DNA from: Planctomycetota bacterium
Lineage (GTDB): Bacteria > Planctomycetota > Phycisphaerae > Phycisphaerales > UBA5793
Reading direction: 5' to 3'
Length of the DNA: 64,000 bases
NCBI GenBank assembly: GCA_963205185.1
Contig: CAUJHZ010000053.1
Coordinates: 1-64,000 of the forward strand
This document shows, piece after piece, positions 1 to 64,000 of this stretch. Position 1 is the first letter of the stretch. The number at the start of each line of letters is the position of its first letter. Below the pieces are notes generated by a model. That model saw nothing but the letters and a program-made list of their open reading frames with translations, ran no database searches and had not been told where the DNA came from. Both the position numbers and the translations under genes were made by a program.

Positions 1-1
1 G

Positions 2-175
2 CACGGCAGCGGATTGGGCGTGACGCGCTGGGTGGTCGAGCGAACCATCGCCTGGCTGCACCAGTACCGCCGACTTCGCATTCGCTATGAACGCACCGGC
101 GAAATCCATCAGGCCTTCCTCTCCATCGGCTGCAGCCTCATCTGCTTCAACAAACTCAAACCGCTATTGTGTTAG
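2..175 (+). CDS. IS5-family transposase, C-terminal fragment (5' end outside window)
   Basis: The last 57 codons of a DDE transposase, open to the left edge and ending at TAG. The segment TRWVVERTIAWL followed by RRLRIRYER is the C-terminal signature of IS5-type transposases; the arginine three residues before the glutamate matches the R(3)E part of their catalytic motif, so this E is probably the last acidic residue of the DDE triad. The rest of the element lies outside the window, so I cannot tell whether it is intact. The right terminal repeat should lie in or just after the stop region (about 170-200), but without the left end it cannot be defined. Confidence 0.8.
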   Translation, partial: HGSGLGVTRWVVERTIAWLHQYRRLRIRYERTGEIHQAFLSIGCSLICFNKLKPLLC

Positions 176-458
176 GGGCTCTTAACGCCGCGCAGGATAT
201 TCCTCGTGGCCCGCTCGCCTCAATGCTGAGACCACCGATGCGCGCGGAGGTCAATCCTTGGTGATCCGGTCTCCGACCGGCGAAATTGTGGCGCACCAGG
301 CCGATGTGAACCTTGTGGCGCCCACTCATCGGTGCGACTTGTAACCCCAGGTTCTATTAACACGACTTCAGGCAGGATTCAGAGCAGTCTCATCGTGCTG
401 CGGTAGCATGTGGATGTTGCTTTGACCATTGCAGTCGATACACGAAAGGTGTGTTTCC

Positions 459-1670
459 ATGAAATCTCATGCTTGTATTTTGTGCAGCGCCGCGATGCTC
501 GCGTCGCTCGCACCGCTCGGTGGAGCCAATGTGGCTCAGGAGCCAGCGAACCGGCAACCGACGACGGTGAATCGCCAGCCGATGAATCGCGACGGCGTCG
601 CCCCGTCCATTCTTCATCGCATGGAGGGGGTCTGGAAGGTCGAGGCCCGGGTGAATCCCCTCTACTGGGACAGAATGAAGAACGTCCTGGACAGAAACGG
701 CATTGACGACCTCCATCGTCGCAACAACCCAGGCGGACCCAACACCCAGGATCCCAACCGGCAGGATCCCAACCGGCAGGATCCGAATCGTCGCGATGAC
801 AACGGCATGATGATCGATACTCCTCATTCGTTCCGCGGAATGGCTGAGGCACGAATGATCCTCAACGATCAGATCCTCGGCGAGCAAACCTATCTCATCG
901 CCGACAACGCCAATGTGACGGACACCAGCCGGCCCGGGACGGCGCCCGGCGACAAGAGCACCAACCCGGACACCAACCCGGACACCAATCCGAGCCGCAT
1001 CATCGGCAACAATCGCTCGATGCAGGCGCTCTCGTTCTTTGCGTTCGATCCGCAGCGCGACACCTACACCGCGGTGTTCATGAGCGATCGTGACGGCGAG
1101 ATCCACTACCGCTCCGGGCAGTACGACGTGAGCGGCCGTAAGATCGTCTTCGAAGATCAGCGGTCCATTCTCGACCGCACGCCCAACCGCATCACCCCGG
1201 GCAATCGCGATCGCGACCTCGACAAAGACAGGACGCCCGGCATCGACAAGGACCGCGGCATCGACGAAGACAACTCGGGCGGATTCGAACGCCAGCCGGC
1301 CACGACTCCCAATCGCGAGTTGCGCGGCAATGCCAATCCGTTCGGTGATGACATCCGCGTGGTGGTGGAGATCCTTTCCGACGATCAGCACCGCGTGACG
1401 ATGTACAAGGGCGACATCCTCGGCACTGAGAATCCGACGATCCGTCCCACGACCACCCCGGGCCAGGACAACCCGCGGACCAACCCGACCCAGACGCCGG
1501 GCCGTGAGTTTGGCGCCAACGAGCCGCTTCCCGCGAACGTGGTCTACCAGGCCACCTACACCCGCTCCAATGAGCAGGAAGTGAGCGAGTTCCGCGACCT
1601 GCTCCGCAAGGCCGATGAAGACAAGGGCACGGACAACCACCTGAACAATCAGGAATACAAGAAGCCGTAA
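459..1670 (+). CDS. secreted DUF1579-like protein with Asn/Asp/Pro-rich repeats
   Basis: A 403-residue protein. ATG 459 is preferred over an upstream in-frame TTG (429) because GAAAGG sits 9 bases before it and it opens directly into a signal peptide (MKSHACILCSAAMLAS...). The blocks HRMEGVWKVEARVNP, QALSFFAFDPQRDTYT, RSGQYDVSGRKIVFED and VVYQATYTRS follow the order seen in DUF1579 proteins (a lipocalin-like fold is my inference). The body is broken by low-complexity linkers: three DPNRQ-type units near residues 95-110, NPDTNPDT, and a DRDLDKDRTPGIDKDR stretch, so the domain is spread by disordered insertions. Export is likely; function unknown. A strong terminator follows. It is monocistronic by spacing. 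Confidence 0.7.
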   Translation: MKSHACILCSAAMLASLAPLGGANVAQEPANRQPTTVNRQPMNRDGVAPSILHRMEGVWKVEARVNPLYWDRMKNVLDRNGIDDLHRRNNPGGPNTQDPNRQDPNRQDPNRRDDNGMMIDTPHSFRGMAEARMILNDQILGEQTYLIADNANVTDTSRPGTAPGDKSTNPDTNPDTNPSRIIGNNRSMQALSFFAFDPQRDTYTAVFMSDRDGEIHYRSGQYDVSGRKIVFEDQRSILDRTPNRITPGNRDRDLDKDRTPGIDKDRGIDEDNSGGFERQPATTPNRELRGNANPFGDDIRVVVEILSDDQHRVTMYKGDILGTENPTIRPTTTPGQDNPRTNPTQTPGREFGANEPLPANVVYQATYTRSNEQEVSEFRDLLRKADEDKGTDNHLNNQEYKKP

Positions 1671-1718
1671 GCCGCCTTCGAAGCCATTGGCCGATTCGCG
1701 GGCGACAAGCCCCCACGC

Positions 1719-1769
1719 ATCGCTGTCCCGCCGCCGCAAAAAACGCGGTGGGGCAGCGATCGTCTTTTT
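1719..1769 (+). terminator. rho-independent terminator after the DUF1579-like gene
   Basis: A 16-bp stem with two G-U wobbles (1719-1734 with 1745-1760), a 10-base A-rich loop, then CGTCTTTTTG. It lies 49 bases past the stop at 1670 in the right orientation. Confidence 0.85.
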
Positions 1770-1899
1770 GGCGCAGGGTGCAATGGCCGAGTTCCATAGG
1801 CGCGTTCATGATGCGCTTTTCACCCGCGCTTCAGCCTGCGTTCACTTCCAGTCTGTATAGTCCAATGTAGATAAGCCAAGTGAGGAAAGAAGGTAACGG

Positions 1900-2787
1900 A
1901 TGAGCGACTTCACTCAACACCCGTTCGCCGGGCGGCCGCCACAGTATGCTCACGACGATGTCAATCCCTACCCGCGTGAGATGCGCGCGGGGTCGCGGCC
2001 GTACGTGGAAGACGAACGGCAGCACCACGGCACGGTAAGCGATCTGCGCGATGTGTATTACGGGCGAAGCGATCGTGATGCAGGACGTAATGACTTCGGG
2101 GCCGGTGGGGGATTCTCGCCCACCTACCGCGAGGAGCACCCCGACCGGCTCCACGACGCCCGGCGGAGTCACGACGAGAGGCGATGGCGTCAGGGCAGCC
2201 AGGCGCCGCAAGAGCCGGAGGGCTTCTACCCGTACGAGGTCGCCGAGGGCTACGAGCCGCAAGGCCGGCGCACATCGCCGAGCGTCGGCCAGTACGACTC
2301 CCATCGCGATGAATTCCGGCCGATGGGCGGGGGTGAGTCCGCCAGCTCCATCGAAGGCGGCCAGTTGCGCGGATCAGCCGGCTACGGTTCGCCGCCGCGC
2401 TCCCTGGGAGAAGCGCCCTATCGACAGCAGTCCCGATCAGCCGAGAGCGGCGCCGGGCGATGGATGCAGTGGGCCAAGCGCGCGCCCCAGCACCGCACCT
2501 TTGGCAAGTGCCCCAGGAATTACCGGCGTTCCGAGGCGCGCATCTGCGAAGACATCTCCGAACACATCATGCGCGAGCCCTCCATCGACGCCAGCGATGT
2601 GGAGATCGACGTGCACGGCCAGGAGGTGACGCTCGAGGGTTCCGTGCCGGACCATTGGATGAAACGCTGCATCGAAGAGCTTGCCCAGGACGCACTGACG
2701 GTCGATCACGTCGAGAACCGCTTGCGCGTCCGGAAACGGATGGAGGTCGGGCGCGGCGGGCCGGGGGCCGGACTGCAGCAGCGGTAG
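1900..2787 (+). CDS. BON-domain protein with long disordered N-terminus
   Basis: 295 residues. ATG 1900 has an AAGG Shine-Dalgarno 4-7 bases upstream. Residues 1-200 are charged, Arg/Gly/Ser/Tyr-rich and without predicted fold. Residues about 205-285 form a BON domain (RICEDISEHIMREPSIDASD, DVEIDVHGQEVTLEGSVPD, then a helix ending AQDALTVDHVENRLRVRKR). BON domains bind phospholipids or serve as envelope stability modules (OsmY, secretins). There is no signal peptide, so the protein is probably cytoplasmic, and the N-terminus resembles those of BON proteins linked to osmotic stress. It sits 44 bases upstream of a DUF892 stress protein, a likely operon partner. Confidence 0.8.
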   Translation: MSDFTQHPFAGRPPQYAHDDVNPYPREMRAGSRPYVEDERQHHGTVSDLRDVYYGRSDRDAGRNDFGAGGGFSPTYREEHPDRLHDARRSHDERRWRQGSQAPQEPEGFYPYEVAEGYEPQGRRTSPSVGQYDSHRDEFRPMGGGESASSIEGGQLRGSAGYGSPPRSLGEAPYRQQSRSAESGAGRWMQWAKRAPQHRTFGKCPRNYRRSEARICEDISEHIMREPSIDASDVEIDVHGQEVTLEGSVPDHWMKRCIEELAQDALTVDHVENRLRVRKRMEVGRGGPGAGLQQR

Positions 2788-2831
2788 AAGGTTGCCAGAA
2801 GTCTCGGCGGTGGGTGGTGGGAGGAACGGTG

Positions 2832-3326
2832 ATGGTTATCCGGAGTCTGGAGGATGCGTTGTGTCGCGTCATGACCGATCTGCTCAGCGCGGAAGACGAG
2901 TTTCGCGGCAGCCTTGGGAGGCTGGCGGATGCGGCGCACGACGAAGCGCTCGCCGACACTTTCAGGCAGCACCGCGATGCGACAAGCGTGCAGATCCAGC
3001 GCCTGGAAGAGTGCTTCCGGCTGATGTGCCAGGAGCGCCCGCGCGGGGTGTCGAAGGCCGCCGTCGGCATCGTGCGCGAGGCCGAAGACCTCATTCGCCA
3101 GGACGGCCAGCCGGAGGCGCGCGATGTGGTGCTCGCCACCGCCGGGCGCCACTGCGTGCACTACCAGATCGTCGCGTATTCGGAAGCCATCGAGTGGGCT
3201 CGCGAGCTGCGCCGCGATGACGTCGCCGACCTGCTCGAAGAAAACCTCGAGGAGGAGGAGGGTACGGAAGAGGCTCTGTGTCAAATCGCGACGCGCCTCA
3301 GCAGCGACAGAGATTCCGCGCGTTAG
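2832..3326 (+). CDS. ferritin-like DUF892 (YciE/YciF-type) protein
   Basis: 164 residues, all-helical, beginning MVIRSLEDALCRVMTDLLSA. Four long amphipathic helices with regularly spaced acidic and histidine residues (AEDEFRGS, FRQHRDATSVQIQRLEE, RHCVHYQIVAYSEAIEWA) fit the DUF892 ferritin-like four-helix bundle, a family commonly found in stress-induced operons. The Glu-rich tail (LLEENLEEEEGTEE) is typical of the last helix. The gene follows the BON gene by 44 bases and precedes the small charged protein by 52, so the three probably form one stress operon. A second paralogue is at 37641-38141. Iron binding is inferred from the fold and not shown. Confidence 0.8.
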   Translation: MVIRSLEDALCRVMTDLLSAEDEFRGSLGRLADAAHDEALADTFRQHRDATSVQIQRLEECFRLMCQERPRGVSKAAVGIVREAEDLIRQDGQPEARDVVLATAGRHCVHYQIVAYSEAIEWARELRRDDVADLLEENLEEEEGTEEALCQIATRLSSDRDSAR

Positions 3327-3378
3327 GCGTCTTTGATGATTCAGTTGTTTTCAGTTTCCCTTAATAGGAGGATTTGCC

Positions 3379-3555
3379 GTGACTCGTGAAGATAACACTC
3401 CGCGTGATCGCCAGCAGGACGAAAACCGTGAAGGCAATCGCAATCGCGATCGCGAACGTCAGGAGCAGCAGCCGGAGAACAAGAACCGCGAGCGCGCCGA
3501 GGAAACCACCTCGCGCCAGACGAATCGCCAGAAGACTGGCGAGCGGAACCGGTAA
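3379..3555 (+). CDS. small charged hydrophilic protein (58 aa)
   Basis: GTG 3379 lies 6 bases after a near-perfect Shine-Dalgarno (AGGAGG, 3367-3372) and opens 58 codons ending at TAA 3553-3555; an intrinsic terminator follows 16 bases later. The product is almost wholly Arg, Asn, Glu, Gln and Asp (NRDRERQEQQPENKNRERAE) with no hydrophobic core, so it is certainly disordered. The strong ribosome site plus terminator argue that it is real despite its size. Composition resembles small stress-induced hydrophilic proteins, but I recognise no family. It lies at the end of the BON-DUF892 unit. Confidence 0.6.
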   Translation: MTREDNTPRDRQQDENREGNRNRDRERQEQQPENKNRERAEETTSRQTNRQKTGERNR

Positions 3556-3571
3556 GCCAGCCCCGCACCAG

Positions 3572-3604
3572 GCAGAGACCGGCATTGCGCCGGTCTCTGC
3601 TTTC
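3572..3604 (+). terminator. rho-independent terminator after the 58-aa gene
   Basis: A perfect 12-bp stem (GCAGAGACCGGC, 3572-3583, with 3589-3600), a 5-base loop, then TTT. It closes the BON-DUF892-small protein unit before the dehydrogenase gene. Confidence 0.8.
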
Positions 3605-3664
3605 CATTGAAGATGAACCTTTTCAGCAGCCGCCCGCGCCGGCAGGCGGCTGGAGGAACCTCCA

Positions 3665-4561
3665 TTGATCAAGACCCCCGACACTGCGCGCCCGATGAGC
3701 GAACCCGCGCCGCCGTTTCCCGCCCAGCACCAGTCTCCGCCCGGTGACGAGTCTCGCCTCGATCCAGCGCCGCGCTGGCGCGCTGAAAGATACCGCGCCG
3801 CGGACAAACTGCGCGGCCAGGTGGCAATCGTCACGGGCGGCGATTCCGGCATCGGCCGCGCCGTCGCCTATCTCTTCGCGCGCGAAGGCGCCGATGTGAC
3901 GATCACCGCGATGCCCGACGAGAAGGACGATGCCGCCGAGGTGCAGGAGGCCATCGAGCGCCTCGGCCGCCACTGCGAAGTCTGCATCGGCAATCTCGCC
4001 GCGGAGGCGTTCTGCGAGCAGGTGGTCGAAGCCACGCTGGCTCGCTTCGGCCGGCTCGACATTCTCGTGCACAACGCCGCCTGGCAGAACCGCAAGGAGA
4101 TAACCGAACTCAGCGAGAAGGAACTCGACCGCACGCTCAAGGTGAACGTGTATGCGTATCTTCGCCTGGCGCGCATCGCCGTTCCGCATCTCAAGCCCGG
4201 TGCGAGCATCATTGCAACCGGATCGATCGTCGGTCTGAGCGGTTCAGCGCGGCTCAGCGACTACGGCGCCTCCAAGGGCGCGATCCACGCCATCACCAAG
4301 TCGCTCGCCGAAGAACTGGTTGACAAGCAGATTCGCGTCAACTGCGTTGCGCCCGGCCCGGTCTGGACGCCGCTCAACCCCGCCGACACCGCCCTGTCAG
4401 CCGAGGACGTGTCGAACTTCGGCAAGGAGACCGGATCATCGAAGATGAACCGGCCGGCCCAGCCCGAGGAGATTGCCCCGGCCTACGTCTACCTCGCCTC
4501 CAATGCAGACTCGAGTTACGTCAATGGCATCGTTCTGCCAATCACGGGCGGACCGGTCTGA
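3665..4561 (+). CDS. SDR-family oxidoreductase, YghA/glucose dehydrogenase-like
   Basis: 298 residues. TTG 3665 is used because GGAGG (3651-3655) is well spaced and the family carries the long N-terminal extension with PG...RL and a LRGQ lead into the fold; an ATG at 3695 is possible. The Rossmann motif TGGDSGIGRA starts at residue 57; the active site has S in ATGSIVGLSG and the YGASK dyad; HNAAWQ replaces the usual NNAG. This extended subfamily is annotated as NAD(P)-dependent dehydrogenase of unknown substrate and is commonly stress-linked. Quite certain of family, unsure of substrate. Confidence 0.88.
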   Translation: MIKTPDTARPMSEPAPPFPAQHQSPPGDESRLDPAPRWRAERYRAADKLRGQVAIVTGGDSGIGRAVAYLFAREGADVTITAMPDEKDDAAEVQEAIERLGRHCEVCIGNLAAEAFCEQVVEATLARFGRLDILVHNAAWQNRKEITELSEKELDRTLKVNVYAYLRLARIAVPHLKPGASIIATGSIVGLSGSARLSDYGASKGAIHAITKSLAEELVDKQIRVNCVAPGPVWTPLNPADTALSAEDVSNFGKETGSSKMNRPAQPEEIAPAYVYLASNADSSYVNGIVLPITGGPV

Positions 4562-4672
4562 ACCCCCAGCGCCACTGAGCAATCTTCCACGCGCGGCGTC
4601 AGGCTGCTGCTGAGCGGGCGCCGGGCGAGCGGCTGTTAGCATGCATGGCCGGTGTGCCAGCAGGAGTGCGAG

Positions 4673-5992
4673 GTGAACGCGTTGCCCGGGTTGTGGATCG
4701 TCGCTGTGCTTGTGTTCGTCATCGCTACGGCGCCGGGTTCTGGCGCAACGGCCCAGACGCCGTCGGACGGCTCTGCTCCAACCCTGCACGACGCGGCGCT
4801 CGAGCAGGAGACCGAGCAACTGCTCTCGCGCATTGCGGGTGTCGAGGAGGTGGAAGTCGCGCTCACAGGCGACGAAGTCATCCTCACTGGTGTCGCGGAC
4901 GACCCCGAACTGATCGACCTTGCCGGCTCGATCGCCGAATCAACCATCGGGGCGCCGGTGCGCAACGAGATGCGGCTGAGCAGCGACTTTGCCGTCCGCC
5001 TGCACGGTGCGGCAACGCGGCTGGGCGATCGACTGGAGCGGTGGCTCGCGTTCCTGCCTCTCATTCCGCTGGCGCTTCTCATTCTGCTTGCGTGCATCGG
5101 CATCGCCTGGGCTGTGGGCCGGTGGAAACGCTTCTATCGGGCGTCGACGGGGAACCCATTCATCGGCGACATCGTCCGTCGCCTCGTTCAGGCCGGCATC
5201 ATCTTCGTCGGCATCCTGATCGCGCTCGAAGTTCTTGGCGCTACCGCGATGGTGGGGGGCATCCTCGGCGCCGCCGGCGTGGTCGGCATCACCGTCGGAT
5301 TCGGCTTTCGCGACATCATCGAGAACTACATCTCGGGCATACTTCTGTCGTTCCGCCAGCCGTTTCGGCCTCATCATCGCGTCGCTGTGGGCGGCTTCGA
5401 GGGGCTGGTGACGGCGATGAACACGCGCACCACGATCCTGACGACGTCGGACGGCAACACGGTTGAGATACCCAACTCGACCGTCTTCAAGACGCCGATC
5501 ATCAACTACTCCGCAGAGCCGCGCCGCCGCTTTTCGTTCGAGATCGGGATCGGCCGCGAGACGAGGATCGAAGAGGCGATCAACCTCGCCGTGCAGACAC
5601 TGCGGAGCACCGATGGGGTGCTCAACGAACCGCCGCCGCAGGCGCTCGTGTCCCAACTCGGCGAGCTGCGCATCACGGTTCAACTTTTCGGCTGGGTGGA
5701 TCAAAGCGTCACCGACCTGGGCAAAGTGATGAGTTCGGCCATGCAGCGCCTCAAAACAGCCTACGAACAGCGGGGCATCTGGACTTCTCCGCACGGGACC
5801 TACCAACCGGGCCGCGCGACTCGTGAGCAAGGCACTCACCATGAACCACCGATTGCGAAAGCTCCGGGAAATGGGCAGGTCGGCCCCGCGCACGACGTCG
5901 CGCGCGATGACACAACCGATCAACTCGCCGCCGCGGCCGCCCGGCAGCATCCCGAAGAGAATCTGCTTGCCGCGCGACCCGATGGCCGCTGA
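4673..5992 (+). CDS. mechanosensitive channel (MscS family) with N-terminal BON-like domain
   Basis: 439 residues. GTG 4673 has AGGAG (4662-4666) upstream and starts a signal peptide (MNALPGLWIVAVLVFVIA); an in-frame GTG at 4652 lacks one. Residues about 40-98 form a periplasmic BON-like domain (RIAGVEEVEVALTGDEVIL, then a helix ending GAPVRNEMRLS). Transmembrane helices lie near 123-145 and 170-190, followed by a Gly/Ala-rich pore helix (GGILGAAGVVGITVGFGFRD) and the MscS beta domain (ILLSFRQPF, NTVEIPNSTVF). The C-terminal 60 residues are disordered. It should gate in response to membrane tension; the BON module may tie it to the outer envelope. It sits between two SDR genes, 111 and 60 bases away. 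Confidence 0.88.
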   Translation: MNALPGLWIVAVLVFVIATAPGSGATAQTPSDGSAPTLHDAALEQETEQLLSRIAGVEEVEVALTGDEVILTGVADDPELIDLAGSIAESTIGAPVRNEMRLSSDFAVRLHGAATRLGDRLERWLAFLPLIPLALLILLACIGIAWAVGRWKRFYRASTGNPFIGDIVRRLVQAGIIFVGILIALEVLGATAMVGGILGAAGVVGITVGFGFRDIIENYISGILLSFRQPFRPHHRVAVGGFEGLVTAMNTRTTILTTSDGNTVEIPNSTVFKTPIINYSAEPRRRFSFEIGIGRETRIEEAINLAVQTLRSTDGVLNEPPPQALVSQLGELRITVQLFGWVDQSVTDLGKVMSSAMQRLKTAYEQRGIWTSPHGTYQPGRATREQGTHHEPPIAKAPGNGQVGPAHDVARDDTTDQLAAAAARQHPEENLLAARPDGR

Positions 5993-6052
5993 GATCGCCT
6001 GCGAGGTTTCCAGCCGCGGCACTGCAGAGCAGCAGGAAGAGTCTCTCTCGCC

Positions 6053-7057
6053 ATGAACACGTTTGAAATGCCGCGCACGGTCGTCATCACCGGCGGATCG
6101 GCCGGTGTGGGGCGTGCGGCGGCGCGCGCCTTCGCTCGGGCGGGCGCTGATGTTGCGCTCATCGCGCGCGGCCAGGGCCGGCTTGAGGAAGCTCGCCGCG
6201 AGATTGAGCAGATCGGCCGCCGCTGCATGACCTGTTCCGCCGACGTCGCCGATGCCCGCGCCGTGGATGATGCGGCCGATCGCATTGAGCAGGATCTCGG
6301 CCCGATCGACTGTTGGGTCAACAACGCCATGGCGTCGGTCTTTGCGCCCGTCTCGGAAGTGACGGCCGATGAGTTCCGGCGCGTGACTGAAGTGACCTAT
6401 CTCGGAATCGTGCACGGGACCAAGGCGGCGCTGCGGCACATGCTGCCGCGCGATCGCGGAATGATCATCCAGGTCGGTTCGGCGCTGGCGTACCGGGGGA
6501 TTCCGCTCCAGGCGGCCTACTGCGCTTCCAAGCATGCCATCGTCGGCTTCACCGAATCGCTGCGCACCGAACTCCTGCACGACGGTCGGCACATTCACGT
6601 CACGATGGTCCATCTGCCGGCGATGAACACGCCCCAGTTCGAATGGGTGCGCTCGCGCCTCGATCACAAGGCCCAGCCGGTTCCACCGATCTTCGCGCCC
6701 GAGGTGGCGGCTCGCGCCATTGTGTGGTCCAGCCAGCACCGACGCCGCCAACTGCTCGTCGGCTTTCCAACATTCAAGACGGTGTGGGGAAATCGCTTGG
6801 CGCCGGGGCTGGCCGATCGCATTCTCGCGCGCAGCGGGTATTCCTCGCAGCAGACGGGCGAGCCGGAAGATCCCGAGCGCGCTGACAACCTCTGCTCGCC
6901 GGTCGAGGGTGATTTTGCCGCGCACGGCCGCTTCGGAGATCGTGAGCGACCTCGCTCATTCTGGACGCCGCTGAGCAGACACCCGGCAATGGCGACGGCC
7001 GCAGCGGCGGCGCTGGTGCTGCTCATCTCCGCGGCGATCTGGCTTGCGATGGCATGA
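6053..7057 (+). CDS. SDR-family oxidoreductase with C-terminal membrane anchor
   Basis: 334 residues. TGGSAGVGRA at residues 14-23 is the NAD(P) binding turn, NNAMAS follows, and YCASKHA holds the catalytic Tyr and Lys. After the SDR fold ends near residue 250, a linker leads to a hydrophobic helix at about 312-333 (MATAAAAALVLLISAAIW) that ends the protein, so it should be tail-anchored in the inner membrane with the enzyme in the cytoplasm. Substrate unknown. The start is only 60 bases after the MscS gene, so co-transcription is likely. Confidence 0.85.
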   Translation: MNTFEMPRTVVITGGSAGVGRAAARAFARAGADVALIARGQGRLEEARREIEQIGRRCMTCSADVADARAVDDAADRIEQDLGPIDCWVNNAMASVFAPVSEVTADEFRRVTEVTYLGIVHGTKAALRHMLPRDRGMIIQVGSALAYRGIPLQAAYCASKHAIVGFTESLRTELLHDGRHIHVTMVHLPAMNTPQFEWVRSRLDHKAQPVPPIFAPEVAARAIVWSSQHRRRQLLVGFPTFKTVWGNRLAPGLADRILARSGYSSQQTGEPEDPERADNLCSPVEGDFAAHGRFGDRERPRSFWTPLSRHPAMATAAAAALVLLISAAIWLAMA

Positions 7058-7235
7058 GCCGGCGCTGCCGATCTCTTGCTGCGAACGGCTTGTTCGTGAG
7101 ACCCTTCCATCCGGGTGGCAGGGCACTCAGCGCAATCGCGAGGCAGCATGGTATCGATCGGCGCCACAACCTGGGTTGTTCCGGAGGGCTGCACCCCGCG
7201 CGAAAGCACCCGCAACACTGGGAGAAGTGATTCTC

Positions 7236-7394
7236 TCAGCGCGTGGCGATGATCCAGATCGCGTGCACGATGCCCGGGATGTAGCCGAGAATCGTGAGCA
7301 GGATGTTGAGCCAGAAATGCATGCCCAGCCCCACCTGGAGAAATACTCCCAGCGGCGGGATCAGAACGGCGAGAATGATGCGCAGGATGTCCAT
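7236..7394 (-). CDS. YqaE/Pmp3-family small membrane protein
   Basis: 52 residues with the whole family pattern: MDILRIILAVLIPPLGVFLQ, a short polar turn (GLGMHFWLN) and a second hydrophobic helix with LGYIPGIVHAIWII. Pmp3/YqaE (UPF0057) proteins are two-helix plasma-membrane proteolipids induced by salt, cold or osmotic stress. AAGGGG lies about 6 bases upstream of ATG. It is last of three small genes on this strand (csbD-like, DUF3309, yqaE-like), all envelope or stress associated. Confidence 0.9.
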   Translation of the reverse strand: MDILRIILAVLIPPLGVFLQVGLGMHFWLNILLTILGYIPGIVHAIWIIATR

Positions 7395-7434
7395 GCGGCC
7401 CCTTGCGGCCGCGCTGCACGCGACCCGAAGTGGT

Positions 7435-7470
7435 TCAGATGTGGTCCGCCGATCAGATGTAGTCCGCCAG
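7435..7470 (-). repeat. 18-bp tandem duplication at the 3' end of the DUF3309 gene
   Basis: Two adjacent 18-base units (7453-7470 and 7435-7452) agree at 15 of 18 positions. On the minus strand the first unit encodes the last residues L-A-D-Y-I and stop; the second, in the same frame, encodes S-A-D-H-I and another stop. Confidence 0.75.
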
Positions 7471-7608
7471 GATCAGCACCAGCAGAACGATCACCAGAAG
7501 AGTGATGGCGCCGGTGGGGTAGTACCCCCAGCGTCGGCTGTAGGGGTACACCGGCAGCGATCCCAGCAGAAGCAGAACGAGAACGATCAGAATAACCCAG
7601 CCAAGCAT
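7453..7608 (-). CDS. DUF3309-family small membrane protein
   Basis: 51 residues: one hydrophobic helix (LGWVILIVLVLLLLGSLP), a polar turn VYPYSRRWGYYPTG, and a second helix (ITLLVIVLLVLILADYI). The W/YPYSRxWGY turn between two helices is the DUF3309 hallmark. AAAGGAAAG precedes ATG by 6 bases. The function is unknown; members commonly sit next to CsbD and other stress genes, as here. The 3' end is duplicated just past the stop. Confidence 0.85.
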   Translation of the reverse strand: MLGWVILIVLVLLLLGSLPVYPYSRRWGYYPTGAITLLVIVLLVLILADYI

Positions 7609-7689
7609 CGTGACTTTCCTTTCGCGTGGCGGCGCCGGATCTCATCCGGCGGCCGCGGCCGGTCGCCCCCGCTCCACATGGAGCGGCTG

Positions 7690-7890
7690 TCATTCCAGCC
7701 GGTCGCAGAACTCGTCAACTTCCTCGTGGAGTTGCTCCCGGGTCTTCCCGTAGCGCTCGCGCAGCCGGCCTTCGAGTTGGTCCCGATTGCCGTCGATCAC
7801 GTCGAGATCGTCGTCGGTCAGACGTCCCCAGCGCTCCTTGATCCTTCCGCGATACTGCTGCCACTTGCCTTCGACCTGCTGCCAGTTCAT
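7690..7890 (-). CDS. CsbD-family stress protein
   Basis: 66 residues starting MNWQQVEGKWQQYRGRIKER, with GRLTDDDLDVIDGNRDQLEG and RYGKTREQLHEEVDEF: the complete CsbD pattern. AAGGAG lies 8 bases upstream of ATG 7890, which fixes the start over a longer in-frame extension. CsbD-like proteins are small hydrophilic general-stress proteins of unknown biochemistry. First of the three-gene minus-strand stress set. Confidence 0.92.
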   Translation of the reverse strand: MNWQQVEGKWQQYRGRIKERWGRLTDDDLDVIDGNRDQLEGRLRERYGKTREQLHEEVDEFCDRLE

Positions 7891-8321
7891 TGACGGGCTC
7901 CTTAGTAGACCTTTGATTCGGGCGGCGCGATGCCGCCATCCCTTGAAAAGGCAGTCCCGAACCCTTCGGTCCGGAGACTGCATTGGCTTCGCCGGCAAAC
8001 GGCGCCGTCGAGGGGCCGACGCGTGCGCGAGGCGAAGATTGTTGTCCCCGACGCCATCGGGAAATCACTTAACCGGATCACACAAGCGATGGCTAGGATT
8101 TCCGCATACGTCCCGTCCTCGTTTCCTCCGCCGGTGTTTCTCAGAGCCGCCCACATGACCTTCAGGACCATGCGTTCGGTTGACAGTAAAGTTCTACAGG
8201 GACGAAATGAGCCAATACTGAAAAGCCAGTGAAAATCCGTTCACTTGCAGATCGTGCTGCCAGTGTCCGGCTCCGACAACCCAGCCCGCCAGCGGGCACT
8301 GAGAATGGAGAAAGCGCGGCG
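7891..8321. other. 431-base divergent intergenic region
   Basis: It separates csbD (leftward) from the response regulator (rightward) and must hold both promoters. I see a short hairpin GGCGGC/GCCGCC (7921-7937) and an imperfect hairpin at 7951-7981 (GCAGTC closing CCGAACC with GGTCCGG), both in the csbD leader. TTGACA at 8180-8185 is a consensus -35 on the plus strand, but no convincing -10 follows at 16-18 bases. No open reading frame here looks real. Confidence 0.5.
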
Positions 8322-9017
8322 ATGCGGGTCCTGGTCATCGAAGACAACCCGAAGATGGCGGAGGCCATTCGTAAAGGTCTCGTCGAGCACAACTACGTGG
8401 TCGAGGTGCGCCACCGCGGCTACGAGGGCGAAGACGAAGCCGTGGCCAACGAGTACGACGTCATCGTTCTCGACCGCATGCTGCCCGATCGAGATGGGAT
8501 CGACGTCTGCCGCAACCTGCGCAAGCGGCACATTGCGACGCCGATCCTTCTTCTGACCGCACTTTCGGGCACCAACCAGAAGGTGTCGGGGCTCGACGCC
8601 GGCGCCGACGACTACCTCGCCAAGCCGTTCGAGTTCGATGAACTCATTGCGCGCATTCGGGCTCTGCTCCGCCGCGGTCAGGCGTCCGAGTCGCGCATCC
8701 TCAAGTTCCACGATATCGAACTCGATCTTGATCAGCGGTCCGCCACGCGTGCCGGGGAGAAGATCAAGCTCTCAGCCAAGGAGTTCGCGCTGCTTGAGTA
8801 CCTGATGCGCAATCCCGATCGCGTGCTGACGCGCCAGTCGATCTCAGAAAAGGTCTGGGACATGAATTACGAGCCGTCCAGCAACGTGATTGACGTGTTC
8901 ATCTCCGCCTTGCGGCGCAAGATGGACCGTGATTTCGACCGCCCGCTGATTCACACGGTGATCGGAGCGGGATACCGGTTCGGGATCATGGATGATGAAC
9001 CCGTCGCGGGGAAGTAG
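8322..9017 (+). CDS. OmpR/PhoB-type response regulator
   Basis: 231 residues. ATG 8322 begins MRVLVIEDNPKMAEA with the acidic pocket E7-D8; D51 in VIVLDRMLPDRDG is the phosphoacceptor, LTALSG supplies the switch Thr/Ser, and LAKPFEF the conserved Lys. Residues about 130-225 are a winged-helix OmpR effector domain (KLSAKEFALLEYLMRNPDRV, ISEKVWDMNYEPSSNVIDVF, TVIGAGYRFG). GGAG precedes the start. The histidine kinase starts 21 bases after the stop, so they form a cognate pair. Targets are unknown; the surrounding stress genes are plausible ones (inference). Confidence 0.93.
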   Translation: MRVLVIEDNPKMAEAIRKGLVEHNYVVEVRHRGYEGEDEAVANEYDVIVLDRMLPDRDGIDVCRNLRKRHIATPILLLTALSGTNQKVSGLDAGADDYLAKPFEFDELIARIRALLRRGQASESRILKFHDIELDLDQRSATRAGEKIKLSAKEFALLEYLMRNPDRVLTRQSISEKVWDMNYEPSSNVIDVFISALRRKMDRDFDRPLIHTVIGAGYRFGIMDDEPVAGK

Positions 9018-9038
9018 CAGCCCCGCGCGGCCGCCGCC

Positions 9039-10517
9039 ATGCCCGCCTACAAGGCCACACTTCGACTCAAACTCACACTGTGGTTCCTGGTGATCTTCGC
9101 AGTCGTGTTCCTGGCGCTGCTCGCCGGCGTCTGGCAGATGCACCGCCGCACCGGTCGCGAAACGATCGAAACCCATCTCGAAGGTCTGGCCGAAGGCGTC
9201 GCGAGCGATCTGCGCGGCGCCGATGCGCGGCTGAGCGCGGTCGGGTTGCTGCCGTTTCAGCCCGTCGATCGCACCTTCGCGATTCTCGGCGTGCGCGACG
9301 GCTCGGGCGGGGTCATCGCCTCGCGCTGGCGAGTGGACACCGAAGCCCTGCCCGCGCTGGATCCGCCGGCGAATACCCCGCGCATCGCGTTTCACCGCCT
9401 CAGCGGTGAGCGCGCCAGCCGCCTGCCCGGCCGTTCGCTCGAAACGGTCATGGTCACCTACCGGTACCGCACGCCAGACGGCGAGACGCGTTACCTTGAT
9501 CTGGCGAATCTCACGGACCTGGGCGCGGCCGAGAGTGCGTTCCTCTACGACGTGTTACTCGTTGGCGCGCTGGGCGCGCTGCTCGCCTCGGCCGTCGCGT
9601 CGTGGGTGATCGCCGGCCGGGCGGTCACCCCGCTCAAGCAGATCGGCGAAGCGGCCAGACGCCTCGATCCCGATCACGTGCAGGACCGCATCGTTGTCGA
9701 GTCTCCCGATCCGGAGGTCGAGCGCCTTCAGACCGAACTCAACGAAGCGCTCTCGCGCATCGAAGAAGGCTACCGCGCGCAGGAGCGGTTCATCAGCAAC
9801 GTCGCGCACGATCTCAAGACGCCCATCTCCGTCATGCTCGCCGAATCGCAGGTCTGGCGGCCCGAGACCGCAACGCGCGACGAAGTCGGCGATTATCGAG
9901 AGAGCATGATCAAAGAGATGCAGCGCCTCGGGGGCCTGGTCGAGGGTTTTCTCACCCTGGCCCGCGCCGACCAGGGCGAGGCGCTGGCGCGCATGACCGA
10001 GGTCGCTCTCAATGACCTGATCGTCGAGGCGGTGGCCGAGTGCAGTGTCGAAGCGGCGCAGCAGCACGTGCACCTGCTGGCCCACCTTGAAGAGGACGAG
10101 AGCCGCGGCGACGCCGTGCTGCACGGCGATCCGGATCTGCTGCGCACCATGCTTGTCAACCTGATGCGCAATGCCGTGCGCCATTCCCCGCCGGGTGAGT
10201 CGGTCCATATCGCCACAAGCCACGTGGATGCGCGGGCCCGGATCAGCGTGCAGGACGCCGGCCCTGGCGTACCCGAAGAGTTCCGCCGGCGCATCTTTGA
10301 GCGGTTCGTGCGGGTGCCCGGCAATGACGGCTCCGTGGGTGGTACGGGCCTCGGGCTGGCGATCGCGATGAGCGTGGCCAGGATGCACGGCGGCGGGATC
10401 GAGGTGCACAACTGCCGTCCACACGGCTGCGCTTTTGTGGTGGACCTGCCGCGGGCCCCGGAAGATGTGGCGAAGGACGACGCGGCCGCAGGCGAGACGC
10501 CCCCGGACGCCGGCTGA
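9039..10517 (+). CDS. sensor histidine kinase (HAMP-HisKA-HATPase)
   Basis: 492 residues. Transmembrane helix 1 is at about 9-31, a periplasmic sensor of about 140 residues follows, helix 2 is near 173-195, then HAMP (residues 196-248). HisKA carries H257 in SNVAHDLKTPISVM. The ATPase domain shows the N box (LVNLMRNAVRHSP), G1 (VQDAGPGVPEEF), F box (RIFERFVRV) and G2 (GGTGLGLAIAMSV), all intact. It should autophosphorylate H257 and pass phosphate to the regulator encoded just upstream. The sensor domain has no motif I recognise, so the signal is unknown. Confidence 0.93.
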   Translation: MPAYKATLRLKLTLWFLVIFAVVFLALLAGVWQMHRRTGRETIETHLEGLAEGVASDLRGADARLSAVGLLPFQPVDRTFAILGVRDGSGGVIASRWRVDTEALPALDPPANTPRIAFHRLSGERASRLPGRSLETVMVTYRYRTPDGETRYLDLANLTDLGAAESAFLYDVLLVGALGALLASAVASWVIAGRAVTPLKQIGEAARRLDPDHVQDRIVVESPDPEVERLQTELNEALSRIEEGYRAQERFISNVAHDLKTPISVMLAESQVWRPETATRDEVGDYRESMIKEMQRLGGLVEGFLTLARADQGEALARMTEVALNDLIVEAVAECSVEAAQQHVHLLAHLEEDESRGDAVLHGDPDLLRTMLVNLMRNAVRHSPPGESVHIATSHVDARARISVQDAGPGVPEEFRRRIFERFVRVPGNDGSVGGTGLGLAIAMSVARMHGGGIEVHNCRPHGCAFVVDLPRAPEDVAKDDAAAGETPPDAG

Positions 10518-10825
10518 TTCTGCGTTCGTTCTTCGGGCGAGACCGCGGCCGCTGCCGCTTAAGCGGGATTTCATGCCGATCTCAGCCGCGATTCATCATC
10601 GATCGGTAAAGTGAAGTGCAGTCAGAGAAAAGAGCCGCCGCGTTGTCGGCGACGATCGAATATCAGCGGATGCGGCGAGGTGTGAGCCGCGCCGCGAGAC
10701 GAACAGGGGGACGAAGCCACACGACCATGTCAGCTCAATAGAGGCGACTTGCTCGCATTGACCTGGACCGTGAGCCCGCCCCCTTCTTGACCAACTTCAA
10801 CCTCAGCCACAGAGGAGCATCAGCT
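10518..10825. other. 308-base intergenic region
   Basis: It lies between the kinase stop and the DUF883 gene, both rightward. I found no convincing open frame, terminator or consensus promoter; only scattered GC-rich short palindromes such as GCGGCCGC. Confidence 0.4.
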
Positions 10826-11134
10826 ATGACATCTGCATCAACGAGAGCCGAACAGTCGCGCGAACAGAGCCACTCCGCGGCCCGTGACATCAAGAACGAC
10901 CTGAGCCGTCTGAAGGAAGACGCCTCGCGCGCCGCTTCCGGCGTCGCCGAAACCGGCCGCGAGTACATCCGGGCCGGCCGCGAGCGGGCCATGGAGGCGG
11001 GACATCGCATCAGCGAGACGGGGCGCGATTCGTACGAGCGATTCTGCGACTACGTGTCGGAGAATCCGACGACTTCGATCCTCATCGCACTGGGAGTGGG
11101 CGCTGTCATCTCTCGCCTGCTGCCCCACAGGTAA
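10826..11134 (+). CDS. DUF883 (YqjD/ElaB-like) membrane-anchored protein
   Basis: 102 residues. AGAGGAG (10811-10817) fixes ATG 10826. A long polar amphipathic helix (residues about 5-75, many Arg/Glu/Ala) leads to a short C-terminal membrane helix (TSILIALGVGAVISRLL). This is the DUF883 plan; E. coli relatives YqjD/ElaB are inner-membrane-anchored, stationary-phase-induced and bind ribosomes. The next gene is a holin_3_6 (YqjE-like) protein, reproducing the yqjD-yqjE neighbourhood. Confidence 0.8.
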   Translation: MTSASTRAEQSREQSHSAARDIKNDLSRLKEDASRAASGVAETGREYIRAGRERAMEAGHRISETGRDSYERFCDYVSENPTTSILIALGVGAVISRLLPHR

Positions 11135-11146
11135 GTGAAGCATTCG

Positions 11147-11785
11147 ATGATTGAGCGCTTGCGCCAAATCAGCGAGAGCGGCTGGGTCGCCCTGGAGGCT
11201 CAGTTCGCGTTCATCCGCAGCAGGGCAGTCCAGACCGGACTGCTCATCGCCGCGCTCGTCATGGCCGGTTGCGTGGCGGGCGCGGCGGTCTGCGCTCTGC
11301 TGCTCAGCTTCGTCTGGGCGCTGGCGCTGGCGATGGGGATGACGTGGGCGCTGATGCTCGTCTCGGGCGTCGTGGTGCTGGCCGCTGCGGCGGTCGGCGC
11401 CGTGGTGTACGTCAAGGCGCAGCGCGCCGTCGAACGGGCCGAGAAGCAGGCCGCCGAGGCGCGCTGGCAATTCCGCGAAGCGTTCAGGTCCGAGGAGGCG
11501 AAGCCCGGGGCAGCCAGGGACAAACCCGGCCTGGGCGAGCAGGCGGTTTCGATCCTCACAGCGCATCCGAAACTGGTCGCCAGCGGCCTGTTCGCCACCG
11601 CCAGTGTCGTGGGCATCCGCCGGACCATCTCGGTGCTGCGGACTGCGGCGGCGATTGTCAGCGCCGGCGCCGTGGCCAGCTCGCTCAAACATGCGGACGA
11701 TCAGCGCACCGATGAGCATCGCGGCAACGGCCGCGCGGATCGGCCGCGCCAGGCGACGCCGCGCGTCCGCGAGCGCGCGAAATGA
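11147..11785 (+). CDS. phage holin_3_6/YqjE-like membrane protein
   Basis: 212 residues from ATG 11147; a GTG at 11135, directly after the DUF883 stop, would add four residues and cannot be excluded. Two adjacent hydrophobic helices (TGLLIAALVMAGCVAGAAVC and LALAMGMTWALMLVSGVVVL) are followed by a charged helix (VKAQRAVERAEKQAAEARW) and an amphipathic tail. This matches the two-TM YqjE/holin_3_6 family, which despite the name is not lytic. The stop overlaps the next start (ATGA), so the lipoprotein gene is translationally coupled. Confidence 0.72.
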   Translation: MIERLRQISESGWVALEAQFAFIRSRAVQTGLLIAALVMAGCVAGAAVCALLLSFVWALALAMGMTWALMLVSGVVVLAAAAVGAVVYVKAQRAVERAEKQAAEARWQFREAFRSEEAKPGAARDKPGLGEQAVSILTAHPKLVASGLFATASVVGIRRTISVLRTAAAIVSAGAVASSLKHADDQRTDEHRGNGRADRPRQATPRVRERAK

Positions 11786-12189
11786 CGAGCGGTCGTCGTT
11801 CCATCGCCGCCGCTTCGGGCTTGGCGCTGCTGGCGCTGAGCGCCTGCTCGAACCAGCACGACCTCACCATGCGCATGCACCTGTCCGAGCCCATTCGCGT
11901 CGAAGGCCCGATGATGGTCTTCGAGGGCATGTACATCAGCGATGCGCTCTTTGAGCGGATCAAGGTCGGCGAGACAACCGAGGATTGGGTCATTGCCCTG
12001 CTCGGCGAGCCGACGACCATCTCCGAACTCGACGACGGCACCGAAGTGTGAAGGTGGGTCTACCGCGAGAAGGGCTTCAACACCTCCGTCGTCAGCGTAC
12101 TTGAGGACGAGGACACCCCGACGCTGCCCCAGGTCCTCACTTTCGTTCGCATGCGCGACGGCACGGTCATCGAAAAGTGGCGCGGCTGA
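11782..12189 (+). pseudogene. SmpA/BamE-like lipoprotein interrupted by an in-frame UGA
   Basis: ATG 11782 overlaps the upstream stop. A lipoprotein signal (GLALLALSACSN) is followed by a domain with FERIKVGETTEDWVIALLGE and PTTISELDDGTEV, as in small SmpA/OmlA/BamE-like folds. UGA at 12049-12051 stops the frame after 89 codons, but the same frame continues for 45 codons (RWVYREKGFNTSVVSV... MRDGTVIEKWRG) to UGA 12187-12189, and that continuation is the natural second half of the beta sheet. One base change (UGG or CGA to UGA) explains it. Readthrough is possible; the truncated 89-residue product would lack the last strands. Confidence 0.7.
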
Positions 12190-12344
12190 ATCGGGGCTCA
12201 CGCACATGGTCATGCCGAGCGTAGGCAGGCATCCGCGCACACCCAGGCAGGTCCATGTTTTCTTGTAAATGCCGCGCCTTCGGCCGCAGACTCGCGGCCT
12301 TCCGCCCGCCCGGCAATGGCTGGGAATCCCAGCGCAGAAAAAAA

Positions 12345-12436
<92 letters not shown>

Positions 12437-12594
12437 GGCAACAGACTTCGTCGGGGATTATCGGCGGCGCATGCCCCCCGGTCAACACAAAGATGCGCTC
12501 TGCACGCTGGTCCCGCACAATTCAGCCGCCGTACCGCGAAACCCCGACTGCTTCTCGGGCACCTCGGCATTGGCGGAGCCAGTCGCAGCACTCG

Positions 12595-13920
12595 CTACTG
12601 GATCAGTACGGCATCGCTCGTGGCGCAGGTTTCCACATCCAGCAGTTGCGCCCTCCCGCCGCAGACCGCATGCGAGACGATCGACCGGACGGACCCAGAG
12701 CCGTTCGCATCGGAGCGAGTGGTGTAGACGAGTTGCAGCGAATCCGTTGAGAGGCCCAACCGAGTGCCGGCGCAGGGCCGCCCACCGGGGATCACGACGT
12801 TGCCGGTTGAACGGGCGTAGAGCAACGCGACGAGCCCCTCCGGACTGGAACATGACCAAGACGCCGTCGCAAGACCGCCCACAGAGCAGTTTGGGAAGTC
12901 GATTGTCAACTGTGGTTGGCGGCGGAATTCCCAAGTGTCGCCGAGAAAGGTGTTACCGTCTGGTGAGCCACCGAAGAGAATCACGGCCCGGCGTCGGCTG
13001 TCGTAGGCCATTTCGGGCGATATACGCAAGGGAGGTGATCCGACGCCGATCTGCGTCCATCGCGTTCCATCCCATTCCCAAGTGTCATCGCGCAAACCGA
13101 TTTGTTCATCAAGGCCGCCGTAAAGGACGATCATGCCGCGCGTCGAGTCATACGTCATCTTTGGTTCGGCTCGCGGCGACGGCCCTTCGGTGGCCACTTG
13201 AGTCCAGACAGCGCCATTCCACGTCCACGTGTCGCTGAATCGCACTCCGTTGTACGTCCAGCCTCCGAAAAGAACAGTAACGCCGCGGGCGGAGTCAAAT
13301 GCCATTGCGTGATCCCATCGGGCGGGAGGGCCGCTCTCAGCGACTCGTGTCCAAGTGGAGCCGCTCAGTTCCCACGTCTCCGGAAAGCTGCCCGGTCCGA
13401 GTCCGCCAAACACCACTGATACATCGCGGACACTGTCGTAGGCCATCGCGTGCCCATAGCGGCGGTACGGACCCTCAGTGGCAATCTGAGTCCACTCCAC
13501 GCCATCCCAGGCCCAGGTATCTCCGTAGTAAGTGCCGAGTCTTCCGATTCCACCGAAGAGAATCGTCCGCCGCAAGCGCGAGTCATACACCATCGCCTGC
13601 GACCATCGCGGAGCGGGGCCGCTCTCAGCCACGAGCCTCCACACATTTCCGCTCCAAGTCCATGTATCGCCGTAATGCTCATGCGCGCCGCCGCCAAACA
13701 GCACGGTGACGCCACGTTGCTCGTCGAATGCCATGCTGCAACTCCACCGCGGCGGCGGCCCCTCCATGGAGCGCAGAACCCACTCCATGCAGGATTGCGC
13801 GCGAACGCTCGGTGCAAGGAGCGCGGCGGCGATAGCCGCGACGGCAGCCGGCAGCGCCACCCGCAGCCTGCCCGGTAACGACCGGCGCATGCGCGCTCCG
13901 AATTGCAGTGAATTGACCAT
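12595..13920 (-). CDS. secreted kelch-repeat protein
   Basis: 441 residues from ATG 13920, chosen for the GGGAGG 9 bases upstream and the signal peptide (LRVALPAAVAAIAAALLAPSVRAQ). Residues about 50-335 contain six kelch units of the form MAYDS...VLFGG...GDTWEWDG..WT, which should close a beta propeller. The last 100 residues hold paired cysteines (NCSVGG, SWSCSSPEG, PCAG, HAVCGG, TCATSD) and look like a separate disulfide-stabilised domain. It should be exported to periplasm or cell surface; the ligand is unknown. It lies alone, between tRNA-Ser and the flotillin operon. Confidence 0.85.
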   Translation of the reverse strand: MVNSLQFGARMRRSLPGRLRVALPAAVAAIAAALLAPSVRAQSCMEWVLRSMEGPPPRWSCSMAFDEQRGVTVLFGGGAHEHYGDTWTWSGNVWRLVAESGPAPRWSQAMVYDSRLRRTILFGGIGRLGTYYGDTWAWDGVEWTQIATEGPYRRYGHAMAYDSVRDVSVVFGGLGPGSFPETWELSGSTWTRVAESGPPARWDHAMAFDSARGVTVLFGGWTYNGVRFSDTWTWNGAVWTQVATEGPSPRAEPKMTYDSTRGMIVLYGGLDEQIGLRDDTWEWDGTRWTQIGVGSPPLRISPEMAYDSRRRAVILFGGSPDGNTFLGDTWEFRRQPQLTIDFPNCSVGGLATASWSCSSPEGLVALLYARSTGNVVIPGGRPCAGTRLGLSTDSLQLVYTTRSDANGSGSVRSIVSHAVCGGRAQLLDVETCATSDAVLIQ

Positions 13921-14212
13921 CCTCGATGCCTCCCGTCGTCGGTGTTTCGGCTCCTCACCTCGATCCGGCAACAGACACCAATATACCACGGATCCGGGCA
14001 GTGGTGGGCTTTCGGAGCAAGAAACCCGCGCAAATCAGTTGCCATTCGGTTCACTCGCCGATTGCGCAGAAGCTTGGCTGCGGTCGGTGCACGGGTGCCG
14101 CCCCGTCACCCGTCCCGAATCTCGGGCACGGGGACAGGTCCGCCTCCCATTAACAGGTCATAATGACAGTGTCCACCGGTGGGCCTACGGCGGCCTGCGA
14201 AGGAGGTGCGTG

Positions 14213-14848
14213 GTGCTTGAACAGATGACTTCCGATTTCGCTCCGCTCTTTGCGATTCCAGCAATCGCGGGATCGTTCTTCTTTCTGCTCCGCTTCATCA
14301 TGATGATCGCCGGCGCGGGCTTTGATGGCGATGCCGGCGGGCACGACATGGGCGGACACGATCTCGGCGCGCACGACTTCGACGCCGGGGGCGATGCCGG
14401 GGATGGCGCCAGCCACCACCACGATGACTCGACCGATTCTTTCAAAGTCCTCTCGATCCAGTCCATCGCCGGCTTCATCATGGGCTTTGGCTGGGGCGGT
14501 CTGGGCGCGTATCGCGGCCTGGGGTGGGACATCGAGATGAGCCTGCTCGCGGCGATCGCCGGCGGCGGGCTCATCGTCTGGATCCTCGCGATGATCTTCA
14601 AGTCCATCGGCCTGCTGCACGCCAGCGGGAACATCGCGATTCAGGATGCCGTCGGCTGCACGGGCTCGGTCTACGTCGGCGTGCCGGCGCGGAACGAGGG
14701 CCGGGGCAAGGTGCGCCTCGTCGTCAACAGCCGCGCCCGCATCTTCAACGCCGTGAGCAGTGGCGAAGAACTTCCGCGCAACACGCGCGTTAAAGTGGTG
14801 ATGGTCAACCGCGACAACACCGTAACGATCGCGCGCGACGATTCATGA
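14213..14848 (+). CDS. NfeD-like membrane protein with His/Asp-rich segment (flotillin partner)
   Basis: 211 residues. GTG 14213 lies 6 bases after AAGGAGG; ATG 14225 is an alternative. Helix 1 (FAIPAIAGSFFFLLRFIMM) is followed by a segment packed with Gly, His and Asp (GGHDMGGHDLGAHDFDAGG, SHHHDDS), then two more helices (IAGFIMGFGWGGLGAYRG, LLAAIAGGGLIVWILAMIF) and a C-terminal OB-like beta domain (GCTGSVYVGVPARN, TRVKVVMVNRDNTVTIARD). This arrangement and the flotillin gene 56 bases downstream fit the NfeD/YqiJ class that pairs with flotillins. The His/Asp stretch could bind metal (inference). Confidence 0.75.
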   Translation: MLEQMTSDFAPLFAIPAIAGSFFFLLRFIMMIAGAGFDGDAGGHDMGGHDLGAHDFDAGGDAGDGASHHHDDSTDSFKVLSIQSIAGFIMGFGWGGLGAYRGLGWDIEMSLLAAIAGGGLIVWILAMIFKSIGLLHASGNIAIQDAVGCTGSVYVGVPARNEGRGKVRLVVNSRARIFNAVSSGEELPRNTRVKVVMVNRDNTVTIARDDS

Positions 14849-14904
14849 CGCATCGCGGGAGTAGAAACTGACGGCAACGCGCCCGTCATCAGAAGGGGGC
14901 CGCC

Positions 14905-16521
14905 ATGGCACACGACGTACTTGAGACGCTTGCTCAGGTCAACCCGATCTTCCTCATCGGCTTTCCTGCCGCCGCAACGGTGGTCTTTCTGGGCATGGTG
15001 TGGTTTGTCGCGTCGAGGTACCGCCGCTGTCCGAGCAACCGCATTCTCGTCGTCTACGGCAAGGTCGGAGGCAGCCGGGCCGCCAAGTGTCTGCACGGTG
15101 GCGGCACGTTTGTCTGGCCGCTTGCCCAGGACTACGCGTATCTCTCCCTTGAGCCGCTGGTCATCGAAATCCCGCTCGAAGGCGCGCTGTCGTACAACAA
15201 CATCCGCGTGAACGTGCCCGCGACGTTCACCGTCGGCATCTCGACTGATCCGGTGCTCATGAACAATGCCGCTGAGCGCCTGCTCATGCTCGACGATCGC
15301 AAGATCCGCGAGCAGGCCCAGGACATCATCCTCGGCCAGTTGCGCCTGGTCATCGCCACGCTGTCGATCGAGGAGATCAACAAGGACCGCGAGAAGTTCA
15401 TGGCCCTGATCAATGAGAACGTTGAACAGGAAATCAACAAGATCGGCCTTGAACTGATCAACGTGAACATCCGCGACATCACCGACGAGAGCGGCTATAT
15501 CGAGGCCATCGGCAAGCGCGCCGCGGCGGAAGCGGTGAACCGCGCCAAAGTCGAAGTGGCCCAGCAGGAGCGCGAAGGCGCCACGGGCGAGGCGATCGCG
15601 GTGCGCGAGAAGATGGTGAACGTCGCGCGCGAAAGCGCCTCGGCCGCGGAAGGCAAGAAGGAAGCCGAGCGGCGTCAGCGCGTGACGCTGGCCAAACTCG
15701 AAGCCGCGTCGGTGACGGGCGAAGTGGAGTCGAAGCGAGACCAGGAAATCGCCACGGCTCAGCGCATGGCCGAAACGGTCGCCGCCACCAAGACCGCCGA
15801 GCAGGAGCAGCGCATCCGCGTCGCCGACGCCGAGTCGCTGGCGGTGGATGGCGAGAACACGGCGAACGCAAAGATCGCCGAGTCGAACGCGAGACTGGCC
15901 GAGATTCGCGCCGAAGCCAAGCGGCGCGCCGAAGTCGCGGCGGCCAAGGCGCTCGAAGCCGTGCTCATCGCCGAGCGCGAGCAGGAACTGGCGCGTCTGG
16001 CAAAGGTCGAACTCGCTCCTCAGGAAATCGAGAAGAAGCGCATCGAGATCGCGGCCGAGGCCGAAGCCGAGAAGCTGCGCCGCGAAGCCCGCGGCAACGC
16101 CGACGCGATCCTCGCCAAGTACATGGCCGAGGCAGAAGGTATTCAGAAGGTGCTCGAAGCCAAGGCCGAAGGCTACCGCAAACTCGTCGCCGCGTGCGCC
16201 GAGAACCCGCAGGTCGCGCCGACGCTGCTCATGATCGAGCAGTTGCCCACGATCGTCGCCGAGCAGGTCAAGGCCATTCAGAATCTCAAGATCGACAAGA
16301 TCACTGTCTGGGACAGCGGCCGCAACGGCCACGGGCAGAACGGCTCGACGGCGGACTTCCTGTCGAGCCTGATCGGTTCGCTGCCGGCCATGCACGAACT
16401 GGCCAGGCAGGCGGGCGTCGAACTACCCAGTGTGCTGGGCAAAGTGCGCGAGAACGGCGATACGGCGCGGCCGTTTTATGCCGGTCGAAGTGAGATCATT
16501 CCCGAGCCGGACAAGGGATGA
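14905..16521 (+). CDS. flotillin-family protein (SPFH domain)
   Basis: 538 residues. The N-terminal membrane helix (IFLIGFPAAATVVFLGMVWF) precedes an SPFH domain at about 45-210 (RILVVYGKVGG, FVWPLAQDYAYLSLEPLVIE, VRVNVPATFTVGIS-type strands). Residues about 210-440 are an Ala/Glu/Lys/Arg coiled coil with EA-rich repeats, and the tail reads QVKAIQNLKIDKITVWDSG, typical of flotillin/YqiK. These proteins oligomerise on the cytoplasmic membrane face and organise membrane domains. The NfeD-like partner is upstream and a zinc-ribbon gene starts 28 bases downstream. Confidence 0.93.
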   Translation: MAHDVLETLAQVNPIFLIGFPAAATVVFLGMVWFVASRYRRCPSNRILVVYGKVGGSRAAKCLHGGGTFVWPLAQDYAYLSLEPLVIEIPLEGALSYNNIRVNVPATFTVGISTDPVLMNNAAERLLMLDDRKIREQAQDIILGQLRLVIATLSIEEINKDREKFMALINENVEQEINKIGLELINVNIRDITDESGYIEAIGKRAAAEAVNRAKVEVAQQEREGATGEAIAVREKMVNVARESASAAEGKKEAERRQRVTLAKLEAASVTGEVESKRDQEIATAQRMAETVAATKTAEQEQRIRVADAESLAVDGENTANAKIAESNARLAEIRAEAKRRAEVAAAKALEAVLIAEREQELARLAKVELAPQEIEKKRIEIAAEAEAEKLRREARGNADAILAKYMAEAEGIQKVLEAKAEGYRKLVAACAENPQVAPTLLMIEQLPTIVAEQVKAIQNLKIDKITVWDSGRNGHGQNGSTADFLSSLIGSLPAMHELARQAGVELPSVLGKVRENGDTARPFYAGRSEIIPEPDKG

Positions 16522-16549
16522 CGGCGAGTTTGCCTGAATGGAGGTGGCC

Positions 16550-16924
16550 ATGAACTGCCCGAAATGCAACGCCACGATGGAGAGCGTCTCGTTCGAAGAG
16601 ATCGAGGTGGATCGCTGCACGTCCTGCGGCGGGCTGTGGTTTGACCTGCGCGAGCACGAAGAACTCAAACAGCGGCGCGGCAGCGAGGCGATTGACACCG
16701 GCGACCACGCCGTCGGCCGCGCCGGCAATGCCAAGGGCGACATCACCTGCCCGCGCTGCCATGCGAGAATGGTCCGCATGGTCGATCACGAGCAGCCGCA
16801 CATCTGGTACGAGCAGTGCAGCACGTGCGGCGGCGCGTACTTTGACGCCGGTGAATTCCGCGATTTCAAGAAGCACACGCCCGGCGATCTCATTCGCCGC
16901 TGGCGCGCCAAAGCCCGTCCATGA
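16550..16924 (+). CDS. tandem zf-TFIIB-type zinc ribbon protein
   Basis: 124 residues. ATG 16550 follows GGAGG by 6 bases; an ATG four codons upstream overlaps that ribosome site and is rejected. Two ribbons are visible: C3-P-K-C6 with C23-T-S-C26 in the pattern CTSCGGLWFD, and CPRCHARM with CSTCGGAYFD. The C-terminal CGGxxFDxxEF signature is that of the zf-TFIIB family. Each should bind one zinc; the role is unknown. It sits in the flotillin operon and its stop overlaps the next start (ATGA). Confidence 0.85.
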   Translation: MNCPKCNATMESVSFEEIEVDRCTSCGGLWFDLREHEELKQRRGSEAIDTGDHAVGRAGNAKGDITCPRCHARMVRMVDHEQPHIWYEQCSTCGGAYFDAGEFRDFKKHTPGDLIRRWRAKARP

Positions 16925-17856
16925 GCCCGGCGGGCGCGTCATCCGGTCGTGGCACGGGCGCCGGCGGCGCTGCCGGGTCCGCCGGAGGTGCGCTGCTGTC
17001 GATTATCGCCTGGCCGGACGGCGCGGGTCGCGATGACAACGCCCGCCTCGTCGCCGACGCGACCGGTATGGAATTTGTGACGGCGAAAGTGCGCCTGGGA
17101 ACGCGCCCGCCGATGATCGTGGCGATGTTCGAGGATCACCATGCCCAGCGCGCGGCCCGCGCCGTCGAGAAAGCCGGCGGCATCGCTTTCGCGCCGACCC
17201 TGGCGGAGATCGAGTGGCTCGGTCCGACCATCAAGATCCGCGACATGCGCGTCGTCGATGGCCGCCTGCTGCTCGATCTCTGGCGGCATGAACCGACGTC
17301 GATCGCTCCGGGCGATATCGAAGTCATCATTCGCGGCCGCACGAGCGAAACTACGGTGCGCGAGGCGGAAGCGAAGCCGTCGTTCTTCGGCACGCCGACG
17401 CTGGGGCTGTACGGCTACGGCGTGCTTGGATCGTACGGGCTTGCGGCGGGCATCTATTCATGGATGCGCAGCCAGGAAGCATCAGCGCCGGCGGCCGAAG
17501 TGGAGACTCGCACTGCGCACAAGATCGATCTGCACCTGCGCGACGGCCGCGTCCTGCAGATCGACGCCGACAAGTTCGGCTTTCAGGTGCTCGGCGACCA
17601 GCGCGGCCTGTCGGACATGGTCAACGCGCAGCGGCTGTGTGAACTGCTCATTCATCTCGCCCCCGGCGTGACGGTCGATCCCTACTTCACGCTCTGGAAG
17701 CCGCCCATTGAGATCAAGCGCATCCGCATCCCGCAGATGACGCTCAACCGCGACGACCCGGCGTTCGCGCTCTATTCCAGATGGGCCGCGCTGATGTACC
17801 GCTACCTCCGCCAGCGCTTCGGCGTCCTCGGCGACGAAGCGGCGGCGGGGGAGTGA
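16921..17856 (+). CDS. uncharacterised single-pass membrane protein in flotillin operon
   Basis: 311 residues; ATG 16921 overlaps the zinc-ribbon stop, so translation is coupled. I do not recognise a family. Residues 1-140 are an alpha/beta region (MEFVTAKVRLGTRPPMIVAM, HHAQRAARAVEKAGG, IKIRDMRVVDGRLLLDLWRH); residues about 160-180 are one membrane helix (LGLYGYGVLGSYGLAAGIYS); the rest is a second soluble domain with KIDLHLRDGRVLQIDADKFG. The first part reads like a substrate-sensing fold (gradual hydrophobic strands and a helix, repeated twice), but this is guesswork. Its position makes it a candidate fourth component of the flotillin system. Confidence 0.75.
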   Translation: MSPAGASSGRGTGAGGAAGSAGGALLSIIAWPDGAGRDDNARLVADATGMEFVTAKVRLGTRPPMIVAMFEDHHAQRAARAVEKAGGIAFAPTLAEIEWLGPTIKIRDMRVVDGRLLLDLWRHEPTSIAPGDIEVIIRGRTSETTVREAEAKPSFFGTPTLGLYGYGVLGSYGLAAGIYSWMRSQEASAPAAEVETRTAHKIDLHLRDGRVLQIDADKFGFQVLGDQRGLSDMVNAQRLCELLIHLAPGVTVDPYFTLWKPPIEIKRIRIPQMTLNRDDPAFALYSRWAALMYRYLRQRFGVLGDEAAAGE

Positions 17857-17968
17857 TGCGCCGCGCAGGCAGACGTCAACGACCCTCAGACCTGGCCGCC
17901 GGTGCCGCGGTCGGCGAGCCGGCACTGCGGCTGGCTGGCGGGCCGAAGCCTGCTTGGTACCATTCCCC

Positions 17969-18343
17969 ATGCCTGATCGCTCGCTTCTTGAGACATTTCC
18001 CGCGCCGGCTGAGTCGCCCTTCGTCGTCGAGCACGTGAGTGAGGAGTTCACGAGCGTGTGCCCGAAGACGGGGCATCCGGACTTTGGCGTGATCACGCTG
18101 CGCTACGAGCCGGCGCCGCGCGGCGGGTGCGTCGAACTCAAGAGCCTCAAACTTTACTACCAGTCGTTTCGCAATGAAGGCATCTATTACGAGGCGGTCA
18201 CGAACCGCATCCGCGATGATCTTGCCGAACTGATGAAGCCGGCCTGGCTGCAGATCATCACCGACTGGAAGGGTCGCGGGGGCATCCGCTCGCGCATCCG
18301 TGCCGAGCACGGCGACGTGCCGGAGTGCTGGCGAACGGTGTAA
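17969..18343 (+). CDS. queF: NADPH-dependent 7-cyano-7-deazaguanine reductase
   Basis: 124 residues, the short unimodular QueF type. FTSVCPKTGHPDFG carries the catalytic Cys that forms the thioimide with preQ0, with the nearby Asp; ELKSLKLYYQSFRNEGIYYE is the QueF family motif with the substrate-binding Glu. It reduces preQ0 to preQ1 in queuosine synthesis in the cytoplasm. ATG 17969 gives a natural start but has only a weak ribosome site. No other queuosine genes are nearby. It converges on the TPR lipoprotein gene. Confidence 0.95.
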   Translation: MPDRSLLETFPAPAESPFVVEHVSEEFTSVCPKTGHPDFGVITLRYEPAPRGGCVELKSLKLYYQSFRNEGIYYEAVTNRIRDDLAELMKPAWLQIITDWKGRGGIRSRIRAEHGDVPECWRTV

Positions 18344-18377
18344 GCAGGGCCCACGACCCGGCCGACGGTCGATGCTC

Positions 18378-19436
18378 TTACCGTCCGTAGCGGCTGAGCA
18401 GTTCCACGATCTTGGTCTGATCCGGGTTGAGTTGCAGGCTGCGGCGAAGCAGGTCCAGCGCTTCCTGTCGCGCTTCGTTGTCGGTCCGGTTCGAGCGGAT
18501 GTAGTCGTTGAGCAGATTCACGGCCAGACCGTTCATCGCCGGGTAGTAGTTCCGGTCGAGCTGCAGCGCCGATCGGTATGACGACTCGCTCCGCTCGTAC
18601 TCGCGCAATTTGAAGGTCGCATAGCCAAGCCGCTCGTATGCGTCGGCCGAGGGCTGCACGCGGATGAGCGCTTCGAGGGTATTGACCATTTCGGGGTAGC
18701 GCTGGAGTTTGCGCAGGCTCTCGACGAGATTGAGCATGAGTTCAGGCGATGGCTCCATGAGTTCCAGCGCCGCCTGGTAATTCTCGACCGCCTTGGCGTG
18801 GTTGCCTACGGCCGCGTAGATCACGCCGAGGTTGGCGCGGCTCGGGCCATGATTCGGCTGCACCTGCACCGCCCGCTCGGCGAAGGGCAGGGCCTCGACG
18901 GCCTGGCTCAGCTGCAGGTACGCGGTGGCGATGTTCAGATTCGCCTCATGGCTGTTGGGTTCGATGATCAGAGCCTGGCGATACTCGCGGATGGCTTCGA
19001 GCAGCCGGTTCAACTGGTGCAGCACAAAGCCGTGCAGGTAGCGGGCGTCGTAACTGCGCGGCTCGAGTTCGACCCATTTGCGCGAGGCCACCTCCGCCTC
19101 GGGCCATTGCTGGCGCTCTTTGTAGATCTCCGCCATTCCCATGTGGGCGCGGACGATGCGGGGATTTTCCTCGATCGCGGCGGCAAAGGCCGCCAGGGCC
19201 GCGTCCTTGTCGCCGGAGTTCAGCGCCGCCTCCGCCTCGGCGACGTAGTCGTCCGCGGCGGCCATGTCCACCGGCGTGACTGGAGTCTTGGGTATCGACG
19301 AAGGCGAGCGCTGCACGAAGAGTTCGCACGACATGAGCAGGCAGCCCGCCGCGCACAGGCTCAGGGCGGCCGCGTTGCGACCGAGCCTCGTCCGGCGGTT
19401 CGATGGGCGGAGAGGGGCGTTGGCGTGGGGCATCAT
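18378..19436 (-). CDS. TPR-repeat lipoprotein
   Basis: 352 residues from ATG 19436, which overlaps the endonuclease IV stop (ATGA). The N-terminal basic segment and GCLLMSCELF give a lipobox-like signal with Cys in the last position. From residue 75 onward there are about eight TPR units (DYVAEAEAALNSGDKDAALA, VRAHMGMAEIYKERQQWPEA, YQAALELMEPSPELMLNLVE). It is probably anchored to a membrane facing the periplasm and acts as a protein-interaction scaffold. It ends the SNase-nfo operon; a link to DNA repair is not evident. Confidence 0.82.
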   Translation of the reverse strand: MMPHANAPLRPSNRRTRLGRNAAALSLCAAGCLLMSCELFVQRSPSSIPKTPVTPVDMAAADDYVAEAEAALNSGDKDAALAAFAAAIEENPRIVRAHMGMAEIYKERQQWPEAEVASRKWVELEPRSYDARYLHGFVLHQLNRLLEAIREYRQALIIEPNSHEANLNIATAYLQLSQAVEALPFAERAVQVQPNHGPSRANLGVIYAAVGNHAKAVENYQAALELMEPSPELMLNLVESLRKLQRYPEMVNTLEALIRVQPSADAYERLGYATFKLREYERSESSYRSALQLDRNYYPAMNGLAVNLLNDYIRSNRTDNEARQEALDLLRRSLQLNPDQTKIVELLSRYGR

Positions 19437-20407
19437 GTGGCTTTCGGTGATCGCCGAGGGTGCGACGGTGTGCGAGTTGATCGTGCCGGGCTCGTACCCG
19501 ACCGGGCGGCGCCTCGCCGGGGCCGGCGAGCAGCACTCGTTCCCTTTTCGGCAAGAGCCCTCAAACGTCTGAGGTTTATGGTATCCCACGGCGTCCCGTC
19601 GGCCGTCAGCACCTTTTCGGTTTCGAGGATCTTTGGCCGCCGGGCAAAAGTCCGGGACCGCATGATGTACTCAAAACACGCCTCTCCCACCTGACCCAGC
19701 CCGATGTGCTCGTGCCGGTCGCGGTGGCTGCCGCAGCCGAACTTTGAGTCGTTCAGGTGAAAGCACTGCAGGTGCTCGAGACCGACGACACGATCGTACT
19801 CGCTGAATACGGCCCTCACCGCCTTGGCGGAGGACATGTCGTAGCCCGCCGACGTCACATGGCAGGTGTCAAAGCACGTGCCGATGCGCTCGGGTTGGGC
19901 GGCGGCCTGGCGGATGGCGGCGAGGTGTTCGAATTTTCCGCCGATCTGGTTGCCGCCGCCGACGGTCGTCTCCAGGCAGATGATCGCCTTGAAGCCCTTC
20001 GTTCGCCGCGTGATCTCATCGAGCGCTTTGACCACCCGCGCCAGGCCGTCGTCGAGCGATGAGTGCAGCGATGAGCCCGGGTGCACCACGACGTATGCCA
20101 CCTCCAGCGCCTCGGCCCGCTCCATCTCATCCGTCATCGAATCGACGGACTGGCGGAAGTGCTCGTCGGCCGGCGTGGCGAGGTTGATCAGATAACTCGC
20201 GTGGCTCACCGTCTGCGTCCACTTGAGCCGGTGCAGCTCCGTGAGCCAGTCGCTCACCGCGGCGGGATCGATCGGTTTGGCCTTCCATTGCCTCTGGTTC
20301 TTGGTGAAGATCTGCACCGTCTGCATCTCAAGGCGCTCCGCCTCAAGAAGGGCATTCACGTAGCCGCCGGCGACGGAGAGATGGCTGCCGAGCATGTCCA
20401 CTTTCAT
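19433..20407 (-). CDS. nfo: endonuclease IV (AP endonuclease)
   Basis: 324 residues from ATG 20407 (MKVDMLGSHLSVAGG); an ATG three codons upstream is possible and neither has a clear ribosome site. Zinc ligands are recognisable in GSHLS, VVHPGS, CLETT, TCFDTCHVTSAGYD and HLNDSKFGCGSHRDRHEHIG, all in the order of the Nfo TIM barrel. The enzyme cuts DNA 5' to abasic sites in base excision repair. The C-terminal 40 residues after the barrel are Arg/Ser/Pro-rich and probably disordered. It lies 40 bases after the SNase gene. Confidence 0.95.
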   Translation of the reverse strand: MKVDMLGSHLSVAGGYVNALLEAERLEMQTVQIFTKNQRQWKAKPIDPAAVSDWLTELHRLKWTQTVSHASYLINLATPADEHFRQSVDSMTDEMERAEALEVAYVVVHPGSSLHSSLDDGLARVVKALDEITRRTKGFKAIICLETTVGGGNQIGGKFEHLAAIRQAAAQPERIGTCFDTCHVTSAGYDMSSAKAVRAVFSEYDRVVGLEHLQCFHLNDSKFGCGSHRDRHEHIGLGQVGEACFEYIMRSRTFARRPKILETEKVLTADGTPWDTINLRRLRALAEKGTSAARRPRRGAARSGTSPARSTRTPSHPRRSPKAT

Positions 20408-20447
20408 AGCGGGCATGGTATCGGCAACGCGGCGCGCTGGCAGACAT

Positions 20448-21050
20448 TCATGGCCACAGGCCGCGATGGGCCCTCCGGGCGGCAAGCTCCAGCTGGCGGT
20501 AGCGCATGAGCATCGAGTGGTTCCACCGGTCTTCCCGCCGCGCCAGTCCCTGCATGAGCAGCTGTTCGGCCAGGCTTGTGCCGTCTTCAAGATCGACGTG
20601 CGCCAGCAGGCGGCCGTACGCGTCGCGCGTGCCCTGCGGTTCGAGTCGGAGTCGAACAACCCGGCCATCGACCAGTTCGCGCGTGAGCGCCGCGGCCTCA
20701 TCGGCGAAGGGCTGAGGGGGTTGATTCGAGAACGATGGATGTGCCGTCTCCGGGCAATCCACGCCGATGAGCCGCACGCGTGTAGTGGCCGTCTTGTGGA
20801 TGTGATCGGCGATCTCCACTTCGATCGTGTCGCCGTCGATGACGCGGACCACGTGGGCGGAGATGAGGTGATACGACTCGCCGTCGGGCCGATCGGCCAG
20901 CAGCCATCCCGCCCGGTCTGCGGCACTCAGCGCCGCCAACGCCGCGAGCAGCGCGAGCGTTCGAGCCCGGCCGACCCAGCGCAGCCGCCGGGAGCGGCTC
21001 CCGCGGGGAAATGACGACCGTTGACGGGGATTTGCTCTGTCCGCCGGCAC
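20448..21050 (-). CDS. thermonuclease (SNase-like) with N-terminal membrane segment
   Basis: 200 residues. GTG 21050 is preferred because GGAGAGG lies 8 bases upstream and no other start fits before the hydrophobic stretch (TLALLAALAALSAADRAGWL, residues about 28-47). The SNase fold follows: VVRVIDGDTIEVEI, TRVRLIGVDCPET (catalytic Arg), FADEAAALTRELV (catalytic Glu region) and RLEPQGTRDAYGRLLAHVDL. It should be a calcium-dependent nuclease, exported or anchored to the periplasmic side. It is first of the SNase-nfo-TPR unit. The start is the least certain part. Confidence 0.8.
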   Translation of the reverse strand: MPADRANPRQRSSFPRGSRSRRLRWVGRARTLALLAALAALSAADRAGWLLADRPDGESYHLISAHVVRVIDGDTIEVEIADHIHKTATTRVRLIGVDCPETAHPSFSNQPPQPFADEAAALTRELVDGRVVRLRLEPQGTRDAYGRLLAHVDLEDGTSLAEQLLMQGLARREDRWNHSMLMRYRQLELAARRAHRGLWP

Positions 21051-21276
21051 GCTTCGGCCTCTCCGCCCCGGAATACCGGCCGCCTGTCTCCGGCATGCCC
21101 GCTTGCACGCCGGGCTGTGGCCGCCCCGGTCCGAGTCGAATAACCTTTGCCATCGAGCGGTGCACAATCCAGTGCGTCCTCCGGCCCGCGGTGTGGTCGG
21201 TGGGATTGCGGTGCCGCACGTGCAGCGCCGAGGCGTGCACGTAAACCGCGACGCCGTTCTCTGACAGCCGCTGGCG

Positions 21277-22113
21277 GTGGATGCGACCCGCGTGAACCGA
21301 CCTGACCTCGAAACCCGACTCGCCGCAGAGCCGCCACGGCGCGGCGGCGCCGTGACTGCCGAATCGGCGCCGATCGATGATGGGCCCGATCCGGAATTCC
21401 GCGTCGCGTCCGCCGCCGATGATCTCGGAGCGTATGACTTGTGCGAGTCGGAGCTGCGTGACGTCGAGGTGGCGCCCTCGGCGCCGGCGACGAACGGGCA
21501 GGCCGATCGTGGGAGCGACCAGCGCGAAGGTTCGGCTGACATCGAAGTCGCGTCAAAGCGCGAGTCCGACCTGCGCGGCTGGCCTCGCTTCGAAGCGTGG
21601 GTTGAGCGCCTCGCGCACAAGTACAAGTTCATCCGCAAGATCACCTCGCGGCTGTACCTGCCCATCGCGTTTCACAGCGGCCTGACGATGAAGAAGCTGG
21701 ACCCGCACACGTTCACCTACGTGCTGCCGTTCCGCCGCTTCAATCGCAACTTCTACGACGCGATGGCCGGGGCGGCGCTGGTGGCCAATTCCGAGATTGC
21801 CGCGGGCATGTATCTCTTTGGCGAACTCGGCGGCAAGTGGACGGTCGTGTGCAAGAACATCAGCTACCGCTTCCTGCGCCCGTGCCTCGGCCCGGCCATC
21901 TACAAGGTGGATCCGCGCGATGACGTCAAGGCCTTGCTCAACGCCGGAGTCGAGTTCAACATCGATCTCACGCTTGAGATTCTTCAGCAGGTCAGCGGCC
22001 GCAAGAAGCACCCGCGCGTCGGCCGCTGCGAGGTCACCTTCCACTGCGCGCCCAAGGGGCCGGAAGGTAATCGCGGCCTGAGCCGCCGCCGCCGGCGCCG
22101 CAAGTCGAGATGA
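21277..22113 (+). CDS. hotdog-fold protein (DUF4442/PaaI thioesterase-like)
   Basis: 278 residues from GTG 21277; later GTG codons (21292, 21353) are possible because the first 100 residues are low complexity. Residues about 110-250 resemble the DUF4442 hotdog fold: HSGLTMKKLDPHTFTYVLPF, then FYDAMAGAALVANSEIAAGM as the central helix and WTVVCKNISYRFLRPC as the following strand. The C-terminus ends in a basic run. It could bind acyl-CoA or similar, but catalytic residues are not certain. The stop overlaps the next gene (ATGA). Confidence 0.65.
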   Translation: MDATRVNRPDLETRLAAEPPRRGGAVTAESAPIDDGPDPEFRVASAADDLGAYDLCESELRDVEVAPSAPATNGQADRGSDQREGSADIEVASKRESDLRGWPRFEAWVERLAHKYKFIRKITSRLYLPIAFHSGLTMKKLDPHTFTYVLPFRRFNRNFYDAMAGAALVANSEIAAGMYLFGELGGKWTVVCKNISYRFLRPCLGPAIYKVDPRDDVKALLNAGVEFNIDLTLEILQQVSGRKKHPRVGRCEVTFHCAPKGPEGNRGLSRRRRRRKSR

Positions 22114-23276
22114 GCGCCAGCCCCGAGTCTGAACCGCAATACTTCCTGCGCGTGGTCGGCTGGGCCGTCTACCTCGCGTGTTCGTGGACGTGGTGCATCG
22201 GCATGTACCTGCCGGTGGTGCTGCTCGACCACTATGGCTGGCCGGGCATCGTCGCCTTCGCCATTCCCAACGTCGCCGGCGTGGTGCTCTTCGGTTTCGG
22301 AGTCGGCGTCGTCGCCCACAGCCGGTCGATGATCTCAGGCAACCGCGGCGCGATGCTCTGGTTTTCGCTCATCACGATCGCGTTTCATGTTTACTTTCTC
22401 GCCGCCGTGTGGGGCTACGAGTTGCAGCACGTGCCGGCCCTGCTCACCTTTTTCGTGCCGCTGCCGGTGGTAGCGGCGGCGTGGATGGCGCGCCGGCTGT
22501 CGGACCGGTCGATGGTGCGCGTCGCCGCAGGCGTTTACGCCTTCTCGTGGGCGCTCGTGTTCCTACTGGCGCGTCTGGGCGATGGGGAGCATCTTCGCGA
22601 ACCCGTCTGGGCCACGCGCCCCGAATCGGGCGTGGTCTTCCTCGCGCCGGCGCTGATCATCGGGTTCCTGCTGTGCCCGTATCTCGATCTCACCTTTCAC
22701 CGCGCCTTCAAGGCAGTGGGAGGGCGCGGTCCCGGCAAGACCACGTTTGCTCTCTTTGGCCTTGCGTTCAGCATGATGCTGCTGTTCACCTTCTACTACA
22801 GCCTGTCGGGTTTTCGCTGGCCGGTCATCGTGCACATTCTTGTGCAGTCGTGGTTCACCATGACGTTGCACTTCAAGGAGATCGACGTGCGGGCGACGAC
22901 TGCCGCCGGCGAGGCATTGGGGCGATGGCTCTGGCCCGTGCTGGCCCTCTCGTGGCTGCTGGCCCTGGTGCCGGTCGTCGATTACCGCTGGTGGTTCCTG
23001 TTCACCGGGCTCGTTTTCCCCGCGTATGTCGCGTTGATCATGGTTCGGCGCCGTCTCGGGCAGCCGGCGGTGCACCAGGCCGTCTTGGCGCTGGTCGTGG
23101 CGGTGCTGACACCCTTCGCGGCACTCAGCTTTCTGGTGGGCGGCCTTGAGTGGCTCGCGCTCGTGCCGTCGGTCGCTCTCGTGCTTGCCATGTTCGGCGG
23201 CAGTGCGTTGACGGCGGCATCCGAGCGGGCGCCCATCGCGCCGGCGGCGCACGCCGAGCCGCGCGGGGCGGCCTAA
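22110..23276 (+). CDS. polytopic membrane protein, unknown function
   Basis: 388 residues; ATG 22110 overlaps the upstream stop. About ten hydrophobic helices are visible, beginning VGWAVYLACSWTWCIGMYLP and including IVAFAIPNVAGVVLFGFGVG, FALFGLAFSMMLLFTFYYSL and the last ALVPSVALVLAMFGGSAL. The first part (a Trp/Gly-rich helix with MYLPVVLLDHYG) recalls the early helices of sodium/solute symporters, but the length is short and I do not assign it. Translational coupling to the hotdog gene suggests related roles. Confidence 0.75.
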   Translation: MSASPESEPQYFLRVVGWAVYLACSWTWCIGMYLPVVLLDHYGWPGIVAFAIPNVAGVVLFGFGVGVVAHSRSMISGNRGAMLWFSLITIAFHVYFLAAVWGYELQHVPALLTFFVPLPVVAAAWMARRLSDRSMVRVAAGVYAFSWALVFLLARLGDGEHLREPVWATRPESGVVFLAPALIIGFLLCPYLDLTFHRAFKAVGGRGPGKTTFALFGLAFSMMLLFTFYYSLSGFRWPVIVHILVQSWFTMTLHFKEIDVRATTAAGEALGRWLWPVLALSWLLALVPVVDYRWWFLFTGLVFPAYVALIMVRRRLGQPAVHQAVLALVVAVLTPFAALSFLVGGLEWLALVPSVALVLAMFGGSALTAASERAPIAPAAHAEPRGAA

Positions 23277-23285
23277 TCTCATCTG

Positions 23286-24140
23286 ATGTGGCTGCTGGTG
23301 GTCATCCTCGCGTCCGCCGCCGCGCTCAGCGCGCTATGGCTGGTGCTCGCCGTCGCTGTGCACATCGCCCGCCGCGCCCGCGGCCGCGCTTCGGGGGGGA
23401 TCACCGGCTCGATCCGCCGACCGGTGGTCATGACCGTCGCCTGCAGCGCCTGCGCCGCCGCCATCCATTTCGGCATGACCCGGGCCGAGGGCTTTCCCCG
23501 CCAGATGCCCGCAGCCCTGCTGCGCCTCGATGTGGCCAGACCGTGGTACGGCCGCATCGCGCTGCGCACGCTCGCCGACCGGGCTGAGCAGCACACGCTT
23601 CCGATGGACACGGCGTCGAGCATCACCAACGCGCTGCTGGACGCCGAGTGGTGGCTCGACGAAACCCATCACCGACTCTTCGATGATTCACGCCAGAGCG
23701 AGCGCTGGCTCACGATTCTGATGGAGCAGGGGAGGCTCAGCGATGAGCAGCTCGCTCGCTGGCTCAACCTCGTGCCGCCACCGATGTTCCTCGCCAATGC
23801 CGACACGCGCCAGTCGCCCTCGTCGATTTCCATCGCCGCGATTTTCGGCCGCGAATGGCAGCGGATCGACAGCGTGCCCTATCGAGTGCATCGGCTGGAG
23901 ATCACCGAGATCCGCGTGAACGGGGCTGCGCAGGAGTTCACGCTGGAGGAGGCCGCCGATTCGCAGTCCGAGATCGGCTGGTATGCGACGCGCGTCGAGT
24001 TTCACGTGCTGGGCCTGCACGCGCCGCCGGATTCATCGCCGCGCTGCGAGATCGAAGTCATCTACCGCGTCGATCTCGAGCCCGGCTCGTACACCGACAT
24101 TGGCCCGCTGCGCTGGACGACGACGCTCGTGGTCAACTGA
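23286..24140 (+). CDS. uncharacterised membrane-anchored protein
   Basis: 284 residues from ATG 23286, nine bases after the membrane protein gene. Two hydrophobic helices are near the N-terminus (LLVVILASAAALSALWLVLA and VVMTVACSACAAAIHFG); the rest is soluble, with FDDSRQSERWLTILMEQGRL and RCEIEVIYRVDLEPGS in a beta-rich C-terminal part. No family is recognised. The soluble part probably faces the periplasm. Its stop overlaps the end of convergent yebC by 8 bases. Confidence 0.7.
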   Translation: MWLLVVILASAAALSALWLVLAVAVHIARRARGRASGGITGSIRRPVVMTVACSACAAAIHFGMTRAEGFPRQMPAALLRLDVARPWYGRIALRTLADRAEQHTLPMDTASSITNALLDAEWWLDETHHRLFDDSRQSERWLTILMEQGRLSDEQLARWLNLVPPPMFLANADTRQSPSSISIAAIFGREWQRIDSVPYRVHRLEITEIRVNGAAQEFTLEEAADSQSEIGWYATRVEFHVLGLHAPPDSSPRCEIEVIYRVDLEPGSYTDIGPLRWTTTLVVN

Positions 24141-24882
24141 GGCGAGCCAGATCCTCATCGGCGATCTGGGCGTTGGTGTAGACCTTCTGCACGTCGTCGA
24201 GATCTTCAAACGCCTCGATGATCCGCATCACCTTTTCGGCGTTCTCGCCGGCGCACTGCACCGTCGTGTTGGGCAGCATCGTCACTTCCGACGTTTCGAC
24301 CGCCATGCCGGCCGCCTCGAGCGCTTCCTTCACCGCGTGCAGGTCGTTTGGCGCGGTGAAGACTTCCCAGAACTCGTCGGCACTCTGGACATCCTCGGCG
24401 CCCGCGTCGATCGCCTTCTCGAAGATGGTCTCTTCAGGCACGCCCTCAGCGGCGACGGTGAGATAGCCGCGCTGCGTAAAACCGAAGGCGACCGAGCCGC
24501 TCACGCCCAGTTTGCCGTGGAACTTGTCGAAGATCATGCGGACTTCCGGGGCGGTGCGGTTCACGTTGTCGGTCAGGCAGTCGATGATGATCGCCGCGCC
24601 GCCCGGGCCGTAGCCCTCGAAGCGCATGGGGGTGTACTGCACGCCGTCATCGGCGCCGCCCGCGCCTTTTTTGATCGCTTTCTCGATCGTGTCCTTGGGC
24701 ATGTTGACGGCTTTGGCGTCGTCGATGGCGTAGCGGAGCGTGAGATTCATGTCCGGGTCGCCGCCGCCCTGGCGCGCCGCGACGATGATGGCCCGGCTGC
24801 ACTTGGACCACATCTTCCCGCGAGCTTTATCCTGCCGCGCCTTGCGATGTTTGATGTTGGCCCATTTGCTGTGCCCGGCCAT
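24133..24882 (-). CDS. yebC: YebC/PmpR-family transcriptional or translational regulator
   Basis: 249 residues from ATG 24882: MAGHSKWANIKHRKARQDKA is the invariant YebC start, followed by NLTLRYAIDDAKAVNMPKD, RFEGYGPGGAAIIIDCLTDN and KLGVSGSVAFGF. The three-domain plan and length are normal. YebC proteins bind DNA as repressors in some species, and one branch helps ribosomes pass proline stretches; the sequence alone does not say which. It lies 45 bases downstream of the giant TPR lipoprotein gene, likely in one transcript. Confidence 0.95.
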   Translation of the reverse strand: MAGHSKWANIKHRKARQDKARGKMWSKCSRAIIVAARQGGGDPDMNLTLRYAIDDAKAVNMPKDTIEKAIKKGAGGADDGVQYTPMRFEGYGPGGAAIIIDCLTDNVNRTAPEVRMIFDKFHGKLGVSGSVAFGFTQRGYLTVAAEGVPEETIFEKAIDAGAEDVQSADEFWEVFTAPNDLHAVKEALEAAGMAVETSEVTMLPNTTVQCAGENAEKVMRIIEAFEDLDDVQKVYTNAQIADEDLARLS

Positions 24883-24927
24883 GACGCGACTGCTCCCTGA
24901 CTGATTGCCCACACTCGATCGACGGCG

Positions 24928-27900
24928 TCAATTGTTGTCCAGTCCGGGCGAGGCCGCAACCGGGGGCTTTTTCCCTGCTTTGGCCGCTTCGATCTTCGAT
25001 CGCGTCATTTCGATCGTTTCGCCAAAGTATTTGCGATAGAACTCGATGGTCGCGTTGGCGTCGTCTTCCGGCACGGTTGCCGCGTTCGTCTGCATGACCT
25101 CGTCGTACTTGCGCACCGAGCGCTCCCACGTCTCCATCGCGCGCTGCTCGTGGCCGGCCCTCCAGTACGCGTCGCCGAGATGATCGAGGATCACCGTCGT
25201 GTCAATCTCGCTCCGGTCTTCAAGGCGCAGCCGCACCGCTTCTTCGAGCAGAGGAATGGCGGCGTTCTCGAATACTTCGCGCGGCTCCTCATCGGGGTTC
25301 TCGAGTTTGCCGAGTTTGTACCGCACCCAGCCGAGCGAATCGAGCACGGCCGAATTGTTACCCTCCGCCTTTGTCGCCTTGACGAGCATCTGCTCAGCCT
25401 CTTCCAGCCGCACGTTGCGGTCCGCCAGCGAGTAGCCCAGGTCGTTGTTGGCCATGGCGTGATCGGGATCGACGGCCAGCGCTTCCTCGAGCAGCGTCTC
25501 CTGCGACTGATCGTACCCTTCCGATGAGAACGCCCCGGCCATGAGATAGAGCGACTGAGCCAGCAGCTGCTCCTGCGTCTGCTCGGCCGTCTGGCCCGCC
25601 ATTGGCCGAGAGTCGAGGATCTGCATCGACTCGTACGCCTTTGCTCCATCGCCGTCTTCTTCGTGCGCCCGGCGCACCAGGTTGATCGCACGCTGCGGCT
25701 CGTCACGGATGGCGCATTGCACCAGGCGCCACTGAGCCAGCCCGGCCTCGCGATTGCGGATCGGCCCCTGCTCGCCAAACCACCGGTCGCTCAGCGCGCA
25801 GCCGTCGTCGAGACGGTCGTGCTGGCCGAGGCCGACGGCGCTGACGGCGGTCAGATCAAATTCAATGTCCGGCTCGAGCTGACTCACGGCCTCGATGAAA
25901 TCAACAATTCCCGGCAGGGGCCGGTCGAGTTCCACCATCGCCGTCGCCGAGGCGATGTATACCGCAGGCGGTGCGGAGACCTTCCGGGCGATCGCCTGTC
26001 GACCGATGGATTCGATCAGTTCCAGCGCCTGCGTCCGCAGCTCCTCGCTGGTGATGCGCGACGCCAGCGCCGTGATGTTCTCCACGTGCCGGTCGAGGTG
26101 TCCGGAGGCCAGTTCGAGCGCGTGGCGCAGGTTCGCCAGCGCGCTCTCGCCGAGGTTCTGTTCGATATCGAGTTGGGCCAGCGCCAGGCTGCGCGTGACC
26201 GATTCGGGCTGATGGCTCCAGCGCTGGGCGATTGCCTGCCGCGCTTCGTCCTCGCGGCCGACGTTCTTGAGCGCCGATTCGAGTTGGATGTAAGACGCAA
26301 AGTCCTGCGGCCGCTTCGCCACCGCCGCGCGCAGTACCTCCACCGCCTCGCCTCCGCGCTGGTCGGCGATGAGCGTTCGCAGCCAGGCGTCGCGCAAGCG
26401 TCGATCGCCGGGCCGGTTGATTCGTTGCGTCGCGATCCACTGCGATGCCTCCGAAGCGCGCCCGGCCGCGAGCCAGGTCTTCACCAGTCCTTCCAGCGCC
26501 ACCGAATCCGTCACGTCCTCGGCGAGCAGCGTCTGGTAGACGCCGATGGCGTCGTCAAAGCGACCGCGTCCCGCGTCCTGCTCGGCGCGCAGCATGCGCA
26601 GCTCGCGGCTGCGCGGCGCCGCGGCATACAGGGCGCGCACGAGGTTACCGTACTCCGTGCTGTCCTGCAGCGGCCCGCCGTAGCCGTAGAGCCGAACGAG
26701 CGCGCCGTACGTGGCGGCGTCGCCCGGCTCTATCTCCAGGGCCGCGCGCAGCGCCTCGGCCGCCTGCCGGACCCGACCTGCGCTCGTCAGCAGCCGCGCC
26801 TTGCGTCGAAGATGCTCGGCGAGGTCGATCGACTCGCCACGCTTCTCCTGCAGTTCGTCCAGCAGCGCCAGGCCGGCGTCGGCCTCGCCCACCTGCGCCA
26901 GCAGCATCGCGCGGTCGTAGACGAGTTCAGTCGAGTCGGTCGCTTGCCCGGGCGTCGCCTTGAGCACACCGATCGCCTCGTCGCTCAGGTTGAGCACCAG
27001 CAGCACCGTCGCCTTGCTCAGCAGGGCGGCGGTCGATGTCGGGTGCCTGGCCAGCAGCGCGTCGAGCGCCGTGCGTGCCGTGTCATACTGATAATCGCGC
27101 AGCAGCAGCCCAACTCGGACGAGTTGGCCTTCGAGCGAGTCGCGCATCGCCTTTGGCAGTTGCTCCCAGCCTTCCAGGAAGCGGCGAGGTTCATCGGTCA
27201 GCGCCACCAGTTCATCCAGCAGCGAATCCGGGACGTCGCCGCTCTCCTGAGCCAGGGTGATGATCAGCCGCACGGGCTGCGACGGCGCCAGTCGCTGCAC
27301 GGCCCACGGCAGCAGGTCGCGCAGCACCGCCGCGTCGCCGCCGTGCTCGCCGAGGAATTCGAGAATCACTTCGTCGCTGCGCTCCGGCGGCAGGAGCCCC
27401 GCGATCGCCTGCACATAGCGCAACTCGCCCGGCTGCTCGGCCAGCCGCCCGCGAAGGGCCGCCGCCAGCGCTTCAGCCTGCGGCGTATCGCGGAACATCG
27501 CGACCAGTTCCAGCGCCTCGGCCGTTTCGGGGTTGTCGATCGCATCCAGCAGCGTATCGATCGCTTCGCTCCCGCGCCCCGCCTGGCTCAGGGCCCAGAT
27601 GAGGCGAGGCAGCATGTCCTGATTGCTCACGCGCGCGGCGCCCAGCGCCTGGCGGTAGACTTCGACCGCCTCGTCGTAGCGCTGCAGCCGGCAGTACGCA
27701 TCGCCGAGGTCGCGCCACATTTCCGGCGCCACGCGGTAGAGCCGATCAATTTCCGCCTGAAAGTGCGCCGACTCCGGCGGGTACTGCGGCAGGTGCTGCA
27801 TCAACGCCTGCCACACCGAAACGCCCGCCCGATCGTATCCCTCGGCGAGCAACACCTGCCCGAGATCGTGTGCGGCAAGAAACCAGATGTCCGCGTGGCT

Positions 27901-28566
27901 CGCCGCCGCCTGCTCGTCGCTCAGCAGGGCGTAGGCGCGGCCCAGCAGGCCCGCGGCTTTGTTCACATCGCGCCGCTGCCACGCCGCCGAGCCTAGCCGC
28001 AACAGCGCTTCGAGATCGTCAGGTTCGAGCGAGAGAATGTCCTCGTAGAGCCGCAGCGCCCGCGCCGGGCCGATGGTCGAGAGGTAGTTCTCCGCCATCA
28101 GGCGCATGCACGACACAGCTCCGGGGTCGAGTTTGAGCGCCTGCTCGAGGGAGCGGATCGAGTCAAAGTAGCGGCCGTCGAGCGTCATCTCGCGCGCCGC
28201 GAGGTACAGCCGCGTCGTCTCGCGCAGGACATCTTCAGACGGCGGCGCCGCCGAGCGCGGCTGGGGCATGAAGTCGTCCGCAGTCAGTTGCGCCAGCGCC
28301 TCATCGAGCGCCAGCGAGGCCTTCGTATCTCCCGCTTGGTGCGCTGCCAGGCGCTGTGGGTCGATGCCTGGCGGGATGGGGATGGCCAGAGCGCCGGCGG
28401 TCCGGGCGGCTTTGTTCTCGGTGGCCCTCGATTCGTTGCCGTCCGCTGTGGTCGTCTGCGGGCCCACATCCGCATCGCCGCGCGAACTCGAACAGCCGCA
28501 GGCGGCAAGGGCGGCGCTGCAGGCGCAGACGAGCAGACCAAGTCGACCGGGTCTCAGATCAATCAT
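24928..28566 (-). CDS. very large TPR-repeat lipoprotein (1212 aa)
   Basis: The N-terminus (LGLLVCACSAALAACGCSSS) is a signal peptide with lipobox-like cysteines. After a Pro/Ala-rich linker, TPR units run through most of the chain: AREMTLDGRYFDSIRSLEQA, LKLDPGAVSCMRLMAENYLS near 135-170, clusters at 240-330, 490-700 and 780-900, and a final ALAVDPDHAMANNDLGYSLA block near 1060-1110. It should be an envelope-anchored scaffold. A long uninterrupted frame on the other strand here is a codon-bias shadow. GGGAG lies 12 bases before ATG. Confidence 0.88.
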   Translation of the reverse strand: MIDLRPGRLGLLVCACSAALAACGCSSSRGDADVGPQTTTADGNESRATENKAARTAGALAIPIPPGIDPQRLAAHQAGDTKASLALDEALAQLTADDFMPQPRSAAPPSEDVLRETTRLYLAAREMTLDGRYFDSIRSLEQALKLDPGAVSCMRLMAENYLSTIGPARALRLYEDILSLEPDDLEALLRLGSAAWQRRDVNKAAGLLGRAYALLSDEQAAASHADIWFLAAHDLGQVLLAEGYDRAGVSVWQALMQHLPQYPPESAHFQAEIDRLYRVAPEMWRDLGDAYCRLQRYDEAVEVYRQALGAARVSNQDMLPRLIWALSQAGRGSEAIDTLLDAIDNPETAEALELVAMFRDTPQAEALAAALRGRLAEQPGELRYVQAIAGLLPPERSDEVILEFLGEHGGDAAVLRDLLPWAVQRLAPSQPVRLIITLAQESGDVPDSLLDELVALTDEPRRFLEGWEQLPKAMRDSLEGQLVRVGLLLRDYQYDTARTALDALLARHPTSTAALLSKATVLLVLNLSDEAIGVLKATPGQATDSTELVYDRAMLLAQVGEADAGLALLDELQEKRGESIDLAEHLRRKARLLTSAGRVRQAAEALRAALEIEPGDAATYGALVRLYGYGGPLQDSTEYGNLVRALYAAAPRSRELRMLRAEQDAGRGRFDDAIGVYQTLLAEDVTDSVALEGLVKTWLAAGRASEASQWIATQRINRPGDRRLRDAWLRTLIADQRGGEAVEVLRAAVAKRPQDFASYIQLESALKNVGREDEARQAIAQRWSHQPESVTRSLALAQLDIEQNLGESALANLRHALELASGHLDRHVENITALASRITSEELRTQALELIESIGRQAIARKVSAPPAVYIASATAMVELDRPLPGIVDFIEAVSQLEPDIEFDLTAVSAVGLGQHDRLDDGCALSDRWFGEQGPIRNREAGLAQWRLVQCAIRDEPQRAINLVRRAHEEDGDGAKAYESMQILDSRPMAGQTAEQTQEQLLAQSLYLMAGAFSSEGYDQSQETLLEEALAVDPDHAMANNDLGYSLADRNVRLEEAEQMLVKATKAEGNNSAVLDSLGWVRYKLGKLENPDEEPREVFENAAIPLLEEAVRLRLEDRSEIDTTVILDHLGDAYWRAGHEQRAMETWERSVRKYDEVMQTNAATVPEDDANATIEFYRKYFGETIEMTRSKIEAAKAGKKPPVAASPGLDNN

Positions 28567-28700
28567 CGGTAGGCAATCTCCCTGTACGGCGAGGCAATCG
28601 CAAATCCGGTGCTGGAGGCGGCATCAGCCGCTGTCAATGGTACGGTCCGCAGTCCCGCGCCGCGTTCCCTGTCTTCAATCGTCAAGTTGAGGCTTGCGGC

Positions 28701-29498
28701 TCACCTGCGGCCGGTTCGACCGCAGTTTACGCCGCACTCCGGACACACCATCTCGGAGGTCTCGGTGTGGCCGCGCAGGTTGTAGCCGCAGGCGGGGCAC
28801 AAGCCGCGTCGGCGGCGGAGTCGTCGTCGCAGGGCGGAGGGCATCACGACTGCTGCCCACACCAATGCCGCGTACAAGATCGTGTTGATCGCAAAGCGCG
28901 ACCAAATCACGCGGAGCGGCAAGGTACGCGGCTGATCCACGCCGCCGAAGGGTATCGGATCGATCCAGGGGTCCAGCGGCACTTCGATCCCCCCGGCCAC
29001 ATCCATCAGGCCCGGCGATGAGGGGCGGTCAGTATGATGCGGCTCGTACCACATCGACACCAGCGGCCAGCCGCGAGCCTCGGCGTGCGACTGGAACTGG
29101 ATCATCTCATCAAGTGAGAGTTGCCAGACGGCATTCTCAGCAAGTTTCGCCCAAATCTCTTCAGACGGCGCATCAATGAATCGGCCTGCACGCCACCAGC
29201 GAGGGAGCAGTTCAGCTGGATCCTCCGACTGGTCCTTGTCGCCTTCGCGCACCGGCCCCGTGTGCGCGCTGAGTCGCAGAGCGCCGCGGCGGCTGAAGGA
29301 CGTGGCGTTCCATTGCCGGCCCTGCTCGCTGAGGCGCTGTCCCCAGCGCGTGCCCGGATCATCAAACGTCGTCGAGAAGGGATCGATGAGAAGCGATAGA
29401 CTCCACGCTACGCCGACGTTGATGATCGCGCCGACCACGAGCGCGACCAGCATCACCAGCGCGAGTCTGATCACGCGAGGCGTCGCCATTGCGTGCAT
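28701..29498 (-). CDS. membrane protein with C-terminal zinc ribbon
   Basis: 265 residues from ATG 29498 (ATG 29489 is equally possible). One membrane helix near the N-terminus (LALVMLVALVVGAIINVGVA), a periplasmic domain of about 150 residues rich in Trp, a second helix (INTILYAALVWAAVVMPSAL), then a cytoplasmic Arg-rich stretch and the ribbon CPACGYNLRG...CPECG. This ribbon with its preceding basic run is very common in planctomycete hypothetical proteins. Function unknown. Confidence 0.75.
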   Translation of the reverse strand: MHAMATPRVIRLALVMLVALVVGAIINVGVAWSLSLLIDPFSTTFDDPGTRWGQRLSEQGRQWNATSFSRRGALRLSAHTGPVREGDKDQSEDPAELLPRWWRAGRFIDAPSEEIWAKLAENAVWQLSLDEMIQFQSHAEARGWPLVSMWYEPHHTDRPSSPGLMDVAGGIEVPLDPWIDPIPFGGVDQPRTLPLRVIWSRFAINTILYAALVWAAVVMPSALRRRLRRRRGLCPACGYNLRGHTETSEMVCPECGVNCGRTGRR

Positions 29499-29532
29499 CT
29501 TACGCCCCCGCGGCCGACGCGAAGGGCGCGAC

Positions 29533-29560
29533 AAAAAGCCGTCGGCTGCCGCCGACGGCT
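29533..29560 (-). terminator. rho-independent terminator after the propeller protein gene
   Basis: Read on the minus strand: a perfect 10-bp stem AGCCGTCGGC/GCCGACGGCT with a 4-base loop followed by TTTTT. It lies 37 bases past the stop at 29597 and just before the next gene on the same strand. Confidence 0.88.
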
Positions 29561-29596
29561 ATTGGCTTCTGCGCGATGCCTGGAGGCCTCTGCGCC

Positions 29597-30898
29597 TCAA
29601 TGACCCGCGGTGGGATCGGCCGGCGTCTCGGCGACGGGGTCGAGTTCCATGGTGAAGCGGGCGGCCCACAACTGGCTCGAGCCTTTCTGCCGCGGATCCA
29701 AGGTCCGCTGGCTGGTCCACATCATGTATGAGCCGTCGGAGTTGAACACGGGCAGGCCGTCAAAGCCGCCGGCGCTGGTTACGCGGCGCGTCTGCAGGCC
29801 GTATCGCTCGGGTCCGGTCGAACCGGGCAGATTGCCGGGATCAGCGGTGGTGATGAAGACCTCGTAGTTGAAATGGCCGATGGCGCTGGTGGCGTAGACG
29901 AGGTGCCGCCCGCCGGGGTGCCAGAACGGGCACCAGTTCACGTCGGCGTTGTCGGTGAGTTGATGCTCGCGCTCGATGCCGACGGGTACGCCCTCGTCGT
30001 TGAACTTGAGATCGGCGACGAAGAGTTGCAGGAGGTTATTGCCGTGCCGGTCGGAGCGGTACGTGATGCGCTTTCCCTCGGGGCTGAAGAACGGCCCGCC
30101 GTCGTAGCCGTCGCCGCCGACGATGAGATTCGACAGACCGGTCGTGAGATCCATGATGTGGAGATCGCCGAGGCGCGGAGCGCCGTCGAGGGAGCAGTAA
30201 ACCATGAAGCGGCCGGTGCTTTCGAGCGAGGCCTCGGCGTCATAGGTACTGTTGTGCGTGAGTTTGCGCATGCCGCTTTCAGAAGGCGGCGGCAGGGGTG
30301 TGCCGGGATGCTGGACATGCCAGATCTCGGGCACGATCATCGTGATGATCTCGGTCTCGGTCGGAAACATCCACTTGTACTTCGAGCCGTCGCGCTGGAA
30401 ACCGGGCGCTTCGCTCGCCGTGGGGGCGGTGATCGTCGAGCCGAAGTAGATGCGCGACGGGTCTGTCGGGTCGAACCAGCCGCAGGTGTTGGCCGAGCCG
30501 GGCGGGCTGACGAGGATGGGCCGCCCGGCACCGGTGAGGCGGTCGGCTTCCCAGTTGAGTTTGGCGACGTACATGGCATAGAACGGCGCGGGCTCCTGTC
30601 CCTCGGCGGGCTTGGCGACCGCCTGGTAGATGACCCACTGATTGTCGTGGCTGAAGTACGCTTCGCCGGCCTTGAAGAAGTCCTCATCGAACGTCAGTTG
30701 GACGTGGTCGGCGAGGATGCCCCTTTCGGCCACGCGCCAGTTCGGAGCGGCTTCGCTGCCGGCCGATGGCGGGGGGCCGCCGACGTTCTGACCCAGCGCG
30801 GCCGCAGCGGCGAGAGCCAAAGCGGCTCCGGCCAGTCGTGAAATCGCGCGGAGGTTTGCCTTGCGCGAGGCAGCCACTACCAATCCATTCGCAGCCAT
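29597..30898 (-). CDS. secreted TolB/PD40-type beta-propeller protein
   Basis: 433 residues from ATG 30898, seven bases after GGAAGG. The signal peptide (LAGAALALAAAAALGQ) is followed by propeller blades with PD40 features: YFSHDNQWVIYQA, GDGYDGGPFFSPEGKRITYR, ADVNWCPFWHPGGRHLVYAT and GFDGLPVFNSDGSYMMWTSQ. These repeat the xFSPDGxxxxY theme of TolB-like propellers. It is probably periplasmic; the partner is unknown. A terminator follows, so it is a single-gene unit. Confidence 0.82.
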   Translation of the reverse strand: MAANGLVVAASRKANLRAISRLAGAALALAAAAALGQNVGGPPPSAGSEAAPNWRVAERGILADHVQLTFDEDFFKAGEAYFSHDNQWVIYQAVAKPAEGQEPAPFYAMYVAKLNWEADRLTGAGRPILVSPPGSANTCGWFDPTDPSRIYFGSTITAPTASEAPGFQRDGSKYKWMFPTETEIITMIVPEIWHVQHPGTPLPPPSESGMRKLTHNSTYDAEASLESTGRFMVYCSLDGAPRLGDLHIMDLTTGLSNLIVGGDGYDGGPFFSPEGKRITYRSDRHGNNLLQLFVADLKFNDEGVPVGIEREHQLTDNADVNWCPFWHPGGRHLVYATSAIGHFNYEVFITTADPGNLPGSTGPERYGLQTRRVTSAGGFDGLPVFNSDGSYMMWTSQRTLDPRQKGSSQLWAARFTMELDPVAETPADPTAGH

Positions 30899-31049
30899 GT
30901 TGCACCTTCCTGAAAGAGGGCGTATCAGCACCAGTATAGTCTCGGACAATCATTGCTTTGATCTGCTCAAAGGCCCGTGGCGCTGATCAGGGAAACCACC
31001 CTGAAAGTCCCGGGCGTGCAGGGAGAGGGACGACCCACGAAGGCAACTC

Positions 31050-31676
31050 ATGGACACGCTCGTACTTATACATCGCGACGACGATCTGGTCTGCGTGGAC
31101 AAGCCTTCCGGGATGCTCAGCGTGCCCGGCAAGGGGCCGCTGGGCGGCGATTGCGTCGTGAACCGGCTGGCGGCGAAGTTCGGCTGGGCCCGCGAGGTGC
31201 ACCGGCTCGACATGGACACGAGCGGTCTGATGGTCGTGGCTCTGAACGCCGAGAGTCATCGGGCGCTGAGCCGGCAGTTCCGCGACCGAACGGTGGGCAA
31301 GCGGTACGAAGCAGTCGTGCACGGCCGGGTCGAGGGTGAGCGCGGCGAGATCGACCTGCCTCTCCGCGCTGACATCGAGAACCGGCCCCGGCAGATCGTC
31401 GATCACGAGCATGGCAAGGCCTCGCTGACGCGATACGAAGTCCTTCATCGCGACGACCAGACGACGCGAATCGCACTCGCGCCGGAGACCGGCCGCTCGC
31501 ACCAGTTGCGGGTGCACCTGGCATCGGTCGGGCACGCCATACTCGGTGACGATCTTTACGCGCCGACCGAAGTGTGCGCGATGAGTGCCCGGCTGCTGCT
31601 GCATGCGACCTCGCTGTGCGTCGATCACCCGGCGAGCGGGAAGCGGCTGGTTCTCGTATCGCCATGTCCGTTTTAG
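31050..31676 (+). CDS. RluA-family pseudouridine synthase
   Basis: 208 residues from ATG 31050 with AAGG seven bases upstream. LVCVDKPSGMLSVPGKGPLG and HRLDMDTSGLMVVAL contain the RluA motif with the catalytic Asp (the first D of HRLDMDTSG); KRYEAVVHGRVEGERGEIDL, TRIALAPETGRSHQLRVHLA and GHAILGDDLYA complete the fold. There is no S4 domain, as in RluA itself. It converts uridine in rRNA or tRNA to pseudouridine; the target site is not predictable here. Confidence 0.92.
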   Translation: MDTLVLIHRDDDLVCVDKPSGMLSVPGKGPLGGDCVVNRLAAKFGWAREVHRLDMDTSGLMVVALNAESHRALSRQFRDRTVGKRYEAVVHGRVEGERGEIDLPLRADIENRPRQIVDHEHGKASLTRYEVLHRDDQTTRIALAPETGRSHQLRVHLASVGHAILGDDLYAPTEVCAMSARLLLHATSLCVDHPASGKRLVLVSPCPF

Positions 31677-31790
31677 CGGCCGACTCGAAACTGGTGGAAA
31701 CCGCGGTGCTGGCTCCTCCGGGGCGTCAGCGTATTCTTGAGGATCGTTTTTCTCACCGGCCCGCAGCGGCCGGGGCGCGAGGAGCATGTC

Positions 31791-33371
31791 TTGAACAGGC
31801 TGGCGGCGGACCAATCAGGCGAGGCGGTGGCGCAAGAACCGCCCGCCGAGGTCGAGTCGCACCGCAGCGATACGCACCGGCGCCGGGCGGGGGTGGCGCA
31901 CGCCTCGGATCGGCTCGAGTCCCCGGTCACGCCGCGATCTGAGCCGCGCGGCGACGGGCGGATCCGCACGGGTAAACTCGCGGGCCTGTCGCTGGGCATG
32001 GCGATCTGGGTGCTCTCGTGGCCGATCATGGCTCAGTCGTTTCTCGATGCGCTGCTCGGCACCGTGGACACCGCGATCGCAGCGCGGCTCGGCGTCGAAG
32101 AGACCGACGCGGTCGGACTCTCGACGTACATCATGTGGTTCACGGGCGTGATTACGATGTCAGTGGCGATCGGCGCGACGGCGCTGATCAGCCGCGCGGT
32201 CGGCAGCGGTCACCGCAGCCGGGCCAACGACGTGCTCGGCCAGTCGATGACGCTGTCGGTCATCATCGGCGTAGCCGCGGGGATCGTGATGGCGATTGCG
32301 GCGCCCTTCATCGGCCGGCCCTGCGGGCTCGATCCGGTTGCGGCAAAGCTGATGGCGCAGTACCTCTGGCCGATTGCGGCGTCGATGCCGGCGATGGTGG
32401 TGACCAACGTGGGCGTGGCGTGCCTGCGCGGCGCGGGCGAATCCCGCAGCCCGCTGTGGATCATGATGATCGAGAACATCATCAACCTGCCGCTCAACGT
32501 GCTGCTCTCTGGCGTGGCGCTGCACTTCACCGTCATGGGCCGCACCATCGACTGGCCCGGCATTCCGTCGATCGCCATCGGCATCGCGGGCGTGGGCGTG
32601 GCGACGTGCGTCGCTCGGTGCGTGGGCGCGGTCATTGTGCTGTGGCTGCTCTGGCGCGGCGAGGATGTGATGCGCCTGCACTGGCACCGCATGAAGCCGC
32701 GCCTGTCGTCGATGAAGCGGCTGATGAACGTCGGCCTGCCCAATCTGTGGGAATCGCTGGGCATGTGGATGGGCAACTTCTTCATCATCCTCGTCATCGG
32801 GCAGGTGCTCGCGGCGGCGGCGGGAGCGCCCGGGCTCATCGGCGCGCACCAGATCACCATTCGGCTCGAGTCGTTCAGTTTCCTGCCGGGCTTTGCGATG
32901 GGCACGGCGGCGGCGACGCTGATGGGCCAGTACCTCGGCGCCGGCAACCCGCGCATGGCGGCACGGGCGGCGCTGGTCTGCGCCGGCGTGGCCGCGCTGG
33001 TCATGTCGATCTTCGGCTACTTCTTCATCTTCCATCCGGTGGCGATGGTGTCGCTCATGTCAGACCAGGAGATGCACAAGGAGATGGTGCCGGATCTGCT
33101 GCGCCTGGCGGGCTACATCCAGATTCCGTTTGCGATCCTTCTCGTGCTGCGCGGCGGACTGCGCGGCGCCGGCGATACGCGTATGGCCATGATCCTGACA
33201 AGCATCGGCATCTACGCCATCCGCGTGCCGGGCTGCCTCGTCGCGGCGCTGCTCTTTCCCGAAAAGGGCCTCTATCCGCTGTGGCTGGTGATGGTGTGCG
33301 AATTGACGATCCGCTGTCTCATGTTCACCGCCCGGTTCCTGCACGGCGGCTGGATGCGGATCAACGTGTGA
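31791..33371 (+). CDS. MATE-family efflux transporter
   Basis: 526 residues from TTG 31791, preceded by GAGGAG; an upstream TTG (31737) would add 18 residues. The first 60 residues are polar and probably disordered. Twelve hydrophobic helices follow, from LGMAIWVLSWPIMAQSFLDA, with MATE features such as the repeated GxG/PxxxxN patterns and ESLGMWMGNFFIILVIGQVL, MGTAAATLMGQYLGAGNPRM at the second half. It should export cationic compounds using a sodium or proton gradient. The 3' end is followed by a long palindrome shared with the convergent HD-GYP gene. Confidence 0.9.
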   Translation: MNRLAADQSGEAVAQEPPAEVESHRSDTHRRRAGVAHASDRLESPVTPRSEPRGDGRIRTGKLAGLSLGMAIWVLSWPIMAQSFLDALLGTVDTAIAARLGVEETDAVGLSTYIMWFTGVITMSVAIGATALISRAVGSGHRSRANDVLGQSMTLSVIIGVAAGIVMAIAAPFIGRPCGLDPVAAKLMAQYLWPIAASMPAMVVTNVGVACLRGAGESRSPLWIMMIENIINLPLNVLLSGVALHFTVMGRTIDWPGIPSIAIGIAGVGVATCVARCVGAVIVLWLLWRGEDVMRLHWHRMKPRLSSMKRLMNVGLPNLWESLGMWMGNFFIILVIGQVLAAAAGAPGLIGAHQITIRLESFSFLPGFAMGTAAATLMGQYLGAGNPRMAARAALVCAGVAALVMSIFGYFFIFHPVAMVSLMSDQEMHKEMVPDLLRLAGYIQIPFAILLVLRGGLRGAGDTRMAMILTSIGIYAIRVPGCLVAALLFPEKGLYPLWLVMVCELTIRCLMFTARFLHGGWMRINV

Positions 33372-33390
33372 GGCGCGAACGACTTCGCCG

Positions 33391-33460
33391 GCGCGTGGCA
33401 TGGCGTCGCGCTTCGTTTCACTATGCCCGGCCATGCGAAGCGCAAGGCCATGCCACGCGC
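33391..33460. repeat. long inverted repeat between convergent MATE and HD-GYP genes
   Basis: Two 25-base arms (33391-33415 and 33436-33460) pair over 14 bp, then a 3-base bulge, then 8 bp, with a 20-base loop. It fills almost all of the 89-base gap between two stop codons. It could act as a bidirectional terminator, although there is no T-run, or be a REP-like repeat. Confidence 0.75.
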
Positions 33461-34735
33461 TCAACCTGCTTCGGCAAGGGTGAGGGTGGAGGCGGGGCCG
33501 TCGGCCTCGATGGCGCCGCTGTGCGGCTTGGGTTGGGCAAGTTCGAACAGGTAGTGCTCGACGTGCTCGCCGGCGCAGCGGACTACGTGCAGGTCGTGCC
33601 GGTAGGCGAGGTCGACGACTTCGCACTGGTCGATGGTCGGGTGGATGTCCCAGTGGCGGCAGTCCATGTCGAGCATGCGCACCGTGGGGCGGCAGGGCTG
33701 GAGCGAGTTACGCCGCACCACCGCGCCGTAGCGGCCATCTGAAGTGCGCACGAGCGAGCCGATGGGAAACACCGGCAGGCGGCGCAGGGCCACTTCGCGC
33801 ACGATGGGATCGAACCACGGTTCGAGCCGCTCATCGGAGAGATCGCGCATGGCGGCGATGGCCGGGCGCGGATTGCCCGCTTCGTCGATCATCAGGGCGT
33901 CGAGGGCGTCGGCGACGGCGACGATGCGATTGAAGACGTGGATGTCGCGGCCGCGCTGCGGGCCGCGATGGCGGCCGTTGGTCAGCGGGGCCATGTTGGG
34001 CCAGCCAGAGCCATCGAAGTGCTGGTGGTGATTGAGCGTCACCTGACGTGCCGAGGCGGCGATGCCGGTATCGCGCAGCAGGTCGTAGCCAAGCGACGTG
34101 TGCCGCTGATAGTCCGGCGGCGCGATCGAGGCGCGGATGACCTCGTAGACGCTGTGGTGCGCCTGCACCTGTTCAGAAAGGGCGAGCTTTCCCGCGTCGT
34201 GGAACACGGCACCGAAAACGAGAGAAACCATGTCGCGCGCTTCAGCGGCGGAGAGACGCGGCCGTTCGCGCACGATGTAGGCTTCGAGTTCAACGCCGAT
34301 GAACAGGCTGAGCATGGCGACGTTGAGGCTGTGCTCGAAGATGCGATACTTCGGGTCCATCGACCGCGCGATGGGGCGGATGAAGCGCCGCTGGGGCATC
34401 ATGTCGCAGACGAGCGAGACGATCTCCGAGCGCGTCTCGAGCGCTTCGGTCGCCGTCATCCGCTGCCCGGACGACTCGGCGAACTGCTGGTGCAGGCGGC
34501 GGGCCATGGCCTGCAGTGTGGCGTTGAGGCCCGCGAGGGGCGCTTCGTCGAGGTCGCTGGTGGCGGGATGCATGATCCACGCCTCGCGCACGCCCGTTCG
34601 CTGGGCTTCGGCGATGAGACCGTCGTCGAGGACGGTGCCGGCCGCCAGAAATTCGCCGGGAAAGGAACCGGATCGGAACACCGGTATTCCGACGGTCATC
34701 CCGGCTCTGAGATCTCTCGTTCCGCACAACAGCAT
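33461..34735 (-). CDS. HD-GYP-domain protein (putative cyclic-di-GMP phosphodiesterase)
   Basis: 424 residues. An N-terminal domain of about 125 residues lacks a recognisable fold. The HD-GYP core runs from about 150 to 300: EHSLNVAMLSLFIG, VFGAVFHDAGKLAL (HD pair), AHHSVYEVI and NHHQHFDGSGWPNM. The last motif is HHQxxDGSGWP where the consensus is HHExxDGxGYP, so Glu is Gln and Tyr is Trp. The C-terminal 100 residues form a beta domain. It should hydrolyse cyclic-di-GMP if active. Single gene; convergent with the MATE gene. Confidence 0.88.
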   Translation of the reverse strand: MLLCGTRDLRAGMTVGIPVFRSGSFPGEFLAAGTVLDDGLIAEAQRTGVREAWIMHPATSDLDEAPLAGLNATLQAMARRLHQQFAESSGQRMTATEALETRSEIVSLVCDMMPQRRFIRPIARSMDPKYRIFEHSLNVAMLSLFIGVELEAYIVRERPRLSAAEARDMVSLVFGAVFHDAGKLALSEQVQAHHSVYEVIRASIAPPDYQRHTSLGYDLLRDTGIAASARQVTLNHHQHFDGSGWPNMAPLTNGRHRGPQRGRDIHVFNRIVAVADALDALMIDEAGNPRPAIAAMRDLSDERLEPWFDPIVREVALRRLPVFPIGSLVRTSDGRYGAVVRRNSLQPCRPTVRMLDMDCRHWDIHPTIDQCEVVDLAYRHDLHVVRCAGEHVEHYLFELAQPKPHSGAIEADGPASTLTLAEAG

Positions 34736-35014
34736 GGTTGGCTCCGAGGGCAGAAAGGCCTGCGGTCACATCGGCGTTCTGACGCGGGCGCTGCATCGAC
34801 AGCCCCCCGCGGCTCCGCGTTCAGGCGTGCGATTCGCGGTCTGGAGAATCGAGGAAAGCATCCACGCGCCCGATAAACCTGCCAGGCGTGCGCCGAGGCA
34901 AGGCCTCGCAAGCCGCTCAGCGCGCGGAGGCGTCGGCTCCTACCCGCCACAGGGTACTCGCTACCATGTCCGCGTATTGCCCGGACCTGTAAATCGAGCC
35001 TTCGAGGGACTGTC

Positions 35015-36847
35015 ATGCTGGATCGAATCGTGTGCCGCGGCGTGATCGTGTGTGGCTGCCTGCTGGTGCTCGCCCCGTTGCCTGCGCAAGCGCAGGAGTC
35101 AGACCGGGTCAACTACGAGCCGCCGCCGATGGGCGAACTCATCGCGCCTCAGACCAGCGCGCTGGTGGGGATGCTCGATCGCTACAACACGGATCGGCGG
35201 GCGATGCAGCGGCTCAACGGCTCGGATATGTCGCCGGTGAGCGTGGCTCGGTTTACGGCGTTCTACGACGACTGGAAGCAGCGGCTCCAAGAGGTGGACT
35301 TCGATTCGCTCAGCCAGGATGGCAGGATCGATTACATCCTGTTTCGCAATCATCTCGACTACCAGCGGCGGCAGATCGAAATCGACGCCGGCTATCGAGG
35401 CGACATGGCAGCGCTCCTCCCCTTCGCGTCGATCGTCACGGGCCTCGATGATGCGCGGCTGGACATGAAGCCCGTCGATTCGCCCGGCGCGGCGGCAGCG
35501 CTCAATGACCTCGTCAAGCAGGCGAGCGACGTGCGCCGACGCGTCGAGCAGGGATTGCGAGGCAGTCGCGATAGCGGCGAGGAGAGCAGCGGCGCCGACG
35601 GCGATGATGAGTCGGCGCCGATCGCGATCAAGAAGACGGTGGCGAACCGGGCCGCGGGCGAAGTGGACGGCCTGCGTCGGACGCTGCGCGAGTGGAACGG
35701 CTTCTACAGCGGGTATGACCCGATTTTCAACTGGTGGATGGAGGAGCCGTACAAGGCGGCCGATAAGGCGCTCGACGACTATGCGAACTTCCTGCGCCGA
35801 CAGGTCGTGGGAGTGAATCCCGATGATGATTCGTCGATCATCGGCGATCCGATCGGCCGCGAGGCCCTCCTGAGCGATCTGCGGATGGAGATGATCCCGT
35901 ACACGCCCGAAGAACTCGTCGACATCGCCAACCAGGAGTTTGCGTGGTGCGAAGCGGAGATGCTCAAGGCCAGCCGCGACCTGGGCTACGGCGACGACTG
36001 GCGGGCGGCGTTGGAGTTTGTAAAAACCCGGCACGTCGAGCCGGGCGCACAGCCGGAGTTGATCCGCGAACTGGCGCTGGAGGCGACAGAGTTTGTGGAG
36101 AGCCGGAATCTGGTGACGGTGCCGGAGTTCTGCAAGGATCTGTGGCGCATCGACATGATGTCGCCGCAGAGGCAGCTGATCACGCCGTTCTTTACCGGCG
36201 GTGAGGTGATCAGCGTGGCGTTTCCCACGGCGGGCATGACGCACGAACAGAAGATGATGAGCATGCGCGGCAACAACCGGTACTTCTCGCGCGCCACGGT
36301 GCACCACGAACTCATCCCGGGCCACCACCTGCAGGGGTACATGACGGACCGGCACGCGACGTACCGCGAGATGCTCGGCACGCCGTTCTGGACCGAGGGC
36401 TGGGCGCTGTACTGGGAGATGCTCCTGTGGGACAAAGGGTTTCCTCAGACGCCTGAAGACCGCATCGGCATGCTGTTCTGGCGCAGCCACCGCTGCGCGC
36501 GGATCATCTTCTCGTTGAGCTTTCACCTGGAGACGATGACGCCGCAGGAGTGCGTTGATTTTCTGGTGGATCGCGTCGGGCACGAGCGCGACAACGCGGC
36601 GGCGGAAGTGCGGCGCAGCGTGGGCGGCCTGTACAGCCCGCTGTACCAGTGCGCCTACATGCTCGGCGGCCTGCAGTTTCGCGCGCTGCACCGCGAACTC
36701 GTCGACACCGGCGAGATGTCGGATCGCGACTTCCACGACGCGATTCTGAAAATGAACCGCATTCCGGTGGAAATGATTCGCGCCCGCCTCGAAGATCTGC
36801 CGCTCACGCGCGATTACACCACCAACTGGCGCTTTTACGACCGCTGA
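35015..36847 (+). CDS. secreted DUF885-family protein (putative metallohydrolase)
   Basis: 610 residues from ATG 35015, seven bases after GAGGGAC. A signal peptide (VIVCGCLLVLAPLPAQAQ) is followed by the helical DUF885 fold with TVHHELIPGHHLQGYM, the conserved HExxPGHH zinc-type motif, and later WTEGWALYWEMLLWDKG, which contains the downstream Glu. These are gluzincin-like features, and I infer a peptidase or similar hydrolase; the substrate is unknown. The length is usual for the family. It should act in the periplasm. It precedes the Hsp20 gene by 228 bases. Confidence 0.88.
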   Translation: MLDRIVCRGVIVCGCLLVLAPLPAQAQESDRVNYEPPPMGELIAPQTSALVGMLDRYNTDRRAMQRLNGSDMSPVSVARFTAFYDDWKQRLQEVDFDSLSQDGRIDYILFRNHLDYQRRQIEIDAGYRGDMAALLPFASIVTGLDDARLDMKPVDSPGAAAALNDLVKQASDVRRRVEQGLRGSRDSGEESSGADGDDESAPIAIKKTVANRAAGEVDGLRRTLREWNGFYSGYDPIFNWWMEEPYKAADKALDDYANFLRRQVVGVNPDDDSSIIGDPIGREALLSDLRMEMIPYTPEELVDIANQEFAWCEAEMLKASRDLGYGDDWRAALEFVKTRHVEPGAQPELIRELALEATEFVESRNLVTVPEFCKDLWRIDMMSPQRQLITPFFTGGEVISVAFPTAGMTHEQKMMSMRGNNRYFSRATVHHELIPGHHLQGYMTDRHATYREMLGTPFWTEGWALYWEMLLWDKGFPQTPEDRIGMLFWRSHRCARIIFSLSFHLETMTPQECVDFLVDRVGHERDNAAAEVRRSVGGLYSPLYQCAYMLGGLQFRALHRELVDTGEMSDRDFHDAILKMNRIPVEMIRARLEDLPLTRDYTTNWRFYDR

Positions 36848-37075
36848 TCTGCTGACGGATTGCGAACAGGTTGCAGGGCTGCGGATGCCGCGCGGCTCGA
36901 ATTGTCGCTGCGCTGCCGCGTCTTTGCGGCTGAGCGAGGGCCAGATGAGGGTGATTTCCCGCTCCACGCCTCTGATCGCGCGCGGTATACATATCTGATG
37001 GACAACACTACTCGCGCGGCGATCGCGCGATCGTCGCGCGAACAGACCAGCACTGTCTGGAGAAAGGACGCAGCG

Positions 37076-37567
37076 ATGAATCTCATCCCCTGGAATCGGC
37101 GGAACCCCGCCGATGGAGACCTCGTGCGATTCCGCCACGAGATGGACAACATGTTCAATCGATTCTTCAACGACCCCTGGGGTGCCGTGATTGAGCCGAA
37201 GTTCCGCTCTGAAGGATGGCTTCCGGCCGTCGACGTGAGCGAGAATGATGCAGAAGTAACGGTGCGCGCGGAGATGCCGGGCGTGGAGACCAAGGACCTG
37301 GACATCAACATCCTCGGCAACACGCTCAGCATCGCAGGGAAGAAAGAAGAAAGGAAGGAACAGAAGGGCGAGAACTACTACCAGTGCGAGCGCCGCTTCG
37401 GCTCGTTCCGGCGCAGCGTGGATCTGCCCGAGACGATTGACGCGGACAAGATCACGGCGGACGCCGAAAACGGCGTGGTGACCGTGCACGTGCCCAAGAA
37501 GCCGGGCATGAAGCCCCGGCACGTGGACATCAAGCCGTCGGGCAAGAAAGTGCCGGTCGGCGCCTGA
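37076..37567 (+). CDS. small heat shock protein (Hsp20/alpha-crystallin)
   Basis: 163 residues from ATG 37076, preceded by GAGAAAGGA. Residues 1-45 are the variable N-terminus (NLIPWNRRNPADGDLVRFRH, MFNRFFNDPWG); residues about 48-150 are the alpha-crystallin domain (WLPAVDVSENDAEVTVRAEM, PGVETKDLDINILGNTLSIA, GSFRRSVDLPETIDADKITA, AENGVVTVHVPKK). It is an ATP-independent holdase in the cytoplasm. An in-frame ATG at 36999 is less likely. A hairpin lies between it and the downstream DUF892 gene; no CIRCE-type operator was found. Confidence 0.95.
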   Translation: MNLIPWNRRNPADGDLVRFRHEMDNMFNRFFNDPWGAVIEPKFRSEGWLPAVDVSENDAEVTVRAEMPGVETKDLDINILGNTLSIAGKKEERKEQKGENYYQCERRFGSFRRSVDLPETIDADKITADAENGVVTVHVPKKPGMKPRHVDIKPSGKKVPVGA

Positions 37568-37580
37568 GCCGTCCGCCACG

Positions 37581-37610
37581 GCGCGCAGCGGCCACTGGGC
37601 CGCTGCGCGC
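37581..37610 (+). repeat. perfect 13-bp hairpin between hsp20 and DUF892 genes
   Basis: GCGCGCAGCGGCC (37581-37593) pairs perfectly with 37598-37610 around an ACTG loop. There is no T-run, so it may stabilise the upstream message or attenuate rather than terminate. Confidence 0.75.
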
Positions 37611-37640
37611 GGAGGCGCCCGATCGAGAAAGGAAACCCGT

Positions 37641-38141
37641 ATGCCACTCAAAACAATGAAGGACCTGCTGGTGCAGCAACTCGACGAACTGCTCGCCGGC
37701 GAACGCCACATCACTCAGGTCATGCCCAAACTCGCCCGCGCCGCAAACTCCAATCGGCTTCGCGACGCCATCGAGAGCTACCAGCGGCAATCAAAGGAGC
37801 ACGTCGGCCGACTGGACCCGATCTTCAGGGAGATGGATCTCAAGCCGCGCAAGGCCGAAGCGCGGGGAATGAAGGGCCTGCTCGAAGACTGCCTCCGGCT
37901 GGCCGCGCTGGACAATGCTGAAGCGCACGTGCGCGATGCGGCGATCATCGCCGTAGCGCAGCATGTCAAGCACGATGTCATCGCCGGCTACGGCTGCGCC
38001 AAGACGTGGGCGAGTCTGCTGGGGATGCACGACGCGGCCGACGAACTGCAACGTTCGCTCGCCGACGAGCGCAACGCCGATGCGGAGCTGACTCGCATTG
38101 CGGAAGATCTGAACCTGGCTGCGGTCGAGGCGGCCGTCTGA
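37641..38141 (+). CDS. ferritin-like DUF892 (YciE/YciF-type) protein
   Basis: 166 residues from ATG 37641, after GAGAAAGGA. MKDLLVQQLDELLAGERHIT is the typical opening of the YciF/YciE family; further helices include YQRQSKEHVGRLDPIFREMD, LDNAEAHVRDAAIIAVAQHV and KHDVIAGYGCAKTWASLLG. The family folds as a ferritin-like dimer and is stress-induced in enterobacteria. It follows hsp20 by 73 bases with a hairpin between them, so joint stress regulation is plausible. It is closer to the family core than the paralogue at 2832-3326. Confidence 0.92.
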   Translation: MPLKTMKDLLVQQLDELLAGERHITQVMPKLARAANSNRLRDAIESYQRQSKEHVGRLDPIFREMDLKPRKAEARGMKGLLEDCLRLAALDNAEAHVRDAAIIAVAQHVKHDVIAGYGCAKTWASLLGMHDAADELQRSLADERNADAELTRIAEDLNLAAVEAAV

Positions 38142-38152
38142 CATCCGCCGAA

Positions 38153-38185
38153 GGGGCGCGAGGCGTCATCGCCGCCTTGCGCCCC
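38153..38185. terminator. GC-rich hairpin between convergent DUF892 and Pcm-fusion genes
   Basis: 13-bp stem with one G-T wobble (38153-38165 with 38173-38185) and a 7-base loop. No T-run follows on either strand; a bidirectional terminator is likely but not certain. Confidence 0.55.
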
Positions 38186-38196
38186 GCGGTCCACCC

Positions 38197-40209
38197 TCAC
38201 ACTCCGAACGGATAAGTGTCCGGCGCGAGGTCGGACTGGCGCGTTTTGATCGCCTCTACGGCGCGGGTTTCGTCGAACCAGATGTACTCGTCAAACTGAG
38301 CCGGCAGAGCCGCCTGAAAATAGTGGCTGGGCAGTTCGGTCTGCGGCCGATAGATTACCCCGATCGCGCGCTCGAGATGGGGCGTGAGGAGTGCTTCGCG
38401 CAGATCCTTGTTTATCGGATGCCGCAGCGGAAGCAGGAAGGTAGCGATGCCCGAGTCGTGGCAGAGCCGCTCGTAACTGTCTTCGTGAGCGGGGCGGACG
38501 TTCATGATCTGCATCGGCTCATCCCAGTTGGATGCGGCCGCCACCGTGCCATGGTCGGTGCCGAATCCGATGAGGCAGGCGGCGGGACCGTACGTGTCGC
38601 GCGCCAACTGGCCGAGGTTGAGTTCGCCGCGCGCGCCCATCTCGGTCGCAGCGGCGTTGCCGACGTGCGAGTTGTGGGCCCAGACGACGGCGCGGCTGTC
38701 GGGGCCGCGATGCGCGAGCACCGCCTGGAGCGTGTCGAACATGTGCTCGTCGCGCAGGTTCCACGACTCGCGCGAACCGTAGTACATCGCCCGGTAATAC
38801 TTCTCGGCCTCGCGCACGACTGTGGCGTTGCGCTCGGCATCGAAGAAGAGATCGCCGTCGTTCTTGAGATACTCGATGCGATGGACGAGCAGGCTCATCA
38901 GCGTTGCCACCGCTTCCCGCTCGCACCCCGGCAGGCGGCCGCTGACCGCCGCCCGGCCGTACGTTGCCGGGTCGGACTCCCAGGGCGAGAAGCACCCGTA
39001 GCGCACGCGCGCCGTCTCCGCGGCTGCGGGATCGACTTTGTCGAGGAACTCGAGCACCGCGCCGATGGAATTGTTCAGGCTGTAGAGATCGAGGCCGTAG
39101 AGCCCGACTTTGCTTTCCGGCGCCAGAGCAGCTTCGTTGTGCTCTGTGAGCCATCCGACGAAATCTCGCATCTCGTGGTTGCGCCACATCCATGTGGGAA
39201 ATCGCGAGAACGGCGCGGTGCGCAGCGGCGGCGCTTCGCGCGGCCGGACGCGGCGGTCCAGGGCGCTGACATCGGGCCAATCGCCTTCGATGGCGACGAC
39301 GTTGAAGCCCATCCGATCGATGAGTTCGCGCGTGATGCGGGCCCGCATTCGATAGAATTCGCTCGTGCCATGCGTCGCTTCGCCGAGAAGCACGATGCGC
39401 GCCTCGCCGATGCGCTCGAGCAAGGCGTCGAGCGGCGCCGTTTCCAGGTCCGTGATGATTTCGCATGATTCGGCAATGAGCGAACTGAGCCGGTCGCGCT
39501 GCGGCCGCGGGATGCGCAGGGGCCGCGGCGCACGGTGCGGCGCAATGGGCAGACCATCGGCGGACCAGCCCTCGCTGCCGACGAGCGGCACAAACTGCAC
39601 CTGCCCGAGCGACTCGCGATCGAACTCGTCTTTGCCGGTGCGGCGAATGCGCAGGAGCGTCTGGGTGCGCGGCTCCTCGCCCACGGGAATCACCAGCCGC
39701 CCACCGATGACCAACTGCTCGAGCAGGCTCTGCGGCACGACCGGTCCGCCCGCCGAGACGATGATCGCGTCAAACGGAGCGTGCTCGGACCAGCCGAGCG
39801 AGCCGTCACCCTGCTTCACAACGACGTTGTCGTATCCGAGATCGCCAAGGCGCTGCGTGGCGAGACGCGCCAGCGCATCATGCCACTCGATGGCATAAAC
39901 CTTGCGCGCGATTCGGCTGATGATCGCCGAGGCATAGCCGGAGCCGCAGCCGACTTCGAGCACGCGGTGAGACGGCAGGATCTCAGCCGCCTCGATCATC
40001 AGCGCGACGATGTAGGGCTGCGAGATCGTCTGGCCTTCTTCGATGGGAAGGGGCGAGTCTTCGTAGGCGAATTCGTGCAGCCAGCCGGCGACGAACACTT
40101 CGCGCGGCACGGTGCGCATGGCATCGAGCACGTGCCGATCCCGGACACCGCGCGAGGCGATCTGCCGCGCCACCATTTGCTCGCGCTGTCTCGCGGTCAG
40201 GTTGACCAT
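38197..40209 (-). CDS. fusion: protein-L-isoaspartate O-methyltransferase + erythromycin esterase-like domain
   Basis: 670 residues from ATG 40209 (MVNLTARQREQMVARQIASR). Residues 1-215 are a PCMT domain: QTISQPYIVALMIEAAEI, the SAM motif VLEVGCGSGYASAI and GGPVVPQSLLEQL. Residues about 255-660 are erythromycin esterase-like: VLLGEATHGTSEFYRMRARI, FNVVAIEGDWPD, VVWAHNSHVGNAAATEMGAR and a later AIGVIYRPQTELPSHYF. PCMT repairs isoaspartyl damage in proteins; the esterase-like half opens lactones in EreA but is of unknown substrate here. Fused in one uninterrupted frame. Confidence 0.9.
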   Translation of the reverse strand: MVNLTARQREQMVARQIASRGVRDRHVLDAMRTVPREVFVAGWLHEFAYEDSPLPIEEGQTISQPYIVALMIEAAEILPSHRVLEVGCGSGYASAIISRIARKVYAIEWHDALARLATQRLGDLGYDNVVVKQGDGSLGWSEHAPFDAIIVSAGGPVVPQSLLEQLVIGGRLVIPVGEEPRTQTLLRIRRTGKDEFDRESLGQVQFVPLVGSEGWSADGLPIAPHRAPRPLRIPRPQRDRLSSLIAESCEIITDLETAPLDALLERIGEARIVLLGEATHGTSEFYRMRARITRELIDRMGFNVVAIEGDWPDVSALDRRVRPREAPPLRTAPFSRFPTWMWRNHEMRDFVGWLTEHNEAALAPESKVGLYGLDLYSLNNSIGAVLEFLDKVDPAAAETARVRYGCFSPWESDPATYGRAAVSGRLPGCEREAVATLMSLLVHRIEYLKNDGDLFFDAERNATVVREAEKYYRAMYYGSRESWNLRDEHMFDTLQAVLAHRGPDSRAVVWAHNSHVGNAAATEMGARGELNLGQLARDTYGPAACLIGFGTDHGTVAAASNWDEPMQIMNVRPAHEDSYERLCHDSGIATFLLPLRHPINKDLREALLTPHLERAIGVIYRPQTELPSHYFQAALPAQFDEYIWFDETRAVEAIKTRQSDLAPDTYPFGV

Positions 40210-40443
40210 ACCAGAGTTTACTGGCCTTGGAAGCGGCTCCGGTAGAGAAAAAGACCGCGATTCACGCCACACGGGCGTTCGGTGGGCTTTCGCGGCGAGT
40301 AGCCGGTTTCCCGCCGCTGGCGGGGCGGCTGCAGGCGCTGCTCCCGGTCGCAGCGTGGGGTAGGATTCTCTTCAGGGGCGAGTATGCGACATCGCTTTTC
40401 AAGAACAAGACCGCCTCACGGTTGCACATGAAGGAGACGAATC

Positions 40444-41196
40444 ATGAACTCAGGACGAACGAGACTGATTGGCCGCCGGCAGACACTCAGCGCTGTTGTG
40501 TTCAGCACCACGATCATTGCCACGGTCGCGGCGTTGCCGCTGCGTGCGGCAGTCGAGCGGCGCTTCGCTGCGCCGCCGGTCATTACGCCCGGAACCCATT
40601 CCTCGGCTCCCTCCGACGCCATCGTGCTCTTTGACGGCTCGAATCTCGACGCCTGGACCTATACCGATGGGCGCGCGGCCCAGTGGACGATCGATGGCGA
40701 CGCGATGGTCGTCAAGCCCGGCTCAGGTTCAATCATGTCCAAGCCGAAGTTCAACAGCGCGCAGGTGCACCTCGAGTTCGCCACGCCTCCGGCGCACGGC
40801 GAGGGTCAGGAGCGCGGCAACAGCGGCATGTACATCCAGGGCCGCTACGAAGTGCAGATCCTCGATTCGTTCGAGAACGAAACCTACCCCGACGGTCAGT
40901 GCAGCGCGATCTACGGCCAGTATCCGCCGCTCGTGAACGCGTCGCGCGGACCCGGCCAGTGGCAGACATATGACGTAATCTTCCATGCGCCGAAGTTTGA
41001 TGAGAACGGCAAGAAGACCGCTCCCGGAACGATCACCGTCTTTCATAACGGCGTACTGACGCAGGACCACGTCGAACTGCAGGGCGTGACGGGCGGCAAT
41101 CTCAGCGAGGAGAGTCCCGAACCCGGGCCGCTCATGCTGCAGGACCACGGCAACACCATGCGATTCCGCAACATCTGGTTCCGCACGCTCGACTGA
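40444..41196 (+). CDS. DUF1080 (3-keto-disaccharide hydrolase-type) secreted protein
   Basis: 250 residues from ATG 40444, eight bases after AAGGAG. An Arg-rich N-terminus (RTRLIGRRQTLSAVVFSTTI) looks like an export signal, with RRQT resembling a weak twin-arginine site. DAIVLFDGSNLDAWTYTDGR is the DUF1080 opening; ERGNSGMYIQGRYEVQILDS, WQTYDVIFHAPKFDENGKK and GPLMLQDHGNTMRFRNIWFR complete the lectin-like jelly roll. The domain is abundant in Planctomycetes and acts on glycosides. Single gene by spacing. Confidence 0.93.
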   Translation: MNSGRTRLIGRRQTLSAVVFSTTIIATVAALPLRAAVERRFAAPPVITPGTHSSAPSDAIVLFDGSNLDAWTYTDGRAAQWTIDGDAMVVKPGSGSIMSKPKFNSAQVHLEFATPPAHGEGQERGNSGMYIQGRYEVQILDSFENETYPDGQCSAIYGQYPPLVNASRGPGQWQTYDVIFHAPKFDENGKKTAPGTITVFHNGVLTQDHVELQGVTGGNLSEESPEPGPLMLQDHGNTMRFRNIWFRTLD

Positions 41197-41403
41197 TTGC
41201 TCGGCTTGCGCGCAACCGACCGGAGCCTCCGGCTCGTACCGCCGCGGGGCGGAAAAAGCAGATGTTCGCCTACGTCTCCAGCGGCAAGCGGCTGGCCGGG
41301 AACTGCTGCGCGCCCGACTATCTTCTGCCTGGAGCAGCCGTGATGCTTCGCGCGGGGAGCGACCGCCGATGGATGCGACTCGGAAGGAAGTGGGCCAGAG
41401 GGC

Positions 41404-41739
41404 ATGAAACAGCGTGCGTTGACGGTCGAAGGAATGGCGCGGGGGATCGAGTGTCGTTCCTTCGTCTTCCGGCTTCTGCGCCAGCACGGGCTCGCAGGCT
41501 GCATCCTGAGCCGGGGAAGGCGCATCCACATTGAAGTGCAGGGGGAGACATCGGAGTTGATCGGTTTCGCCGAATCGCTCCGGGCACAGCCGCTGGCGCC
41601 GATGTGCGTAGACGGCGTGAGTTCCAAATGCCTTGAACCTGACGCAGCCGGCCAGTCCAAGGCTGACTCACGGCTCCACCCACGTGCGTTCGGGCTGCCG
41701 GACACCTCGGATCAAATCGGGCGGCTCCACGCCTCGTAG
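41404..41739 (+). CDS. acylphosphatase-like small protein, probably degenerate
   Basis: 111 residues from ATG 41404. The first 75 residues follow the acylphosphatase/HypF N-terminal pattern: RALTVEGMARGIECRSFVFR, LLRQHGLAGCILSRGRRIHI, EVQGETSELIGFAESLRAQP. The phosphate-binding loop keeps Arg (ECRSFV for GFRxFV), but the position of the essential Asn in the next strand (V.N...G) reads ILSRGR, so catalysis is doubtful. The last 35 residues are disordered. The HypF-like Cys-rich parts are absent. It could be a remnant or a binding protein. Confidence 0.5.
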   Translation: MKQRALTVEGMARGIECRSFVFRLLRQHGLAGCILSRGRRIHIEVQGETSELIGFAESLRAQPLAPMCVDGVSSKCLEPDAAGQSKADSRLHPRAFGLPDTSDQIGRLHAS

Positions 41740-41765
41740 GCGACGGCAGGAGGTCGCAACCGCTG

Positions 41766-42314
41766 ATGAGTGCGGCGAGTAAATCTTCCGAGTGGCAGCG
41801 CGGCAGCGAGGGTGAAGTGCCGGAAGGCACGCTGCAACTCGACCGGCACTGGGATTTCTACCGCCGCTTCGCGTTTTTTCAGCGCGTCGGCTGGGTGGCG
41901 CTGGGAGGGTTACTCGCGGCGGCGCTGCTGGGTGTGTTCGGCCCCGGCGTGTTCGGAACGGTGGAGCAGAGCAGCGGCGCGCTCACATTGCACTTGCCCC
42001 GCTTTGCCCGCGTGGCATCACCCATGGAACTGCGCCTGTTGGTCCGACCCGAGGCAGTCAAGGACGGCCAGTTGCGCCTCTGGATCTCGCAATCATGGCT
42101 CGGCCGATTCAGCGCTAAAGACATTGAGCCGCAACCGGCTTCCGTCGAGGTTGACGGCGATCGGATGGTCTACACGTTTCTGGCTCGACCTGAGTCGCCC
42201 GTCGAAATCCGATACCGCGTGTCCGCCGGCGAAGCGTCTTTCGGCCGCGTGCAGGGCGAGGTCGGCACGCCTGGCGGTGACCGAGTGACCTTTGAGCAGT
42301 GGCTGTGGCCGTAA
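41766..42314 (+). CDS. single-pass membrane protein next to YetF-like gene
   Basis: 182 residues from ATG 41766. A cytoplasmic N-terminus with LDRHWDFYRRFAFFQRVGW leads into one membrane helix (VALGGLLAAALLGVFGPGVF), and the rest is a beta-rich periplasmic domain (SGALTLHLPRFARVASPMEL, VDGDRMVYTFLARPESPVEI). I do not recognise a family by name, but this two-gene arrangement with a DUF421 protein occurs in other bacteria. The gap to the next start is 37 bases, so they should be co-transcribed and perhaps interact. Confidence 0.7.
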   Translation: MSAASKSSEWQRGSEGEVPEGTLQLDRHWDFYRRFAFFQRVGWVALGGLLAAALLGVFGPGVFGTVEQSSGALTLHLPRFARVASPMELRLLVRPEAVKDGQLRLWISQSWLGRFSAKDIEPQPASVEVDGDRMVYTFLARPESPVEIRYRVSAGEASFGRVQGEVGTPGGDRVTFEQWLWP

Positions 42315-42351
42315 GCGGGCGAGCGCCCGCGCTACGGAAGGAGCGAACGGA

Positions 42352-42810
42352 ATGGATGCTGTCCTGAGAGGCGCGACCGTATATGCCATCGTGTGGGCGC
42401 TGTTTCGACTGGCGGGCAAGCGCACGCTGTCGGAGGCAACGACGTTTGACTTTGTCATGCTGTTGATCGTGGCCGAGACCACCCAGCAAGCGCTGCTCGG
42501 CGAGGACTTCTCGATTACGAACTCGGCGCTGCTGATCTCGACGCTCATCGGGCTGGACATCCTCCTGTCGCTGCTCAAGTCCCGGTTTCCCCGCATCGAA
42601 CGGATCATCGACGGGGCGCCGCTGCTGATCATGCGCGATGGCCAGCCACTCGAAGAGCGAATGCGAAAAGCGCGGATCGATCGCTTTGACATCCTCCAGG
42701 CGGCCCGCGCGGCGCACGGCATCGAGCGGCTTGACCAGGTCAAGCACGCCGTGCTCGAGCAGAGCGGCGGCATCACCGTTGTGCCGTGGAGGGTCAGCCC
42801 CGAGCAGTAA
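42352..42810 (+). CDS. DUF421/YetF-like membrane protein
   Basis: 152 residues from ATG 42352, preceded by GGAAGGAG. AVLRGATVYAIVWALFRLAG, KRTLSEATTFDFVMLLIVAE and ALLISTLIGLDILLSLLKSR are the three helices of DUF421, with the conserved GKR and FDFV. The cytoplasmic part (IERIIDGAPLLIMRDGQPLE, ARIDRFDILQAARAAHGIER) is the YetF C-terminal domain. YetF-like proteins are poorly understood and linked to spore or envelope function in Bacillus. This copy has one DUF421 unit of normal length. Confidence 0.88.
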   Translation: MDAVLRGATVYAIVWALFRLAGKRTLSEATTFDFVMLLIVAETTQQALLGEDFSITNSALLISTLIGLDILLSLLKSRFPRIERIIDGAPLLIMRDGQPLEERMRKARIDRFDILQAARAAHGIERLDQVKHAVLEQSGGITVVPWRVSPEQ

Positions 42811-42896
42811 CGCAGGGGTCGCGCGAGCCGCAGCAGGCGCGAGAATCGTTGAAAACAAGGCACAACCGCGCTATTCTGCGCACGACTGCGCACTCA

Positions 42897-42981
42897 GCCG
42901 GAGTGGCGGAATTGGCAGACGCAACGGATTCAAAATCCGTCGCCCCTTAAAGGCGTGAGGGTTCAAGTCCCTCCTCCGGCA
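42897..42981 (+). tRNA. tRNA-Leu (anticodon CAA)
   Basis: 85 bases: acceptor GCCGGAG/CTCCGGC with discriminator A at 42981, D loop GGCGGAATTGGCAGACGC, anticodon stem ACGGA/TCCGT around TTCAAAA giving CAA, a class II variable arm and GGTTCAAGTCC T arm. CCA is not encoded. Confidence 0.95.
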
Positions 42982-43084
42982 TTGGCGGAGCAGGAATCGA
43001 TGGAGATATCAAGGCCTCTTGAGCGATAGCCGGCGGCGGGAGCCGATGGCGGCCCCGGCGAACTCTATCGCGACGCTTTGCGCT

Positions 43085-43756
43085 TCATCCCCTGATGAGT
43101 TCCACCATAATCTTCGCAGCGGCGGTGCGGCCCATCGTCACGGCGGGGAGTTTGCCGGACTGCAAGGTAACCGCCTCGGCAGCGTGATCGTGCGCCAGCA
43201 CGCGGGCCCGTGTGCCGGGGCGGAGCATGTGGCGATCGACAAAGCGAAGGAACTTCTCGTCTTGATCGAGCACGCGAGCGATGCGCACTTCCGCCCCTTC
43301 CTCGACTTCGGTCAGCGCGGTGAGCGCCGCCTGCCGCACTTCGCCGGCGGCGGTTGGTATGGGATCGCCATGCGGATCGACGCTGGGAAAGCCGAGGAAC
43401 TCATCGATGCGGTCGAGCAGTTTGTCTGAGATCGCGTGCTCGAGGCTCTCGGCTTCGTCATGCACCTCGGACCAGTCGAGGCCGAGTGCGTCCACGAGAA
43501 AGCTCTCGATGAGCCGGTGCCGGCGGAGGACGCGCAGGGCGAGCGTGCGGCCGCGGGCGGTGAGTTTGACCCCGCCGTATGGCTCATAGGCGACGAGGCG
43601 TGAGTCGGCGAGGCTCCTGGCCATGGATGTCGCGGTGCCGGGCGTGACGCCCATGGCGCCGGCGAGCGACTTCATGGAGACAATCTCGCCCGCAGGCTCC
43701 GCCTGCTGCTCGAGATAGATTCGCTTGAGGTAATTCTCGACGGTGCTGCTGGGCAT
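43085..43756 (-). CDS. mntR: DtxR/MntR-family metal-responsive repressor
   Basis: 223 residues from ATG 43756, with GGAG just upstream. The winged helix STVENYLKRIYLEQQAEPAG, SLAGAMGVTPGTATSMARSL and VKLTARGRTLALRVLRRHRL is that of MntR/DtxR; the dimer and metal site follow (HRLIESFLVDALGLDWSEVH, DEAESLEHAISDKLLDRID), and a C-terminal SH3-like FeoA domain is present (VLDQDEKFLRFVDRHMLRPG). It is divergent from a Mn-type ABC operon, so it should repress that operon when loaded with manganese. Both promoters lie in the 121-base gap. Confidence 0.93.
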   Translation of the reverse strand: MPSSTVENYLKRIYLEQQAEPAGEIVSMKSLAGAMGVTPGTATSMARSLADSRLVAYEPYGGVKLTARGRTLALRVLRRHRLIESFLVDALGLDWSEVHDEAESLEHAISDKLLDRIDEFLGFPSVDPHGDPIPTAAGEVRQAALTALTEVEEGAEVRIARVLDQDEKFLRFVDRHMLRPGTRARVLAHDHAAEAVTLQSGKLPAVTMGRTAAAKIMVELIRG

Positions 43757-43780
43757 GGAGGCTCCGCGTCGGATGGCCAA

Positions 43781-43810
43781 ATTGTATTTCCCAATGCATC
43801 AGGTTGACAA
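43781..43810 (-). promoter_or_regulatory. mntR promoter (TTGTCA-18-TACAAT)
   Basis: On the minus strand TTGTCA (43805-43810) and TACAAT (43781-43786) are 18 bases apart, with a 24-base leader to ATG 43756. Its -35 box overlaps the -35 box of the opposite promoter. Confidence 0.7.
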
Positions 43811-43831
43811 CTGCAGGTGGGCCACTAATAT
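43804..43831 (+). promoter_or_regulatory. mntABCD promoter (TTGACA-16-TAATAT)
   Basis: Consensus -35 TTGACA at 43804-43809 and TAATAT at 43826-43831, spacer 16 bases (an alternative TATATT gives 19). The region is strikingly AT-rich for this genome. Confidence 0.75.
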
Positions 43832-43832
43832 A

Positions 43833-43848
43833 TTTTGATTAGTCAAAA
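43833..43848. promoter_or_regulatory. palindromic MntR operator candidate TTTTGATTAGTCAAAA
   Basis: Six-base inverted arms TTTTGA/TCAAAA around TTAG, directly after the -10 box, covering the likely transcription start of mntA. Position and symmetry suit a DtxR/MntR dimer site; that MntR binds it is inferred. Confidence 0.65.
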
Positions 43849-43877
43849 ATCCCTGGTTGAAAAACGGCGGAGATTCC

Positions 43878-44837
43878 ATGAAACTCAATGCATCGTCCGG
43901 GCGCGCGTCCTGGCTGCGCCGCTGCGGCGCCCGGCTCGGGCTGGCGGCCGCGGTGGCCGGCACGCTCCTGCTCGCGGTGGGGTGCGATCGCGAGGCGTCG
44001 AGCGGCTCGCCCCGGCCCGATGTGCCGCGCGTCGTTACGACGTTCACGATCCTGCAGGACATGGCCCAGAACGTCGCGGGCGACAAGGCGATCGTCGAGT
44101 CCATCACCAAGCCCGGCGCGGAGATTCATGAGTACCAGCCGACGCCTCTGGACATCGTCAAGGCGCAGTCGGCTGACCTGGTGCTGCGCAACGGCCTGGG
44201 CCTCGAACGGTGGTTCGAGAAATTCATGGGCAGCGTTCGCGATGTGCCCAGCGTCGATCTGAGCGAGGGCATCGAGCCGATCGGCATCGCGGAGGGACCA
44301 TACGACGGCAAGCCGAATCCGCACTCCTGGATGTCGCCGCGCAACGCGCTGGTGTACGTCGAGAACATCCGCAAGGCGCTGATCGAGATCGATCCGGCCA
44401 ATGAAGCCACGTACACGGCCAACGCCGCCGCGTACAGCGAGCGGATCCGCGCCATCGACGAGCCCCTGCGCGAACGGCTCTCGAGCATTCCGGCCGAGCA
44501 GCGCTGGCTGGTGACTTCGGAGGGCGCGTTTTCGTATCTGATCCGCGACTACGACATGCGCGAATTGTTTCTCTGGCCGGTCAATGCGGATGAAGAGGGC
44601 ACGCCGCAGCAGATTCAGAAAGTCGTAGATACGATGCGCAACTACCAGATCCCCGTGGCGTTCTCGGAGAGCACCATCAGCGACAAGCCGATGCGGCAGG
44701 TGTGTCGCGAAACCGGCGCGGCATACGGCGGGTTGCTCTACGTCGATTCGCTGACGGGAGAAGACGGCGTGGCGCCGACCTATCTCCAGATGCTCACCTA
44801 CAACGCCGAGACCATCGTCGCAGGCTTCGGTAACTGA
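43878..44837 (+). CDS. mntA: metal ABC transporter substrate-binding lipoprotein (Mn/Zn, TroA/PsaA family)
   Basis: 319 residues from ATG 43878, after GGAG. The lipobox LLLAVGC directs the protein to the membrane. The cluster A-I ligands appear in order: H in GAEIHEYQPTPLDI, H in NPHSWMSP, E in LVTSEGAFSYLI and D in YVDSLTGEDG. A Glu at the third position, not His, is the manganese-type pattern of PsaA/MntC (known for the family), unlike ZnuA. SESTISDKPMRQV matches the same subfamily. The gene heads a four-gene operon. Confidence 0.93.
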   Translation: MKLNASSGRASWLRRCGARLGLAAAVAGTLLLAVGCDREASSGSPRPDVPRVVTTFTILQDMAQNVAGDKAIVESITKPGAEIHEYQPTPLDIVKAQSADLVLRNGLGLERWFEKFMGSVRDVPSVDLSEGIEPIGIAEGPYDGKPNPHSWMSPRNALVYVENIRKALIEIDPANEATYTANAAAYSERIRAIDEPLRERLSSIPAEQRWLVTSEGAFSYLIRDYDMRELFLWPVNADEEGTPQQIQKVVDTMRNYQIPVAFSESTISDKPMRQVCRETGAAYGGLLYVDSLTGEDGVAPTYLQMLTYNAETIVAGFGN

Positions 44838-44849
44838 TCCGATCCAGAA

Positions 44850-45782
44850 GTGGGAACGAACAACGGCCATCACGACATCAAGATCGACCTGAGGGTCGAG
44901 GGCGTTACCGTTGCGTACAACAATGGGCACGTGGCGCTGCGCGACGCAACGTTCTCTCTTGCCCCCGGCACGATCTGCGGGCTGGTGGGCGTCAACGGCA
45001 GCGGCAAGTCCACGCTCTTCAAGGCGATCATGGGATTTGTGCGGCCGGTGCGCGGCAGCGTGAGCATCGGCGGATTGAGCGTGCGCGAAGCACATCGGCG
45101 CAATCTCGTTGCCTATGTGCCGCAGTCCGAGGAAGTGGACTGGGCCTTTCCGGTGAGCGTGTGGGACGTCGTGCTCATGGGCCGCTACGGCTACATGAAC
45201 ATGATGCGGATCGCGCGGCGGGCCGATCGCGAGATCGCCATGGCGAGCCTCGAGCGCGTCGGCATGGCGGAGTTCCGGAGCCGGCAGATCGGCGAACTCT
45301 CGGGCGGGCAGAAGAAGCGCGTCTTCCTCGCGCGGGCCCTGGCGCAGCAGGGGCGCATCGTCCTGCTCGACGAGCCGTTTACGGGCGTCGATGTCCGCAC
45401 TGAGGCGGCGATCGTGGATCTGCTGCGCGAGCTGCGGGCCCAGGGCCACATCGTCTTCGTCTCAACTCACGATCTGGGATCGGTTCCCGAATTCTGTGAT
45501 CAGGTCGTGATCATCAACCGCACGGTGCTGGCGGCGGGGCCGATGGAGACGACTTTTACCGAGCAGAACCTCGCGCGCGCCTTTGGTGGGGCGCTGCGCA
45601 ATCTCCGATTCGATCACACCGACGTGCCCGGCGTGCTGTCCAACGAACTGCGCGTGCTGACCGACGACGAAGCGGCGCTGGTCTTTGACGAAAGCGGCCG
45701 GCCGGCGCGCCAGATGATGTCGCCCGACGCTGATGCGACGGGCGCGGCTGAGCCGGCGGATGCGGCGGAGTCGCAGCCATGA
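44850..45782 (+). CDS. mntB: metal ABC transporter ATP-binding protein
   Basis: 310 residues from GTG 44850. Walker A is GVNGSGKST, the Q loop is [20 protein letters not shown] (a Mn/Zn ABC family feature), the signature is LSGGQKKR, Walker B is [12 protein letters not shown], and the H loop is VSTHD. After the ATPase ends near residue 250 there is a 55-residue extension rich in Asp and Ala ([14 protein letters not shown]...), longer than usual. It powers uptake through the two permeases. The stop overlaps the next start (ATGA). Confidence 0.95.
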
Positions 45783-46684
45783 TCGAGACGCTGCTCACGC
45801 CGCTGCACTACGAGTACATGGTCAAGGCGATCCTGGTGAGCGGATTCATCGGCGGGGTGTGCGCGCTGCTGTCGTGTTACGTCACGCTCAAGGGCTGGTC
45901 GCTCATGGGAGATGCGCTGTCGCACGCGATCGTGCCCGGCGTGGTGCTGGCATATTTCGCGGGCCTGCCGTTCGCGGCCGGAGCGTTTTTCAGCGGGCTG
46001 CTCGCCGCGGGGACGATGGGGTTCATCAAGTCGCGCACGCGCATCCGAGAGGATGCGGTCATCGGCATCGTGTTCACCACCTTTTTTGCGGCGGGACTGC
46101 TGCTCATCTCCCTGTATCCCAGCAACATCAGCCTCAAGACGATCGTGCTGGGCAACATCCTCGGCATCGCGAACCGGGACATCATCCAGTCACTGGTCAT
46201 CTCCGGAGTCACGCTTGTGGTGCTCGCGGTCAAATGGAAGGACCTGCTGCTGTTCGTGTTCGATCCGGCGCAGGCCCGGGCGGTGGGACTGAACACGAGC
46301 CTGCTGCACCTGATGCTCCTGACGCTGCTTGCGGCCACGGCGGTGGCGGCGCTGCAGGCGGTGGGCGCGTGCCTGGTCGTGGCGATGCTCGTGACGCCAG
46401 GCGCCACGGCTTACCTGCTCACCGACCGGTTCGGCCGCATGATGGGGCTGGCCGCCGCGATGGGCGTGACGACCTCGGTGTTGGGCGCCTACGCCAGTTA
46501 CTTTCTCGACGGTTCGACGGGCGGCTGCATCGTCGTCTTGCAGACGGCGCTGTTTCTCGCGGCGCTGTTTTTCGCGCCGGTGCACGGAGTGCTCGCGGGG
46601 CGGTGGAAGGCTCGCACATCGGGCCAATCGGGCACCTCGAGCCAGCCGGGAGATGAACTGTCGGCGGGGGCAGAAGCGCTATGA
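45779..46684 (+). CDS. mntC: metal ABC transporter permease
   Basis: 301 residues; ATG 45779 overlaps mntB. Eight to nine membrane helices in the TroC/ZnuB pattern: [40 protein letters not shown] (the family signature), [40 protein letters not shown] and [20 protein letters not shown]. It is one of a pair with mntD and should form a heterodimeric channel in the inner membrane. A 35-residue polar tail follows the last helix. Confidence 0.95.
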
Positions 46685-47550
46685 GCCTCAGCCACCTGCT
46701 CGAACCGTTTCAGTACGGCTTCATGGTGCAGGCCATGCTCGTGGCGGCGCTGATCGGCGCCGCGTGCGCGGTGCTGTCGTGTTACCTCGTGCTCAAAGGC
46801 TGGTCGCTCATGGGCGACGCGGTCTCGCACGCCGTGCTGCCGGGCGTCGTGCTGGCGTACATCGTCGGGCTGCCGCTGGGGCTGGGTGCCTTCGCAGCCG
46901 GCATGGTCTGCGCGGCTTCGACGGGTTGGATCAAGAACCACAGCCGCATCAAGGAAGACACCATCATGGGTGTGGTGTTCACCGGCCTGTTTGCGCTGGG
47001 GATCGTGCTGTTCACCAAGATCCACACCGACGTGCATCTCAACCACATTCTCTTCGGCAGCCTGTTGGGAATCGAGCGCAACGACCTCATCCAGGCAATC
47101 GTCTCGGCCGGTCTCACGTTTGCCATCGTCGTCGTCAAGCGGCGCGATCTCGTGCTCTACCTGTTCGACCCGAACCAGGCGCGGGCGGTCGGGCTGAACA
47201 CGACCTTCGTTCACTATCTGCTGCTCGCTCTGTTGAGCGGGACGGTGGTCGCCGCGCTGCAGGCGGTGGGGATCATCCTCACCGTCGCCATGCTCGTGAC
47301 GCCCGGCTGCATCGCGCATCTGCTCAGCGACCGATTCGATCGAATGCTGCTCATCGCGGGCGGCAGCGCCGTGGCCAGTTCGGTTGTGGGCACGTACGTC
47401 AGTTACTTCCTCAACGGAGAGACGGGCGCATGCATCGTGCTGGTGCAGGCGCTGATCTTTGTTGCCGCCATGGTGGGCTCGCCCAAGTACGGTTTGATCG
47501 CCCGGGCGCTGATCGCGCGGCACGTGGAGAACGGCGCCCAAGCCGGTTGA
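46681..47550 (+). CDS. mntD: metal ABC transporter permease
   Basis: 289 residues; ATG 46681 overlaps the previous stop. It is a paralogue of mntC along its whole length ([80 protein letters not shown]). Two different permeases, as in Bacillus mntABCD and TroABCD, support a Mn-type importer. It ends the operon; 43 bases then separate it from the convergent aquaporin gene. Confidence 0.95.
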   Translation: MSLSHLLEPFQYGFMVQAMLVAALIGAACAVLSCYLVLKGWSLMGDAVSHAVLPGVVLAYIVGLPLGLGAFAAGMVCAASTGWIKNHSRIKEDTIMGVVFTGLFALGIVLFTKIHTDVHLNHILFGSLLGIERNDLIQAIVSAGLTFAIVVVKRRDLVLYLFDPNQARAVGLNTTFVHYLLLALLSGTVVAALQAVGIILTVAMLVTPGCIAHLLSDRFDRMLLIAGGSAVASSVVGTYVSYFLNGETGACIVLVQALIFVAAMVGSPKYGLIARALIARHVENGAQAG

Positions 47551-47593
47551 CGGCATGTGTGCTGCGCTGCCGGGCGTGAGGTCTGGTCGGTGG

Positions 47594-48292
47594 CTACTTC
47601 TCGTCGCTCAATCCGATGCAGACTTGCCAGACGAGCGCTGCGAGGATGGCGCCGGCGATGGGGCCGAGCCAGTAGACCCAGTGGATGTCCCAGTAGCCGC
47701 CAATGAGCGCCGGGCCGAAACTCCGCGCGGGGTTCATCGAGGCGCCGGTCGCGGGGCCGAAGGCGAGGATGTCGGCCGCGATGGTCAGGCCGATGCCGAA
47801 GCCGCCGATCATGGCGCCCTTGCCCACGCCGCGGCTGTCCACGGCGGTGCCGATGATGACGAACATGAGAAAGAACGAAGCGACGATCTCGAGCACGAGG
47901 ATGGCGCCGGAACTCATGCCCAGGCCGCCCAGCGTGGCGCCGAGACGGGCCGCGTTGACCGCGTCGGCGTGCGTCGGAGTGAACACGGCCTTGAGGAGCA
48001 GCGCTGCAACCGTTGCGCCGAGCAGCTGGCTGAAGACGAACGCGGCCGCCCGCTTCGGATCCTGCTTGCCGATGACCGCCAGGGCGATCGAGACGGCGGG
48101 GTTGATCTGGCCGCCTGAAATGTGCATCGTGGCCGAGACCATGACGGCCAGGGTCAGGCCGTGCGCGATGGCGATGGGGAGCAGCCCGCCGCCGGAAATG
48201 ATCTGGTTGACGATGATCGCGCCCGCGCCGATAAAGGTGAGTGCGAACGTACCGACGAATTCTGCGATCGAGCCTCTGGCTGTCGGGTTCAT
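47594..48292 (-). CDS. aquaporin (MIP family)
   Basis: 232 residues from ATG 48292, with GGGAGG 6 bases upstream. The two half-helix motifs are GGQINPAVSIALAVIG and GASMNPARSFGPALIGG, and six helices surround them. The second NPAR carries the selectivity arginine, and the size fits AqpZ-like water channels; glycerol transport is not excluded. It is the last gene of a five-gene minus-strand array, 27 bases after the CHASE2 cyclase, so it is very probably in the same transcript. Confidence 0.93.
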   Translation of the reverse strand: MNPTARGSIAEFVGTFALTFIGAGAIIVNQIISGGGLLPIAIAHGLTLAVMVSATMHISGGQINPAVSIALAVIGKQDPKRAAAFVFSQLLGATVAALLLKAVFTPTHADAVNAARLGATLGGLGMSSGAILVLEIVASFFLMFVIIGTAVDSRGVGKGAMIGGFGIGLTIAADILAFGPATGASMNPARSFGPALIGGYWDIHWVYWLGPIAGAILAALVWQVCIGLSDEK

Positions 48293-48319
48293 GCGGACCT
48301 CCCGTTGCCAGATCGGCCA

Positions 48320-51157
48320 TCACTTGCTTTCGAGATGAATCACGCCGTCGAAGAGTTCTTCCGCATTGGACATGAACCGTGCAATTTCGCGGAGATAGAG
48401 CGCACTCAGACGCGACTGACCGTGCTCGGCGACGAGCTGCTCCCAGGCTGACTTCGCCACTTCGAGCCGGCGGTCGCGGTAGAGCCGCACAGCCCGGGCG
48501 GTCGCTTCGATGAGCGAGATGAGCTCCTCGTCGTCGGTGCCGGGCTCGACGGGCAGGACTTCGAAGAGTTCGACGGGCTTGGACTGGCCGACGACGGTGA
48601 CGAGCCCGATGGGCCGGCGGAGGATGTCCGGGCCGATCATCTCGTTGGTGCGGCCATTGATGAGAATCGACGTGCCGAACTGCTTGTTGGCCGACTCGAG
48701 CCGGGCGGCAAGGTTGACGGAATCGCCGATGACGGTGAAGTCGCTGAATTCGGGCGGCGCGCCGCAGTCGCCGACCGTGACGGAGCCGGACGAGAGGCCG
48801 AAGCGCATCGTCAGGCGGGGTTCGCCGCTGCGCATGGCTTCGAGATTCAACTCTTCGACGCGCTGCACGCAGGCAATGGCGGCGCGGACGGCGCGGTCGG
48901 CGTGCGAGGTGTCCTCTTCGAACGCGCCCCAGAAAGCCATGAGGCCGTCGCCGAGGAACTTGTTCACGTACGCCTCGTGGTCGGTGAGCAGTGCGTTCAT
49001 GCCGCCCATGTACTTGTTGAGGATCGCGACGGTGGCGCGCGAATCCATGGTTTCCGAGACGCTGGTGAAGCCGGCGAGGTCGCCAAAGAGACAGGTCACT
49101 TCGCGCTGCGACCCGCTCATGTCGATGACATCGGGATGTTCGAGCAGGTATTCGAAGAGGCGGCGGTGAATGCGATTGCCGAACTGGCGCGTCAGCCGCG
49201 ATCGCTCGCGCCGCTCGTGCAGGCCGCGCGAGAACGTCGAGCCGAACAGTCCGACGACAATGCCGGTCATCGGCGTGGCCAGCGGCACGAAATGATGCCA
49301 CGCGTCGAAGAAGAGAAATGCGTTGACCATGAGATATCCCAGCGCGATCACCACCGCCAGCAGCAGTCCCAGCAGCGGCCGGATCGAACGCATGCCCGCC
49401 ACGAACGCGGCGAACGAGCCGAGGGCGAACGTGAGCAGGGCGCCGACCCACGGCGGCGATTCAGCGAACGCCTCACCCGTCAGGACCATGTTGGCCATCA
49501 TGGCGTTGACGACCACGCCCGGGGTGAGCGGGCCGGCCGCGGTGGGGTAGACGTCGCTGAGCGAGCCGGTGGTGACCCAGCCGACAAAGACGATCTTGCC
49601 GCGGAGCATCTGCGTGAGTCGATCGCGGGCCGCGAACAACTCGCGCTGCTCGCGATCGATGTTGTCGTGCATCTGAAACCAGCGCCAGAGCGCGATTTCT
49701 TCGGAAGTGGCGTTGCCGCCGGGCGGCTGCGGCTGGCCGTCGGGCGTCTGGCCGAGCACGAACATCACTTGGTCGAGCAACTCGGCGTCGATGGCTGCGC
49801 GCCTGCTCGAGTCCGTCCAGTCTTCGGGAGCGAAGCGGTCGGCGCCGAGAAAGGCCTCAACCAGTTCGCGCGCGATCGATTCGTATTCCTCGCGCTTGGC
49901 CGTGATCGCGGCGAGTTTCTCGTCGAGGTCAATGAGCACGCCGATGGCGACGTGGCCGAACGTCGGAGGATCGTTGTCGGACTGGCGCAGCAGACCCAGC
50001 GCCGCGTTCTGCGATGCGTGCACCATGTGGCCCGAAAGCAGGTTGAGCGGTGGCGAGCCGTCTTCGGTGCGCGGCCAGGCGATGAGCGCGCGGCCATTGT
50101 TCAGCGGCAGCGTCGCCTGCCCGATGCGCACGGAGGTCTCATCGACGCGAATGTCGTTGGCGGCAATCCGCTGGTGCGCCATGGCCGCCGCCACGCCGAG
50201 TTGAGGATACAGCCGGCCGCCGAAGCCGATCACAGGAGGCACGCGGCGCACGGCTCCGTCGCGATCTGTTTCGGTCGTCACAAAGCCCGGATGACTCGCC
50301 GCGGTAGCGATCTCCATGACGGGTACTTCGATCGCGTCGGCAAGGCGCACGACCCCCGAGATTCCCAGTTCGGGCATCTGCGGCGCAAGCGTGCGCGTGA
50401 CGTTGATGCGATCCACGACCTTGCGGATGAGCCGTTCCAGACCGCGGTCGCGCACCCCGGGAGCGTTGCGCGGAGCCATGTGATCGAGAACCGCCTCGAC
50501 CGTCAGAGGTCCGCTGCCGGTGAGTTCGAGTGCTGCCTCTTCCACGGCGAGTTCGCGGAAGGACTGGAAACGGTCGTTCACGCGTTGCGAGCGCATCTCA
50601 TCGAGATGCGCCTGCTCCATGAGCGAAGGAGGGTCAATGTAGATGTTCTGCTTGAGGCCGTCGATGACGCCGCGCAAGGCCGCTGCGCCCTCGGCCCCGC
50701 GCCAGAGAGGCCCGATCTGTTCGCCGACCGATGGGAACTTGATCGCCACGATCGTCTGCGCCCGGGCCTCGCGGATGGCCTTGACCAGGGCGCGATCCTG
50801 TTCGGGCTCGTCGAGCGTGCGCTCGTCAAACAGAATATCAAGGGCGATGACGCTCGGGCCATAGGAGTCGATCGTCGAGATCGCTTTGCCGATGAGCGAG
50901 CGCTTCCAGGGCCAGCGGCCGAAGGACTCAAGTGAACTGTCATCAATATCGACGTGCACGATGCGGTCGCTGGCGCGCGGCGGATTGAGGCGGCCGAAGC
51001 GGAAGAGAAAATCGCTGGCCAGACCCTCGGCGCGGTCGCTCCACATCGGAATGGTGAGCATGTATGCGGCGACGGCGGCCAACAGCGATCCGACCAGCCA
51101 CGGCATGAGCGAGCCGCGTCCGGAACCGGAACCGAACAGTCGAGCCATGAACGCCAA
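48320..51157 (-). CDS. CHASE2-domain class III adenylate/guanylate cyclase
   Basis: 945 residues from TTG 51157 with GGAGG five bases upstream; ATG 51148 is an alternative. A membrane helix near 15-32 precedes a long periplasmic CHASE2 domain (DRIVHVDIDDSSLESFGRWP, GPSVIALDILFDER, PRTEDGSPPLNLLS), and three helices lie near 560-640. The cyclase domain is complete: D693 in CLFGDLAGF and D737 in FLGDGLMAF bind metals, K733 reads the base as in adenylate cyclases, and N815 and R819 in VNLAARLE stabilise the transition state. It should make cAMP in response to an extracytoplasmic signal. A short helical tail follows. Confidence 0.93.
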   Translation of the reverse strand: MAFMARLFGSGSGRGSLMPWLVGSLLAAVAAYMLTIPMWSDRAEGLASDFLFRFGRLNPPRASDRIVHVDIDDSSLESFGRWPWKRSLIGKAISTIDSYGPSVIALDILFDERTLDEPEQDRALVKAIREARAQTIVAIKFPSVGEQIGPLWRGAEGAAALRGVIDGLKQNIYIDPPSLMEQAHLDEMRSQRVNDRFQSFRELAVEEAALELTGSGPLTVEAVLDHMAPRNAPGVRDRGLERLIRKVVDRINVTRTLAPQMPELGISGVVRLADAIEVPVMEIATAASHPGFVTTETDRDGAVRRVPPVIGFGGRLYPQLGVAAAMAHQRIAANDIRVDETSVRIGQATLPLNNGRALIAWPRTEDGSPPLNLLSGHMVHASQNAALGLLRQSDNDPPTFGHVAIGVLIDLDEKLAAITAKREEYESIARELVEAFLGADRFAPEDWTDSSRRAAIDAELLDQVMFVLGQTPDGQPQPPGGNATSEEIALWRWFQMHDNIDREQRELFAARDRLTQMLRGKIVFVGWVTTGSLSDVYPTAAGPLTPGVVVNAMMANMVLTGEAFAESPPWVGALLTFALGSFAAFVAGMRSIRPLLGLLLAVVIALGYLMVNAFLFFDAWHHFVPLATPMTGIVVGLFGSTFSRGLHERRERSRLTRQFGNRIHRRLFEYLLEHPDVIDMSGSQREVTCLFGDLAGFTSVSETMDSRATVAILNKYMGGMNALLTDHEAYVNKFLGDGLMAFWGAFEEDTSHADRAVRAAIACVQRVEELNLEAMRSGEPRLTMRFGLSSGSVTVGDCGAPPEFSDFTVIGDSVNLAARLESANKQFGTSILINGRTNEMIGPDILRRPIGLVTVVGQSKPVELFEVLPVEPGTDDEELISLIEATARAVRLYRDRRLEVAKSAWEQLVAEHGQSRLSALYLREIARFMSNAEELFDGVIHLESK

Positions 51158-51184
51158 GCGGTCCTCCGACAGCGGCAGGGCCGG

Positions 51185-52249
51185 TCAGTTGCCTTCGAGA
51201 CAGCCGCAGCCGGAGCCGCCGCCGCGGCCGTGCTCGATGAACTCCTCGATGGTTCCCTCGAACCCCTCGCGGCCGAATGATTCATCGAGACCGAGATCGC
51301 GGATGAGGTGCTGCCCGTGCGAGACGACCATGGTGAGGAAGGGCACTTCCTCGGGCGAGACGGCGCCGGCGAGCGGCAGGAAATACGTGTGCGCGAACGC
51401 GTTGAGCGAGGGCAATTTGTGTTCGCCGCTCGAGGCGTCGTCGGCGGTCAGCGCCACCTTGATCGAGTTGATGTACTCGATCTCGATGGCGCGGATGCGG
51501 TTGGTCGGTACCCCAAAGGCGCGGAAGCCGTCGATGCCGTCCCAAACGATGCGCCAGCCGGTCCCCTTGACAGCCAGCGTCGCGCTCGGCGTCTTGATCT
51601 CGAAGTCGTTGGAGAGGCCGACGTGATCGACCTTGACATCCGCCAGGCCGTATTGCATGGTGACGCGCGTACGAAGCGTGTCGCCGGCCTGGATCATCTC
51701 GGGCAGCGTGATGCGCGAGATGCGGTCGATGAGCATCGACGCGTTCATGCCGATGCGCAGGGTGATGATCGAATCGGGGCCGGTGCGGACTTCGCAGCCG
51801 GTGGCGAGCACGTCGTTGATCGCCGCGTCTTTCCACGGTGACTGTACGTCGGGCCGCCACTGGGCACGACTGCCTTCCACCTTCATGACGACCGCCTGGA
51901 GAATCTTCACTTCACCCTCGGGCAGCGGCTCGATCCTGGCCAACTGGTCGCCGAGGTCGATGCGCGGCAGGGTGATCACCGTGCCGACGACGAGGTTCTT
52001 CGCGTCGACGTCCGGGTTGGCGTCGGCGATGGCGGAGGCGAACTCGCTGTTGCCGTACCACTTGTCCGCGATCGATTCGAAAGTGTCGCCTTCGCGAATG
52101 GTGTAGGTAATCGGCTGGTCGTCGAGCACTTCGGGCTCCTCGACGGGCGCCGGAGCCGGCGTCGGCTGTTCCTGGGCCCGCGCGCGAGCGCCGGCAAGAG
52201 CGAACACCAGCAGGCACAGCAGAGCGAGTCGAAGTTGAGTGCGCATCAT
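51185..52249 (-). CDS. secreted LysM + FecR-domain protein
   Basis: 354 residues from the ATG at 52249 (one codon before a second ATG). The signal peptide (LRLALLCLLVFALAGARARA) is followed by a LysM domain (ITYTIREGDTFESIADKWYG, ... NLVVGTVITLP), which binds peptidoglycan or chitin-like glycans. Residues about 110-270 form a FecR-type domain (AVVMKVEGSRAQWRP, TGCEVRTGPDSIITLRIG, EIKTPSATLAVKGTGWRIVW). The tail ends in a Gly/Cys stretch (GGGSGCGCLEGN). It is periplasmic and lies 27 bases upstream of the CHASE2 cyclase, so it may relay wall state to it (inference). Confidence 0.9.
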   Translation of the reverse strand: MMRTQLRLALLCLLVFALAGARARAQEQPTPAPAPVEEPEVLDDQPITYTIREGDTFESIADKWYGNSEFASAIADANPDVDAKNLVVGTVITLPRIDLGDQLARIEPLPEGEVKILQAVVMKVEGSRAQWRPDVQSPWKDAAINDVLATGCEVRTGPDSIITLRIGMNASMLIDRISRITLPEMIQAGDTLRTRVTMQYGLADVKVDHVGLSNDFEIKTPSATLAVKGTGWRIVWDGIDGFRAFGVPTNRIRAIEIEYINSIKVALTADDASSGEHKLPSLNAFAHTYFLPLAGAVSPEEVPFLTMVVSHGQHLIRDLGLDESFGREGFEGTIEEFIEHGRGGGSGCGCLEGN

Positions 52250-52275
52250 CGTGATCCGTTTCGGCGAATCGCCAG

Positions 52276-52872
52276 TCAGAAGTCCTGCCGCGGCACGGAA
52301 ACCAGACCCGTCCGCCGGTCCTGCACGCGCCCGATCGTCGCCATCAGTTCGATCCCCGAGAGCGCCTGGTTCTCAGATTTCCGGTCCATCAGGCCCTCCC
52401 ACTCAAGTTCGCGCAGAGCGTACCGGGGTATCGGACCGAACAGCCGCATGTTCACGCCGCCCTTGATGTCGGCCTCGACGCAGATCGCCCGCGCGATCCA
52501 GCCCGCCTGGGCCGTTTCGTTTGCCATCGGCTGTTCATCTTCAGTGAACCAGCCGCGCTGACGCGCCATCTGCAGTTCGGCTTCGAATCCTGCAGCCGAA
52601 ACGGCGCCGGCCGCGTCACCCTCGTTATCCTCGGATTCCGCCGCGGCTTCGGGCAGGAGATCGAACGTCAGCAGCAGGGCGTGCAGGGCGTCGCGATTGC
52701 TTATGGCGTTCTGCGTCGCCAGGCCATCCCAAAAGTCGAGTTCGGCGGTCGCATCCGTGCCGCCATGCGTATCCGCGACCGAGGCGTCAAGCAAGGTGCG
52801 AGCGCAGCCGCCAAGCAGCAGCGCGGACGCCAAGGCGCCGGCAGACAAGGCGTGGAGCATCTCAGAACGCAT
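52276..52872 (-). CDS. uncharacterised lipoprotein in sensor operon
   Basis: 198 residues from ATG 52872; ATG 52860, just after the barrel gene stop, is also possible. The lipobox ASALLLGGCARTL is clear. The rest is acidic, with ATQNAISNRDALHALLLTFD, LQMARQRGWFTEDEQPMANE and IKGGVNMRLFGPIPRYALRE. No family is recognised. It overlaps the outer-membrane barrel gene by 11 bases and precedes the LysM-FecR gene by 26, so all are coupled. It may bridge barrel and periplasmic sensor (inference). Confidence 0.72.
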   Translation of the reverse strand: MRSEMLHALSAGALASALLLGGCARTLLDASVADTHGGTDATAELDFWDGLATQNAISNRDALHALLLTFDLLPEAAAESEDNEGDAAGAVSAAGFEAELQMARQRGWFTEDEQPMANETAQAGWIARAICVEADIKGGVNMRLFGPIPRYALRELEWEGLMDRKSENQALSGIELMATIGRVQDRRTGLVSVPRQDF

Positions 52873-54331
52873 AGTTCAACCCCGCGTAGAAGAAGTGGCG
52901 CTCGTCATCGCTGCCGGCGGGCATGGCGTCTCCGGGAATGAACAGGCCGTAGCGCACATCGAGCGACAGATCGCTGTAGATCTGCCAGTCGATGAACAAG
53001 TCGAGTTCAGCGCCAAGGAATCGCTCGCCGCCGGTCGTGGTGAAACTGACGGGCGCATCAGAGTCGAGTTTGTGCAGCAGGTAACCGTCGACGCCGATGC
53101 GCATCTTGTCGAAGATACCCTGGCCGCGCCACGGCGTGGCGCTGGCGCCCATGCGCATTGACATCAGGTTGGACATGTTGGGCCCGAGCACGAGCCCGGT
53201 ATTGGCGTAGCCCAGCGAATTGAACGCGCGATCATCGGTGCCGCTCAGGTTGCCGCCGAAGGTGTTGGAGGTGTGCTGCCGGTCCTCATCGCCCGAAGCC
53301 GCGACGATTTCCCAGTCAAGCCGCAGGCCGTTGGGCCGACCCCAGCGCGGCGCGTAGATGAGCCTGGCATTGCCCGCCCAGGCGCGGATCGATTCTTCCG
53401 TTTGCGCCACGGGCGCCGCAAAGGGCGAAATGCTGCTGCTCAGCGACTGGCCGTATTCGTACACGAACTCTGCCTGGTAGAACAGTTCGGTCGTGATCTC
53501 GCCGCTGCTGCCGACGCCAAGGTAGCGCGAGTCATAGTGATACCGCGTCGGAAAGGGCGTACCTAGCAGCAGGATGGTCCGGCTGTCGCGATCGTTCTGA
53601 TCCTGCTGGTCGAGAAAGAAGAGATAGGGCCGGTGGCGATCGAAGCCGGTGTAGGTGAACATCACACCCATGAACTTGCGATCCACGTCGGTGTCGTAGC
53701 CGGGACGCGAGCTGTCGAAATCGATCGGACCGGTGGAGGGCGTCAGGCCGACCATGCCCATGACTTCGAGGTTGTGCAGTTCGAGCCCCGCCTGCGCCGA
53801 GTAGAGCACTTCGCTCAGCGCCAGGCCCGAGCCCCAGTTGACGAACTGCCGCCCGCCCTGAAACCAGAAGTTGTCATCCGGCCGCTTGCCGGCGTCGGCC
53901 AGGCGCGCGGTGCGGTAGTCAAAGCGATACCAGTAGCGGTCGGCGATGGGCTCTTCAAGGTTGTCGCCACGCCCGTCGAAACTGTCGCCGGAGTTGAAGT
54001 CAAGGTAGTTGAATCGCAGCCGGCCGTAGGCCTCGTGCCCGGCCATGGAGAAGTCGGCCCAGAGTTTGGTGTCGCTCTGGCGGAGGATCCGCGTGTTGCT
54101 GCTCGCGTCATCGCTGGCGACGAACCCGAATGTCGTGTAGCCGCCCAGCAGCAGGCGGCCGGACTCGGCGAACTCGAGATCCGCCGCGCCGACCTGGCGC
54201 GACATCTCGATTTCGCGCAGCGTGCGCTCGAGCCGCTCGAACGTCTCTGTGTCCTGGGCCCTGGCCGTGGATTGCAGGCCGATCGCAGCCGCCGGGCCGG
54301 CCAGACCCATCACCACCCATCGCAGCCTCAT
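52862..54331 (-). CDS. outer-membrane beta-barrel protein, porin-like
   Basis: 489 residues from ATG 54331, 8 bases after GGAGG. Signal peptide (WVVMGLAGPAAAIGLQSTARA), a short coiled-coil (ERLERTLREIEMSRQVGAAD), then about sixteen alternating amphipathic strands (GYTTFGFVASDD, LWADFSMAGHEAYGRLRFNY, RYWYRFDYRTARLADAGKRP, FWFQGGRQFVNWGSGLALSE) and a last strand ending in FYAGLNYAF with the usual aromatic C-terminus. The size and repeated Trp/Tyr/Phe fit alginate-export-like or porin barrels. It is the first gene of the sensor operon. Confidence 0.82.
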   Translation of the reverse strand: MRLRWVVMGLAGPAAAIGLQSTARAQDTETFERLERTLREIEMSRQVGAADLEFAESGRLLLGGYTTFGFVASDDASSNTRILRQSDTKLWADFSMAGHEAYGRLRFNYLDFNSGDSFDGRGDNLEEPIADRYWYRFDYRTARLADAGKRPDDNFWFQGGRQFVNWGSGLALSEVLYSAQAGLELHNLEVMGMVGLTPSTGPIDFDSSRPGYDTDVDRKFMGVMFTYTGFDRHRPYLFFLDQQDQNDRDSRTILLLGTPFPTRYHYDSRYLGVGSSGEITTELFYQAEFVYEYGQSLSSSISPFAAPVAQTEESIRAWAGNARLIYAPRWGRPNGLRLDWEIVAASGDEDRQHTSNTFGGNLSGTDDRAFNSLGYANTGLVLGPNMSNLMSMRMGASATPWRGQGIFDKMRIGVDGYLLHKLDSDAPVSFTTTGGERFLGAELDLFIDWQIYSDLSLDVRYGLFIPGDAMPAGSDDERHFFYAGLNYAF

Positions 54332-54458
54332 GCAGCAGCCTCCATGATCGCACATCGGCACATCGGGCCGGGTGCGATGAGCGGTATCGTACCGCTCGAA
54401 CCCGCCCGCCGCGAATCCGGCCGGTCGATTGCTGGGAATTGGATACGGCGATGGCTCG

Positions 54459-55076
54459 CTACTTGCGCTGCGACGCGACGAACTCCTCGAGACCGAGGAA
54501 CTCGATCATGTGCTGGTCGTAGACCTTGGCGTGCTCATCGCGCGAGAGATCGAGGCGCAGTTCGTTAATGACCTTGGTCCCCTGGCCGACCCACTGCTGC
54601 CAGGTCTCCTTTGAGATGGTCTCGTAGATGTGCTGGCCGAGCGGGCCGCGGAAGGGGGGCTTGTCCATCTGCGTGCCCGGCCGGCCGGTGCGCTGGCAGA
54701 TGAAGGCGCCTTCGGGGATCTCCGGCTCAGGAGCCGCGTCCTTGACCTCGGGCACAGGCGCGCCGATCTTGCGGAGCAGGTCGGCAATGGCATTGCGGGG
54801 CATGAGATCGCCGCGCCGGGCCGCGACCTTGTAGCCGCTGGTGAGGATGCCCGCCGCAGCCGAGTTGTCGCCGGCGGCGATGAGCGCCTGCCCAGCGAGT
54901 TGATAGGCCTTGCTCATCTCCGGCTGGAGTTCAATGCAGCGCTGAAACGACTGCGCGGCTTCCTTCGCCTGTCCCGCCTGGAGCAAGGCGTTGCCGAGGC
55001 TGAAATGGGCCATCTCATTGGTCGGATCGGCCTCGGCCATGTTGCGAAACTGCGCAATGCGTTCAGATGTGTCCAT
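54459..55076 (-). CDS. TPR - YggX (Fe(2+)-trafficking) fusion protein
   Basis: 205 residues from ATG 55076, five bases after AGGAG. Residues about 10-90 are two TPRs (AHFSLGNALLQAGQAKEAAQ, ELQPEMSKAYQLAGQALIAA). Residues about 120-205 match YggX: FICQRTGRPGTQMDKPPFRG, PLGQHIYETISKETWQQWVG, GTKVINELRLDLSRDEHAKV, MIEFLGLEEFV. The Cys near the start of the domain is kept. YggX protects iron-sulfur enzymes and aids iron delivery in enterobacteria. It lies 127 bases upstream of the barrel gene, on the same strand. Confidence 0.85.
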   Translation of the reverse strand: MDTSERIAQFRNMAEADPTNEMAHFSLGNALLQAGQAKEAAQSFQRCIELQPEMSKAYQLAGQALIAAGDNSAAAGILTSGYKVAARRGDLMPRNAIADLLRKIGAPVPEVKDAAPEPEIPEGAFICQRTGRPGTQMDKPPFRGPLGQHIYETISKETWQQWVGQGTKVINELRLDLSRDEHAKVYDQHMIEFLGLEEFVASQRK

Positions 55077-55192
55077 CACCACTCCTGCCCTTTGGCGGCA
55101 CTTCGAGCGTAAAGGGGATTATAGCGGTGAGGTATTGGAGACCCTGCGAGCAGAAAAGCGGCGACGAAGAAGCCGAGCCCGTTTATCTTGCG

Positions 55193-55480
55193 TCACTGGG
55201 GCAGGCGGGCGGCCAAGTCAGTTTCGGACAGACCGTCGATCTCGACCGTCTTCTCGGGAGACGTCGCGCCTGCCGTGAGGCGGATGCGGCGCCGGTCGAT
55301 GTGCAGCGTCTTGGCGAGCAGACGGCGCACGGCCTCGTTCGCCTTGCCATGCTCGGGTGCGGCACTCACGCGAATCTTGAGGCGATCTCCCAGCCAGCCG
55401 GCAATGGCGTCACGGCTGGCGCCGGGGACAACCTTAAGGCGAATGGTCAGGCCGCGCGGCGTGGTCTGGAAGCGGTTCAT
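55193..55480 (-). CDS. DUF167/YggU-family protein
   Basis: 95 residues from ATG 55480. LTIRLKVVPGASRDAIAGWL, GDRLKIRVSAAPEHGKANEA, VRRLLAKTLHIDRRRIRLTA and GATSPEKTVEIDGL are the full DUF167 pattern. The function is unknown. No good ribosome site is visible upstream of ATG; a longer in-frame extension to 55576 exists but is low complexity. Divergent from rpoB. Confidence 0.9.
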   Translation of the reverse strand: MNRFQTTPRGLTIRLKVVPGASRDAIAGWLGDRLKIRVSAAPEHGKANEAVRRLLAKTLHIDRRRIRLTAGATSPEKTVEIDGLSETDLAARLPQ

Positions 55481-55627
55481 GGCGGGCGGACCTGCAATCG
55501 GCGGGCCAGATTCGGGGCAGTGGCTGGGCGAATTCGGGCGTGCAGCGGGGGTCGGCAGGGGCCCGGTTGGGCGCAAGTATTTGGAAAGCAGACATTTACG
55601 TCGGGCGAATTTTTCTTCACTTTTTAC

Positions 55628-55672
55628 TTGACAGCGATTGGTTTTGCAGTTTCGGGCGGTCTATCCTTTTTG
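55628..55672 (+). promoter_or_regulatory. possible rpoB promoter region
   Basis: An unusually AT-rich stretch upstream of rpoB contains TTGACA (55628-55633) and TTGGTT-18-TATCCT (55638-55667). Neither pair is ideal, so the exact promoter is uncertain. The 289-base gap between the DUF167 start and rpoB contains no gene. Confidence 0.35.
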
Positions 55673-55769
55673 GCTGTGCGCGAGCCGAGGTGAGTTTTAA
55701 TTTTCAGAGCCCATATGTCAAGGCCGACCGTTCCCGGTTCGGCCAAGTTTCATTGATCAGGGGTAGTAC

Positions 55770-59561
<3,792 letters not shown>

Positions 59562-59628
59562 CGGGCGGACGCCGGGCGTGCGAAGTTGGTTTTGAGTCTC
59601 AGATCGTACGGAAGTTCAGAGAAAGGAC

Positions 59629-60543
59629 GTGCGGCGGTCAACGGTGGCGGATCACCCGGTTGTCAACGCAGTTCGATACGCACTCGAATACGCCGGGCTG
59701 GGCAGCAGGATTGCCCCGTTCCCGATTCGAAGGCTGGCTCGGCCGTGGACACGCAGTGAGTTGCCGCCGGCCGGAGATCTGCAGATCGCACCGCCGGACT
59801 ACGTTGGAGTCGGAACGCAGAAAAGCGGCACCTCATGGTGGGCCGGGCTCATTGAAGCCCATCCGAAGGTGGCGCCAAACCTCTTCAAGCGAAAGGAGAT
59901 GCATTACCTCACGCATTTCTTCGAGCGGCCGATGACGGCCGGCGACATCGAAACGTATCACGCCGCATTTGCCCGGCCGCCGGGCAGGCTGTGCGGCGAA
60001 TGGACTCCGAATTACCTCGGCAGTCCTTACACGATTCGCCGTCTCCAGCAGGCTGCTCCCAACGCCAGAGTGCTCGTGATGTTCCGCGAACCCGTCTCGC
60101 GATACGAGTCGGGGTTCAATCACGAGTACAAGCAGCGCTTCGGTGCGATGCTGGCTCCCGGCGTTCGGCGCGAAGTGATGAAGAGGTACGCCCTGCGAAA
60201 AGAGTCCATCTGGAACGGCATGTATGCCGCCCAGTGCGACACGCTGCTGCGAGTCATTCGCAGAGAGCGGCTGCTGGTGCTCCAGTACGAGCAGTGCCGG
60301 GCGAAGCCGACGGAGATGATCGCCCGCACATATCGGTTCCTCGGTCTGGATGAGTCGTTCGTGCCCGAGGGGATGGAAAAGCCGGTGAATGTGCAGCGCC
60401 AGGTGACGGATTCGCTGGGTGATGAAACAAGAGAACTGCTTCGCGAAGTCTACCTGGACGACGTGCGGCGACTGAAAGCGATGTTTCCTGATGAGATCGA
60501 CCTGAGCCTCTGGACGGGATTTGAGAACGCAGCCGCTAACTGA
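59629..60543 (+). CDS. sulfotransferase-family protein inserted between rpoB and rpoC
   Basis: 304 residues from GTG 59629; GTG 59644 is an alternative, since GAAAGGA is nearly too close to the first. The PAPS 5'-phosphosulfate loop is GVGTQKSGTSWWAG (residues about 65-78) and the 3'-phosphate site is VLVMFREPVSRYESGF. PKVAPNLFKRKEMHYLTHFF and GEWTPNYLGSPYT also match bacterial sulfotransferases. It should transfer sulfate from PAPS to a carbohydrate or protein acceptor, not specified by sequence. It lies 67 bases after rpoB and 78 before rpoC in the same direction. Confidence 0.88.
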   Translation: MRRSTVADHPVVNAVRYALEYAGLGSRIAPFPIRRLARPWTRSELPPAGDLQIAPPDYVGVGTQKSGTSWWAGLIEAHPKVAPNLFKRKEMHYLTHFFERPMTAGDIETYHAAFARPPGRLCGEWTPNYLGSPYTIRRLQQAAPNARVLVMFREPVSRYESGFNHEYKQRFGAMLAPGVRREVMKRYALRKESIWNGMYAAQCDTLLRVIRRERLLVLQYEQCRAKPTEMIARTYRFLGLDESFVPEGMEKPVNVQRQVTDSLGDETRELLREVYLDDVRRLKAMFPDEIDLSLWTGFENAAAN

Positions 60544-60621
60544 CCGGCTGCGACAGACGAGTGATGAACGCCACGCGGCCCTCGCCGCGACCAAGAACAA
60601 CGACCTGCGACAGGAAGTGCC

Positions 60622-64000
<3,379 letters not shown>

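Follow-up and report, generated by a model that had tools for sequence, protein, structure and literature searches.

Five genes lie end to end on the minus strand of this planctomycete genome and encode, in order, an outer-membrane barrel, a lipoprotein, a LysM-FecR protein, a CHASE2 cyclase and an aquaporin. Do they form a single apparatus that spans the cell envelope, which of them belong to it, and what would it do? The original prediction saw in all five a complete osmotic or wall-stress sensing circuit that makes cAMP. Here, we arrive at a narrower reading, to which we give about an even chance of being right: the first four genes (the module) would constitute an envelope-spanning receptor that makes cAMP, and the aquaporin would be a passenger from an arsenic-type gene cluster.

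Gene arrangement

Both the open reading frames and their spacing were confirmed in the window, that is, the whole 64,000-nucleotide stretch of DNA analysed here; the five genes are real and as closely packed as had been claimed. The features are as follows.

52862..54331, minus strand: barrel (open reading frame 52862-54361, likely ATG at 54331); Pfam Alginate_exp
52862..52872, minus strand: 11-nt overlap of the barrel stop and the lipoprotein start, ATGCGTTCTGA
52276..52872, minus strand: lipoprotein, starting inside the barrel gene; without family match
51185..52249, minus strand: LysM-FecR; Pfam LysM and FecR; signal peptide
48320..51157, minus strand: CHASE2 cyclase; Pfam CHASE2 and Guanylate_cyc
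47594..48292, minus strand: aquaporin; Pfam MIP; a neighbour, outside the conserved unit

The lipoprotein and FecR genes are separated by 26 nt and the CHASE2 and aquaporin genes by 27 nt. Between the FecR and CHASE2 genes the gap is 27 nt if the cyclase starts at a TTG, or about 36 nt if it starts at a better-placed ATG behind GGAGGA. A promoter and terminator scan gave no signal above chance.

Upstream of the module, positions 54459-55082 encode a TPR protein fused to an Fe(2+)-trafficking (YggX-type) domain. This gene was considered as a fifth part of the module and rejected, since it is present in 61/61 genomes with or without the module. Positions 43085-47550 are occupied by a plus-strand znuA-znuC-znuB-znuB cluster with two tandem membrane subunits, opposite a DtxR/FeoA-type regulator gene on the minus strand (43085-43780).

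Conservation of the four-gene unit

The barrel, lipoprotein, LysM-FecR and CHASE2 cyclase genes form a conserved planctomycete gene unit. This is well shown by its occurrence in several families of the Phycisphaerales and in other Planctomycetota, and a search of the phylum recovers the module outside the class as well. Named genomes with close orthologues place the window's genome in the Phycisphaerales. The order barrel-lipoprotein-FecR-CHASE2 is exact in 33 of the 52 loci examined, a set that includes repeats from one genome (three loci from G013 and two from G025). In seven more loci the set of four is complete, with FecR in two or three copies, with the FecR gene placed after the cyclase or with an inverted cyclase. 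The cyclase is absent from the fetched stretch in about 12 of the 52; some of these stretches stop at contig ends, and four loci (L100, L134, L144 and L145) are without it although the stretch runs well beyond the module. Linkage of the four genes is far beyond chance, whereas that of the aquaporin is not. The proposed envelope-spanning set, with its order kept in relatives, thus stands for four genes reaching from the outer membrane to the cytoplasm and not for a fifth.

Co-occurrence gives the same picture. Of the 61 genomes examined from the order, 24 have the barrel and 24 have a long CHASE2 cyclase; 23 have both and 36 have neither (Fisher p of about 1e-14). The two discordant genomes, G033 and G041, have one gene each; both are incomplete assemblies and the gene that was found lies at or near a contig edge. 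FecR-domain matches, as distinct from LysM-only matches, are confined to module-bearing genomes. A shorter CHASE2 cyclase occurs in G018 and G038 without barrel, lipoprotein or FecR, so that the module cannot be assumed from a CHASE2 cyclase by itself. A barrel-pattern scan of 84,980 species, made with the narrower barrel alignment A3, returned 22 loci, all of them apparently planctomycete; one is labelled Vicinamibacteraceae but is identical to the congener G004.

Some surroundings of the module are recorded here. Two distant modules without a local cyclase (L139:4052-11000 and L145:1-4184) have very large secreted, repeat-like proteins as neighbours. G014, from another family of the order, has its module close to rpoB (L053:4701-17820), as does the window.

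The outer-membrane barrel and its putative lipoprotein partner

The barrel protein starts with a signal peptide, followed by a short periplasmic helix near the N-terminus (residues ~29-51) that is modelled at low confidence. Pfam Alginate_exp is matched in 22/23 of its orthologues. Its AlphaFold2 model (pLDDT 73, pTM 0.74) is predicted to have the barrel fold of AlgE, which is also the best structural match (Z = 26.3, 377 residues, 3.6 Å). OmpM porins match the same model with Z = 18.7.

An overlap of exactly 11 nt between the two genes, as in the window, occurs in 27/52 loci besides it. The shared bases encode both the last residues of the barrel, usually Tyr-Ala-Phe, and the first residues of the lipoprotein. 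This shared overlap suggests that the two genes may be read from one transcript with coupled translation.

The lipobox of the lipoprotein is LGG-C23, and is often missing in more distant members of the phylum. The sequence gave no family match in Pfam or NCBIfam, no match to the SLH profile and nothing in a sequence search against solved structures. An AlphaFold2 model based on 22 orthologues (pLDDT 87.7, pTM 0.80) is more informative. In structure comparison, ranks 1-13 are all SLH domains with Z = 9.4-10.5, values that are modest on their own for a helical fold but that come from a uniform list. The top match has Z = 10.5 over 130 residues (3.8 Å); rank 14 is an S-layer cytochrome with Z = 6.8 and the next match has Z = 3.0. 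The SLH match spans residues 41-192, where three repeats are visible in the sequence. Foldseek E-values are only 0.016 at best and upwards, and the fold is therefore assigned because both programs agree. On the predicted model, the soluble part of the lipoprotein is a triple SLH fold. The motifs equivalent to TRAE are rewritten as [ST]N-x-[DE], G124 and [ST]G-x-[EQ], with N59, G124 and G173 invariant. With the SLH ligand motifs altered in this way, binding of the lipoprotein to the cell wall is not assured.

The fold of AlgK, the lipoprotein with which AlgE works, is TPR. The barrel-lipoprotein pair matches the AlgE/AlgK layout and AlgE is clearly the closest fold of the barrel, which suggests an exporter or uptake pore whose use is regulated by FecR and the cyclase, with transport as the main function and signalling as feedback. 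We consider this unlikely: the lipoprotein here has an SLH fold, not a TPR fold like AlgK, and there are no polysaccharide synthesis genes next to the barrel in the window, where the neighbours are housekeeping and zinc-transport genes.

A second alternative, which we also judge to be unlikely, is that the barrel and the SLH-fold lipoprotein serve mainly to tether the outer membrane to the wall as a split analogue of OmpM, with the cyclase reporting failure of the tether. That an outer-membrane lipoprotein with an SLH fold adjoins a barrel, that this barrel resembles the OmpM porins (PMC10628300) and that the FecR protein carries LysM in this genus all point in this direction. However, N59 and G173 stand in place of the Arg of the TRAE motif of SLH domains and the motif is altered at G124. 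The module is also missing from most related genomes (37/61 are without the barrel), so that it is not a universal tether.

The FecR protein and the CHASE2 cyclase

In the envelope-receptor reading that we prefer, the next component is the LysM-FecR protein, which has a signal peptide visible in the sequence, a LysM domain at residues 49-95 and a FecR domain at residues 154-232. FecR is kept in 24/26 orthologues and LysM in 5/26, all of the latter being members of this genus; LysM was rejected as an essential part of the module on this count. Within this genus, the C-terminus of the LysM-FecR proteins is a conserved Gly-Cys-Gly-Cys tail (51185-51230 in the window). In one other family FecR fronts Ala-rich proteins of 856-1748 residues, and in three loci (L037:10616-15862, L042:9721-14937 and L038:1807-5475) such FecR-fronted Ala-rich, helix-like proteins, here of 1222-1748 residues, replace the short FecR protein.

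The cyclase matches Pfam CHASE2 with 128.6 bits (cut-off 26.3) and Guanylate_cyc with 63.3 bits (cut-off 21.9). Its catalytic set is complete, with two metal Asp residues, Lys and Thr for the purine and the transition-state Asn and Arg. Asp693, Lys733 and Asp737 are invariant in 36/36 orthologues, and Thr808, Asn815 and Arg819 in all 35 that cover them; the claim of complete catalytic residues is borne out in every orthologue that covers them. The Lys/Thr pair is the mark of class IIIb adenylate cyclases, and the product would be cAMP. The window genome encodes two further class III cyclases and only one CHASE2 protein. Effectors that bind cyclic nucleotides are patchy in their distribution and were not found in some module-bearing genomes.

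The aquaporin gene

The aquaporin has a MIP domain, two NPA boxes and an ar/R filter that reads His44-Ile175-Ala184-Arg190 by alignment. This filter is TIP/AQP8-like, and a reading of the protein as a NIP-type metalloid channel was rejected on it. Only in the window genome (G000) and the sister species G003 is the gene next to the cyclase, 27 nt behind it in both; the congener G001 has none. In G004, the cyclase is followed by arsR, then an SBF/ACR3-type transporter gene and then the aquaporin. G002 has arsR, the SBF/ACR3-type gene and the aquaporin at a contig end, and the contig with its module stops 219 nt past the cyclase match; given these contig ends the layout is probably the same as in G004. 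On this gene order in congeners the aquaporin was rejected as a part of the module, and its pairing with the cyclase in the window looks like a remnant of such a cluster from which arsR and the pump gene were lost. No finding connects it with the receptor. The genome has a second aquaporin gene (L158:4804-6071), which lies behind one for a low-molecular-weight phosphatase (ArsC-like).

A circuit of five parts for osmotic or wall stress with the aquaporin as a component, although consistent with the close spacing in two species, is highly improbable because the gene is not kept in congeners and accompanies arsR and an SBF/ACR3-type gene in two of them. The osmotic reading of the original prediction is therefore not supported, and nothing indicates osmosis in particular.

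Comparison with known systems

That FecR and CHASE2 proteins co-occur, as the original prediction stated, is published for Campylobacterota (PMC9239204) and, with a kinase, for Burkholderia (PMC5192318). The Campylobacterota cluster comprises a CHASE2 adenylate cyclase, a FecR protein, a TPR protein and a phosphodiesterase (PMC9239204). It shares with the planctomycete module a CHASE2 cyclase beside a FecR-domain protein, conserved across species, but an AlgE-type barrel and an SLH-fold lipoprotein are not reported for it (PMC9239204) and the planctomycete module has no internal phosphodiesterase or TPR gene. In the BiofilmReg operon of Burkholderia, which encodes a response regulator, LysM-FecR, a CHASE2 histidine kinase and DUF4136, a LysM-FecR gene likewise directly precedes the gene of a CHASE2 receptor; this operon differs in its kinase output, its DUF4136 protein and the lack of a barrel (PMC5192318). 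In Magnetospirillum, mtxA is followed by a CHASE2 cyclase gene, so that a periplasmic partner again adjoins the cyclase, but MtxA is TPR/Ig-like and not FecR, and no barrel is described (PMC4439547).

Parallels to the outer-membrane pair are of a different kind. OmpM is an outer-membrane tether in which SLH, coiled coil and barrel form a single chain; it occurs in diderm Firmicutes and other Terrabacteria and is reported to be absent from Gracilicutes (PMC10628300). OmpM likewise pairs an SLH fold with an outer-membrane barrel, but does so in one polypeptide with a canonical SLH motif and with no link to signalling genes, whereas the planctomycete module uses separate overlapping genes. AlgE shares the barrel fold and Pfam Alginate_exp, but is only ~17-18% identical to the barrel, which has a lipoprotein partner of different fold and is linked to FecR and CHASE2. 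As in FecA/FecR/FecI signalling, a FecR domain is present in a periplasmic protein; neither an ECF sigma factor nor a TonB-dependent receptor is found among the neighbouring genes in the window, and the barrel is AlgE-like.

A literature search joining CHASE2 cyclases with planctomycetes found no paper in the collection searched. The remark in the original prediction that no described system with this set is known is correct in part: the FecR/CHASE2 pair was already known, and what is new is its fixed coupling to an outer-membrane barrel and an SLH-fold lipoprotein.

A model for an envelope-spanning receptor

In our model, an AlgE-type barrel in the outer membrane would be partnered, through the overlapping genes, by the SLH-fold lipoprotein, the SLH fold being one that is used elsewhere for holding the cell wall. 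The secreted FecR protein, fixed to peptidoglycan by LysM in this genus, would convey the state of this pair to CHASE2 in the periplasm, and CHASE2 in turn would control the class IIIb cyclase in the cytoplasm. What is sensed is probably the occupancy of the barrel or the attachment of the outer membrane to the wall. We infer a physical complex, its direction of signalling and its input, as well as sensing by the barrel and lipoprotein, relay by FecR, receipt by CHASE2 and cAMP as the product.

The envelope-receptor reading is favoured because of the gene order, the co-occurrence, the overlap, the SLH and AlgE folds, the catalytic residues and the restriction of the FecR domain to module-bearing genomes, and because FecR-CHASE2 pairing is found independently in other phyla (PMC9239204, PMC5192318). 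It is weakened by the dozen or so loci without a cyclase, by the shorter cyclases of G018 and G038, by the patchy effectors and by the altered SLH motifs.

A more specific version, in which barrel and SLH-fold lipoprotein act as a split tether that signals through FecR and CHASE2 to the adenylate cyclase, would turn outer-membrane attachment to the wall directly into a second messenger; we regard this as unlikely. Planctomycetota belong to the Gracilicutes. If this version is true, a split SLH tether would sit in a phylum of that group, from which SLH-based tethers are reported to be absent. CHASE2 occurs widely as a receptor domain in bacteria, and the unit described here points to its likely outer-membrane and periplasmic partners, so that its signal can be probed one gene at a time. 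In the lipoprotein, Planctomycetota have a cryptic protein family predicted to take the SLH fold; it bears on how these bacteria hold and monitor their outer membranes.
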